Source: a virus. From it: 37,412 nt of DNA. Below are positions 1 to 37,412 of the stretch, one piece after another. Made by a program: the position numbers and the translations under genes. Numbering within the stretch: the first letter of the stretch is position 1; every line of letters starts with the position of its first letter. The notes below the pieces were generated by a model that was not told where the DNA came from, did not search any database, and saw nothing but the letters and a program-made list of their open reading frames with translations. The stretch covers positions 1-37,412 of IMG/VR virus record IMGVR_UViG_3300023179_000267, one strand, 5' to 3'.

Positions 1-82
1 TTTCGCCTAAGCTACTGCGGGTTTTCAAATTCACAAATTCTCCGGCACAAGCGGGGCGAGGAATGGGACGGCATCGGCCTCG
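1..82. repeat. Left copy of terminal direct repeat
   Basis: Bases 1-82 match bases 37331-37412 with 9 mismatches. The first 35 bases are identical, and all differences fall in the coding part of the gene that ends here. The repeat begins at the first base of the window and ends at the last, which is the signature of overlapping contig ends (circular or terminally redundant genome) with strain variation. A real pair of paralogous gene ends is the alternative. Confidence 0.8.
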
Positions 83-354
83 TCGTTGGTTTGGGCGGAA
101 AGGATCAGAGCTTTGCACCGCAGGTATTCATTCCGACAGGCGGCGATGTAGGATTTGATGGCCTCGCAACGCTCGGGTGGGTAGATGCCAGCGATGGCGT
201 TATTTTGTGTCGGCTGATCCAATCCAGCCTGCTCGATGGTCTGCCTGCAAAACATCCTCATGACATCAATTCGCTCGGCTTGGGCATCAGCCAAGGAACG
301 GTCATCAACATCCAGAATGCAGGTTCCGTCTGGAGCAAATCGTTGAAGCTTCAT
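31..354 (-). CDS. Hypothetical protein downstream of tail fibre; possible fibre-assembly protein
   Basis: A 107-residue soluble protein with no signal peptide or membrane segment. Its start overlaps the stop of the fibre gene (351-1040) by four bases (ATGA), so the two are probably translationally coupled. A small gene directly after a fibre gene is the usual place for a fibre chaperone, but I recognise no specific family motif. The middle is rich in Cys, Arg and Glu and probably helical (IKSYIAACRNEYLRCKALIL). A divergent copy of its last 16 codons lies at the right end of the window. Confidence 0.7.
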   Translation of the reverse strand: MKLQRFAPDGTCILDVDDRSLADAQAERIDVMRMFCRQTIEQAGLDQPTQNNAIAGIYPPERCEAIKSYIAACRNEYLRCKALILSAQTNDEADAVPFLAPLVPENL

Positions 355-1040
355 GTTAGCTCAACTATTGCGTGATACGCGTTTGAGTACAAATCAGAAC
401 CGCTCCATGGGTCGGGCCATAAATCTGCGTATGCTTTAGATGAATAGTCCAAAAGAACTGGTTGGCTTCCGGAAACAGATCCCGAAATAAATCCCCTAAT
501 TGGATTAAATGCATTTCCATAAAATCCAACATTGGTTGAGCTATTTGTTCCAACGCCAACATAATACCAGCCATCATTTACAACGATTGATGACATGGTT
601 GGCTGTTTTAGCCCTATTGAATCAGTAGCAAATGTTCCGCTCTGACAGACAAGCACATCAGGTGCCGCCGATGCAGATATTGTGTAAACTGCCAATTTCC
701 CCACGCTTGATGCAGAACCAGCGCTGCTTACATAAATTGAAAATGTTGTGTAGGATTTTGTTTCCCTTACATACATCGGAGCAAAAAGCACATATCCTGT
801 TGAGGTATTTCTTGACCCATAATTTGTATCAGGCCCAGCATGGCCAATCCCATTTGTCCTGCGTGTTGCTGATATTGGAATTGAGTTTGCGGCGATAGAT
901 TGAAAGGTCGCATCTCCTCTCAAAAACCTACGCTGACTTCCGCTACTTGGAGCCGGAACCAAGCCCGCCGTGCCTGCGGCTGAACTGGTCGCTCCAACCA
1001 TGTTGCTCGCCGCACTCCCGCCGCCGCCGAAGAAGGGCAT
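351..1040 (-). CDS. Tail fibre protein
   Basis: A 229-residue virion protein, probably a receptor-binding fibre. The N-terminus is Gly-rich and carries the segment GATSSAAGTAGLVPAPSSG followed by RFLRGD (residues about 16-43). That pattern is typical of the hinge of many phage fibre and collar proteins. The remainder is Ser/Gly/Thr/Tyr-rich and looks like a beta-structured adhesin domain with no catalytic motif. It starts three bases after the repeat-containing fibre gene (1044-2192) and is coupled to the small gene at 31-354. Its position at the end of the neck genes suggests it attaches to the tail. Confidence 0.75.
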   Translation of the reverse strand: MPFFGGGGSAASNMVGATSSAAGTAGLVPAPSSGSQRRFLRGDATFQSIAANSIPISATRRTNGIGHAGPDTNYGSRNTSTGYVLFAPMYVRETKSYTTFSIYVSSAGSASSVGKLAVYTISASAAPDVLVCQSGTFATDSIGLKQPTMSSIVVNDGWYYVGVGTNSSTNVGFYGNAFNPIRGFISGSVSGSQPVLLDYSSKAYADLWPDPWSGSDLYSNAYHAIVELT

Positions 1041-1043
1041 ACC

Positions 1044-2192
1044 TTACGCCTCCAGAATTGTGTAGTTAGAGGCGGTCACGCTGGAGAGAACCCACACGGC
1101 CCCGGTGGGGATGTAGGAGGATTCAAAGGTGATGCCGGCCCCGGCCGTCAGCTGGATGCCCTGGGTGGTGGTGGGCACAAAGCCCACGCCCACGGTGATG
1201 ACGTTGCTCTGCGTGGTGACGTTTTGGATCAGAAGATATTTGCGATTGGCATTGGTCACGCATGTGGAAAGAAAGGCGGTGGAGGCGGTCGTCGGCGTGC
1301 CAAAGCGGGTGGTTAGCGTGCCGTTGGAGCTGTTGGCTGTGACGGTGCCCGCCACGGTGACCGTGTTGCCGATGGTGACGGAATTTCCTACCGTGACCGT
1401 GCCGGAAATTGGTAATCCATTAAGGTCTGCCGGAACAAATGCATCGCCATTACCCCTATATCCTATCAGGACCCCCTTATCTCCAGCTTTGTTACAATCC
1501 TCGCCTCCCACATATTCATAATTTGTGTTTGCCGTGACCGTTCCCTGAATTGGAAGTCCTGCGTTGGGTTCATCGCTTACTATGGCAAATTCTGTTCCTC
1601 CGCTATTATATCCTAATCTTACTCCAACAAGATCGTTCGGGCCACCATCTACTTGAACTGCTGTTCCATTTTGCGGGAAAAGGCTTGCCGTGACCGTGCC
1701 GGAGATGGGGAGAGGATTGTCTGAATTTAAAACTCCATTTGTATTGGATATTTGAACAGGAATTGTTTTGTCGATATTGGCACTTTGGATTGGTTCGCCA
1801 AATCCAATTACAGGAATCTGCATCGGAACTTCATAGTTGCTGTCGTATCCAACCACATTCGCCGTGACCGTGCCGGAGATGGGGAGTTTTCCGCCTTCGT
1901 AAATATTTGCTGGATTTTCATATTCATCTATTCCAGCTAAAACAATACCGTCGTTTCCGGCTCCCATTACTCGCACAGCAGAATTTGCGTAATAACTATC
2001 GCTAGATACAACATTTCCCAAATTCGCCGTGACAGTGCCGGAGACTGGAATCCCGCTAACTGCGCTTGTGATATTAGCTATGGCTGTTGAGCCAAGGCTT
2101 ACAACCGTATGGGCAACAATATGCTCCCCTCCTGTTACTACTGAAGAAAGGGTCGTTGCTGACTGATTTCCGTCTAAAACTCGAAGTGCCAT
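1044..2192 (-). CDS. Repeat-containing tail fibre / adhesin
   Basis: A 382-residue protein built from modules joined by the recurring phrase PISGTVTAN or close variants. These occur near residues 48, 103, 161, 213 and 260, followed by a run of GNTVTV-like beta repeats. A C-terminal beta domain (from about residue 310, NRKYLLIQNVTT) resembles the terminal domain seen in other phage structural proteins. Module interiors are AT-rich and dissimilar, whereas the joints and the C-terminal third are GC-rich and conserved, so the gene looks mosaic. The start is preceded by AAGGA ten bases upstream. Probable role: host recognition. The exact attachment point is unknown. Confidence 0.75.
   Translation of the reverse strand: MALRVLDGNQSATTLSSVVTGGEHIVAHTVVSLGSTAIANITSAVSGIPVSGTVTANLGNVVSSDSYYANSAVRVMGAGNDGIVLAGIDEYENPANIYEGGKLPISGTVTANVVGYDSNYEVPMQIPVIGFGEPIQSANIDKTIPVQISNTNGVLNSDNPLPISGTVTASLFPQNGTAVQVDGGPNDLVGVRLGYNSGGTEFAIVSDEPNAGLPIQGTVTANTNYEYVGGEDCNKAGDKGVLIGYRGNGDAFVPADLNGLPISGTVTVGNSVTIGNTVTVAGTVTANSSNGTLTTRFGTPTTASTAFLSTCVTNANRKYLLIQNVTTQSNVITVGVGFVPTTTQGIQLTAGAGITFESSYIPTGAVWVLSSVTASNYTILEA
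1331..2054. repeat. Repeated joint segments inside the fibre gene
   Basis: Near-identical segments beginning gccgtgaccgtgccggagat (plus-strand text) lie at about 1528, 1685, 1859 and 2023. Degenerate copies are clustered at 1331-1410. The spacing of the four clear copies is about 157-174 bp. They encode PISGTVTAN and flank unrelated inserts, so they could serve as homology for cassette exchange. Confidence 0.75.
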
Positions 2193-2208
2193 TTCTTAAA
2201 TATCCTTG

Positions 2209-2712
2209 TTAAATTGCCCCAATATATTGGGAGTTTCGGTGGTCGTTAAATTGCAAAGCGGCAACATGGGCGGCGGCCTCGGGAGACTGAACCGGGCTTG
2301 CCATAACCCTTATTGTCAATCCCCTTTGCCAAGCCCTAGCGGGTGTCCTTATGGTTGGGTTTTGTCCTGTGATTTGAGCCATATAAATGACTGCTGGAGG
2401 TGATATTTGTGCATCTATCTTTGAGGCAAGGGTTGGGCTTTCAGAATAAAATGCCTCAAATATTTCACAATATTCTTGGTCAAAAGCCTCCTGGCTTATC
2501 TTAACTGCTGTATTGCTATAATTGACTTCAATAGAAAGATCGTAAACCCCGCTGTAATTCCCAAGCACTTGTGAACTAATTGAGGCTTGAATGGTTACAT
2601 AAGGGAAAAGTCTTTTGCCTATTCTGTTTGTGGTATAAACATTAAGGCCTGAGATACCTGTTAAAAGGGAGGCAATCCCATCCTCAACCTGATATTGGAT
2701 GCTTTGACTCAT
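2209..2712 (-). CDS. Neck / tail-completion-like protein, paralogue of the preceding gene
   Basis: A 167-residue protein. The longer reading (to 2757) is rejected because the ATG at 2712 forms an ATGA overlap with the stop of the upstream gene. It aligns with its neighbour (2709-3125) over most of the length: both have VE..I.S...SVTGL.YYT, PFV..RASI, LG..TGV and AFD..F.EI blocks. The size and the position between capsid and fibre genes fit a tail terminator or head-tail completion protein. The extra C-terminal tail (about 25 residues, Ala/His-rich) is absent from the paralogue. Confidence 0.65.
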   Translation of the reverse strand: MSQSIQYQVEDGIASLLTGISGLNVYTTNRIGKRLFPYVTIQASISSQVLGNYSGVYDLSIEVNYSNTAVKISQEAFDQEYCEIFEAFYSESPTLASKIDAQISPPAVIYMAQITGQNPTIRTPARAWQRGLTIRVMASPVQSPEAAAHVAALQFNDHRNSQYIGAI

Positions 2713-3125
2713 TTCTTTGCGCTTACAATTATATCGAATGTTATCTCTTTTGACCAAGTTCTATTCCCTGCCACAATAAAAGGGCTTTCACCTGTCATCT
2801 TGGCGTTGTAGATCGTCACATTGGATGCCGTGGTTGAGACAACTGCAAGGTTTGGGTTTTGGTAGAACTTGCCGACAATCTCTTGAAACTTGGAATCAAA
2901 GGCTTGGCGGGTTACTGAATCAGCCCTCTGGTTATAGGAAAGAACGGCGGAGACCCCAAAAACTCCTGTGAATGTTCCTAGCTGTTCATTGCCTATCGAA
3001 GCCCTTGCAGAGACAAAGGGAAGCGTTCTGGCTGTTTCCCTTTCACTTGTATAGTAGGAAAGCCCTGTTACAGAATTGATGGCTGAGATTAAGGCATTCT
3101 CAACCTCCCTTTCAATGGAGGCCAT
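2709..3125 (-). CDS. Neck / tail-completion-like protein (paralogue A)
   Basis: A 138-residue protein of mixed helix and strand composition, without signal or membrane segment. It clearly resembles the next gene, with shared blocks TSERETARTLPFVSARASIG, FTGVFGVSAVLSYN and QAFDSKFQEIVGKFY. Tandem duplication of a neck or tail-terminator gene is the simplest reading. Translational coupling to the paralogue (ATGA at 2709-2712) suggests they are made in similar amounts, perhaps as a hetero-oligomer. Confidence 0.65.
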   Translation of the reverse strand: MASIEREVENALISAINSVTGLSYYTSERETARTLPFVSARASIGNEQLGTFTGVFGVSAVLSYNQRADSVTRQAFDSKFQEIVGKFYQNPNLAVVSTTASNVTIYNAKMTGESPFIVAGNRTWSKEITFDIIVSAKK

Positions 3126-3129
3126 TAGA

Positions 3130-3453
3130 TTAGGTAGTGATTTCTGCTAGGTCTATGGTATAGGAAAGTCCGTCTGTGGATTCAGTAAATCCAGCAATCA
3201 TTCTTTCAGTACCTGAGATAGTGCAAAGACCACCAATTATAGGGGCAGAAACCATGGATGCACACACAACTAGGCTCTGTGTAATTCTAAAAATTTCCCC
3301 ACCTACATCTAATTCAGAACTGGTTGCAAGGTCTGTGACACTTGCAGAAACAGCGGTTGAGCTGAGACCTGTGACAGATTGCCACAAGTCTGTTATCATA
3401 TAATTCAAATCTGTGCTTAAATAGGAAGTAGGAATAGAGCCGCCCACAGCCAT
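3130..3453 (-). CDS. Putative head-tail joining protein
   Basis: A 107-residue protein with alternating small and hydrophobic residues suggesting a beta-barrel, as in gpFII-type head-tail connectors, but no diagnostic motif is visible. Context supports the idea: it is the first gene after the sugar-transfer cluster and heads the run of neck proteins. A TTGACA hexamer lies only eight bases upstream of its ATG, in the 14-base gap after the preceding gene. Confidence 0.5.
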   Translation of the reverse strand: MAVGGSIPTSYLSTDLNYMITDLWQSVTGLSSTAVSASVTDLATSSELDVGGEIFRITQSLVVCASMVSAPIIGGLCTISGTERMIAGFTESTDGLSYTIDLAEITT

Positions 3454-3467
3454 TATAGCTGTGTCAA

Positions 3468-4139
3468 TTATATCATTACAAGCCCATCAAACTGATGGAT
3501 ATTATCTTGCATAAATTCACCTCTTTGGGCATAAAGCCTTGTTTGCTTCCCATGCCTAACTGCTGATGCCAATACTGCTGGGGTTGAGTTTATGCAGATA
3601 AATTCATTGGCATCTCTGATTGCCTTGGCCATGTCAGCAGTTGTTTGGGCTGTGTAGGTTCTCAACCCATCAATTCTAAATTCTGGTGGACATAGAATAA
3701 CAAGGCTATCCCTGCCAAACTCCTTTGCACAATCCTGAATAATATCAATTGGGTTTCTTCTGTCTCCCTGGCTTATACCGAATGGGGCAACTAAGTTATA
3801 CTCATTTGGCAATCCACTTGCTGGCTCTTTACCAAGCCTATCTAGCACTATGTTTGTTTTATCTGCATCCCTGATTGAATGATGGGAATAAACAAAATCA
3901 TGCCATTGTTTTTTTGATTTTCTATATTCCTCATATTTGTTAGGCCAAATTTCAAGATCAATTATAATCCCCTGCCTATGCCCTGCCTTCACATACGAAA
4001 CCATTTCAAAGGCATCTTGATATTGTGCGTAGCAATCAAAGAAAACCTCATGCCCCTGATCGGCAAGGTATTTACAGGCTGGAAGGCATCGAAGCACATC
4101 CCCAAGCCTTTGACTATATTTAATGGTTCTAGGTTGCAT
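3468..4139 (-). CDS. Glycosyltransferase family 9-like (heptosyltransferase-like) protein
   Basis: A 223-residue protein when started at the ATG at 4139, which overlaps the previous gene by 11 bases; a longer reading to 4172 is possible. The N-terminal GDVLRCLPACKYLADQGHEV resembles the GDvl..lP..k.Lk..gh.v opening of ADP-heptose:LPS heptosyltransferases. Near the C-terminus ICINSTPAVLASAVRHGKQT matches the nucleotide-sugar binding region (.i.sS.a.lAsa.g.p). At 223 residues it is shorter than cellular members (about 330), so the C-terminal part may be reduced. It closes a cluster of transferases. Confidence 0.6.
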   Translation of the reverse strand: MQPRTIKYSQRLGDVLRCLPACKYLADQGHEVFFDCYAQYQDAFEMVSYVKAGHRQGIIIDLEIWPNKYEEYRKSKKQWHDFVYSHHSIRDADKTNIVLDRLGKEPASGLPNEYNLVAPFGISQGDRRNPIDIIQDCAKEFGRDSLVILCPPEFRIDGLRTYTAQTTADMAKAIRDANEFICINSTPAVLASAVRHGKQTRLYAQRGEFMQDNIHQFDGLVMI

Positions 4140-4896
4140 CGTCCACAACGCTTCTGTCCTGAACATGGGCAAAAAAGCGATTCAATCTTATTGGGCCGTG
4201 GCTTTGTTGCAATTCCTCCCAAGATTTTAGAAGCCCTGCGTATCCATAAAAATCTTCCTTAAATTCAACTTGGTTTTTTGTTGAATAGGCAAAATGATCA
4301 AACACTAGTCCCATCTCCTCGGTGATTCCCCTTGGGATTCTAATTGGCTGATGATTTAGAATGGGTGGCTCATGGCTTGTAAATTCAATGCCTTCTCCCC
4401 ACTTCCATGCCCTATACCACTCGTAGGGATAAGCCCCAAGGCCAGAGCGTGAAACAACAATCTTTTTCCCAATATAATAATTACAGAAGAACTGAGCAGA
4501 GGTTCCAGGTGTTCTATCAATCAAAAGCCCATAAACATCCTCCATCTGTTTTTCTGTCCAAAACTCATCAGCATCTTGCTCCATCACAACCCCGCAACCC
4601 ACCCCCTCCAAAGCCCTGTTCACCATCTCAATTTTTCCATTAAAAGGATTATTTTGCCAATGCACAGAAACCTTTGGATGCTTTAGGTTTTGCAGATATT
4701 CGTGGGTTCCGTCTATGGATACAAAATTCTTATGCCATTTATCTGGAACCTGCCTGCACCATCTTGTGCAGTTGATTGGATTGCTTACACCCTCAACAAT
4801 TCTCCATTGCCAAGGGATTGTTAGCTTTTGAAATATTTCAAGCTTTTTTGAAATATAAGGCTCCCCATTCAGAACGATGGTAAAGATCGTTAGCAT
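4129..4896 (-). CDS. GT-A type glycosyltransferase
   Basis: A 255-residue protein opening with a beta-strand (MLTIFTIVLNGEPYI) like family 2 transferases. It has a DxD metal/nucleotide-sugar site in MEQDADEFW (D108, D110). The C-terminal part is rich in Trp, Tyr and His (GAYPYEWYRAWKWGEGIEF), a possible acceptor-binding surface. It overlaps the upstream methyltransferase gene by seven bases and the downstream GT9-like gene by 11 bases. The substrate is unknown; a virion or host glycan are both possible. Confidence 0.7.
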   Translation of the reverse strand: MLTIFTIVLNGEPYISKKLEIFQKLTIPWQWRIVEGVSNPINCTRWCRQVPDKWHKNFVSIDGTHEYLQNLKHPKVSVHWQNNPFNGKIEMVNRALEGVGCGVVMEQDADEFWTEKQMEDVYGLLIDRTPGTSAQFFCNYYIGKKIVVSRSGLGAYPYEWYRAWKWGEGIEFTSHEPPILNHQPIRIPRGITEEMGLVFDHFAYSTKNQVEFKEDFYGYAGLLKSWEELQQSHGPIRLNRFFAHVQDRSVVDDAT

Positions 4897-5390
4897 TTTC
4901 CGTAAATTATTTTTATCTCAGGACAGAATGAGGCTGAATCCATTCTATAAGGATTTAATCCAATCTCCTTCATCCACTTTATGCATGGAACATCAGTTCC
5001 ATTATGGGTTTCTATTGCAACCTTTTTGATTGAATGCCTATTATTTATTGCAAAGAGGGATGTTTCCATTCCCTCAATATCGCATTTTATGATAGTTGGA
5101 TTAAATTGATTTATGAGGCTTAAAATATCCTCCTTATTCAAAATAACCTTTTCAATGAAGGTTCCTTCTGGAAATTCAGAAGAAAGCCTCTTTATATCAT
5201 CTGCGTTAATATCAACACCTATGTATTTTTGCGGATTTTGACCTATGAAATATTTTGCAGTTCCATTCCCAAGCTCTCTTTCCTTTTGAGTCCAAAATCC
5301 ACATCCAAGATCGATGATTATTTCATCCCTGCAATTAAGATGTTCCCAATGTTCTTGGGGGTTTTCAGAATGAATTATTCCTTCTGTCAT
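4890..5390 (-). CDS. FkbM-like SAM-dependent methyltransferase
   Basis: A 166-residue class I methyltransferase. Motif I is IIDLGCGF (25-32), the ribose-binding acidic strand is YIGVDIN (56-62), and the FkbM-type motif IIKCDIEGMET spans 100-110. FkbM-family enzymes usually O-methylate sugars or small molecules, which fits its place between two glycosyltransferases. ATGA overlap links it to the preceding methyltransferase-like gene (5387-5986). Confidence 0.75.
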   Translation of the reverse strand: MTEGIIHSENPQEHWEHLNCRDEIIIDLGCGFWTQKERELGNGTAKYFIGQNPQKYIGVDINADDIKRLSSEFPEGTFIEKVILNKEDILSLINQFNPTIIKCDIEGMETSLFAINNRHSIKKVAIETHNGTDVPCIKWMKEIGLNPYRMDSASFCPEIKIIYGKC

Positions 5391-5986
5391 TTTCTAAATA
5401 TGGCAGAGCCATTCCTCCAAGACTGCTCCTCCCATAAAACAGGATGCCCGGATGTTTTTAGCCATTGATAATTGCCATAGTTCTTTATGTCGTTTACATC
5501 ATCTAGGGCAATGATTCCACCATCTTTAACCTTGGGGAACCAAACCATAAAATCAGCACAGCCAGAAAAAGCCCCGCCATCCAATAAAATAAAGCCAATT
5601 TCATCCTTTATGCTTGGATGTCCCCAAGTATAATTTGCCGCAGTTCTAAAATCTTCCTTGTGCCATTCGATGATTTGTTCCAATGGATATTGGTTTAGAT
5701 TGGTTCTGGTGGTTCTATAAAAATCTTCCACGGCATCTAGGCTCATCCACATCATAGGATTGCTTGAAAGCCAATTAATAGCCAATCCTCCTTGCCTTGA
5801 ATCTAGGTTATATTTATGACGGCCTATGCGGTCTGGGTGAATCTCGAAACTAAGTAGCTCCCTTGTCTTTATACATTGCGTGGAGCCGTCCCCGGTTCCT
5901 CCACCTATCTCAACCCCAAAAGAAAGCCCTTTGCTATATTTTGCTAGGGCTTGTCCGAATGGGTCTTGAAGGGTTATTTCCTGCAT
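5387..5986 (-). CDS. SAM-dependent methyltransferase-like protein
   Basis: A 199-residue Rossmann-fold protein. Motif I is VEIGGGTGDGST (25-36), the acidic strand is LLSFEIH (44-50), and FILLDGG (132-138) and GGIIALDDVND (156-166) follow. The DGG...LDD arrangement resembles Methyltransf_24 / cephalosporin-hydroxylase-like enzymes found in sugar-modification clusters. The intact motif I supports SAM binding. Second of two adjacent methyltransferases in the cluster. Confidence 0.65.
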   Translation of the reverse strand: MQEITLQDPFGQALAKYSKGLSFGVEIGGGTGDGSTQCIKTRELLSFEIHPDRIGRHKYNLDSRQGGLAINWLSSNPMMWMSLDAVEDFYRTTRTNLNQYPLEQIIEWHKEDFRTAANYTWGHPSIKDEIGFILLDGGAFSGCADFMVWFPKVKDGGIIALDDVNDIKNYGNYQWLKTSGHPVLWEEQSWRNGSAIFRK

Positions 5987-6234
5987 TTCGGTTTTTCGGA
6001 GTTTTTGATGGCCTCAACAATCACATAATTAATGACTGCTTCATTGTCCTTGGCAAGCATTTCCATTCCAATTTCAAAAAGCTCTTTTCCAGCTTTTTCA
6101 TCATACTCAATATCAACAAGCACATACTTAGTTTTGTCTTGGCGGCATTTCCCAAACTTAATTATACCAAGTCCCTTGGTATCTTCGCCTTTTTTGGCTG
6201 ACCTAATTCCAATTTGCGGCTTTTCTTTTTTCAT
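5974..6234 (-). CDS. Small basic protein of the transferase cluster, function unknown
   Basis: An 86-residue protein when started at 6234, which has an AAGGGA-like ribosome site; a start at 6255 adds seven residues. Both overlap the end of the large glycosyltransferase gene. The N-terminus is strongly Lys-rich (KKEKPQIGIRSAKKG), followed by strand-helix composition (KYVLVDIEYDEKAGKELFEIG). I do not recognise a family. It sits between transferase genes and overlaps both neighbours, so it may be an accessory subunit. Confidence 0.6.
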   Translation of the reverse strand: MKKEKPQIGIRSAKKGEDTKGLGIIKFGKCRQDKTKYVLVDIEYDEKAGKELFEIGMEMLAKDNEAVINYVIVEAIKNSEKPKCRK

Positions 6235-7864
6235 AGATGGCTTTCCCTTTTTCATAGAACTCTGGCTTGTTGTGGTGCTTAATTAGATCGTCTGGCTGTC
6301 CTCCTGTAAAGAGGGGATTTTCATGCTTGAATTGAATATGTTTGGCCTCAATCACAACCCCATCACCATAAGCTCTTTCCGTAAATTCATTGTCTGAATA
6401 GATGCCGTCACTCTCTTGATAATTGGGGTGGAACATATAGCCACCCTGCTTATCAAGCCTCTTTTGCGTTAAAATAGCCATACAGAGGAGTTTATCTGTC
6501 CTAAGGCCATCAGATATTGCCAGCACCTTTTCCTCGTTTGTAGCCCCAATAGCGTTTGAAATTAGGGCATCCCAATGCCTGGGCGGACTCCAATCATCAC
6601 TCATTTGAATTAAAATCTCCCCATTGGCCTGTTTTGCCCCGTAGTTCCATGCATTTACAATGCCCCCTGGGTTGGCTCTTAGTGCTTGATGTGGGGTGTA
6701 GTCTTGTGGATCATCGTGATCGACAACAAAAATCCACTCAATTTCAAGAGGGTTTTTTGCCAGCATAAGCCATTGGTGTCTCCTCTGCCAAGCAATTTGC
6801 GGCCTACCTTTTGTGGCGTGAATGATTGAGATTTTTGGGGATGGCCTAGATTTTTTTATTTTTTCTGCTTCCTCTTTTTTGCCCACACAAACAGAGGCTG
6901 TTTCGTAAATATCTAAGCATTGCCATTGGTAGATTGCCTCTACCAAATTCCAGTAGTGGGCAGTTGGCCTTGGTAGGCTCATTGCCGCCCGTGCCGCTCC
7001 CCATGCCTTTACCCATTGCCCCCTTGCAGAATATTCAACCGCCATCCAATAGTGGGCTTCCCTTCTGTCCGGCATAATGGCAATCGCCTCGCCAAGATAT
7101 TTAAGCTTTTCCTCTGCTGTTGGGGCGCATCTTCCCATGTTGCAAAGAACATCATAACGAAGCGTATCCTCTAGCTCTGGAAATTGAATTGCCAGCTTGC
7201 CATATTTCAAGCAGTCCGCCCAATTCTGGGTTAGAAAATGCTCTTGTTGGGTATAATAAAGTGCGTTTGGGGTTGGCTCTAGGGTATCTTTTAGGATTGC
7301 AAAATTTCTGTCTGCTGATGTCTTTTTGTATCCTTTTGGATTGTGAACCCTAACTACCTTGTCGATTCCGAAAATCTTTGACTGATCCTCAGCCACAAGC
7401 ATTTCATGAACACGATTCTTCCATTTGCATTTTCCTTTAAGGCTGACCATCTCTCGGATGGGTATGAGGCCAGCGTTAGCCACGAAATATCTAAATGCAA
7501 TAAGCTGTGCATCTCTTTCCTCTGCCTTGGTTATAGCTTCATCAATAACCACCTCTGCACCAGGTTGCATTTCATCATCGGCATCTACCCACATTGCCCA
7601 CTTCTCATAACAGGCTTCTAGGGCCGTGTTCCTTGCAGTTGCAAAGTCATCTATATGAGGCCAATCCGTTCTTTGATTCTTATAATGAACAACTCTAGCC
7701 CCGTGAGCCAATGCAACCTTTTCCTCCTCGGCTGTCGGATTGCTCCCCCCAGCCAAGCAAACAACAAACTCCTTTGCAATGGGCTTGAAGGAATTAAGGC
7801 ATCTTTCAAGATATTCGGCTTCATTGCCGCCACAAATAAGATAAACAGACAGGGGATTTTTCAT
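6203..7864 (-). CDS. Two-domain family 2 glycosyltransferase with central helical repeats
   Basis: A 553-residue protein. Residues 1-200 form one GT2 domain: Leu/Val-rich first strand, ERCLNS, FATARNTAL, and the DxD-type WAMWVDADDE (D94-D97). Residues about 210-330 are helical and TPR-like (YYTQQEHFLTQNWADCLKYG onward). Residues about 345-550 form a second GT2-like domain (SIIHATKGRP, FVVDHDDP, QMSDDW). Two catalytic domains in one chain suggest two sugar transfers or a synthase. It is the first gene after the capsid terminator. Its start has no strong Shine-Dalgarno but shares GAAATCCTAATG with two other genes. Confidence 0.75.
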   Translation of the reverse strand: MKNPLSVYLICGGNEAEYLERCLNSFKPIAKEFVVCLAGGSNPTAEEEKVALAHGARVVHYKNQRTDWPHIDDFATARNTALEACYEKWAMWVDADDEMQPGAEVVIDEAITKAEERDAQLIAFRYFVANAGLIPIREMVSLKGKCKWKNRVHEMLVAEDQSKIFGIDKVVRVHNPKGYKKTSADRNFAILKDTLEPTPNALYYTQQEHFLTQNWADCLKYGKLAIQFPELEDTLRYDVLCNMGRCAPTAEEKLKYLGEAIAIMPDRREAHYWMAVEYSARGQWVKAWGAARAAMSLPRPTAHYWNLVEAIYQWQCLDIYETASVCVGKKEEAEKIKKSRPSPKISIIHATKGRPQIAWQRRHQWLMLAKNPLEIEWIFVVDHDDPQDYTPHQALRANPGGIVNAWNYGAKQANGEILIQMSDDWSPPRHWDALISNAIGATNEEKVLAISDGLRTDKLLCMAILTQKRLDKQGGYMFHPNYQESDGIYSDNEFTERAYGDGVVIEAKHIQFKHENPLFTGGQPDDLIKHHNKPEFYEKGKAIYEKRKAANWN

Positions 7865-7899
7865 TAGGATTTCTGGTAAGGATTTAGTGTCAATTCATA

Positions 7900-7938
7900 C
7901 AAAGAAAGGGGGGCTAGAGTTTTTTAGGCTCTAGCCCC
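7900..7938 (-). terminator. Rho-independent-type terminator after the major capsid gene
   Basis: On the minus strand a perfect 10-bp stem (GGGGCTAGAG / CTCTAGCCCC, plus positions 7929-7938 and 7910-7919) with a 9-base A-rich loop is followed by CCTTTCTTTG. It lies 24 bases after the capsid stop. It probably limits read-through from the highly expressed head genes into the sugar-transfer cluster. Confidence 0.75.
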
Positions 7939-7962
7939 TCCAAGGAACCACACAATTCTATA

Positions 7963-8928
7963 TTAGGCGAAGCTGGTGGTGATACGAACCCCGGCATTCG
8001 CATCAATGAGCTTCTCAGCGGTGTTCATGCGAACACGAAGCACATTGCTACGGCGAGCTTCATCACGATAGCTTTCAGAGACGAAGCCACCAGGGGCATC
8101 AGCCGACCACACCAGGGTACGACCCACGCCACCAGCGGTGAACTGGCCGCTCTGCACATTGGCTACGGTGATGTAGCTGTTGGAGAACACAAACCCACCG
8201 GAGTAGGCCTTATTCTTATTAGCAGAGTTGATGGCCGCACGACCCACGAGAACCTTTTGGACTCCAAGGGCGGCCGCGATTTCAGCTTCAGAGAGCAAGC
8301 GACCACCAGTATCAGAGATAACTCCAAAGAACTGATTCTGGAGTTTGGTCGTCCGGCGGATGCGCTCAAACACAGGGGCAGACATGATGACGGTGTTCGC
8401 CTCATAACCAAGCTTGTTCAGCTCGGTGCGGGCATTGGCCACATCACCAGCCACATCAATGTTAGCCAGGTTCGCATTGGTATATGCAGAGATGGCAGAC
8501 TGATCGGAGGTGGTGAAGGGGGTGGTAGCCGCATTGATGATGTCGTTCACACGCTTCTCATGGCCAAGCTTGATTTGGCGGAGGAGGAAGCGGGCAGACG
8601 AGGCTTCGAGATCAAAAAAGCGATCAGCATCAGCGCGGAAGCTGTCATCAATTAGCTCTTCGAGGCCAAACTCGACCGTGTCGTAGGTGTCCGTCCCGAA
8701 GGCACGGATGGCACGAGCGTAGCTAGAACCAGCGTCACGAGCCTTGGAATCATTGTTGAGCAGGTCAGCTTGCGCCAACTGCACTTTGAGATACTGGCCG
8801 CTTTTCGCGGGAACAGGCAGAAGGGGGAAAATTTCTGCACCAATCAGACCAGCGTCGCCATTGGGGGCTTCCACCAACGCTTGGTTGATGTCGGCCCGGA
8901 TAGTAGTTCCACCAGAGATATAGCTCAT
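7963..8928 (-). CDS. Major capsid protein (HK97-fold type)
   Basis: A 321-residue protein with the features of tailed-phage capsid proteins: an N-terminal arm ending IGAEIFPLLPVPAKSGQYLK, an E-loop-like stretch (DLLNNDSKARDAGSSYARAI), a spine helix (DLEASSARFLLRQIKLGHEKRVNDIIN) and an A-domain segment (ANTVIMSAPVFERIRRTTKL...). There is no N-terminal delta/scaffold domain, in keeping with a separate scaffold gene upstream. Gene order protease-scaffold, decoration, capsid, terminator is canonical. The region is more GC-rich than its surroundings, as expected for strong expression. Confidence 0.9.
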   Translation of the reverse strand: MSYISGGTTIRADINQALVEAPNGDAGLIGAEIFPLLPVPAKSGQYLKVQLAQADLLNNDSKARDAGSSYARAIRAFGTDTYDTVEFGLEELIDDSFRADADRFFDLEASSARFLLRQIKLGHEKRVNDIINAATTPFTTSDQSAISAYTNANLANIDVAGDVANARTELNKLGYEANTVIMSAPVFERIRRTTKLQNQFFGVISDTGGRLLSEAEIAAALGVQKVLVGRAAINSANKNKAYSGGFVFSNSYITVANVQSGQFTAGGVGRTLVWSADAPGGFVSESYRDEARRSNVLRVRMNTAEKLIDANAGVRITTSFA

Positions 8929-8941
8929 TTTGTTATTCTTT

Positions 8942-8956
8942 CTTTGTTTGGGTTAG
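8942..8956 (-). repeat. Leader repeat upstream of capsid gene
   Basis: CTAACCCAAACAAAG (minus strand) is identical to 9334-9348 in front of the decoration gene. Each copy sits just upstream of the ribosome-binding region, so it may act in translation or mRNA stability of the two most abundant head proteins. Confidence 0.7.
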
Positions 8957-8959
8957 CCT

Positions 8960-9322
8960 TTAGAACATCGGAACGGCAATTTCAATGACAGCAGAGGTGG
9001 CAGTAGCCGCCTCAAGAGCGATACCAGCAGTCACCAGATTGGCCGCCAGCGTGGTCACTTGACCAGCCGAATCGAATTTTACAACATCACCAGCCGCCGC
9101 CGTCCCGCTGACGGTTGCAAAGAAGGTGGGGTGGAACAGCTTCACGGTCACATAACCGCCAGCCGAACCATCATCAATCGTTGCGCCGATAGCCTTGGTA
9201 GCCCCAGTCACGGCCACATCAACAAAGCCAGCAGTCGTGGTGGACGGCTGAACCAAGCGATAGGCGGAAATGGCAGTCGAGGTGCCGAATGTCCGAAAAT
9301 TAGTATCAACATTAGTACTCAT
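8960..9322 (-). CDS. Head decoration / capsid cement protein (DUF2190-like)
   Basis: A 120-residue protein of small residues in beta-rich repeats: A..AYRLVQPS, GATKAIGATIDDGSAGGYVTVKLF, AAAGDVVKFDSAG and AGIALEAATATSAVIEIAV. This GvA...a.aG..v.V pattern is that of the DUF2190 capsid-cement family, which binds the mature capsid surface. It lies directly upstream of the capsid gene and shares its 15-base leader. AAGGAT nine bases before the ATG supports the start. Confidence 0.8.
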   Translation of the reverse strand: MSTNVDTNFRTFGTSTAISAYRLVQPSTTTAGFVDVAVTGATKAIGATIDDGSAGGYVTVKLFHPTFFATVSGTAAAGDVVKFDSAGQVTTLAANLVTAGIALEAATATSAVIEIAVPMF

Positions 9323-9333
9323 TCTATTTTATC

Positions 9334-9348
9334 CTTTGTTTGGGTTAG
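9334..9348 (-). repeat. Leader repeat upstream of decoration gene
   Basis: CTAACCCAAACAAAG on the minus strand overlaps the stop codon of the protease-scaffold gene and precedes AAGGATAAAATAG-ATG. It is identical to the copy before the capsid gene (8942-8956). Confidence 0.7.
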
Positions 9349-9779
9349 ATGGTTTTAATGCCACGGCTAAGAGCCTCGGCATATTCTTTGGGGTTGGAAA
9401 GCATAACAGCCTTCATTGCCTTCAGCTTTGAAGTTCCGTAGTCAGCATGAGCCGCCACAAGAGCTTCAAAATTCTTCGGCTCATCTTTCTTGCGAGCCTC
9501 CTCAGTCACAGGAGAGGTTGGGATGGGCTTGATGCCGAATTGAGTCAGAACTTTCTTCACAACTTCAGCCATCTCACAGCCCTCTTCCTCTTCATCCTCT
9601 TTTTTAACAACAATGGTGGGAGCTTCTTGAGCCTGGACGGTCTCTTCTTTTTTGGTAGAATCTTCCTTAACCATTTCGTCTTTTTTGATTTCTTCTTTAG
9701 GAGTCATTGACTCCTCTAGTTTGGACAAACGAACCTTGATGTCTTCGATGTCCTTTCCGTAATCAGCTTTATTTTCCAT
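9345..9779 (-). CDS. Nested in-frame scaffold protein
   Basis: An internal ATG at 9779 (MENKADYGKD) in the same frame as the protease-scaffold gene is preceded by AAGGAGA with five bases spacing, a better ribosome site than most genes here. The product would be a 144-residue free scaffold containing the coiled coil and capsid-binding tail only. A TTGACA element also precedes this start by 15 bases. This copies the lambda C/Nu3 arrangement, in which scaffold is made in excess from an internal start. Confidence 0.6.
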   Translation of the reverse strand: MENKADYGKDIEDIKVRLSKLEESMTPKEEIKKDEMVKEDSTKKEETVQAQEAPTIVVKKEDEEEEGCEMAEVVKKVLTQFGIKPIPTSPVTEEARKKDEPKNFEALVAAHADYGTSKLKAMKAVMLSNPKEYAEALSRGIKTI

Positions 9780-10472
9780 TGTTTCTCCTTCTTTTGTCAA
9801 ACTATCCCCTTCTGCAACTGCTTCTGGCAGATCAGATGGAATTGGTTTCCCTCCGGCCATGTAGCCAAACTTTTGCATAAATTTTACCATCTCTTCAAAT
9901 AGCCCATTGGTGGCGGCAGGGCTTGAAACAAGGTCAGCAGAGGCAATGCTTTGGGGGCGAATGTAGTCCTTACCCTCAATGGTTTCACTCTCATTCACAA
10001 AGGCAAGAGAGATGCCAAACTGGTCTGGGGCTTCATCAGCCATTTCCTTGATGAGGCCATAGTGGGGGCTGTTCTTCAAAAGCTTCAAATCAGCCACCAG
10101 CTTATCCCCTTCAATCCTTGCATTCCTGGCAAACCCGACGACAGCGTCCAGACCGGAGCCGTGGTTCATCTTTACCTTAACCCCATTGGGGGCTTGCTTC
10201 ATGATTTCCATGGCCTTCTCCAGGCTCATCTTGTCCACAAAAAGGTCATGCCCCTTGGCTTCCCCAATCTCCAGAATGCTTACCCCACCAAAATCATTCT
10301 CTTCCATTTCACAATCCCCACATTCCATTTCCTCTTCATCCCTATAAGTCTTGTAGGCAACGGCCGCCCTCTGCGATTCATCTGGAAAACTGCTAATGGC
10401 TTCCTCGTCTCCCATAAACCTGGAAACAAATTCCTGTTCAGATTCATCACCTCTGGGCAGGGGTAGGGGCAT
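9345..10472 (-). CDS. Fused prohead protease and scaffold protein
   Basis: A 375-residue protein from the ATG at 10472, which has AGGGGA upstream; the longer reading to 10541 runs into the preceding gene and is rejected. The N-terminal two-thirds resembles a herpesvirus-type prohead serine protease: VKMNHGSG (His), DQFGISLAF (Ser) and SADLVSSPAATNG (a typical C-terminal motif of this fold). The C-terminal third is a charged coiled coil (DIEDIKVRLSKLEESM, then a run of Lys/Glu including DEEEEG) ending in a capsid-binding-like basic helical tail (KLKAMKAVMLSNPKEYAEAL). Protease and scaffold in one chain parallels lambda gpC/Nu3. Confidence 0.85.
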   Translation of the reverse strand: MPLPLPRGDESEQEFVSRFMGDEEAISSFPDESQRAAVAYKTYRDEEEMECGDCEMEENDFGGVSILEIGEAKGHDLFVDKMSLEKAMEIMKQAPNGVKVKMNHGSGLDAVVGFARNARIEGDKLVADLKLLKNSPHYGLIKEMADEAPDQFGISLAFVNESETIEGKDYIRPQSIASADLVSSPAATNGLFEEMVKFMQKFGYMAGGKPIPSDLPEAVAEGDSLTKEGETMENKADYGKDIEDIKVRLSKLEESMTPKEEIKKDEMVKEDSTKKEETVQAQEAPTIVVKKEDEEEEGCEMAEVVKKVLTQFGIKPIPTSPVTEEARKKDEPKNFEALVAAHADYGTSKLKAMKAVMLSNPKEYAEALSRGIKTI

Positions 10473-10488
10473 AAATCCCCTTTTTATG

Positions 10489-10992
10489 TCAAAGCAGGTC
10501 GCCGTCTGCTTTTCTATATGATTCTTTGACCTCTCCCCCACCAGCCATCTTTAGAAACTTGCTTACCCTGGCCAATGCCCATGCATTCCTTGAGTTGGGC
10601 TTCCCTCCTCTAATGGTTGGCCTAAAACTTGTGGAGTAAGCTCCAGCACCCCTTCTAAATACTTTCTTAAGGGTTCCAAGGCTGGGGGCTTTCCTGTTTG
10701 GGTATTTTTCTTTCCACTCCTTCAGCTTGTTCTTGATAGCTTCTTCAGTCCCTTCCCCAATATCAATCTTTCCACCTGTGCTTTTGGTTGCCGCAGAACC
10801 AGGCCTGTTTTCTTCAGAGCCTTTGATTCTTTCTGAAGGAGGTGCAGGGGTCTGGGCTTTTGATTTCGGTCCTGGTCTTGCTAATTCCTTGTCTGCATTC
10901 TTGGCATAGTCATCCCCGAATAGTTGCCTAAACCACTCCTCTTGGGCTTCCCTGTATGCCTCTGGGGTAAAGTCTTCTTGGGCAATTCTCAT
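10489..10992 (-). CDS. Head-module protein with DUF5824-like domain
   Basis: A 167-residue protein. The N-terminal half is acidic and disordered (PGPKSKAQTPAPPSE). The C-terminal half has GAGAYSTSFRPTIRGG and SRNAWALARVSKFLKMA, a pattern I associate with the DUF5824-type domain found in phage head-module proteins. It is encoded between portal and protease with two- to sixteen-base gaps, so a structural or assembly role is likely, but the activity is unknown. Confidence 0.6.
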   Translation of the reverse strand: MRIAQEDFTPEAYREAQEEWFRQLFGDDYAKNADKELARPGPKSKAQTPAPPSERIKGSEENRPGSAATKSTGGKIDIGEGTEEAIKNKLKEWKEKYPNRKAPSLGTLKKVFRRGAGAYSTSFRPTIRGGKPNSRNAWALARVSKFLKMAGGGEVKESYRKADGDLL

Positions 10993-10994
10993 AA

Positions 10995-13900
10995 CTAGAA
11001 CTTTAGCTTCGGCCCTTGTAGCTCATCGTAGGCATCATAGATTTCTTTAGAGTATCTTTTGCCGTCCAGGTGTCCAGCAAAAGTTTCAGCCACAAACTCA
11101 AGGGGGTCTTCCTTTGCATATCCACTTACTTTTGAGGCCAAGGCCTTAATTCTATTTGCTTGGTCTGTGGGTAGATTTGCCCAATACCTGTATTTAACAA
11201 AACCTTGAACCCCGATAGCTCTTGCGTGCAGGGAATGGCCATGCTCATGAGCCACAACATTTCTGCTAGACCAAAATCCACTTTTGACTTGCAGATTACA
11301 AATTTTTTCAAGTTCTGTTATTTGATTCCATCTTCCACCTTTTCTGTGGTTGAGGGATATAGTTTGATAATTTGACCCTCTATTTACCCATGCCATTGCT
11401 CCCCTCATCCTTACGCCCCTTTGAATCCTCTCCGGAATTCCGTAGCCCTTTTTCTCTAAATCAATAACCTCTTGCTTTATTGCCTCTGCTGTTTCTATTT
11501 TGTTTGGCAAATCCACATATTTCACCCCCATCTTTAGGAGGTCATTTTCAATTTTTTCAACAGCCTTTGTTTTTTTAAAATTTGGATTGCGACCCTCTGC
11601 TTGCCCTGGTGCTGGTGTTGTTGGGGGTGCTGGCTTGGGAGGGATTTGACCTGGAGGGGGAGGCGGAGGGGGTGTGGGCGGCTTGGGGGCTGGGGGTGTT
11701 GGCTTTTTAATGATTTTGCCTCCAGGCCTTTTAGGGTCATAGCCCCCTTTTAATTTCGGCCTACCATATCCAACTGCACAAGTATTTTTATCATCAAAAG
11801 TTCCATCGTCCTTCATACCGCAAGGATTTAAAACTTCCTTAACATCATCCTTGGCAAATTCAGTAGGCTCATCTTTTTGCTCAAGCTTCTTGTCCCTAGA
11901 TTCCATCTGGCCAACAACTTTCCTTGCCCAGGCATAACCAGCATCCCCGCCCCATCCATTCCACGCTTGCCATCCCTTGCCCTGCTCATCCCAAGTTGCG
12001 CCCTTCTTATCAATCTCATGGCGATCAAAAAAGGCCTTCATCCTACGAACGGTATCTGGTGACAGCTTCACCCCATTCATCAAATCCCTAGCCCTGGCAA
12101 TGCCCACAGGGGTCATTCCCTTTTGGCTGGCTGGCTTCTTTTCCCTTACATCTAAAGCCCTCTTGGCGGCTTCCCTGGCTCCTTTTGGTGGTGTGAAATC
12201 AATTCCATCATACTTGCCCAACTCAATCCCGCCCATCATTCCAGCAATCAGCATTTTCAAATCATGCTGGCTGAAGTTTTGAAGAATCGCTAAACTACTT
12301 TTTTTTTGAGCCAAGCCCGTGGGCGTCTGTGGGGTTTTGGGTTCAACTGGAACTGCTGAACCGCCCTGTCCTTCTTCTGGGTTGTTTTGTTCTTGGTTGG
12401 CCTGTTTTTCTTTTTCTGTGGTGGGAATCATCTTGCCCTGCTGAACACCAGCCACAATGCCCTGTGCCCGTTCCCTGGAGATGGTGGGGAATGCGGCAAC
12501 AATAACAGAAATTGCACCATCCTTGGACAATGCACCAGCCGCCACAGCATTGATAACATTGATGAGAGAGGCAACTTGCGCCCCATTGAGGGATTGTCCA
12601 ATAAGGTCTTGTTGGCCTTCCACAGGCTGGCCGTCTTGAGTCTGCTGTTGGGCTTGTCCATGGGGTTGGCCAGTAGGCAAAAGAATCTCTGAAACAGCTT
12701 GGGGTGGAACCCCATATTCCATGGCCAAGTCTTGAATCATCTTGGTTTCAATAGCCCTAGCCCTCAAAGCCGCCTCAACATCCATGCCTCTTTCAGAATA
12801 GATGTCGGACGCCGTCCTTAATCCAGCCTTAAACTCTGCAATGGCTGAAGCAGATTCCCGTCCAAGGTCGATGGATACATTGGCTCCAAAATTGAAAAAG
12901 CCCTTGGTGGTTGTCTTTCCACTTCCAGAAATCATTCCCCTGGCAACACCATCAGCAATGACAATGTTTTTGATGGGCTTTAGAACCTTGTCGTCAAGAA
13001 GCTTTTGGTATCTCTTGAATGTTCTCCCTGCTTGTTGCATTTCAAGTCTGGCCGTTGGGCCGGACATTGCAGAAGGATCAACAGCAAAAGAATAAGGGAT
13101 TCCAAGCCCCATGCAGATGTTCCTAAGTAGGATTTTGTGAAACTCTGCAAATGCGCCGCTGGGTCTGCTGGGGCCGTCTGGGAAAATAATGTCCTCACCA
13201 GGTTCCAGGTAGGAAACTTTTCCGGCTTCCATGGATTCCAGCTTGATTTGCTGGTTATCAAAATTTTCTTCTGTGGTTAAGGCCGTTAGGTCAGAGGCGT
13301 TGTTGTTGTTTCTCTTAATGACTGCACTTTGCGAGCTTGCAACCTTGGCCGCCAGCTTTTCAAAATTAACAATGTCGTAAATGTCTGTTGCATCATTGAT
13401 GGCTGTGTGGAATGCGGAAATGCCCCTGTATTGGTCAATGCGAAGCGGGTCAAAGTAATGAAAGCCTTGAGAGGCCGGGATTGTAACCTGGTAAGTGTAG
13501 AAATCCCCAATGCTCCTGTTGTAGATGTCATAGGCTGTGGGCGAGCCTGTATCCCTATCAATGTGTATGCCCCCAATTAGTTCCAGGCTAGTGTAAGTTT
13601 TGTATGGGTCACCGAGTCTGTCTGCCTCAATGCCTTGAAGCTTTAAGTTTCCATCCTTGTCTCTGACCAATACAAATAGAAAATCACCATCACGAAGCAT
13701 GGAAATTGTGGCCACCTGCATGAGCGTTGAGCCTGTGTGTCTGGTGGAAAGGTCGCAATTATCAAACCACTCATTCCAGTATGCCTCAATTTCTGTATTG
13801 GCCTGTGGGTTTTCTGTCCTGGCCTGGTAGGTGATATTGGCCGCAACATGGCTGGCAAACTTCAAGAGGAGGGAACGAACCAGGCCATTGTTTTCTGCCA

Positions 13901-14117
13901 GGTCTCTAGCCCTCTTCATCAACTCTACGCGGTCATAATTACTGCGATAATCTTCAGCACCAGAAAGATTGCTCGGCCCCTTCCTCTCCCTGGTATATTT
14001 TACAGCATCGTATTCAAACTTTGTTAGGGCTTTCTTGGCCATAAGCCTTTGAACCCCCGCCTGTGGATTCACAAAGGCAACAACCTTGTCTAGGAAATTT
14101 TGCTTAATCTTGCTCAC
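10995..14117 (-). CDS. Portal protein fused to a C-terminal zincin metallopeptidase-like domain
   Basis: A 1040-residue protein, twice the usual portal size. Residues 1-480 match lambda gpB-type portals: RELAENNGLVRSL-like region, DGDFLFVLVRD, GIEADRLGDPYK, GFHYFDPLRIDQYRGIS and LLRNICMGLGIPYSFAVD. Residues about 515-565 carry the LNGAQV...AAFP segment common after portals. Residues about 640-720 contain ARARDLMNGVKLSPDTVRRM and WGGDAGYAWARKV, a phage head-associated module. A Pro-rich linker follows, then a domain with HEHGH (957-961, HExxH) and a candidate third ligand in EFVAETF (E1007/E1011). The last domain looks like a zinc peptidase. Possible roles are head maturation or an injected effector. 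Confidence 0.85.
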   Translation of the reverse strand: MSKIKQNFLDKVVAFVNPQAGVQRLMAKKALTKFEYDAVKYTRERKGPSNLSGAEDYRSNYDRVELMKRARDLAENNGLVRSLLLKFASHVAANITYQARTENPQANTEIEAYWNEWFDNCDLSTRHTGSTLMQVATISMLRDGDFLFVLVRDKDGNLKLQGIEADRLGDPYKTYTSLELIGGIHIDRDTGSPTAYDIYNRSIGDFYTYQVTIPASQGFHYFDPLRIDQYRGISAFHTAINDATDIYDIVNFEKLAAKVASSQSAVIKRNNNNASDLTALTTEENFDNQQIKLESMEAGKVSYLEPGEDIIFPDGPSRPSGAFAEFHKILLRNICMGLGIPYSFAVDPSAMSGPTARLEMQQAGRTFKRYQKLLDDKVLKPIKNIVIADGVARGMISGSGKTTTKGFFNFGANVSIDLGRESASAIAEFKAGLRTASDIYSERGMDVEAALRARAIETKMIQDLAMEYGVPPQAVSEILLPTGQPHGQAQQQTQDGQPVEGQQDLIGQSLNGAQVASLINVINAVAAGALSKDGAISVIVAAFPTISRERAQGIVAGVQQGKMIPTTEKEKQANQEQNNPEEGQGGSAVPVEPKTPQTPTGLAQKKSSLAILQNFSQHDLKMLIAGMMGGIELGKYDGIDFTPPKGAREAAKRALDVREKKPASQKGMTPVGIARARDLMNGVKLSPDTVRRMKAFFDRHEIDKKGATWDEQGKGWQAWNGWGGDAGYAWARKVVGQMESRDKKLEQKDEPTEFAKDDVKEVLNPCGMKDDGTFDDKNTCAVGYGRPKLKGGYDPKRPGGKIIKKPTPPAPKPPTPPPPPPPGQIPPKPAPPTTPAPGQAEGRNPNFKKTKAVEKIENDLLKMGVKYVDLPNKIETAEAIKQEVIDLEKKGYGIPERIQRGVRMRGAMAWVNRGSNYQTISLNHRKGGRWNQITELEKICNLQVKSGFWSSRNVVAHEHGHSLHARAIGVQGFVKYRYWANLPTDQANRIKALASKVSGYAKEDPLEFVAETFAGHLDGKRYSKEIYDAYDELQGPKLKF

Positions 14118-14350
14118 GGGCCGAACTTTGCATAGGTAGTTCTGATTCTTGTGCCAGAAGCATTTTCAATGGCAAGGGTAAGTTCTGCAATAATTTCACG
14201 CACCTCTGATAGGTTCGCCCTGCTAAAGGAACGACCAGCAATCGAATAGCTTGCTCCAGCCACCGCAATCGCCTCCAAGCAAGCAACATACTTGTCCCGA
14301 AGCGAGTTTAGGGTAGCAACGGGTAAGCCAACAAAATCACCCCTCGCCAT
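14114..14350 (-). CDS. gpW-like head-tail joining protein
   Basis: A 78-residue helical protein (LNSLRDKYVACLEAIAVAGA, then LSEVREIIAELTLAIENASG) of the size and location of lambda gpW: between large terminase and portal. The ATG at 14350 overlaps the terminase end by 14 bases, and the stop overlaps the portal start by four. A TTGACA hexamer and a GAGG site lie upstream, inside the terminase gene. Confidence 0.75.
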   Translation of the reverse strand: MARGDFVGLPVATLNSLRDKYVACLEAIAVAGASYSIAGRSFSRANLSEVREIIAELTLAIENASGTRIRTTYAKFGP

Positions 14351-16112
14351 GTTCAATTTCCTCTGTCAAGCCTGCGGGTATGATTTTCAGCCTCTTATGT
14401 AAGGCCGCCCCGACAATTGCCATACACTCACAATCCAGCAAATGGTTATGCTTTCCAATTTGCTTCCAAACTCTTCTAGTTCTTCCTGTCATTGGGTTCT
14501 TCACCTCAACCTTTGTTTCTGATGAAATATGAACTTTCCAAACTTCTGGTGTGTCTTCAGCAATAAAACCCTCAACTTTAAGAAGATTTGAAAGAATGTC
14601 TTTGATGGCTGGGTTAGACCATCTCCAGACGGGGCAAAGCTTCCACTTCCAGCCCTCCCTAGAGCCTGCATTTTTACCGCTGAAGGGGTCTCCGTTGGCA
14701 ATCCTGGCATAGGGTCTTTGAACCTTCTGGTCGCCAACAATCTCTGAAAAGCTTGTTCTGTCTGAACCCACAAGGGCAATGAACCCCCATTGGCAACAAT
14801 GCAAATAAACATCTCTGGTTTGATCTCCAGAATCTATAAACACAGCCCTTGGCTCAACATTGAACTCATCAGCCTTTGCCTTAATGTCTCCCCATGTTTC
14901 AAGCCTTCCAGCCCATACTAACCTGCTTTTGCCCTCTAAATCCCATGCCCTTACCACACACCATGCATGGAATCCACCAGCCTCTTGTATGTCGCAAGCC
15001 ATGATAACCTTTTCACCCATCCTAACCTCTCCCATTTTGTAGGCTCCTGGTATTATCTCAACCCTTTCCTGGTCGTGCTCCATCCAAGGCTCTGCCAGAA
15101 CTCTGTTCACAAAATCTTGGAGGCCTATGATTCCGCTATGCTTGTCTTGAAGAAATTTGACTGCAAGGTTCCCAAAAGTTACCCAGGGTGGGTATAGACC
15201 ATTGAGATGATATGACCTCCTACCCGGCTCCCCTTTTGGGTTTGTTGGCCTCCATTCACCCTGTCTCAACATCATTGTTTTATGGCCATCCCTAATTGGC
15301 TTTTTGCATTCCTCACACTCATAGAAGGAGGTATTTTTAACTAGGGCATAATCATAAACTCCATCCTCAAGCTTGGCCTTTTCATCCCATTTCACCCTCT
15401 CCCAAATCAGCTTTTGTTTATGCCCACAATGCGGGCATGGCACAAAATAAAACCTCATGTCTCCCTTCTGCCATTCAGACCAAATGATGGAGTCTGCTGT
15501 GGTTGGGGTGCTGGTTGAAACCACAAGATGGTTTGGGTAGGTTGCAACCCTAGCCTCTGCCAACTGCAATGCCCCTGCCTCTTTTGAGTTTGTGCCATCA
15601 GAAAATTTATCAACCTCATCGAGCATCAAAAGTGAAACCGACCTGGAAGAAAGATTGGCTGGGCTATTTGATCCGACAAACCAAAGGGACATCTTCCTAA
15701 AATGCTGTTCCAAAATCTTGATTTTGTCTGTGTTCTCTGGCTTCTCCTTGGCTAGGGTTGGGCAATCATCCACCATGGGAAGCCACCTGGTTTCACTAAA
15801 AGACCTGGCCAATGCTTCTGATGGCATAACCCAAAGGGCTGGGCATGGTTGCTCTGAAAGTCTGTAAGAAAGGCCAGCCAAGATTGTGGTTGTCTTGGAT
15901 GTCTGCGCCCCCCAAACCAGGGTAATTCTCCTTACTGAATCATTCCCAAATGCCTCAAGAGGCTCCCTTACATAGGGTGTAAGATTGGTGCTATACGGCC
16001 CTGGAATGTTTGTAATTCTGGGTGAAAGAACAAGGTTTTGCTCACACCATTCCGAAATTGATAGGTGCTTCCTTGGAACAAAGAAGCTTTTCATGAATGG
16101 GAGGGGTTTCAT
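14337..16112 (-). CDS. terL: Terminase large subunit (lambda gpA family)
   Basis: A 591-residue DNA-packaging ATPase/nuclease. The N-terminal ATPase has an adenine-binding region (PGPYSTNLTPYVREPLEAFG), a Walker A-like loop WGAQTSKTT (67-75) and Walker B SLLMLDEVDKF (D165, E166). A zinc knuckle follows (CPHCGHKQ ... CEECKK). The nuclease part has acidic positions in VIMACDIQE, AVFIDSGDQTRD and NHLLDCECMAIVGAAL. GpA-family terminases often act at cos sites. It is adjacent to the HNH gene (TGA then ATG) as in many packaging modules. Confidence 0.92.
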   Translation of the reverse strand: MKPLPFMKSFFVPRKHLSISEWCEQNLVLSPRITNIPGPYSTNLTPYVREPLEAFGNDSVRRITLVWGAQTSKTTTILAGLSYRLSEQPCPALWVMPSEALARSFSETRWLPMVDDCPTLAKEKPENTDKIKILEQHFRKMSLWFVGSNSPANLSSRSVSLLMLDEVDKFSDGTNSKEAGALQLAEARVATYPNHLVVSTSTPTTADSIIWSEWQKGDMRFYFVPCPHCGHKQKLIWERVKWDEKAKLEDGVYDYALVKNTSFYECEECKKPIRDGHKTMMLRQGEWRPTNPKGEPGRRSYHLNGLYPPWVTFGNLAVKFLQDKHSGIIGLQDFVNRVLAEPWMEHDQERVEIIPGAYKMGEVRMGEKVIMACDIQEAGGFHAWCVVRAWDLEGKSRLVWAGRLETWGDIKAKADEFNVEPRAVFIDSGDQTRDVYLHCCQWGFIALVGSDRTSFSEIVGDQKVQRPYARIANGDPFSGKNAGSREGWKWKLCPVWRWSNPAIKDILSNLLKVEGFIAEDTPEVWKVHISSETKVEVKNPMTGRTRRVWKQIGKHNHLLDCECMAIVGAALHKRLKIIPAGLTEEIEHGEG

Positions 16113-16415
16113 TCATCTTAAAAGCAGATAGCCCTTGGCGTATGCTTCAATTGGGTTTCTATGAATCCAGTTATGGCAACTCATACAAATCGCCATAAAA
16201 TATTCCTTTTCATTTAGCCTTGCCCCAAATCTTCCCCGCTTATGATGAATCTGGGTTGCCTTCTTTCCACAAATTTCGCAAGAAGGATTCTGCTCTAAAT
16301 ACCACTCTCGAAGCCAAGTATAGGCACGATTTTCCCTTGCTCTTTTCTTCGAGACTGGCCGAAGCCTTCCGCCCCTTTTCAATGGGGTTTTGCGTTTAAG
16401 TGGGGAGCGTTTCAT
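16113..16415 (-). CDS. HNH endonuclease of the packaging module
   Basis: A 100-residue protein from the ATG at 16415, chosen for its ATGA overlap with the upstream stop. A very basic N-terminus (KRSPLKRKTPLKRGGR) precedes CEICGKKATQIHHKRGR and CMSCHNWIHRNP, giving the CxxC...HH...CxxCH...H core of a beta-beta-alpha-metal nuclease. HNH proteins beside the terminase are required for cos cleavage in HK97-type phages, which fits this position. Confidence 0.85.
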   Translation of the reverse strand: MKRSPLKRKTPLKRGGRLRPVSKKRARENRAYTWLREWYLEQNPSCEICGKKATQIHHKRGRFGARLNEKEYFMAICMSCHNWIHRNPIEAYAKGYLLLR

Positions 16416-16729
16416 TCTGAACAATTCCCAACAACCAAAGGGGCCGTTGCCGGAAGTCTTAAATATGTCTCATTGTAATAATATCTTAATGCTTTGTCTG
16501 TATGGCTAAACATATCTTCGGCGGAGTCATTGGAATAGCCCAAGCCTTCACACATTTTTATATATTTTTCCTTTACGCCATCCTCGCTCAAAAGATGCCA
16601 AAGTAAATCTATTAACTGATTTCCTAAATATGTTTTATCTAAATGTCCGCTTTGTTCTAGCAGTTTTTTATATTTTTCCTTTGGGATTGAAACTCTTTCC
16701 AAAAGATCGGCATATTCTTTTGCGGTCAT
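16412..16729 (-). CDS. Hypothetical protein between TerS and HNH
   Basis: A 105-residue, Tyr- and Leu-rich helical protein (YADLLERVSIPKEKYKKLLE, YLGNQLIDLLWHLL). No family recognised. It is coupled by ATGA overlaps to the tiny gene before it and the HNH gene after it. That places it firmly in the packaging operon. Confidence 0.65.
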   Translation of the reverse strand: MTAKEYADLLERVSIPKEKYKKLLEQSGHLDKTYLGNQLIDLLWHLLSEDGVKEKYIKMCEGLGYSNDSAEDMFSHTDKALRYYYNETYLRLPATAPLVVGNCSE

Positions 16730-16899
16730 TTCCGTTCTTCCCTAATATAAAAAACATAAAGCAAGCAATATAAGGCATCCCAAGTATCGAACTCGCTCCA
16801 TCCAAAAATAGTTGCCGTCATGTGCCATATAAAAAGCGGCGTCCAAAGCCATGATAGTTTTTCATAAAGAAAGTCTGCAAATTGAACTAGGTTTTTCAT
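16726..16899 (-). CDS. Small membrane protein, 57 residues
   Basis: Begins MKNLVQFADFLYEKLSWLW. It is hydrophobic and Trp-rich, with one or two possible membrane segments (WTPLFIWHMTATIFGW and DALYCLLYVFYI), and ends in a charged REERK tail. Both ends form ATGA overlaps (16896-16899 and 16726-16729), which supports its being a real gene. Function unknown; a membrane protein within the terminase operon is unusual. Confidence 0.6.
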   Translation of the reverse strand: MKNLVQFADFLYEKLSWLWTPLFIWHMTATIFGWSEFDTWDALYCLLYVFYIREERK

Positions 16900-16967
16900 T
16901 CTGTCATTGAAAGAAGCACACAGGCCAGGGCAAAAAAGCCAAGAAAAATCACAAGAGGATCATTCAT
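16896..16967 (-). CDS. Candidate 23-residue single-pass membrane microprotein
   Basis: MNDPLVIFLGFFALACVLLS plus three residues is almost entirely one membrane helix. The start overlaps the TerS stop (ATGA, 16964-16967) and the stop overlaps the next start (ATGA, 16896-16899). The double overlap is the main evidence. Too short for homology-based confidence. Confidence 0.45.
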   Translation of the reverse strand: MNDPLVIFLGFFALACVLLSMTE

Positions 16968-17563
16968 TTGAAGGCCTCTTCTTCTGTTTTTTGTATGGTA
17001 AGCATCAACTGATCTACTGCATCTTGGACAGCTTTTTTTGCACACTCTGGGTCGCTTGGGTTTGCCCTGGTTGCGATTGAAGATGGCATAGCATCCAATA
17101 GTGAACGGATTTGCGAGAGGAATTTAGAAAGAGTTTCTTGTACTTCGTCAGCCGAAAGTGTTTGTCGAAGCCTAGCCTTTTCCTCTTCATGGCTTCTTTT
17201 TGCATCTTCATATCCCTTTCTTGCCTCATTGTGGGCATGGATAGCCGCTTTGATGTGGAAGACATTGTTTGTTTTAAGGGCTTTGGCAACTGAACTTGCG
17301 GCTGAAAGCTCAATTCTTTCTGCTCGGAGAACTCTTCCAAGACTTGTGGTTGCTGAAATATCTTCATCAGAGAAACTTGCTGATTCTGATTCTTCTTGAT
17401 TTTCTTGGCTTGGGAGAGAATGTTTTTTGGGCATCTTCATATTCTCCACCCTCCACCTCATGGCTGAAGCCTCTGAATCTAGGGGCATTCCCCTTTTCAC
17501 CATTCTTGAAATCTGGCCTGGGCTGTAACCCCATTTTTGGCAAAGCTCCTTTTGACTTATCAT
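16964..17563 (-). CDS. terS: Terminase small subunit
   Basis: A 199-residue protein upstream of the large terminase. The N-terminus is a helix-turn-helix (ISQKELCQKWGYSPGQISRMVKRGMP), as in TerS proteins that bind the packaging site. A disordered acidic linker (SQENQEESESASFSDED) and a long coiled coil (AHNEARKGYEDAKRSHEEEKARL) follow for oligomerisation and TerL contact. The length and order (DNA-binding, coiled coil, C-terminal tail) fit the Nu1-like class. Confidence 0.8.
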   Translation of the reverse strand: MISQKELCQKWGYSPGQISRMVKRGMPLDSEASAMRWRVENMKMPKKHSLPSQENQEESESASFSDEDISATTSLGRVLRAERIELSAASSVAKALKTNNVFHIKAAIHAHNEARKGYEDAKRSHEEEKARLRQTLSADEVQETLSKFLSQIRSLLDAMPSSIATRANPSDPECAKKAVQDAVDQLMLTIQKTEEEAFK

Positions 17564-17566
17564 GGC

Positions 17567-18046
17567 TCATAGTGGGCGACCGCAAGCCTGGCACTTTTCA
17601 TCCTGTTCCTTTTTAGCCTCTTCTTCTGGGGTTGTCTGCTCCATCAACTCCGCAAGCTCATCAGCACCAAAACCTGTAATATCTAGGTCAATTTCTCCTG
17701 TGTCCAAATCCTCTAACAAGTCTTTCAATGCTGGCAGTTCAAACTCTCCACTCAATTTATTAAGGGCAATGTTGGCCGCCTTTTCCTGTTTTTCCTCAAG
17801 CCACACAGCCCAAACATCCACAACCTCAACACCCATGGCTATATAACACTTTAGCCTTTGATGCCCACCAACAATCCTGTTAGTTTTTGCATTCCAGGTG
17901 ATGGGCTGAAGGTTGCCCAACTCATGCAAACTCTTTGTTAGTCTGCCAAGAGCATCGCTGGAAATTTTCCTTGGATTGTATGATGCTGGCAACAATTCAG
18001 AAATTTTCTTTTGTGTTAGATGAGGAAACTTTTCTTTTTCTTTCAT
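17567..18046 (-). CDS. ParB/sulfiredoxin-like nuclease-domain protein
   Basis: A 159-residue protein with the ParB N-terminal fold: KISELLPASYNPRKIS, LTKSLHELGNLQPITWN and the phosphate-binding box GGHQRLK (60-66). It lacks the HTH of chromosomal ParB. The C-terminus ends in CQACGRP, a possible half zinc site. Phage proteins of this type are often next to terminase or DNA-modification genes and may act as nucleases or CTP/ATP-dependent switches. Here it immediately precedes TerS (three-base gap). Confidence 0.8.
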   Translation of the reverse strand: MKEKEKFPHLTQKKISELLPASYNPRKISSDALGRLTKSLHELGNLQPITWNAKTNRIVGGHQRLKCYIAMGVEVVDVWAVWLEEKQEKAANIALNKLSGEFELPALKDLLEDLDTGEIDLDITGFGADELAELMEQTTPEEEAKKEQDEKCQACGRPL

Positions 18047-18244
18047 AAATTTTTTTATGTTAGATTTTTACAAAAACATTTTTTTGGAAACTCGCACAAA
18101 GACTCGTCGGCTCGGAACCTGCCGTGCGAAAAAATGGCCTGTAAAAAGTTATCTAATTTTCTTTGGCTACAACTATTTGCAGAGCCTAACGCCCTGTCTT
18201 TCATAAGTATGCAGTAAATCAACATAGTGCCTTCTGTAAGTAGC
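18047..18244. other. Intergenic region with GC-rich inverted repeat; candidate packaging (cos) region
   Basis: The longest stretch without a convincing gene. An AT-rich half (18050-18090, 18130-18160) surrounds a GC-rich core, 18091-18129. In the core, TCGCAC (18092-18097) pairs with GTGCGA (18124-18129), and CGGC (18108-18111) pairs with GCCG (18121-18124), which shares base 18124 with the outer stem. A minus-strand reading frame (18055-18252) crosses it, but its Cys-rich product and lack of a ribosome site make it doubtful. The position just upstream of ParB-TerS-TerL matches where lambda-like phages keep cos. Confidence 0.4.
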
Positions 18245-18493
18245 CTACCCACTTTTTGAAAAAAGCCCTGCCACTAGGAACAGCCCCATAAAGGCCAAGG
18301 CTCCCAAGATAGTCCCTATCAGTAGTAGGGCTAGGCACAAGCCCTTGTGTGTAGGCCATAGCCCATGTGCAACCCCTTGTGCTGTGTAGTGGTTTGTGGC
18401 CTTTTTTGATGTAAGTGGTTGAATAGAGCCTGTCCAAGTGTTTGAGGCATCTGCCCCATTGCCTGGTGTTGTGCCTAAAAGGGGGGTATCCAT
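18245..18493 (-). CDS. Small membrane protein, 82 residues
   Basis: A Thr/Asn/Gly-rich N-terminal half (residues 1-50) is followed by one long hydrophobic segment (LCLALLLIGTILGALAFMGL, about 52-77) and a short SKSG tail. This gives a single-pass or hairpin membrane protein. No family recognised. The ribosome site is weak. The copy of A7CGGTAG just upstream (near 18505) is one of four such motifs in this region. Confidence 0.5.
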   Translation of the reverse strand: MDTPLLGTTPGNGADASNTWTGSIQPLTSKKATNHYTAQGVAHGLWPTHKGLCLALLLIGTILGALAFMGLFLVAGLFSKSG

Positions 18494-18500
18494 GGGTGTG

Positions 18501-18659
18501 CTACCGTTTTTTTAGATGCCCCTGGCCACAAGATTTGCCATGGTTGGCCGGGCAGTCCAAATGGATAGCCTGGGAGCCATCCATTCTGGAACAGAGTAAA
18601 ATCCAGCCCTGCCCTGCATAGACATAACTGCAACCATACATATGTTGTTGCTGGGGCAT
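18501..18659 (-). CDS. Possible small Cys/His-rich protein, 52 residues
   Basis: Starts MPQQQHMYGCSYVYAGQG. Four Cys and several His (C10, C23, C36, C44; H33, H40, H48) could bind a metal, ending GKSCGQGHLKKR. It begins five bases after the stop of the preceding gene, which favours a real gene, but there is no strong ribosome site and no recognised family. Confidence 0.35.
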   Translation of the reverse strand: MPQQQHMYGCSYVYAGQGWILLCSRMDGSQAIHLDCPANHGKSCGQGHLKKR

Positions 18660-18663
18660 CTTA

Positions 18664-19158
18664 TTAAAGTTTCCCACCCGCCTCAATCCAGGCCTCCACT
18701 AGGGGCTTGGCTTCCTCTACAAATTCTAGCCTTTGTTCCTCTGTCCATTGCCCTGGGGATTTCCTTGATACCCATTGCTTTGCCTTAAAAACATAGGATA
18801 GCCAATGGCTGGGAGGCCTAGGGCTTGAGCCTTCAATGGGGTCAGGGAGGATGCCGGCCCATAAGCACAACTGCTTGAGTTCCCCTGGCTTTGGGTTGGT
18901 CAGCATGGCCTTGGATTTGGCCACCCTCTCAAGGCGTCTGCCCTCCTCACCGTTTATTCCGGCCACCTTTAGGATGGCCTCAAGGTCTAGCCCCTCACTT
19001 CTAGCTGATAATAGTAACTGCCCTGCATCAGAGGCTAGGCTGATGGCTTCTGCCATGTCTTGGATTGCCTCCTCCCTTGCTTTCTTCAGCTTTACTACCG
19101 TTTTTTGTAGCTCAATTCCTATTTGCTTTTCATTGCTATGAATGATTTCCTTGCTCAT
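18664..19158 (-). CDS. Hypothetical early protein with N-terminal coiled coil
   Basis: A 164-residue protein from the ATG at 19158, preceded by AGGAG eight bases upstream; the longer frame to 19191 lacks this. Residues about 10-60 form a helical region (ELQKTVVKLKKAREEAIQDM...SARSEGLDLEAIL). The C-terminal half is Trp/Pro-rich (LKQLCLWAGILPDPIEGSSP, WTEEQRLEFVEEAKPLVEAW). The first part faintly resembles DUF3102-type phage proteins, but this is not secure. Confidence 0.6.
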   Translation of the reverse strand: MSKEIIHSNEKQIGIELQKTVVKLKKAREEAIQDMAEAISLASDAGQLLLSARSEGLDLEAILKVAGINGEEGRRLERVAKSKAMLTNPKPGELKQLCLWAGILPDPIEGSSPRPPSHWLSYVFKAKQWVSRKSPGQWTEEQRLEFVEEAKPLVEAWIEAGGKL

Positions 19159-19168
19159 GTGTATGCTC

Positions 19169-19471
19169 CTATTTGTGTGCCAATTCTTCAAGGGGGCATT
19201 CTGCCTCCTCTAGGATTTTGGCTGGTGGTTCAAGTTCCCTAAACCTATGCTGTGCAAAACCTCTTTCTGGGTGTGGTGGAACACTAGAGCATGGGTTCTG
19301 AAGCCCCTCCAGATAAACAACCACCTCTCCTGGCTCCCCCTGCAATGAGATTCCAACCCCCAAATCCCTAACCACATAGACCTTATCCTTTATGGGTAAG
19401 GCATTGTAGTGTAGCAAAATCTCAACAGGGAACCTGTCGTCCACACACACAACCTTGCTCCCCCTGGTCAT
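19169..19471 (-). CDS. Conserved-type phage hypothetical protein
   Basis: A 100-residue soluble protein. It opens with RGSKVVCVDDRFP and continues with LPIKDKVYVVRDLGVG, VVVYLEGLQNP and ERGFAQHRFRELE. This vCvDD.FP ... LP..g..Y.vRd ... GF...RFR.le pattern recurs in small hypothetical proteins of phages and prophages as I remember them; no function is known. Coupled to its upstream neighbour by ATGA. Confidence 0.65.
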   Translation of the reverse strand: MTRGSKVVCVDDRFPVEILLHYNALPIKDKVYVVRDLGVGISLQGEPGEVVVYLEGLQNPCSSVPPHPERGFAQHRFRELEPPAKILEEAECPLEELAHK

Positions 19472-20007
19472 TTCTTGCCCCTTTTAACCGTTTTTTTGAT
19501 GCCCTTTTCCCAGGCTCCCTTTGGCCACTTGGGGCATTCCTGGCGCCTCCTCTGGTGAACCCTCAATGCCCTGGCCTTGTAGATTTCCCTAACCCTTTGG
19601 GAGCGTTGCACACGTAGCACCAGGCCAGTTCTATGTGTTAGTTCTGACAGCCGTGCCGATAGGGCCGCCCTGGTATATGGCTGTCCTGTTGCCGGGTTGA
19701 TATATTTTCTAGCAATACTAGTTAGACTTTCTGGGCTTCTGTTTGTGGCCAGAGCAAGAAGGGCTTCATCAAGGGTATCATCTCTTTTGGTGCGTAGCAT
19801 GGGGCTTTGTATTTCTGTCTGTATGGTTTCCTCAACCACCTGCGCGGCCACCCTTGCAAGCTCGTCCAAGCCAATTCCTGGGTTCATAAGCTTCATTTTA
19901 GCAAGTCTTTCTTTAACCACATCCTGTATGGTATCAATTTCACCCGCTATGTCTGGGGTGTAACTGGCTAGGATGCTGTCCGCAGGGTCTTGATTTTTCT
20001 GAATCAT
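19468..20007 (-). CDS. Putative HTH DNA-binding protein
   Basis: A 179-residue protein with acidic N-terminal helices and a central segment SPESLTSIARKYINPATGQP followed by YTRAALSARLSELTHRTGL. Its spacing suits a helix-turn-helix. The C-terminus is very basic (RALRVHQRRRQ, KKTVKRGKK). Together these suggest a nucleic-acid-binding regulator. It is one of several HTH-like genes before the packaging operon; the target is unknown. Confidence 0.6.
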   Translation of the reverse strand: MIQKNQDPADSILASYTPDIAGEIDTIQDVVKERLAKMKLMNPGIGLDELARVAAQVVEETIQTEIQSPMLRTKRDDTLDEALLALATNRSPESLTSIARKYINPATGQPYTRAALSARLSELTHRTGLVLRVQRSQRVREIYKARALRVHQRRRQECPKWPKGAWEKGIKKTVKRGKK

Positions 20008-20306
20008 TCCACCCCCCTGGCATCAATCCAATGTGCAAATCTGCTTGGCTTAACAATTTTACCGTTTTTTTCTAGCCATCTGGCGTGATATTGCACTACT
20101 GCTTGCCCCATTTTTAGCGTCTTGGCTATTACGGCAGTTGGGATTCCCTCAAGAACAAGTCTTTGAATGACTTGCCGAAGCATTTTGATTCTCTCCTGTG
20201 ACCTTCCACCTTTTGTGATTTTCTTAAGCTCTGAATTATCTGGGCAAAGCTCAATCAAAAGCCTCTCGGCTCTTAGCTGGTCGGACTCAATGGGTACGGT
20301 CTCCAT
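20004..20306 (-). CDS. Putative HTH transcriptional regulator
   Basis: A 100-residue protein from the ATG at 20306, 43 bases after the previous stop; a TTG-started longer form to 20402 would overlap that gene. RLVLEGIPTAVIAKTLKMGQAVVQYHARWL (about residues 50-80) is a typical helix-turn-helix followed by a basic tail. The chosen start carries GAAATCCTAATG, shared with two other genes. TTGACA at 20336-20341 could be a -35 box. Confidence 0.6.
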   Translation of the reverse strand: METVPIESDQLRAERLLIELCPDNSELKKITKGGRSQERIKMLRQVIQRLVLEGIPTAVIAKTLKMGQAVVQYHARWLEKNGKIVKPSRFAHWIDARGVE

Positions 20307-20349
20307 TAGGATTTCTTTAGGCTTTGTTAAGCCCTTGTCAAAGGCTGGT

Positions 20350-21267
20350 TTAATGTTGTTCTTGGTTGTTGGGATGGCATTTTCTGTGCTTTTCAGCAAC
20401 AATCATTGGAGTTGTATTGTTCCACTTGATTAGGTGATGAATCCTTGGATTGCTAGTGTTCATCATTGAAACCTTAACCCCAGAGGGATGCATCATAACC
20501 GTAGTGAAGGCCTTGCAATATGTCCCATATCTCAAGTACATATCTGTTATTCCCCTTTTCTGGCTCTGGGTTGCGGTCTGCACCAAGCTTATCATTGGAA
20601 TGGTTCCAAACAAAATCCCTCTTGAACCAAGGGTTGTATAGGTGTTCACATCCTCATTCATTGCACCAATAAACTGGAATGGCCTGTCCGTAGAGCAGAT
20701 AAATGAGTTCATGCATTTTCTAATCAAGGGCTTCCTGGTTGTATACCTGTTTTCAACACCTCCAATAAAGTCCCCGCCCTGGGCAAAGGCAATGCTGTGG
20801 AATCCTGTTTCCTTGAAGAATTTAAGGTAGGAGCAAAGCACCCTGTCCAGGTCTTCTATTTTATGAACATTGAGCTTCTGCCCGCATTTGCTCACATACC
20901 TATACTCAAATGATATGTAGTCATCGTCCAGTTCCATGAAATACTTTATGCCAAGCTCTTTGGCTATTTTGAAACAAGCATTCCTGGCGTGGGTGATTGT
21001 CCTTCTTTCATCGAAGTTGTTGCCCTCGTCCACTTGGTCTGCCATCTCTTTTTTATTAAATATAACAACCCTGTCCTTGCCAAAGTTATCAATATATTTG
21101 TCTGCTGTTTTGTCCTCGTCATCAATCACAAGGTAAAGTTTTCCTGTGTAGCCATACCCCTTAAGGGTGGCCATGGTCTTTACATTGGTGGGTCTGCCGT
21201 GGGTCAGTATGAATATGGCAAAGGATTCACTCTTGATGCTCAAGATATTGGTTCCTGATTTCCTCAC
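20350..21267 (-). CDS. TET-associated-type DNA-base glycosyltransferase (TAGT-like)
   Basis: About 305 residues; the start codon is uncertain (GTG at 21267, or TTG at 21240 with AGGAAC upstream). The sequence has the TAGT signature I recall from phage genomes: FAIFILTHGRP (16-26), KLYLVIDDEDKTADKYIDNFG, VVIFNKKE, NNFDERRTITHARNACFKIA, and the DxD site MELDDDY (111-117). Members of this family were proposed to glycosylate oxidised pyrimidines in phage DNA. It is tightly linked to the partner gene at 21227-21631. No base oxidase is evident in the window. Confidence 0.8.
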   Translation of the reverse strand: MRKSGTNILSIKSESFAIFILTHGRPTNVKTMATLKGYGYTGKLYLVIDDEDKTADKYIDNFGKDRVVIFNKKEMADQVDEGNNFDERRTITHARNACFKIAKELGIKYFMELDDDYISFEYRYVSKCGQKLNVHKIEDLDRVLCSYLKFFKETGFHSIAFAQGGDFIGGVENRYTTRKPLIRKCMNSFICSTDRPFQFIGAMNEDVNTYTTLGSRGILFGTIPMISLVQTATQSQKRGITDMYLRYGTYCKAFTTVMMHPSGVKVSMMNTSNPRIHHLIKWNNTTPMIVAEKHRKCHPNNQEQH

Positions 21268-21631
21268 ATAGCTTCACATAGCCATTCTCAATGGCCTGGT
21301 TAAAATCAATTATTACTAAGGCTGATTTTTCCATAAGCCTTTGCATTTGCGGGGATGCGTGGGCGTAGTAATCTGCGATGAGTTCATAATTAAAAATGTT
21401 ATGCCTTCCAGCGGCTTTTATTAAAAAATCTGCCTCTTCTTTTGTTATTTCTTTTGATTCTAAAATTTCTCTGGATAATTGGTTGCATTTACCACAATCA
21501 ACAAGCTCTAAAATATTTGGCTTTCTTTCCCCCGGCTGATAAACTGGGGCTTCGATTTTTGTGGAATATTTTGAGTCTTTTTCTTCGGCCTCAATCTCTC
21601 CAAAAAGATTTGCCTGTTTTGCAAGGCTCAT
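21227..21631 (-). CDS. Conserved partner of the TAGT-like gene, function unknown
   Basis: A 134-residue protein from the ATG at 21631, fixed by ATGA overlap with the upstream stop; a GTG start to 21643 is less likely. Recognisable blocks are KPNILELVDCGKCNQLSREI, EADFLIKAAGRHNIFNYEL, IADYYAHASPQMQRLMEKSA and LVIIDFNQAIENGYVKL. I have seen this pattern next to phage modification genes, but know no activity. It overlaps the glycosyltransferase gene, which supports a joint role. Confidence 0.65.
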   Translation of the reverse strand: MSLAKQANLFGEIEAEEKDSKYSTKIEAPVYQPGERKPNILELVDCGKCNQLSREILESKEITKEEADFLIKAAGRHNIFNYELIADYYAHASPQMQRLMEKSALVIIDFNQAIENGYVKLCEEIRNQYLEHQE

Positions 21632-21825
21632 TGGTTTGTCCACGCGATCTGCCAGCCCTTATCAGACCTTTTCATAATTCTGGCTGGCTTGTCTGGAACA
21701 TTGGCCATTGCTATTTCCATTGTTGGATATGCTTTTGGCAGTTCTTTCCAGCATAACAGGTCTTGAACCTGTATCTTGAACAGAACCACCTCTTTCCTAG
21801 TGCTGGGCAGGTCTTTAAGCAACAT
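21628..21825 (-). CDS. Small hypothetical protein, 65 residues
   Basis: Starts MLLKDLPSTRKEVVLFKIQV at the ATG at 21825, overlapping the upstream HTH gene by 11 bases. Composition is mixed strand/helix with several Lys and Trp (RIMKRSDKGWQIAW). No family is recognised. Continuous overlaps on both sides support expression. Confidence 0.55.
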   Translation of the reverse strand: MLLKDLPSTRKEVVLFKIQVQDLLCWKELPKAYPTMEIAMANVPDKPARIMKRSDKGWQIAWTNQ

Positions 21826-22090
21826 AGTATTGGGCAATCTTCTTGCCTGTTTCAGTTTGTATGTCCCTGCTCTTGATTGCAACACCATTCTTTTTTAGGT
21901 CATGGATTCTTGAGGCCAGCCTAAAAATCCCATAAAGCTTCAAGGCTTCAAGGGCTGTGATGGGCTTCCCACTTTGTAGGTGGGACAGCACTTGTTGGCA
22001 TTGCTTGGAGCCAATTGGCTTGTTTGGGTTATGGGTCTCTTTTGGCTCAACAAAGTCCATCGTTAATTGTGAGGCAAAGTGGAAGCTCAT
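21815..22090 (-). CDS. HTH_39-like helix-turn-helix protein
   Basis: A 91-residue protein. After a polar N-terminus, QVLSHLQSGKPITALEALKL then YGIFRLASRIHDLKKNGVAI matches the short winged-helix domain typified by Pfam HTH_39 (vL.hL..G..iT..eAl..yGi.RLa.rI.dLk..G). These occur in many phages as small regulators. ATGA coupling to the upstream gene. Confidence 0.75.
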   Translation of the reverse strand: MSFHFASQLTMDFVEPKETHNPNKPIGSKQCQQVLSHLQSGKPITALEALKLYGIFRLASRIHDLKKNGVAIKSRDIQTETGKKIAQYYVA

Positions 22091-22644
22091 CGTTTTTTTC
22101 TTTTTTCAGGATAGTTATGCCTGGATTGCTTTCTCGGCTCCCATCCCTGTTTTTTTGCGTGGCAGATTGATCCGTGATCGCATCCCCAAGCCCTAGCAAT
22201 AGCGTTCATTGGAACCCCTGCTTCATATTGCGCCCTCCATAATGCCCATCTTTTTTGTACAACCTCTATCTTTCTATTGTTGCACTTGCCATATTTGCCC
22301 TTTAAAACCCTTAATTCGTGCGGGACGATGATTTGTGGTAAATCTATGGCTTCCCTGCTCTTTGCCTTTTCTAGACCCATTTGTGCTTCAATTTGACCTA
22401 TTCTGGAGCAAAGTGGCTCAAGATAGGCTTTGATTGGGTCGTTATTTAGGCGTTGTTCAAAGATTCCTACCTTGAGTTCAAGCTTTTCAAGCCTCTCCTC
22501 AATAGTTGAAAGCCTCCTTGGTGTTTTAATCCTTTCCTCAAAGTTTGCGGCCTCTTCAACTAGGGTTTTGTATTCTGGAACAACCTTTCTGTATGGAACA
22601 AATCCCCTTTCTTTGTCCCTGTTATATGCCTGGGCAAGACTCAT
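22087..22644 (-). CDS. Coiled-coil protein with C-terminal HTH
   Basis: A 185-residue protein from the ATG at 22644 (ATGA with the initiator stop). Residues about 45-100 form a coiled coil (RLSTIEERLEKLELKVGIFE). The C-terminus has GVPMNAIARAWGCDHGSICHAKKQGW, a helix-turn-helix, then a basic tail (SRHNYPEKRKKR). It could be a replication partner (loader-like position after the initiator, as lambda P follows O) or a regulator; the HTH favours DNA binding. Confidence 0.6.
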   Translation of the reverse strand: MSLAQAYNRDKERGFVPYRKVVPEYKTLVEEAANFEERIKTPRRLSTIEERLEKLELKVGIFEQRLNNDPIKAYLEPLCSRIGQIEAQMGLEKAKSREAIDLPQIIVPHELRVLKGKYGKCNNRKIEVVQKRWALWRAQYEAGVPMNAIARAWGCDHGSICHAKKQGWEPRKQSRHNYPEKRKKR

Positions 22645-23384
22645 GAGGGAGACCCTGCCTTTGCCCAATCTGCATAGGATGAAAAGCCCATTACCCTATA
22701 AAGTGGGGCGGATTCGCATGATGACTTTGGTTGTGGTTTTGATTGCATTGCGTGTGTTCCTTTCTGTTTTGTTTGGTTCCTTCTGAAGCAGTTTCTAGCG
22801 GCGGCTTGCCAATTCTTGACCGGGGCTTTGCCCCCGACCTTCCAGCCGTTTGACTCATAATGATCGAAGGCTCCCTGCACATCCATCCCAACCCATCCAA
22901 TGGTTTTTGCATATTCAGACCATTGCGAAAGTGTGGGGCGCACTTGTGCCCTCTCTCTCTTTATATCTAGCCTCTGGCCTCTGGCTTCTAGCCTCTGAGG
23001 GGTTACATCTTGGTTACAAATTGGTTTCATGTTGGTTACATGATGGTTACGCCATCTTAAAACCTTGTCCCTATTTGACTTGCGGCCACGCTCATCCTTG
23101 ACCATTCTGCGTGAAAAGATGGTGTCTTGCTCCATCGAATAGACCCCAGCTTGGGCAAGTTCGACCAGCAATTCCGAGGTTCGTTCCAAGGATTCACCGA
23201 AGATTCGGGCGATATGTTCGGCCCCCATCGGCTTATCCCCGGCCAACAAATAGCCGTGCTTTTTTGACTTTGCCATAAGGCAAATCATATCGACCCAAAG
23301 CCCTCTTGCCGCAGGGGAACAACCACGAAGGGCTTCGTCAGAAAGCCAATCAGAGGGATAAAATTTGAGCCAAGGCAACTTCAT
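22641..23384 (-). CDS. Replication initiator-like protein carrying iterons
   Basis: A 247-residue protein. The N-terminus PWLKFYPSDWLSDEALRGCS and PAARGLWVDMICLMAKS matches the winged-helix opening of DUF1376/Lin1244-type phage replication proteins. MGAEHIARIFGESLERTSELLVELAQAGVYSME is the recognition part. The C-terminal half (FDHYESNGWKVGGKAPVKNWQAAARNCFRRN) is the typical end domain of this family. The linker (residues 110-128) is encoded by five tandem 11-bp iterons, as in lambda O. Confidence 0.75.
   Translation of the reverse strand: MKLPWLKFYPSDWLSDEALRGCSPAARGLWVDMICLMAKSKKHGYLLAGDKPMGAEHIARIFGESLERTSELLVELAQAGVYSMEQDTIFSRRMVKDERGRKSNRDKVLRWRNHHVTNMKPICNQDVTPQRLEARGQRLDIKRERAQVRPTLSQWSEYAKTIGWVGMDVQGAFDHYESNGWKVGGKAPVKNWQAAARNCFRRNQTKQKGTHAMQSKPQPKSSCESAPLYRVMGFSSYADWAKAGSPS
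22951..23055. repeat. Five 11-bp iterons plus adjacent repeats: candidate replication origin
   Basis: On the plus strand ggttacatctt, ggttacaaatt, ggtttcatgtt, ggttacatgat and ggttacgccat run head to tail from 23001 to 23055. Just beside them tctagcctctg occurs at 22966-22976 and 22987-22997, and a pyrimidine run (ctctctctctttatat) occupies 22951-22966. The 11-base period shifts the reading frame every unit, so protein repeats do not explain it. Location inside the initiator gene matches the lambda origin plan. Confidence 0.7.
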
Positions 23385-23590
23385 TTCTTTGCCTTTTCCA
23401 AGTCCCTCTTCTGATATTTCTTCGCTCTTTCCAATAGCTCCTTTGCCATGACTTCTGCAAGGTCAGCGTGTTGCAGAATATCCTTATAACTTTTATGCTG
23501 GGCGTGACTCCATTCTCTTTGCATTTCCTTGAGCCTTGCTGTTGTGTATTTAAGAAGTTGTTTAAGGTAGGTAAGTCTTTTTACGCTCAT
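23381..23590 (-). CDS. Small charged coiled-coil protein
   Basis: A 69-residue helical, Lys/Glu-rich protein (LKQLLKYTTARLKEMQREWS, KELLERAKKYQKRDLEKAKK). ATGA-coupled to the replication initiator downstream. Function unknown; could be an accessory factor for that protein. Confidence 0.6.
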   Translation of the reverse strand: MSVKRLTYLKQLLKYTTARLKEMQREWSHAQHKSYKDILQHADLAEVMAKELLERAKKYQKRDLEKAKK

Positions 23591-23723
23591 AAAAAAATCT
23601 CCTAGTCCTGTCCCACCCGAAGGCCACGGACAGAATTATGCCGACCAATCCTGCAAATATAAAGCCCGCGATCAGCCCCAGTCCGACCATTTGCTTTCCA
23701 GTATTTGAAAATATTTCTTGCAT
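23562..23723 (-). CDS. Small membrane protein, 53 residues
   Basis: Start at 23723 is chosen because GGGAGA precedes it closely. MQEIFSNTGKQMVGLGLIAG leads into one membrane segment (GLIAGFIFAGLVGIILSVAF) and a basic tail (RTRRFFYERKK). Single-pass inner-membrane topology with the basic end inside is likely. Overlaps the next gene by 29 bases. Confidence 0.55.
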   Translation of the reverse strand: MQEIFSNTGKQMVGLGLIAGFIFAGLVGIILSVAFGWDRTRRFFYERKKTYLP

Positions 23724-23731
23724 AAATCTCC

Positions 23732-23950
23732 CTATGAGACAGGAGCCTGCGGCCACGGCGACCAAGCAAGAACCGCTTTAGCTCTAGTCCAATTATTCGC
23801 AAAAAATTCTCCGTGAGTGAAGCGAGCCGCCAGCACATCGCCTCCAACAACAATAAGCACTCGATCATTTTCCTTTGGTTTTTCATTTGCAGGGTTCCTC
23901 CATTCTATTAAACCGAACTTGGTTTGTGGTACATCAACGGTAATTGGCAT
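23732..23950 (-). CDS. DUF551-like small protein
   Basis: A 72-residue protein from the ATG at 23950 (AGGAG eight bases upstream). The pattern EWRNPANEKPKENDRVLIVV, VLAARFTHGEFF and KAVLAWSPWPQ is that of the DUF551 family, common in phages and of unknown function. Confidence 0.65.
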   Translation of the reverse strand: MPITVDVPQTKFGLIEWRNPANEKPKENDRVLIVVGGDVLAARFTHGEFFANNWTRAKAVLAWSPWPQAPVS

Positions 23951-24125
23951 ATGGCATTCTCCTAATTGCTGTGACACAATCGTTGAGCAAGTCTTTTCTG
24001 ACCTGATCCTCCTCGGCATCGGCCATTTGCTGGATCAATTCAGCGCAAGCTGAGCGTTCTTTCCTTGCCACGGTGTTTGCCAATTCTGACAGAGCTTGGT
24101 CTATTTGTTCAGAATGTGATTTCAT
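23934..24125 (-). CDS. Small hypothetical protein, 63 residues
   Basis: A helical, acidic protein (QIDQALSELANTVARKERSA, ELIQQMADAEEDQVRKDLL). It overlaps the upstream annealing-protein gene by 17 bases and the DUF551-like gene by 17. No family recognised. Confidence 0.55.
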   Translation of the reverse strand: MKSHSEQIDQALSELANTVARKERSACAELIQQMADAEEDQVRKDLLNDCVTAIRRMPYANYR

Positions 24126-24882
24126 CTTTTTTATCCTCCTCTATGATGGCTTTTATGACCGCCCTTAATTGTAGGTCTTTTTTGTAGGGCTGACCATCCG
24201 GGGCGTTCTTTAGTGGTTGTTCACTTAACCACATCAACCAACTAAAGCCCTCGGATGATTTGGCGATTTGTCTGACCGTCTGGCCTTTGTATTTCCCAAA
24301 CCCAACAGTCATATCCTTAATCTCAGAATCAGGGGCTTTCTTTTCCTCAACCAGTCGGGCAGTAATTTCCTTTACCTCGGCTGGATTTGGGGCTTCGTAC
24401 TTGTCCGTGTTGATGTCTTGGAATCCACCGGGAGGAACTTCATCGGCTGGAGTTGCCGAAAGGTTTTTGATTCCCATTAGGGGAACACAAGCGGCCAATG
24501 CCATCTTGCAAACCTTGGATGCCGCCCGTGTTTGAGCCATTGAGCGTACCGCATATTCGTCTGCGTGCTTCCATCGCTTCTCATCCTTGGAACAAAAGCC
24601 CTCGGCCTCTGCAACAATTACTCCGTTGTCGGATCGGCGAAGGTATGCCTTGGCGATAAATCCCTCTCCCTCTCTTTTGACTTCTCCGCCGCTTACAACA
24701 TAGCCAGCCGCCCCAGCCATAATAAGCCAGCCGGGATTCTTAATGTATCGTTGGCCGCATACCTCGATTGTCTCTTGCTCAACGCTATCCCTTACGGCTT
24801 TGGCAAGGGCTAGGTTTGTTTTGTGCCGAACTATGGGGTCGGCAATCTGTGTTTCTATTGTTACTAGTTGTGTTTCGCTCAT
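24109..24882 (-). CDS. Single-strand-annealing-like recombination protein with DUF3820-like C-terminus
   Basis: A 257-residue protein. The body has YIKNPGWLIMAGAAGYVVSG, EAEGFCSKDEKRWKHADEYAV and RSMAQTRAASKVCKMALAACV. This Y...S.AQTRA.sK..r..l segment is characteristic of phage annealing proteins of the Erf/Sak group. The C-terminal VGFGKYKGQTVRQIAKSSEG then FSWLMWLSEQP matches the DUF3820 / exonuclease-X C-terminal motif. Predicted to bind ssDNA in replication or recombination. The family assignment is approximate. Confidence 0.6.
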   Translation of the reverse strand: MSETQLVTIETQIADPIVRHKTNLALAKAVRDSVEQETIEVCGQRYIKNPGWLIMAGAAGYVVSGGEVKREGEGFIAKAYLRRSDNGVIVAEAEGFCSKDEKRWKHADEYAVRSMAQTRAASKVCKMALAACVPLMGIKNLSATPADEVPPGGFQDINTDKYEAPNPAEVKEITARLVEEKKAPDSEIKDMTVGFGKYKGQTVRQIAKSSEGFSWLMWLSEQPLKNAPDGQPYKKDLQLRAVIKAIIEEDKKDEITF

Positions 24883-24903
24883 TTGTGGTTCCTTTCTTTT
24901 TGT

Positions 24904-25269
24904 TTATTCGTCAGGAAGTCTTTTTCTGCTTTTTAAAATCCAATCCTGTGCGTGCTTTTTCCTAAATTCCCAATAGCCTGGAACTCCATTTCCCCAGCCT
25001 GGAACATAAGAAATTTTATTTAAAAGACAGAATGTTTCCCAGTCTAGCTCCTTGGCCATAAAATTAAGATGCCATTCTGGGCTTGCATGAGCCATTTCGT
25101 TAAAAGCCTTTAGACATTCTTTGTGATGGGCTTTTACCTTGGCCTCTTTCTGTTCCTTGGTTTCAATAAAAGGTTCCTCGACCCTAATCACCCTTTCCCT
25201 CCATTCAGAGACAGCCTGCCTCCTCATGTCATCCTCTTCTTTGATGTATTCCTCTCTAAACGCTGGCAT
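24904..25269 (-). CDS. Hypothetical early protein, 121 residues
   Basis: Starts at the ATG at 25269 (a TTG two codons earlier is in frame). Highly charged N-terminal helix (FREEYIKEEDDMRRQAVSEW), then an aromatic C-terminal half (WHLNFMAKELDWETFCLLNK, VPGYWEFRKKH). No family recognised. Overlaps the nuclease-like gene by 14 bases. Confidence 0.55.
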   Translation of the reverse strand: MPAFREEYIKEEDDMRRQAVSEWRERVIRVEEPFIETKEQKEAKVKAHHKECLKAFNEMAHASPEWHLNFMAKELDWETFCLLNKISYVPGWGNGVPGYWEFRKKHAQDWILKSRKRLPDE

Positions 25270-25627
25270 CTTCAATCCTTTTTAAAAGTTTCAGATAGGA
25301 CATGGAGCCACCCCTTTGGACGGTATCATGGATTGGGGCAAGCCATTGAAGATTAATTTGGTGCGCAGGAATTCTAAAAACAAGAATTCCCATCTCTGCA
25401 AGGGCATTGTATTTTTCCATGTCTGCAATGAACCCCTTCCCCCTGGTATGCCGTCCTCCTGTCCAGACACCTCCCTCAATTTCAATGGCAACTCCAGAGC
25501 TATGCCAGAAGTCCACCCTCCACTTTCTTGTTGGGTGGAACCTATGCTCTTTGATTAACTCCTGTCCATTCATGTTTTTCCACAAAAGTTCAAATCTTTT
25601 CGTTGGTGACAAGGATTTCAACTTCAT
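25256..25627 (-). CDS. PD-(D/E)XK-like endonuclease
   Basis: A 123-residue protein. EHRFHPTRKWRVDFWHSSGV then AIEIEGGVWTGGRHTRGKGF and DMEKYNALAEMGILVFRI give a nuclease core: D39, E49-x-E51, then a helix and strand. It resembles VSR/DUF559-type and phage Holliday-junction-like nucleases, whose cores read RfDfa....lAiEieGG.......H....g...D..Kyn.a...Gw.v.R. Probable DNA repair, recombination or junction cleavage. The substrate cannot be told from sequence. Confidence 0.75.
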   Translation of the reverse strand: MKLKSLSPTKRFELLWKNMNGQELIKEHRFHPTRKWRVDFWHSSGVAIEIEGGVWTGGRHTRGKGFIADMEKYNALAEMGILVFRIPAHQINLQWLAPIHDTVQRGGSMSYLKLLKRIEDASV

Positions 25628-25628
25628 T

Positions 25629-25853
25629 TTAGTTTCTTCCCCACCACTTTTCCTGCGGCTCTAGCAAGGATTCTGCCAAGGCAATCCTAGTGTTGTTTTC
25701 CTTAATTGCCTTATCCAGCCTGTCCAACTCTTGGGCAACAAGAATGGCAAATCTTTCTCTCTCATAATCATTTTGCTCAATATCCTTTGCAAGCCTGTAC
25801 AAATATACACAAGCACCAATGCCAATAAGCAAAATAAAGACCGCTAAAATCAT
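25629..25853 (-). CDS. Small membrane-anchored coiled-coil protein
   Basis: A 74-residue protein from the ATG at 25853 (ATGA with the 29-residue gene upstream). The N-terminal segment MILAVFILLIGIGACVYLY is one membrane helix; the rest is charged and helical (LAKDIEQNDYERERFAILVA, ELDRLDKAIKENNTRIALAE). Spanin-like topology, but it lies in the early region, so a lysis role is not assumed. Confidence 0.6.
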   Translation of the reverse strand: MILAVFILLIGIGACVYLYRLAKDIEQNDYERERFAILVAQELDRLDKAIKENNTRIALAESLLEPQEKWWGRN

Positions 25854-25939
25854 TTGCAAGCTTCCTCAACCCAATAGAGCAATCCCATCCCAATCAGCAT
25901 TCCAATCACAATCAATGTGTAGTCTTTTATGATGTTCAT
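25850..25939 (-). CDS. 29-residue membrane microprotein
   Basis: MNIIKDYTLIVIGMLIGMGL followed by LYWVEEACK: a single membrane helix. It has AAGGA nine bases upstream of the ATG and an ATGA overlap with the next membrane-protein gene. Both signs support translation. Confidence 0.55.
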   Translation of the reverse strand: MNIIKDYTLIVIGMLIGMGLLYWVEEACK

Positions 25940-25993
25940 GTGTTGTTCCTTTCTTGTTTGTATGTTGTTCCTGTGGTTTAATCAACAACTATT

Positions 25994-26200
25994 TTAGTTA
26001 ATCGGCGGCCCGAATTCTGTCCCATCACAGACAACCCAATTGCTTTGTCCCTTCTCTGCCTTTAGCAAGTCTTCTAGGTGCGCCTTTGTTTCTAGCAGAA
26101 TGCTGTGCCTTTTTGTTCCAACTCTAACCAAGTAGCCAAGAATCTTGGTGTATTCACCAGGCTTCTTTTGCTTTTTGGGTTTGGGTTCTAGGATTTGCAT
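25994..26200 (-). CDS. Small basic hypothetical protein, 68 residues
   Basis: A Lys/Pro-rich N-terminus (EPKPKKQKKPGEY) is followed by YTKILGYLVRVGTKRHSILL and LEDLLKAEKGQSNWVVCDG. AAAAGGAAAA precedes the start. Function unknown. Confidence 0.55.
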   Translation of the reverse strand: MQILEPKPKKQKKPGEYTKILGYLVRVGTKRHSILLETKAHLEDLLKAEKGQSNWVVCDGTEFGPPIN

Positions 26201-26226
26201 ATTGTGTTTTCCTTTTCTTTTGAAGT

Positions 26227-26694
26227 TTAATCAACAAATATTTTTGCACCAACCAGCTTTGCCCAGAACTCCATGTGATTTTGCTTTAGGTAGTCAAGCT
26301 CATTCTTGGTTGTCTCAAGCTCACCAGTAGGCAAGCCCAATTCATATTGGGCATGGTGGGTTAGCTCGTGAATCAAGGCACATACCATTTGGATTTCAGA
26401 GCCAACAAATAGCTTGGTCTTTTTGAGGCATAGGCTTTTCATGTCATAGAGTATGAGCCATGCCCTGGTGCTAATACAGGCATTGGGGGCAAGGTATTTG
26501 CCAAGCCCCCTTTGAGGATTCAATTCATTCCTAAAATACCTGGAGCGGTTGTAGCTACCAGAAAAGATATACTCAACCTTGCCAAAATCCACAGAGGGAT
26601 ATTTGGCCTTCATCCAGGTCATGGCTTCATCAAGAAGCTCTGGGATTCTGGCAACCAATTCTGGCCTTACTGATTTTCTGCAAGTGATGTTCAT
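26227..26694 (-). CDS. Zincin-type metallopeptidase-like protein
   Basis: A 155-residue protein with HELTHH (HExxH) inside QMVCALIHELTHHAQYELG and a possible third ligand in ETTKNELDYLKQN. The size and motif fit small SprT- or peptidase-like phage zincins, but no subfamily can be named. It is the first gene after the best promoter in the window, so it is probably expressed early. Starts with the GAAATCCTAATG element, here with AAGG upstream. Confidence 0.7.
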   Translation of the reverse strand: MNITCRKSVRPELVARIPELLDEAMTWMKAKYPSVDFGKVEYIFSGSYNRSRYFRNELNPQRGLGKYLAPNACISTRAWLILYDMKSLCLKKTKLFVGSEIQMVCALIHELTHHAQYELGLPTGELETTKNELDYLKQNHMEFWAKLVGAKIFVD

Positions 26695-26732
26695 TAGGAT
26701 TTCCTTTCTTGGTTGTTGTTCCTTCTTTGAAC

Positions 26733-26760
26733 AATCTAACCCATATTGAGTTTATGTCAA
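26733..26760 (-). promoter_or_regulatory. Sigma70-like promoter for the early genes
   Basis: On the minus strand TTGACA (plus 26755-26760), a 16-base spacer and TAGATT (26733-26738) lie in the 108-base gap before the zincin gene. -35 is a perfect consensus and -10 matches 4 of 6. A leader of about 30 bases with two purine-rich stretches follows. This is the widest gap in the 18.5-32 kb half. Confidence 0.55.
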
Positions 26761-26802
26761 TGGTTTTTCTTCAAAAGGATTTCATTGAATACCAACAACT
26801 TA

Positions 26803-27108
26803 CTACTTGCCCTTAATTTTGTAGTGGGTGATTGCGCTGATTCTTCGGCCAGAGCCATCAAAAATTCTGAAATCTTTTTTCTCCAAAAAGCCCTCTTCAG
26901 TCATTCGATTTAAAAGTTTGTTCCGCTGTCCAGAGGCCGCCCCCATCAACCCCATTTTTCTTAAGGCAATATCTCCCTTTAGCCATCCAGGAGGAACTTC
27001 TTCTTGTTGTTTGGAAAGAAATTTATAAAGAGTTTGCGCCCACTCTCCCTCAAACTTTTTTTTGCTCCATCCCTTGCTGGCCGCCTTACTCACAATGGTA
27101 ATCTCCAT
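26803..27108 (-). CDS. Winged-helix-like small protein
   Basis: A 101-residue basic protein (SKKKFEGEWAQTLYKFLSKQ). GDIALRKMGLMGAASGQRNK then LLNRMTEEGFLEKKDFRIFD resembles a winged helix-turn-helix followed by a beta hairpin (RRISAITHYKIKGK). Possibly a regulator. It ends 43 bases before the early promoter's -35 box, overlapping the phosphoesterase gene at its start. Confidence 0.55.
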   Translation of the reverse strand: MEITIVSKAASKGWSKKKFEGEWAQTLYKFLSKQQEEVPPGWLKGDIALRKMGLMGAASGQRNKLLNRMTEEGFLEKKDFRIFDGSGRRISAITHYKIKGK

Positions 27109-27821
27109 TCTCCATGGATGGTTGGGCTAACTACATTAACCACACAATCCTTATCATTGTATTCCCCCCAGGCAATGCCATGTTGCCATCTAGTTACACT
27201 TCTATTTCTCCTAGCATAATGCATGGAATCTACATTTGCCAAGCATCCAATAGTCCAGCCAACTGGTGCGCCTACGCTTCTTCCAGCCGCCCTGTCCACC
27301 CTGTGAAGATGACCAATGACAACAGGCTTTTTCATCATCTCCACATGATCGCGGACGGCGTGTTCGTTGAACATAAAACCATGTCCAAACAATGTTCCAC
27401 CAAGCTCTCTCCAGCCCTTCATAATGTCGTACTGAACAATCTCTGCTTTCATGTCTTTGCAGACTTGATGAAGGTCAGCCAAGCAACTGGTGGCACAATG
27501 AGCCAAGATTGCATTGGGTGAATACTGGTGTTCATATACACGATGCTCGTGGTTTCCTATAAAAAACACATTTGGCTCTAATAACCTTAAAAAGTTTGTT
27601 CCCGCACGAAAGTCTTCCTCAATGCTTGCGGCCCTGTCCGATGAATCAGGGGAGCGCATTGCCCCAGCCCTAAAGGCGGCTAGGTCGATGGCATCCCCAA
27701 GATGGAGGATGGTGTCTGGCCGCCACCTCCTCTTAAAATCTAAAACAGCCTTGGTCGCCATGGAATCGGCCAGGTGGCCGTGGGAGCAAGAGACAGCCAA
27801 GAACTTTTTCCACTTAGTCAT
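27090..27821 (-). CDS. Calcineurin-like metallophosphoesterase
   Basis: A 243-residue enzyme with the ordered motifs of the family: SCSHGH (11-16), ILHLGDAID (38-46), FFIGNHEHR (86-94), TLFGHGF and VIGHLHRVD. The first motif reads SCSHG instead of SDxHG, so the usual first metal-binding Asp is replaced by Cys. Other ligands are intact. Phage members may act on nucleic acid ends or nucleotides. ATGA-coupled to the MazG-like gene upstream. Confidence 0.85.
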   Translation of the reverse strand: MTKWKKFLAVSCSHGHLADSMATKAVLDFKRRWRPDTILHLGDAIDLAAFRAGAMRSPDSSDRAASIEEDFRAGTNFLRLLEPNVFFIGNHEHRVYEHQYSPNAILAHCATSCLADLHQVCKDMKAEIVQYDIMKGWRELGGTLFGHGFMFNEHAVRDHVEMMKKPVVIGHLHRVDRAAGRSVGAPVGWTIGCLANVDSMHYARRNRSVTRWQHGIAWGEYNDKDCVVNVVSPTIHGEWRLPL

Positions 27822-28180
27822 TTATCTAGGCCAGTAATTGTGTACCAGATAGCCCTACAATTTTCCCTGCTTGTTGTGGCACAGACTGAATCGTCATCCA
27901 TCCCCTCCCTTGAAAGCTCCATTATAATTCTCATGTTTTGCCGCAACGAAAGAAGATATGTTATTTGGTCGATTGTTTCCTCAATTGCATTCTCAACCAT
28001 TCTAGCCGCTGGCATTGTCCAAAGCTTTGTTCCTTTATAGGCCTGAACTCCGGCCTTATATTTCTTATCCAACAAATCGCAAGTTGCCAGCTTGATTTGT
28101 TCTAAATGATAACGATGGGATTCTGTGAATTCAAATTCCAACTGCTTTGAATTTTCTGGCACAACCCTTCCTCTTGTCAT
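27818..28180 (-). CDS. MazG-like nucleotide pyrophosphohydrolase candidate
   Basis: A 120-residue helical protein. KYKAGVQAYKGTKLWTMPA followed by MVENAIEETIDQITYLLSLR resembles phage MazG-like proteins, in which a helix with ExxE..D binds magnesium. If correct it would hydrolyse (d)NTPs. The evidence is one motif and size, so the call is tentative. Linked to a phosphoesterase downstream. Confidence 0.5.
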   Translation of the reverse strand: MTRGRVVPENSKQLEFEFTESHRYHLEQIKLATCDLLDKKYKAGVQAYKGTKLWTMPAARMVENAIEETIDQITYLLSLRQNMRIIMELSREGMDDDSVCATTSRENCRAIWYTITGLDK

Positions 28181-28185
28181 TTCAT

Positions 28186-28695
28186 CTAACGACTAGACCA
28201 CGGGAGATTTTTGAAAATACTTTTTTTAACTTCTTTCACAATCCCTTGTTTTTGTGGGCTAACAAGTTCTCTCCATCCAGAAATAGTTGCATCTTCAAGA
28301 TGTGGAGTTTCCCAATCCAATCTGCGTAATCCACCAGTAGCCTCTGCAATCTTATGGGCTATTTCATATGCGGCCTCATCATCCCATGCCGCCGACCAGC
28401 CTGTTTTTGTTTCTGCAATAGGAACAAAATCAATAGCCCTTGCCCCATTTCCTTGGTCAATGTGGAGTGATTGCGGGGGATAGCCTCTTGCGTTTGTAAC
28501 CTTCGGCCCAGGCAACGACCTTCCTTTTTTATACAATTCTTCCTGTTCTTCCTGAGTTCTCTTGGAGCAATAAATTAAAACATATAGCTTTTTTGACCAA
28601 CACTCCTTGAACCACTCGGCAACTTTTTTTTGGAATCCCCTTTCCAGATTCTTTATATGTCCAAGGCTTCTCTCTTGTGCTTGGCTAAGAGTCAT
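28186..28695 (-). CDS. Endolysin, M15-family (VanY-like) peptidase
   Basis: A 169-residue peptidoglycan peptidase. YCSKRTQEEQEELYKKGR (42-59) and VTNARGYPPQSLHIDQGNGA then RAIDF place zinc ligands at H78 and D89; WETPHLE supplies H132. This is the S.H..G.A.DF...W..pH layout of L-Ala-D-Glu / D-Ala-D-Ala peptidases. No signal peptide, so export would need the holin-like protein encoded just upstream in the lysis cassette. Confidence 0.85.
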   Translation of the reverse strand: MTLSQAQERSLGHIKNLERGFQKKVAEWFKECWSKKLYVLIYCSKRTQEEQEELYKKGRSLPGPKVTNARGYPPQSLHIDQGNGARAIDFVPIAETKTGWSAAWDDEAAYEIAHKIAEATGGLRRLDWETPHLEDATISGWRELVSPQKQGIVKEVKKSIFKNLPWSSR

Positions 28696-28903
28696 TCTGC
28701 CATTTCCCCAGGGGGCATTTAGTTGTTGCCATCCTTGCCTTAATAGCCATTAGGCATCCGCAGGCCATGCAAAATCTTCCCTTGTATTGGTCGCAGGATT
28801 GGCATATTGAAATTCTAGCCCTGTAATTTCCCATAGTGAATCCCTTGCTTGCCCATTTTATTGATTGCCTTATGGCCTCGCCAGCCTTACCACAGCAATT
28901 CAT
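28685..28903 (-). CDS. Zinc-ribbon small protein (DUF6171-like)
   Basis: A 72-residue protein with paired cysteines: ICQSCDQYKGRFCMACGCLM and TTKCPLGKW. Spacing CxxC...CxxCxC...C matches a compact metal-binding fold seen in small phage proteins of the DUF6171 type. It sits inside the lysis cassette, overlapping the outer-spanin-like gene (ATGA) and the endolysin. Role unknown. Confidence 0.6.
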   Translation of the reverse strand: MNCCGKAGEAIRQSIKWASKGFTMGNYRARISICQSCDQYKGRFCMACGCLMAIKARMATTKCPLGKWQNDS

Positions 28904-29184
28904 TTGTTTTCATACCTGAATCTCCATGCCTCTGAGTCTGCAATGGCATCAGAAAGTGCTTTAAGGGCTTTTGCATACTGCATTGAAAACTCAACATCTA
29001 TCCGTCCCTTTTCCTTCTCAATCTTGTCCCACTCCATAATAAGCCGCCCAATATCCTGGTCGGATGGAATTGGATATGTATAACTTAAAGTTTGGCTAGT
29101 GGCACAACCGCTAATTATGATGCCACCAAGAACCAGAATCCACACCACGAACCCAGCCATCAACAGCTTTTTTTCTTGCCTCAT
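28900..29184 (-). CDS. Outer-spanin-like lipoprotein (Rz1-like)
   Basis: A 94-residue protein with a lipoprotein signal: basic MRQEKKLL, hydrophobic core FVVWILVLGGIII and lipobox ISGC near residue 27. The mature part is short and charged. It overlaps the preceding membrane coiled-coil gene by 74 bases in another frame, as overlapping Rz/Rz1 pairs do. It probably links outer membrane to the inner spanin during lysis. Confidence 0.65.
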   Translation of the reverse strand: MRQEKKLLMAGFVVWILVLGGIIISGCATSQTLSYTYPIPSDQDIGRLIMEWDKIEKEKGRIDVEFSMQYAKALKALSDAIADSEAWRFRYENK

Positions 29185-29299
29185 TCTTTTCTTTTATTTC
29201 TTCATCGGCTTTTTGCAAGCGAGATTTTGACCTATTCTTTAGCCACCAAACCCATGCCCCCAACAATGCCCCTGCAACTGCAAGGACTCCTTCAATCAT
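29111..29299 (-). CDS. Inner-spanin-like membrane coiled-coil protein (Rz-like)
   Basis: A 62-residue protein: membrane helix MIEGVLAVAGALLGAWVWWL, then a charged periplasmic helix (KSRLQKADEEIKEKNEARKK). It is short for an Rz protein, but topology, overlap with a lipoprotein gene, and ATGA coupling to a holin-like gene fit the role. Confidence 0.55.
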   Translation of the reverse strand: MIEGVLAVAGALLGAWVWWLKNRSKSRLQKADEEIKEKNEARKKAVDGWVRGVDSGSWWHHN

Positions 29300-29466
29300 T
29301 TGCGAGAAAATTTAGAGAGGAAATCAAGAACAGCCTGTAAGCTTTTCTCCGGCTGGTCTCCGGGAATAAGCTGGGCAATAGCAATAACAGCACCAAGAAG
29401 GGCTGTAATAGCCCCAAGCCATGCAAATAAATCAACATTCTGAATGATGCTAATAATTGTTTCCAT
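29296..29466 (-). CDS. Holin-like small membrane protein, 56 residues
   Basis: METIISIIQNVDLFAWLGAI then TALLGAVIAIAQLIPG forms one long or two short membrane segments with a polar tail (DQPEKSLQAVLDFLSKFSRK). ATGA overlap joins it to the spanin-like genes, and the endolysin follows. First gene of the lysis group; a TTGACA element lies 13 bases before its start. Holin identity rests on size, topology and context. Confidence 0.6.
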   Translation of the reverse strand: METIISIIQNVDLFAWLGAITALLGAVIAIAQLIPGDQPEKSLQAVLDFLSKFSRK

Positions 29467-29489
29467 AATATTGGTGATATGTCAAGGGG

Positions 29490-29894
29490 TTACAGGTAAA
29501 AACTCCTTGAGATTTTAAGCCTTGTAAAGAAAGATCCGTTTTTATTTAAAAAATTAATCTCTCTGCCCCACAGAGTTTTTAAATATTTAATTCCATATTT
29601 GTTCCTAATCCTCTTTTTTGCAACTCTCTGAAGATAGTCAAGATTTTTAGGAATAAAAACTTCTCCATCTATTGAATACGGGGCAGTATAAATTCCCGTT
29701 TCACCTGGAATTCCATCAATCCAAACATCTAGATCATATCCATCAATCCTTGGCCTGTCTTCTCCACTCTTTATCAAAACATCAAGGTCTGAATCATTTC
29801 TTGCCCCAATCCACAAATTATTTTTTTGGCTAAGTTCAATAAAAAAATCATGTCCACCACAACGGCTACCAACAATAACTAAACCCTTTCCCAT
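29490..29894 (-). CDS. Nucleotidyltransferase-like protein
   Basis: A 134-residue protein with the polymerase-beta-type pattern: VIVGSRCGG (7-15), then ARNDSDLDVLI (31-41, DxD) and a later acidic strand YDLDVWID. About 20 extra residues separate GS from DxD compared with minimal MNT domains. It could transfer nucleotides to protein or RNA, or be a degenerate relative. Its place between a tail protein and the lysis genes is unexpected. Confidence 0.55.
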   Translation of the reverse strand: MGKGLVIVGSRCGGHDFFIELSQKNNLWIGARNDSDLDVLIKSGEDRPRIDGYDLDVWIDGIPGETGIYTAPYSIDGEVFIPKNLDYLQRVAKKRIRNKYGIKYLKTLWGREINFLNKNGSFFTRLKISRSFYL

Positions 29895-30724
29895 AATTGA
29901 CCACTCAAAATTTCAACATCCCAATCAAGCACGGTGAAAAGATTTAAATTGCTATTTAGTATAAAAAATGAACCATAAAATGTTGTTGGAATTCCAACAA
30001 TTGCATTTGTAATATATGTTTTCCTTGACCCGATCATTTGAGTTGTTATTCCTCCAGTAGAGCCTTCTATTACAACATCTGTATAATCTTTATTTCTTGT
30101 GCTTAAAATAAGCAATCCATAATTACTTACAACTTCTTCAACAACAGGCTCTATATAGCAAAAAAACTCTATTAGTAAATTATCTGGGTTATCGGCTGAA
30201 GATGGCTCGTCATTGATTTTAAATGATTCAACTCTAAAATATGAATCATATAAACGATTATCTATTGATGTGCTTGTTTGATCCTCAAATGCAAAACCTG
30301 TCTGATATTCACAATTTAAAATTCTTTCTCCATTGTTGGGATTTTCTGGGTAAAATTTATTAGGCCTTACAACACCTGGAAACTCTACTGGGCTATCAAT
30401 TGGTTGAGAAAGAACCCAATCCCTTTCCACCATTGGTGTAGATGAAAAATCTTTCCATTTTCCATATGCCGTTATATTTGCAGATAGCCCCTTAAATAGC
30501 CACCAAATCCTCATTGCATCTTCTATATTTCCAGACCATCCATTATTGCTTCCAACAGTAACAGTCGCAACTCCACCACCAAATGTGGAAAAACTTTCGA
30601 AGACAGGGCTTGTAGATGCCACTTCTAGTGGGCAATTAGACAAAGTACCTCCACCTCCAGCCATGGGGAAATACGGCCCTATTGTTGTGAATGGCTGAAA
30701 CCCATTCTCTGGGGTTGCCGCCAT
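29879..30724 (-). CDS. Putative tail tip / baseplate protein
   Basis: A 281-residue protein rich in Asn, Ser and aromatic residues, beta-type, without signal or catalytic motif. It lies between a fibre-like gene and the nucleotidyltransferase-like gene. Its N-terminus is Gly-rich (TIGPYFPMAGGGGTLSNCPL). Structural role inferred from position only. Confidence 0.5.
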   Translation of the reverse strand: MAATPENGFQPFTTIGPYFPMAGGGGTLSNCPLEVASTSPVFESFSTFGGGVATVTVGSNNGWSGNIEDAMRIWWLFKGLSANITAYGKWKDFSSTPMVERDWVLSQPIDSPVEFPGVVRPNKFYPENPNNGERILNCEYQTGFAFEDQTSTSIDNRLYDSYFRVESFKINDEPSSADNPDNLLIEFFCYIEPVVEEVVSNYGLLILSTRNKDYTDVVIEGSTGGITTQMIGSRKTYITNAIVGIPTTFYGSFFILNSNLNLFTVLDWDVEILSGQLWERV

Positions 30725-30729
30725 ATTAT

Positions 30730-32418
30730 CTAATATCCTATAACTGTGATTCTATAAGTGGCTGTTGCTTGGTTCTGGGAGCTATTAGTTCCATTTTGAG
30801 CTATAATTGAAACAACATTTGCAGAAACAACACATCCTTGAAATGTAAGCCCCTGGCATACTGCTGAAGGAAGTCCAAACAAAACTATATCATTTAAAGA
30901 TGCACCTGTTAATCCTATGGATATAGAATGAACATCATTAGCCGCAATTGCACCACCGAACCAAATACTTGCAGTTGTTGTGAGTGTTTTTACAGATGTT
31001 GGTAAAATGCCATATGTTGAAGAAGATGAAAGCAGTCCACATGAAACAAGATTGCTAATTACATTTTCCTGTGTTGGTGCTGAATATGAAATAAGTCCAA
31101 GGCTTGAAACACTATTTATTAAATTTGATCCGCTTGGCTTTGAAATTGCAGTTGTTCCAAAAAATCCTAAACCACTAGACCAACTAATTCTTTCGCTTGA
31201 ACCATTAAATAATTTTCTATTTTGCCAATCCAAAGAATCATTTCCAGACGAATCTTCAAGCTTCCAGTTTGCGGCATTGATTGACCCTGCCGCTCCAGTT
31301 GTTGCCTCTTCAACAAACTTAGAATCTGATTCTGATTTTGTGTAATAGCTTGCTTGTGCCGCAGGAACAACACTTCCAGTTGTAATTAAATCCCTTCTTA
31401 TGGAAATGGATGACTGATAAATTGTTGATGTTTTTCCATTTTCAGTTATTTCAATTTCAAGCGTTGGCGTAATTGTATCAGAGCCAGATTCTGCAAATAA
31501 CTCATCAAGTTCGGCAGTTGCCATTGTTACTGTACTTTGAATAAAATTTGCAAAAACAACTCCAGAAGAATCAAGTGTAAGCGATGTGGTTACATTTATA
31601 TTTCCAAGTTGCTTTACAAATGAAATTGTGTATTCACTTGAATTTGATGCACTATCAACAGAAATATTGCCAACACCTATTCCAGTCACAGATTGTAATG
31701 CCTCGGCAAAACTTGCAGAATTTGATCCTACTGGTATTGCCGTTGTGCTGTTGGAGCCATAATTTAAAACGACTCCCCCACCAATTGCATCTTTGCCTAT
31801 TGTAAGCAAATAGCTTTCATTCTTATCTGTTCCGCCATCCTGTATTTTTGCAAGTGAAACAACTCCGCTTGTTGGAGACGCAACAAATGTATCTGCATAA
31901 ACAGCAGGATTTCTTCTAAGCTGAATAATTTGCTGTGCAGAAACATTTGCCTTTGGAAACCTTCTTGTTGAGACAAGCACAGAACTTGTTGGAAATAGGG
32001 TAAATGAATCACCACCAAACGACATTGCTGTATTTGCTGTTGCAGATGTTATAAGATATGAATATGGATCATTTCCATAAGTTGAAACAGATGCTCCTGG
32101 GGCAATAGCTGAAATTGAGTTTAGAAATTGGGCTGTTGTTGCATTATATGAAATTGCACTTGATGTTGTTGCGCCAAGGGTAAGTTTAAACTGACCATCA
32201 GAAGGCCCGTCATCCACCCCCCCAATTCCAAGTTTTGCCGCAATTCCTGTGCTTGATATATCCTTTAATATCCCAACTGAATCTCTTTCTTGAAGGCGAA
32301 GCCTGAATGTATAACTATCATTTCTTGTTAGTGATGGGATAGCCCCTAGATAGCTAGAGCCAGCGGCAACAAGCTGGCCGCTAGTCACATCAATATAAAA
32401 ATCAATACTTTGTGCCAT
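30730..32418 (-). CDS. Fibre-like tail protein
   Basis: A 562-residue beta-rich protein. SYYTKSESDSKF (about residue 362) is a widespread motif in phage fibres and adhesins, where it starts a repeat or trimerisation segment. The N-terminal part (DFYIDVTSGQLVAAGSSYLG) probably attaches to the tail tip; the C-terminal part (SIWFGGAIAANDVHSISIGL) would be distal. Start preceded by AAGGAT and TTGACA 16 bases upstream. Confidence 0.65.
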   Translation of the reverse strand: MAQSIDFYIDVTSGQLVAAGSSYLGAIPSLTRNDSYTFRLRLQERDSVGILKDISSTGIAAKLGIGGVDDGPSDGQFKLTLGATTSSAISYNATTAQFLNSISAIAPGASVSTYGNDPYSYLITSATANTAMSFGGDSFTLFPTSSVLVSTRRFPKANVSAQQIIQLRRNPAVYADTFVASPTSGVVSLAKIQDGGTDKNESYLLTIGKDAIGGGVVLNYGSNSTTAIPVGSNSASFAEALQSVTGIGVGNISVDSASNSSEYTISFVKQLGNINVTTSLTLDSSGVVFANFIQSTVTMATAELDELFAESGSDTITPTLEIEITENGKTSTIYQSSISIRRDLITTGSVVPAAQASYYTKSESDSKFVEEATTGAAGSINAANWKLEDSSGNDSLDWQNRKLFNGSSERISWSSGLGFFGTTAISKPSGSNLINSVSSLGLISYSAPTQENVISNLVSCGLLSSSSTYGILPTSVKTLTTTASIWFGGAIAANDVHSISIGLTGASLNDIVLFGLPSAVCQGLTFQGCVVSANVVSIIAQNGTNSSQNQATATYRITVIGY

Positions 32419-32443
32419 TATATTTTTATCCTTATGTCAATTC

Positions 32444-32707
32444 CTATGAGTTGGCCTTTTTTGTTAATTCAGCATCATAGAGCAATACAAGGTTATATGG
32501 CTGTCCATTTGAACAAACATTCACCGTTACAATATTCTGTGGGCTTGAGAAATTTATTTGTATTCCATCTGGCTTTTGAAGGCATTTTATACCATTTCCA
32601 TCTATTGGCTTAGTACATTCTATGCGCCTTATTAGGCTGTTAAAAAACCCAAGAGCAAGGCGAGATGCTCCATTTAACTCCTTTAAGCGTGGTTCAAGTA
32701 TTGCCAT
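32444..32707 (-). CDS. Small tail-region protein, 87 residues
   Basis: A helical N-terminal half (RLKELNGASRLALGFFNSLI) and beta-like C-terminal half with three Cys (C31, C42, C65). No family recognised. It lies between two tail genes with short gaps. Confidence 0.55.
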   Translation of the reverse strand: MAILEPRLKELNGASRLALGFFNSLIRRIECTKPIDGNGIKCLQKPDGIQINFSSPQNIVTVNVCSNGQPYNLVLLYDAELTKKANS

Positions 32708-32721
32708 TTTATATTAATTCT

Positions 32722-33423
32722 CTAACCAAATCTGTTTGAGAATCCACCAGAAATAGAAATTGTAACATCCCGTCTTTCTGCAAATGTGGCTGTTGCTATT
32801 AAAAATTGACCCCTTCTATTGCAGTTTATAGTTTGCAACACATAGCCATAATATATTGTTGTCACGTCCGAAACTGTCCCGGTGCCTTGTCTTGAAAATG
32901 GTGCTATTGGGTCTCTTGGTAGGGAAACACCATTAATTATTGTTGGCATTTTTTGGATAGAATTATTTAATGGATTTGCAACAATTGGAGTTAGAGACGA
33001 AAATTTTCCACCAATTAACTCTGTTTCATTTGAGTCTGTTACAAATTCAGATTCTATGTTAATGTCTGGCCCGTAAATTCCGGCATCAGTAACAGGGATG
33101 ATTCTTACAATAGCCGGAGGAAGTCCAGATGATGATGTAAGCCCAACAAATGTAACATTCATCTCAGTTATGTTTCCATCCTGTTCATTAAATGAAATGC
33201 TTTCAGAAATCATTCTTGGAAATTTTGTTTGCGCTGTTGAAAAATCAGAATGCTTTGTGTCCTTTGCTGGCGCAAGAGTTATTCTATTTTCGTTCTGAAC
33301 AATATACGTTTCAACAATTGTCTCAAGCCCATTCGAGTCTTTTTGATATTGTTGCCTGCGAAGAACTTTGGCATTTGCCGAAGTTGAGCTTGATGCTGGA
33401 AGTCCTACAATTATAGCCGACAT
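32722..33423 (-). CDS. Tail protein, possible distal tail component
   Basis: A 233-residue beta-rich protein from the ATG at 33423, just after the tape-measure stop; the longer frame to 33474 overlaps that gene and is rejected. No motif is diagnostic. Following the tape-measure gene directly, it occupies the usual position of a distal tail protein. Confidence 0.55.
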   Translation of the reverse strand: MSAIIVGLPASSSTSANAKVLRRQQYQKDSNGLETIVETYIVQNENRITLAPAKDTKHSDFSTAQTKFPRMISESISFNEQDGNITEMNVTFVGLTSSSGLPPAIVRIIPVTDAGIYGPDINIESEFVTDSNETELIGGKFSSLTPIVANPLNNSIQKMPTIINGVSLPRDPIAPFSRQGTGTVSDVTTIYYGYVLQTINCNRRGQFLIATATFAERRDVTISISGGFSNRFG

Positions 33424-33427
33424 ATCA

Positions 33428-34819
33428 TTATCCCCCGGCTCCGGATGTAACAAGAGGAGCAGAAGATAATTCATTTAGAATTTTTTCAATAGAGCGCATT
33501 AAATTTGGAACTTCTTTGTTTTGTGATGCCATTGATGCCTCTGATCTGCTTCTTGCTATTCTTGCAGGCTCAATTCCTGAGGCTGTTCCTTGTAGCCTTT
33601 CTCCAAGGGTTGGCATTTCTGTGGCCGCAGTTCTTTGCGCCATTCTTTTTCTTACATCCTCTTTTGTTATGCCAAGTCTTGTTGCCTCTGATTTTAAAAA
33701 TGCATCTTGAGTTCTAAAGTCTTCTTTCGAAACCTGTCTCGATCTTTGCTTTTTCGCTGTTTCCAGGGCTTGCCTTCCTGCCCTAGAAGCTCCAAGAATT
33801 GAAACATCAACACCTGTTGCCTCCTCAGATTTTACCCTTGCCTCCTCATCCTGTTTTTGAATTTTTTCAGATGCTTTCCTTGCTGAGTCAGCAATCCTTT
33901 TGCTTGCCTCTTCTGCTGATTTTGCCTTTTCTTCTTGTAGCCTCTTGAACTCTTCAGCATTCTTTCTGAAAAGTTCTTCCTCCTGCTTTACAAGGCTATC
34001 GCTTATTTTAATTGATGTTCTTGCAAAATCCTCATCTAGTCTTTTTCTTTCCTCAAAGCTTTTGCTTGCCTCTTCTTTTTCTTTTTTTGTCCTTAACGCA
34101 CGAAGCTTGTCTGCTTGTTCTTCCCCCGCTAATTTTGCTTGGTCAATCTTTTGCTGTGCAGTAAGAGCATCGTTGGCCTCAATTTGAGCAAGCTTTCTCC
34201 TTGTCTCAATGTTAATCTTAAATACCTCGGCCATATCCCCATCAAGACCCATGAGAATCTTCTGTTGGGCAATCCTTTCTGCCTCTTGCTGTGTAAGCTT
34301 GTCTCCAAGGGCAATCCTGGTCTCAACAGCCTTTTCAAATGCCTTGGCCGCCTTGTCTGCATCATCATTAAAAAAGAACGCCGCAATGGAGTTCATTATG
34401 CCCTGTTTTCCAATTGCACCCCTTGTTTCATTGATTGCGCTTGTTAGAGATTGCATCTTTTGGGTTGTTCCCTCAATGCTGTCTGCGGCCTTTGCCCCAA
34501 TTGCCTTGTTCAATGATTCGGCAAGTTTGTCTGATTCCTCTTGTGCTGACACAACTCCCCTTGTCATTCTATCAATTGCAAGATAGGCGGCGGCACCAAA
34601 CCCACCAAATCCAGCCGCTGAAGCCAATCCCTTTATAACCCTCCCAAGCGATGCCCCTCTTGCATTGGCCATAAAAATGCTTTTTGCAAGCTGATCTAAA
34701 CTTGCACTACTTCTCTGTGATTCAGCCCTTAGGCTTGCAAGATATTGACGCAGTTGATCTACATTCTGACCTGATTTCTGGGTATGAACCAGAATCTCCC
34801 CTTCTGCAATCTTCCTCAT
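33428..34819 (-). CDS. Tape measure protein (short)
   Basis: A 463-residue protein, highly helical. Hydrophobic Gly/Ala segment GLASAAGFGGFGAAAYLAI near residues 65-83, then long coiled coils (residues 190-330: KLAGEEQADKLRALRTKKEK and similar). By the rule of about 0.15 nm per residue, the tail would be near 70 nm, short for a siphovirus. It follows the chaperone and gp10-like genes. Confidence 0.8.
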   Translation of the reverse strand: MRKIAEGEILVHTQKSGQNVDQLRQYLASLRAESQRSSASLDQLAKSIFMANARGASLGRVIKGLASAAGFGGFGAAAYLAIDRMTRGVVSAQEESDKLAESLNKAIGAKAADSIEGTTQKMQSLTSAINETRGAIGKQGIMNSIAAFFFNDDADKAAKAFEKAVETRIALGDKLTQQEAERIAQQKILMGLDGDMAEVFKINIETRRKLAQIEANDALTAQQKIDQAKLAGEEQADKLRALRTKKEKEEASKSFEERKRLDEDFARTSIKISDSLVKQEEELFRKNAEEFKRLQEEKAKSAEEASKRIADSARKASEKIQKQDEEARVKSEEATGVDVSILGASRAGRQALETAKKQRSRQVSKEDFRTQDAFLKSEATRLGITKEDVRKRMAQRTAATEMPTLGERLQGTASGIEPARIARSRSEASMASQNKEVPNLMRSIEKILNELSSAPLVTSGAGG

Positions 34820-34823
34820 AAAA

Positions 34824-35552
34824 TTAAAGGCTCTTGTCAGCCCTCTTCTTTATCCTGTCATTTATATATTCCATCATGTCTCTTGTCTGATGATCTATGG
34901 CCTTTTGAAGGGCTGTATTAAGTCTCTTGTCTATGGACACCGGCCCCCTTGCATACGTTCTTGGGTTTACTGTGGAATAAAAATAGCTTCTAATAATCTC
35001 CCCAGGCTTTGCCCTTGTCCCTCCACCATAACTAGCAGTCCCCCTTTTCCCCTTAATTTTTGCAGTTTGATCTCCAGCACTACCAGATTCCTTAAACACT
35101 CTTAGTGCCGGTATCCATCCAGACTTCAAATACCCAACAGCACTTCCCAAGGCTCTGAATGTTTTTCTTATATAAGCCTTCATTGAGGCTCCCCCAAGGC
35201 CTCCGCCTGGAGGATTTCCTGTTGGCCTTCTCCCTAGCTTTATATTTCTTCTATAATTGGCTATCCTGTAACCATCCATTGTTCCTCTTATAACCTTTTT
35301 GCTTGGCTTTCTTATTTTTATCCCCCTTGCCCCGCTTGATCTGGATATTGACTTAGCTGTGGTATAAACCGTTGCAGACCTAGCAAAAATGCTCCTTAAA
35401 GCGCCAAGGTTGGCCTTTTCTGTATATTTAATAGCCCACATAAGGATATTTGCAGAGCGCCTATTTAGCTCATCTGCAATGTCCTTTCTGGCTAATGGAA
35501 TATACTGGGCTAATCTTCTTTCAAATTGCCTTGTATCTAGCTTAAAGCTCAT
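34824..35552 (-). CDS. gp10-like minor tail / tail completion protein
   Basis: A 242-residue, very basic protein. DTRQFERRLAQYIPLARKDI is the N-terminal helix typical of HK97 gp10-like proteins, and a central Arg/Gly segment (GRRPTGNPPGGGLGGASMKA) follows. It is unusually long for the family. ATGA-coupled to the chaperone extension. The structural role is inferred. Confidence 0.6.
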   Translation of the reverse strand: MSFKLDTRQFERRLAQYIPLARKDIADELNRRSANILMWAIKYTEKANLGALRSIFARSATVYTTAKSISRSSGARGIKIRKPSKKVIRGTMDGYRIANYRRNIKLGRRPTGNPPGGGLGGASMKAYIRKTFRALGSAVGYLKSGWIPALRVFKESGSAGDQTAKIKGKRGTASYGGGTRAKPGEIIRSYFYSTVNPRTYARGPVSIDKRLNTALQKAIDHQTRDMMEYINDRIKKRADKSL

Positions 35553-35758
35553 AATCCTAATTGTTTTTCTAGCTCCTCAATCCTTATCGCCTCAAGATAT
35601 TGCCTTCTTCTGAGCCTTATTCCGGACATCCAGAGATGCACATGGTTGGCTTGCTGAAATAAGCTGATGGGTATTTCCCATAGTATATACTCAATGCTCC
35701 AGCCTGTCCTTTGTGCCAACGAGAATACCGATGCCGCAATGCCCGTTGGCGTGATCAA
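35549..35758 (-). CDS. Tail assembly chaperone, T-like extension made by -1 frameshift
   Basis: A 69-codon frame whose first codon is TTG at 35758, with no ribosome site. It directly abuts the slippery heptamer at the end of the upstream gene. Read through the frameshift it extends the 125-residue G-like protein to about 194 residues, as in lambda gpGT. The part has helices (ASVFSLAQRTGWSIEYILWE, RRRQYLEAIRIEELEKQLGL). Confidence 0.7.
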   Translation of the reverse strand: MITPTGIAASVFSLAQRTGWSIEYILWEIPISLFQQANHVHLWMSGIRLRRRQYLEAIRIEELEKQLGL

Positions 35759-36132
35759 TTTCCCTGGTCTGTTGCCCCTGGGCTTGGGATAGGCTCAACT
35801 TGTCCTCTATTTGCCTCATCAAGAATTGATGCAACCAGATTGGTGGCCACATCCCTATCTGCCTCTGTCTTGTCTGCAATCCAATCAAGAATCTTTTCCC
35901 TAAACAAATCCTTATTCCAGCAAAGCCTAATGGCCTCTTTTCTGTTTTTCAAAAGCTGAATATGAAGGAACACAAAAGCCCACACAAAGAATGGGGTTGT
36001 ATCCTCATCACTTCTAGCCTGTATCATAAGAAGCCTTGATCCTTCTGTATATTGGGCTAGGGCTTCTCCATTAAACTGCCTTTCTGGGGCTATAAAGGCT
36101 GATTCTAGGGCTTCTGTGAGGATGTCGTTCAT
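35755..36132 (-). CDS. Tail assembly chaperone, G-like
   Basis: A 125-residue helical acidic protein (EALAQYTEGSRLLMIQARSD, VFLHIQLLKNRKEAIRLCW). It lies upstream of the tape-measure gene and after the tail-tube candidate. Its last codons are G GGA AAT followed by TGA, giving a G/GT-style frameshift. ATGA overlap with the upstream gene. Confidence 0.7.
   Translation of the reverse strand: MNDILTEALESAFIAPERQFNGEALAQYTEGSRLLMIQARSDEDTTPFFVWAFVFLHIQLLKNRKEAIRLCWNKDLFREKILDWIADKTEADRDVATNLVASILDEANRGQVEPIPSPGATDQGN
35758..35764 (-). other. Programmed -1 ribosomal frameshift site
   Basis: Minus-strand GGGAAAT is phased G GGA AAT TGA, i.e. an X XXY YYZ heptamer right before the stop. Slipping back one base gives GGG AAA then TTG ATC ACG, the reading frame of the extension. 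Lambda uses GGGAAAG at the same gene boundary. Confidence 0.7.
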
Positions 36133-36506
36133 ATATGTCTTAATAGTGCCTTCTTTCTTTCTGGGCTTGCATTCTCCGGCACCAAGAGGGTTTGCCCACC
36201 AACCTGAATAATCCTTATTGGTTCTGCTCTTTTTACAAGGCCAAGCAAAGTTTCCCTGTTTTCAAGTGCCGCCCTGACATATCTAATAGGGCTTTCTTGA
36301 TCCGACTTCATTTCAGACCAATTTACCTCCATCTCCCTCCTCGCAATATCTCCATCACCACTAGAAATAAACCAAAAGGTTACTTGCTGTTGTCCATCTT
36401 TAATTATTCTTGTAACAGGATCAACACTTCGAAGTTTTGCTCCGAAGGCCGCAACAGCAGAGGCAACCTTTATGTTAGTTGTTCCCCAGAATGACTGACC
36501 TTCCAT
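36129..36506 (-). CDS. Tail-region protein of unknown function
   Basis: A 125-residue protein with strand-rich start (SFWGTTNIKVASAVAAFGAK) and VTFWFISSGDGDIARREMEV. It lies between the tail-tube candidate and the chaperone. No family recognised; a chaperone or minor tail role is possible. Confidence 0.6.
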   Translation of the reverse strand: MEGQSFWGTTNIKVASAVAAFGAKLRSVDPVTRIIKDGQQQVTFWFISSGDGDIARREMEVNWSEMKSDQESPIRYVRAALENRETLLGLVKRAEPIRIIQVGGQTLLVPENASPERKKALLRHI

Positions 36507-36539
36507 GGCCTAGGATTTCAAAAGGGTATAGAACCCTTA

Positions 36540-36884
36540 TTAGCTTACGTTCGGGTATCCCGTAGCAGATATGTCCACCGTTACAAAAGCATCATTACCC
36601 TTATTGATGGTGATTGAATCAATACGAGTTGTTCCAAGGGTTGTTGCATTTGCAAGAATAGCAAGTGCCGCACCAGCCGTAACAGCATAAGAACCAGTTA
36701 CTGCAACTGACAATGAGTATCCAGTTGTTGCGTTATAATAAGAAATTCCAACAACATCGCCAACATTGTTGCGAATTTCATTTTTCTCTACATTTCTAGT
36801 TTCGCTGAAGCTCTGAACAAGCCCAATGCCCTCGCTAGTTATACCAAAAACAAGTCCAGATTGTCCAATTGTTACAGCCGCCAT
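36540..36884 (-). CDS. Major tail (tube) protein candidate
   Basis: A 114-residue beta-rich protein with SETRNVEKNEIRNNVGDVVG then ISYYNATTGYSLSVAVTGSY, similar to compact tail-tube proteins, whose early hairpin and loop look like this. Strong AAAGGAG site eight bases before the start, as expected for an abundant virion protein. Location before the chaperones fits. Confidence 0.65.
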   Translation of the reverse strand: MAAVTIGQSGLVFGITSEGIGLVQSFSETRNVEKNEIRNNVGDVVGISYYNATTGYSLSVAVTGSYAVTAGAALAILANATTLGTTRIDSITINKGNDAFVTVDISATGYPNVS

Positions 36885-36916
36885 ATAATTATCTCCTTTG
36901 TTATGTCAAGTTAGGG

Positions 36917-37147
36917 TTAGTGTCCAAGAAGCCTGTTTTTAATGATCTCCCAGGCGGCGGCCAGCACACCGAAAACGATGGTGGAAACCAGCCACACCCT
37001 GCCCTTAACGCTATGGGCTTCCTGTTCAATCCTGTCCATCTTTGTCTTATGGTCTGTTAGAAGCTCTAGGATATAGGCTTGCCGGGTCTCCATTCGGGCG
37101 ACTGCCTCCCGCACGGAAATGAGGACGCTGTGGTCATCTGCGCTCAT
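36917..37147 (-). CDS. XhlA-like small membrane protein
   Basis: A 76-residue protein: polar helical/coiled-coil N-terminal part (VREAVARMETRQAYILELLT, DHKTKMDRIEQE), then one C-terminal membrane helix (VWLVSTIVFGVLAAAWEII). This is the layout of haemolysin XhlA-type phage proteins. Found at the tail-module head, far from the lysis genes. Starts in ATGA overlap with the 46-residue gene. Confidence 0.65.
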   Translation of the reverse strand: MSADDHSVLISVREAVARMETRQAYILELLTDHKTKMDRIEQEAHSVKGRVWLVSTIVFGVLAAAWEIIKNRLLGH

Positions 37148-37284
37148 TTTGAAAACTCAAACTTCTCCCCCTCGGGCGTGATGCGGACGCACTCCCGGCC
37201 GGATTCGTCGTAGAACAGCTCTACCAGCCCCTCCTGCTCCATCCATTTGAGGATACTCGTCAGCTCTGACCATGTAGAGGTCAT
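37144..37284 (-). CDS. 46-residue winged-helix-like protein
   Basis: Reads MTSTWSELTSILKWMEQEGL then VELFYDESGRECVRITPEGE and a short tail: a recognition helix followed by a beta wing, as at the end of MarR-like domains. GGAGG lies six bases upstream of the ATG; ATGA couples it to the XhlA-like gene. GC-rich compared with neighbours. It may be a regulator of tail genes or a remnant. Confidence 0.6.
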   Translation of the reverse strand: MTSTWSELTSILKWMEQEGLVELFYDESGRECVRITPEGEKFEFSK

Positions 37285-37295
37285 AGACCCTCCAC

Positions 37296-37324
37296 GAAAA
37301 ACACACCCTCACCTTGCGTGAGGG
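37296..37324 (-). terminator. Rho-independent-type terminator at the contig joint
   Basis: Minus strand CCCTCAC, five-base loop GCAAG, GTGAGGG, then TGTGTTTTTC. The 7-bp stem is perfect (37306-37312 with 37318-37324). If the genome is circular it follows the fibre-associated gene (31-354) and ends the neck/fibre transcript. Confidence 0.75.
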
Positions 37325-37330
37325 GGGCCG

Positions 37331-37412
37331 TTTCGCCTAAGCTACTGCGGGTTTTCAAATTCACATCCCCTCCGGCACGGGCGGGGCGAGGAACTGGACG
37401 GCATCGGCCCCG
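37331..37412. repeat. Right copy of terminal direct repeat
   Basis: See the left copy at 1-82. The identical first 35 bases include the stop codon TGA and two codon bases; the nine differences change the encoded C-terminus. Confidence 0.8.
37361..37412 (-). CDS. Partial 3' end of a homologue of the 31-354 gene
   Basis: Encodes GADAVQFLAPPVPEGM then stop, versus EADAVPFLAPLVPENL in the left copy. It is cut by the window edge. In a circular genome this is the same gene seen in a variant form. Confidence 0.6.
   Translation of the reverse strand, partial: GADAVQFLAPPVPEGM

Follow-up and report, generated by a model that had tools for sequence, protein, structure and literature searches.

The window, by which we mean the whole stretch of viral DNA analysed (37,412 nucleotides), carries on its minus strand a gene for a putative replication initiator, in the middle of which lies a compact cluster of repeats (Table 1). 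On the gene strand, five iterons (23050-22998) are followed by a block of heptads (22997-22965), after which come an AGAGAG tract and, at 22951-22936, an inverted repeat.

Table 1. The putative initiator gene and the repeat elements inside it
Feature	Coordinates	Strand	Sequence	Core and its start on the gene strand	Remark
Putative replication initiator gene	22641..23384	minus			replisome-organiser-like, 247 aa; profile matches and AlphaFold2 model
Iteron 1	23040..23050	minus	GTAACCATCAT	GTAACC, 23050	
Iteron 2	23029..23039	minus	GTAACCAACAT	GTAACC, 23039	
Iteron 3	23018..23028	minus	GAAACCAATTT	GAAACC, 23028	deviates from the other units; with GTAA at this place, a TAA stop would fall in frame
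Iteron 4	23007..23017	minus	GTAACCAAGAT	GTAACC, 23017	
Iteron 5	22998..23006	minus	core + CCT	GTAACC, 23006	
Heptad array	22965..22997	minus	CAGAGGC-TAGAAGC-CAGAGGC-CAGAGGC-TAGAT		consensus TAGARGC, with C replacing T where the frame would read TAG as a stop
Purine tract after the heptads	22951..22964	minus	ATAAAGAGAGAGAG		
Inverted repeat	22936..22951	minus	GGGCAC-AAGT-GCGCCC		one A-C mismatch; most relatives have a perfect 6-8 bp stem

An earlier note on this DNA had described five 11-bp units within the gene. TRF placed the array at 23001-23050 (period 11, 4.5 copies, 82% matches), the sole period-11 array that it listed in the window, so that the description stands for the five cores, while the number of full units is 4.5. 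When the gene was shuffled synonymously 5000 times with the protein preserved, the observed identity between adjacent units (34/44; shuffled mean 23.3, s.d. 2.4) was never reached, which, with the TRF call and the core positions, establishes the array as real. The pair pattern GTAACCNNNNTGTAACC, allowing at most two mismatches, occurs four times in the window, each time within the array, against 0.28 expected, and no further copy of the array was found in the window. The repeated tctagcctctg of the earlier note proved to be part of a second tandem array, of 7-bp units, that adjoins the iterons (TRF: AGAGGCY, 4.6 copies, 22966-22997; the units can also be written YAGARGC); its score was reached in 11 of 5000 synonymous shuffles. 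The CT/AT-rich tract was also found, at 22951-22964. In purine content, the 45 nt that follow the iterons rank at the 98th percentile of the gene, and the AT content of the candidate opening tract is 49%, compared with a gene mean of 50% (37th percentile of the gene).

The protein is predicted to comprise a winged helix (residues ~8-95), a basic helix (~104-112), a disordered linker encoded by the arrays and a C-terminal domain. Its identity as an initiator is probable from weak profile matches: Phage_rep_org_N (PF09681) was matched in Pfam with an E-value of 0.016 and 15.6 bits, below the gathering cut-off of 23.3, and PHROG 13246, a replisome organizer, with an E-value of 0.0086. Among 33 relatives, 17 matched Phage_rep_org_N at E-values of 0.1 or lower, the best being 5.3e-05. 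The AlphaFold2 model consists of helices and a two-strand wing, with pLDDT values of ~85-92 across residues 21-90, and thus predicts the N-terminal domain expected of winged-helix initiators. The pLDDT falls below 50 at residues 119-121 and 123-146, a disordered stretch that largely coincides with the part encoded by the arrays. Foldseek matches were weak and mostly of the winged-helix type, including a Rep-DNA complex (5kbj); the best PDB fold matches were winged-helix proteins of the CRP/NtcA type, all with E-values of at least 0.0088. A sequence-based search with the protein found no convincing relative of solved structure, NCBIfam gave no match, and no homology to the lambda O family was found in Pfam or PHROGs.

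The nearest annotated phage relative is gp56 of Pseudanabaena phage Pam1, whose gene lies immediately downstream of a replicative helicase gene. Scans of the larger window proteins revealed neither a replicative helicase nor a polymerase, from which it follows that the phage probably recruits the host replication enzymes. Elsewhere in the window, a TET-associated glycosyltransferase (TAGT; Pfam E-value 2e-33) is encoded at 20350-21267, which suggests that the phage DNA contains glycosylated modified cytosine, and ParB-like proteins are encoded nearby (21227-21643 and 17567-18046). A 553-aa protein with two glycosyltransferase-like regions (6203-7864) adjoins the major head protein gene.

Scans of viral contigs yielded 70 distinct homologues of the 247-aa protein, on which the alignment test proposed in the earlier note was run. 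The 11-bp period is constant, and the residues that it encodes vary: relatives with 40-89% identity have HHVTNMKPICNQDVTP, GHVMQMKQECNANVMP, GSVTQMSNGCHAFVTG and GDVQTMSSECPEKITG at this place. The only linker periods that stood out over the 70 homologues, which are not independent of one another, were 11, 7 (with 14 as 2 x 7) and, in one branch, 6. Where additional iterons occur, they come as 12 bp (encoding VTPT, VTHD or VMPD), so that the frame is kept. Core switches run along whole arrays: GTAACC is found in the window and L001, GTAATG in L002, L016, L017 and L023, GTAACG in L003-L012, L014 and L015, and GTCACG or GTCCAG in another clade; by eye, the core is GAAACG in L262 and of the CAAGATG or CAAAGATG type in the most divergent branch. 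In a tree calculated without the linker the switches are nested, with L216 (GTC) inside a GTA clade and L231 and L238 (GTA) inside the GTC clade.

A GTAA core repeated at a strict 11-bp step must place TAA in frame in one of every three successive units, which here is unit 3. Of the 21 distinct GTA-type arrays, 20 have GAA in this unit and one has GTC, whereas in GTC-type arrays, in which the core cannot make a stop, unit 3 is GTC like its neighbours in all 19 cases (counts that leave out 7 of 47 arrays read in the wrong register). The heptads bear the same kind of scar: T is the first letter of 73 of the 99 units in positions 2, 3 and 5, and of not one of the 66 in positions 1 and 4, where it would create a TAG stop. 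The lack of stops is trivial; the telling point, as we read these alignments, is that the consensus comes back wherever the frame permits.

The repeats also occur outside the gene. A heptad scan revealed four contigs with iterons and heptads and no long reading frame over them. In three of these (G001-G003, 53.6-64.7 kb) the initiator homologue lies 16-47 kb from the module and its linker is deleted over the arrays, while the non-coding copy comprises GTCACG iterons ~11 bp apart, four heptads, TAGATATACA and a hairpin; the fourth contig, at 9.4 kb, is not long enough to decide the question. The three relocated modules (L409, G001:26118-26145; L382, G002:48506-48533; L405, G003:223-250) are situated beside a serine-recombinase-like gene; the initiator gene of G001 is at 43.4 kb. 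The module can thus exist outside the gene, and its relocation is the strongest evidence that it works as DNA. The earlier argument that a period of 11, not being a multiple of three, marks an array kept at the DNA level is strengthened both by this relocation and by the stop-codon scars in the two arrays. The earlier note had also named homologues lacking the array as evidence against its reading: these three relatives have it elsewhere, but several distant homologues (mostly at most 34% identical) have no detectable in-gene array.

Conservation of the hairpin was apparent in the relatives of the window protein. Of 46 distinct relatives, 31 have a perfect stem of at least 6 bp following the purine tract, where synonymous shuffling would lead one to expect 1.0, which points to selection at the DNA level; the window's own hairpin, having one mismatch, is not significant alone (p ~0.11). 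The R149 codon (CGC or CGT) tracks the codon three upstream, GCG being paired with CGC in 7 of 7 cases and ACG with CGT in 20 of 20. The only pair with a clear two-sided change (A-T/G-C, 18/8) reflects this same synonymous codon choice. Covariation controls for the whole helix were mixed, and the synonymous-shuffle test is the stronger one. In unrelated initiator families the hairpin was significant in only 2 of 21, and we claim it for the family of the window only. A search for known RNA families across the region returned only a sub-threshold miRNA match, attributable to chance.

The heptads have a wider distribution than the family itself. Stretches with four heptads numbered 54. By inspection, 37 of them fall in initiator-like genes, several from families unrelated in sequence (DUF1376 and others) and most with their own repeats upstream, such as L361 with GTTCAACGGAC; roughly a dozen belong to other genes or to non-coding repeats. 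In the unrelated initiator-like genes (L361, L364, L368, L373, L374, L381, L391, L393, L401, L402 and L408, some of them DUF1376) the YAGARGC heptads are mostly placed directly downstream of the differing repeats. Tandem CAGAAGC or TAGAGGC heptads were also seen in L365, L376, L377 and L406, with no initiator gene at the site. A separate scan found families with 11-bp GTTAC arrays, and in most of these the same place was occupied by purine repeats of the AAGAG or AGAGTA type. Such GTTAC arrays are found in other phage initiator-like genes (L089, L104, L118, L132, L135, L140 and L153), where the coding strand mostly continues with short tandem repeats rich in purines, and L089 and L153 contain two separate groups of GTTAC units each. 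There are also 11-bp GTAACA arrays without a long reading frame over them (L083, L092, L095, L107, L121 and others), possibly other iteron origins or operators. Over 27 cases, 15 of which contain heptads by selection or kinship and so are not independent, the coding strand is rich in purines over the 45 nt that follow the iterons (the median case ranks at the 96th percentile of its gene, and 16 of the 27 reach the 95th or higher).

A tentative explanation of this distribution, which we consider less likely than not, makes (YAGARGC)n a second origin element that is portable and stands in for the usual AT-rich tract. It would be recognised sequence-specifically by a factor common to many phages, and unrelated initiators with entirely different iterons would each have acquired it directly beside these. 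Candidates for the factor are the replicative helicase, the loader of this helicase and a segment shared by the initiators, and the heptads might be read as a single strand.

The choice of iteron core presents a puzzle. The proteins of L001, L008 and L023 (the contigs of L203, L211 and L259) differ from one another at only 2-4 of residues 2-112, each of them in the stretch 106-111 just before the array, and their cores are GTAACC, GTAACG and GTAATG, respectively. Near-identical winged helices are thus paired with different cores, which rules out co-evolution of winged helix and core as the sole cause of the switches. The residue preceding R112 follows the core (W or F with GTA; K, M or Q with GTC; 2 exceptions in 61), a correlation that may be hitch-hiking, being tightly linked to the array. 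Either the basic segment (106-111) reads the last core positions, or the arrays are homogenised and exchanged as cassettes and the winged helix is tolerant.

The arrangement is known from lambda, whose O gene contains the origin; in its Stx-phage relatives, O is lengthened by additional iterons (PMC7466680). As in the window, the lambda iterons lie in mid-gene, with a purine-rich coding strand directly 3' and then an imperfect inverted repeat; lambda has four annotated iterons of 18 bp, compared with five of 11 bp here, and its AT-rich tract is 76% AT, compared with 49% for the heptads. We recognised no loader resembling P in the window. The tract after the iterons reaches a purine percentile of 0.957 in lambda and only 0.678 in the Lactococcus phage TP901-1. 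In the rep gene (orf13) of the latter, repeats inside the replication gene were reported as the origin. The TP901-1 record annotates a 'replication protein, experimental', and its sequence has an A-rich tract after two repeats; it differs from the window in the protein family, annotated as a DnaD-like helicase loader, and in having other repeats in few copies. Gene 38 of SPP1 (G38P), likened to the window by description only, is a replisome organiser with an in-gene origin, oriL, made up of direct repeats and an opening element, and a second, separate origin, oriR, lies ~13 kb away (PMC6316719), comparable to the relocated module of G001-G003. In pSK41 rep the winged-helix N-terminal domain binds mid-gene boxes and the linker encoded by the origin is dispensable (PMC5703833); this is a plasmid protein of the RepA_N family, and the likeness noted is one of arrangement. 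In Vibrio PLE the DNA-binding domain of RepA and its origin form a swappable module (PMC8263062), but that origin is intergenic, and in the window family the core changes with an almost unchanged winged helix. Phased direct repeats selected as DNA within a gene, here one weakly identified as an initiator, are a feature that the window shares with origins of the lambda O kind. Less expected from known in-gene origins are the shared heptads, a second element that is purine-rich and not AT-rich, and the hairpin kept in relatives.

We therefore consider that 22936-23050 is very probably a replication origin inside the gene of its own initiator, as the earlier note had proposed; the fixed period across homologues, the stop-codon scars and the relocated modules all support that proposal. 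What the sequences show is the layout of the region and selection on the iterons, the heptads and, among relatives, the hairpin as DNA. GC skew gave no signal for an origin and is uninformative, since nearly all genes are on one strand. In the mechanism that we envisage, the winged-helix domain would bind the five 11-bp iterons, whose spacing of about one helical turn would set the copies on the same face of the DNA in a single nucleoprotein complex. This complex would open the strand-asymmetric tract of purines beside it, which comprises the heptads and AGAGAG; the C-terminal domain would bring in the replicative helicase or its loader, and the inverted repeat would be a further, putative origin element. 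The protein segment encoded by the arrays would be no more than a flexible linker.

An operator or binding site, for autoregulation of the early operon or for another phage DNA-binding protein, would show an identical array with a spacing of about one helical turn, and ParB-like proteins are encoded nearby. We nevertheless regard such a site, with no origin, as unlikely: the array sits in the middle of the gene, together with another, strand-asymmetric array and a hairpin arranged as in the lambda ori, the array that left the gene moved together with its heptads, and unrelated phages have their own iterons and heptads within initiator-like genes. Iterons of plasmids also have partition, packaging or incompatibility roles, and the ParB-like genes could be cited in favour of one of these here; since the module accompanies initiator-like genes of diverse families and not ParB or terminase genes, we judge this quite improbable. 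Least credible of all are slippage-born minisatellites or useful coding for a flexible linker with an incidental DNA pattern, which fit the predicted disorder of the linker and the presence of heptads in non-coding DNA or unrelated genes (e.g. L365, L367 and L377) but not the constant period with varying residues, the stop-codon scars, the synonymous-shuffle tests or the relocation to non-coding DNA.

In-gene origins have so far been known from a few model phages and plasmids. Compared with the arrangement familiar from lambda, the phage described here stands out for its unusual second block of repeats and for the uncommon clarity of the evolutionary evidence. The heptads, common to unrelated initiators, point to a second origin element, of which no description was found in the literature searched. 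This family of environmental phages constitutes a natural mutational series, with core changes of whole arrays, predictable frame scars and three relocated modules, and the series makes the specificity and evolution of iteron-initiator pairs directly testable.
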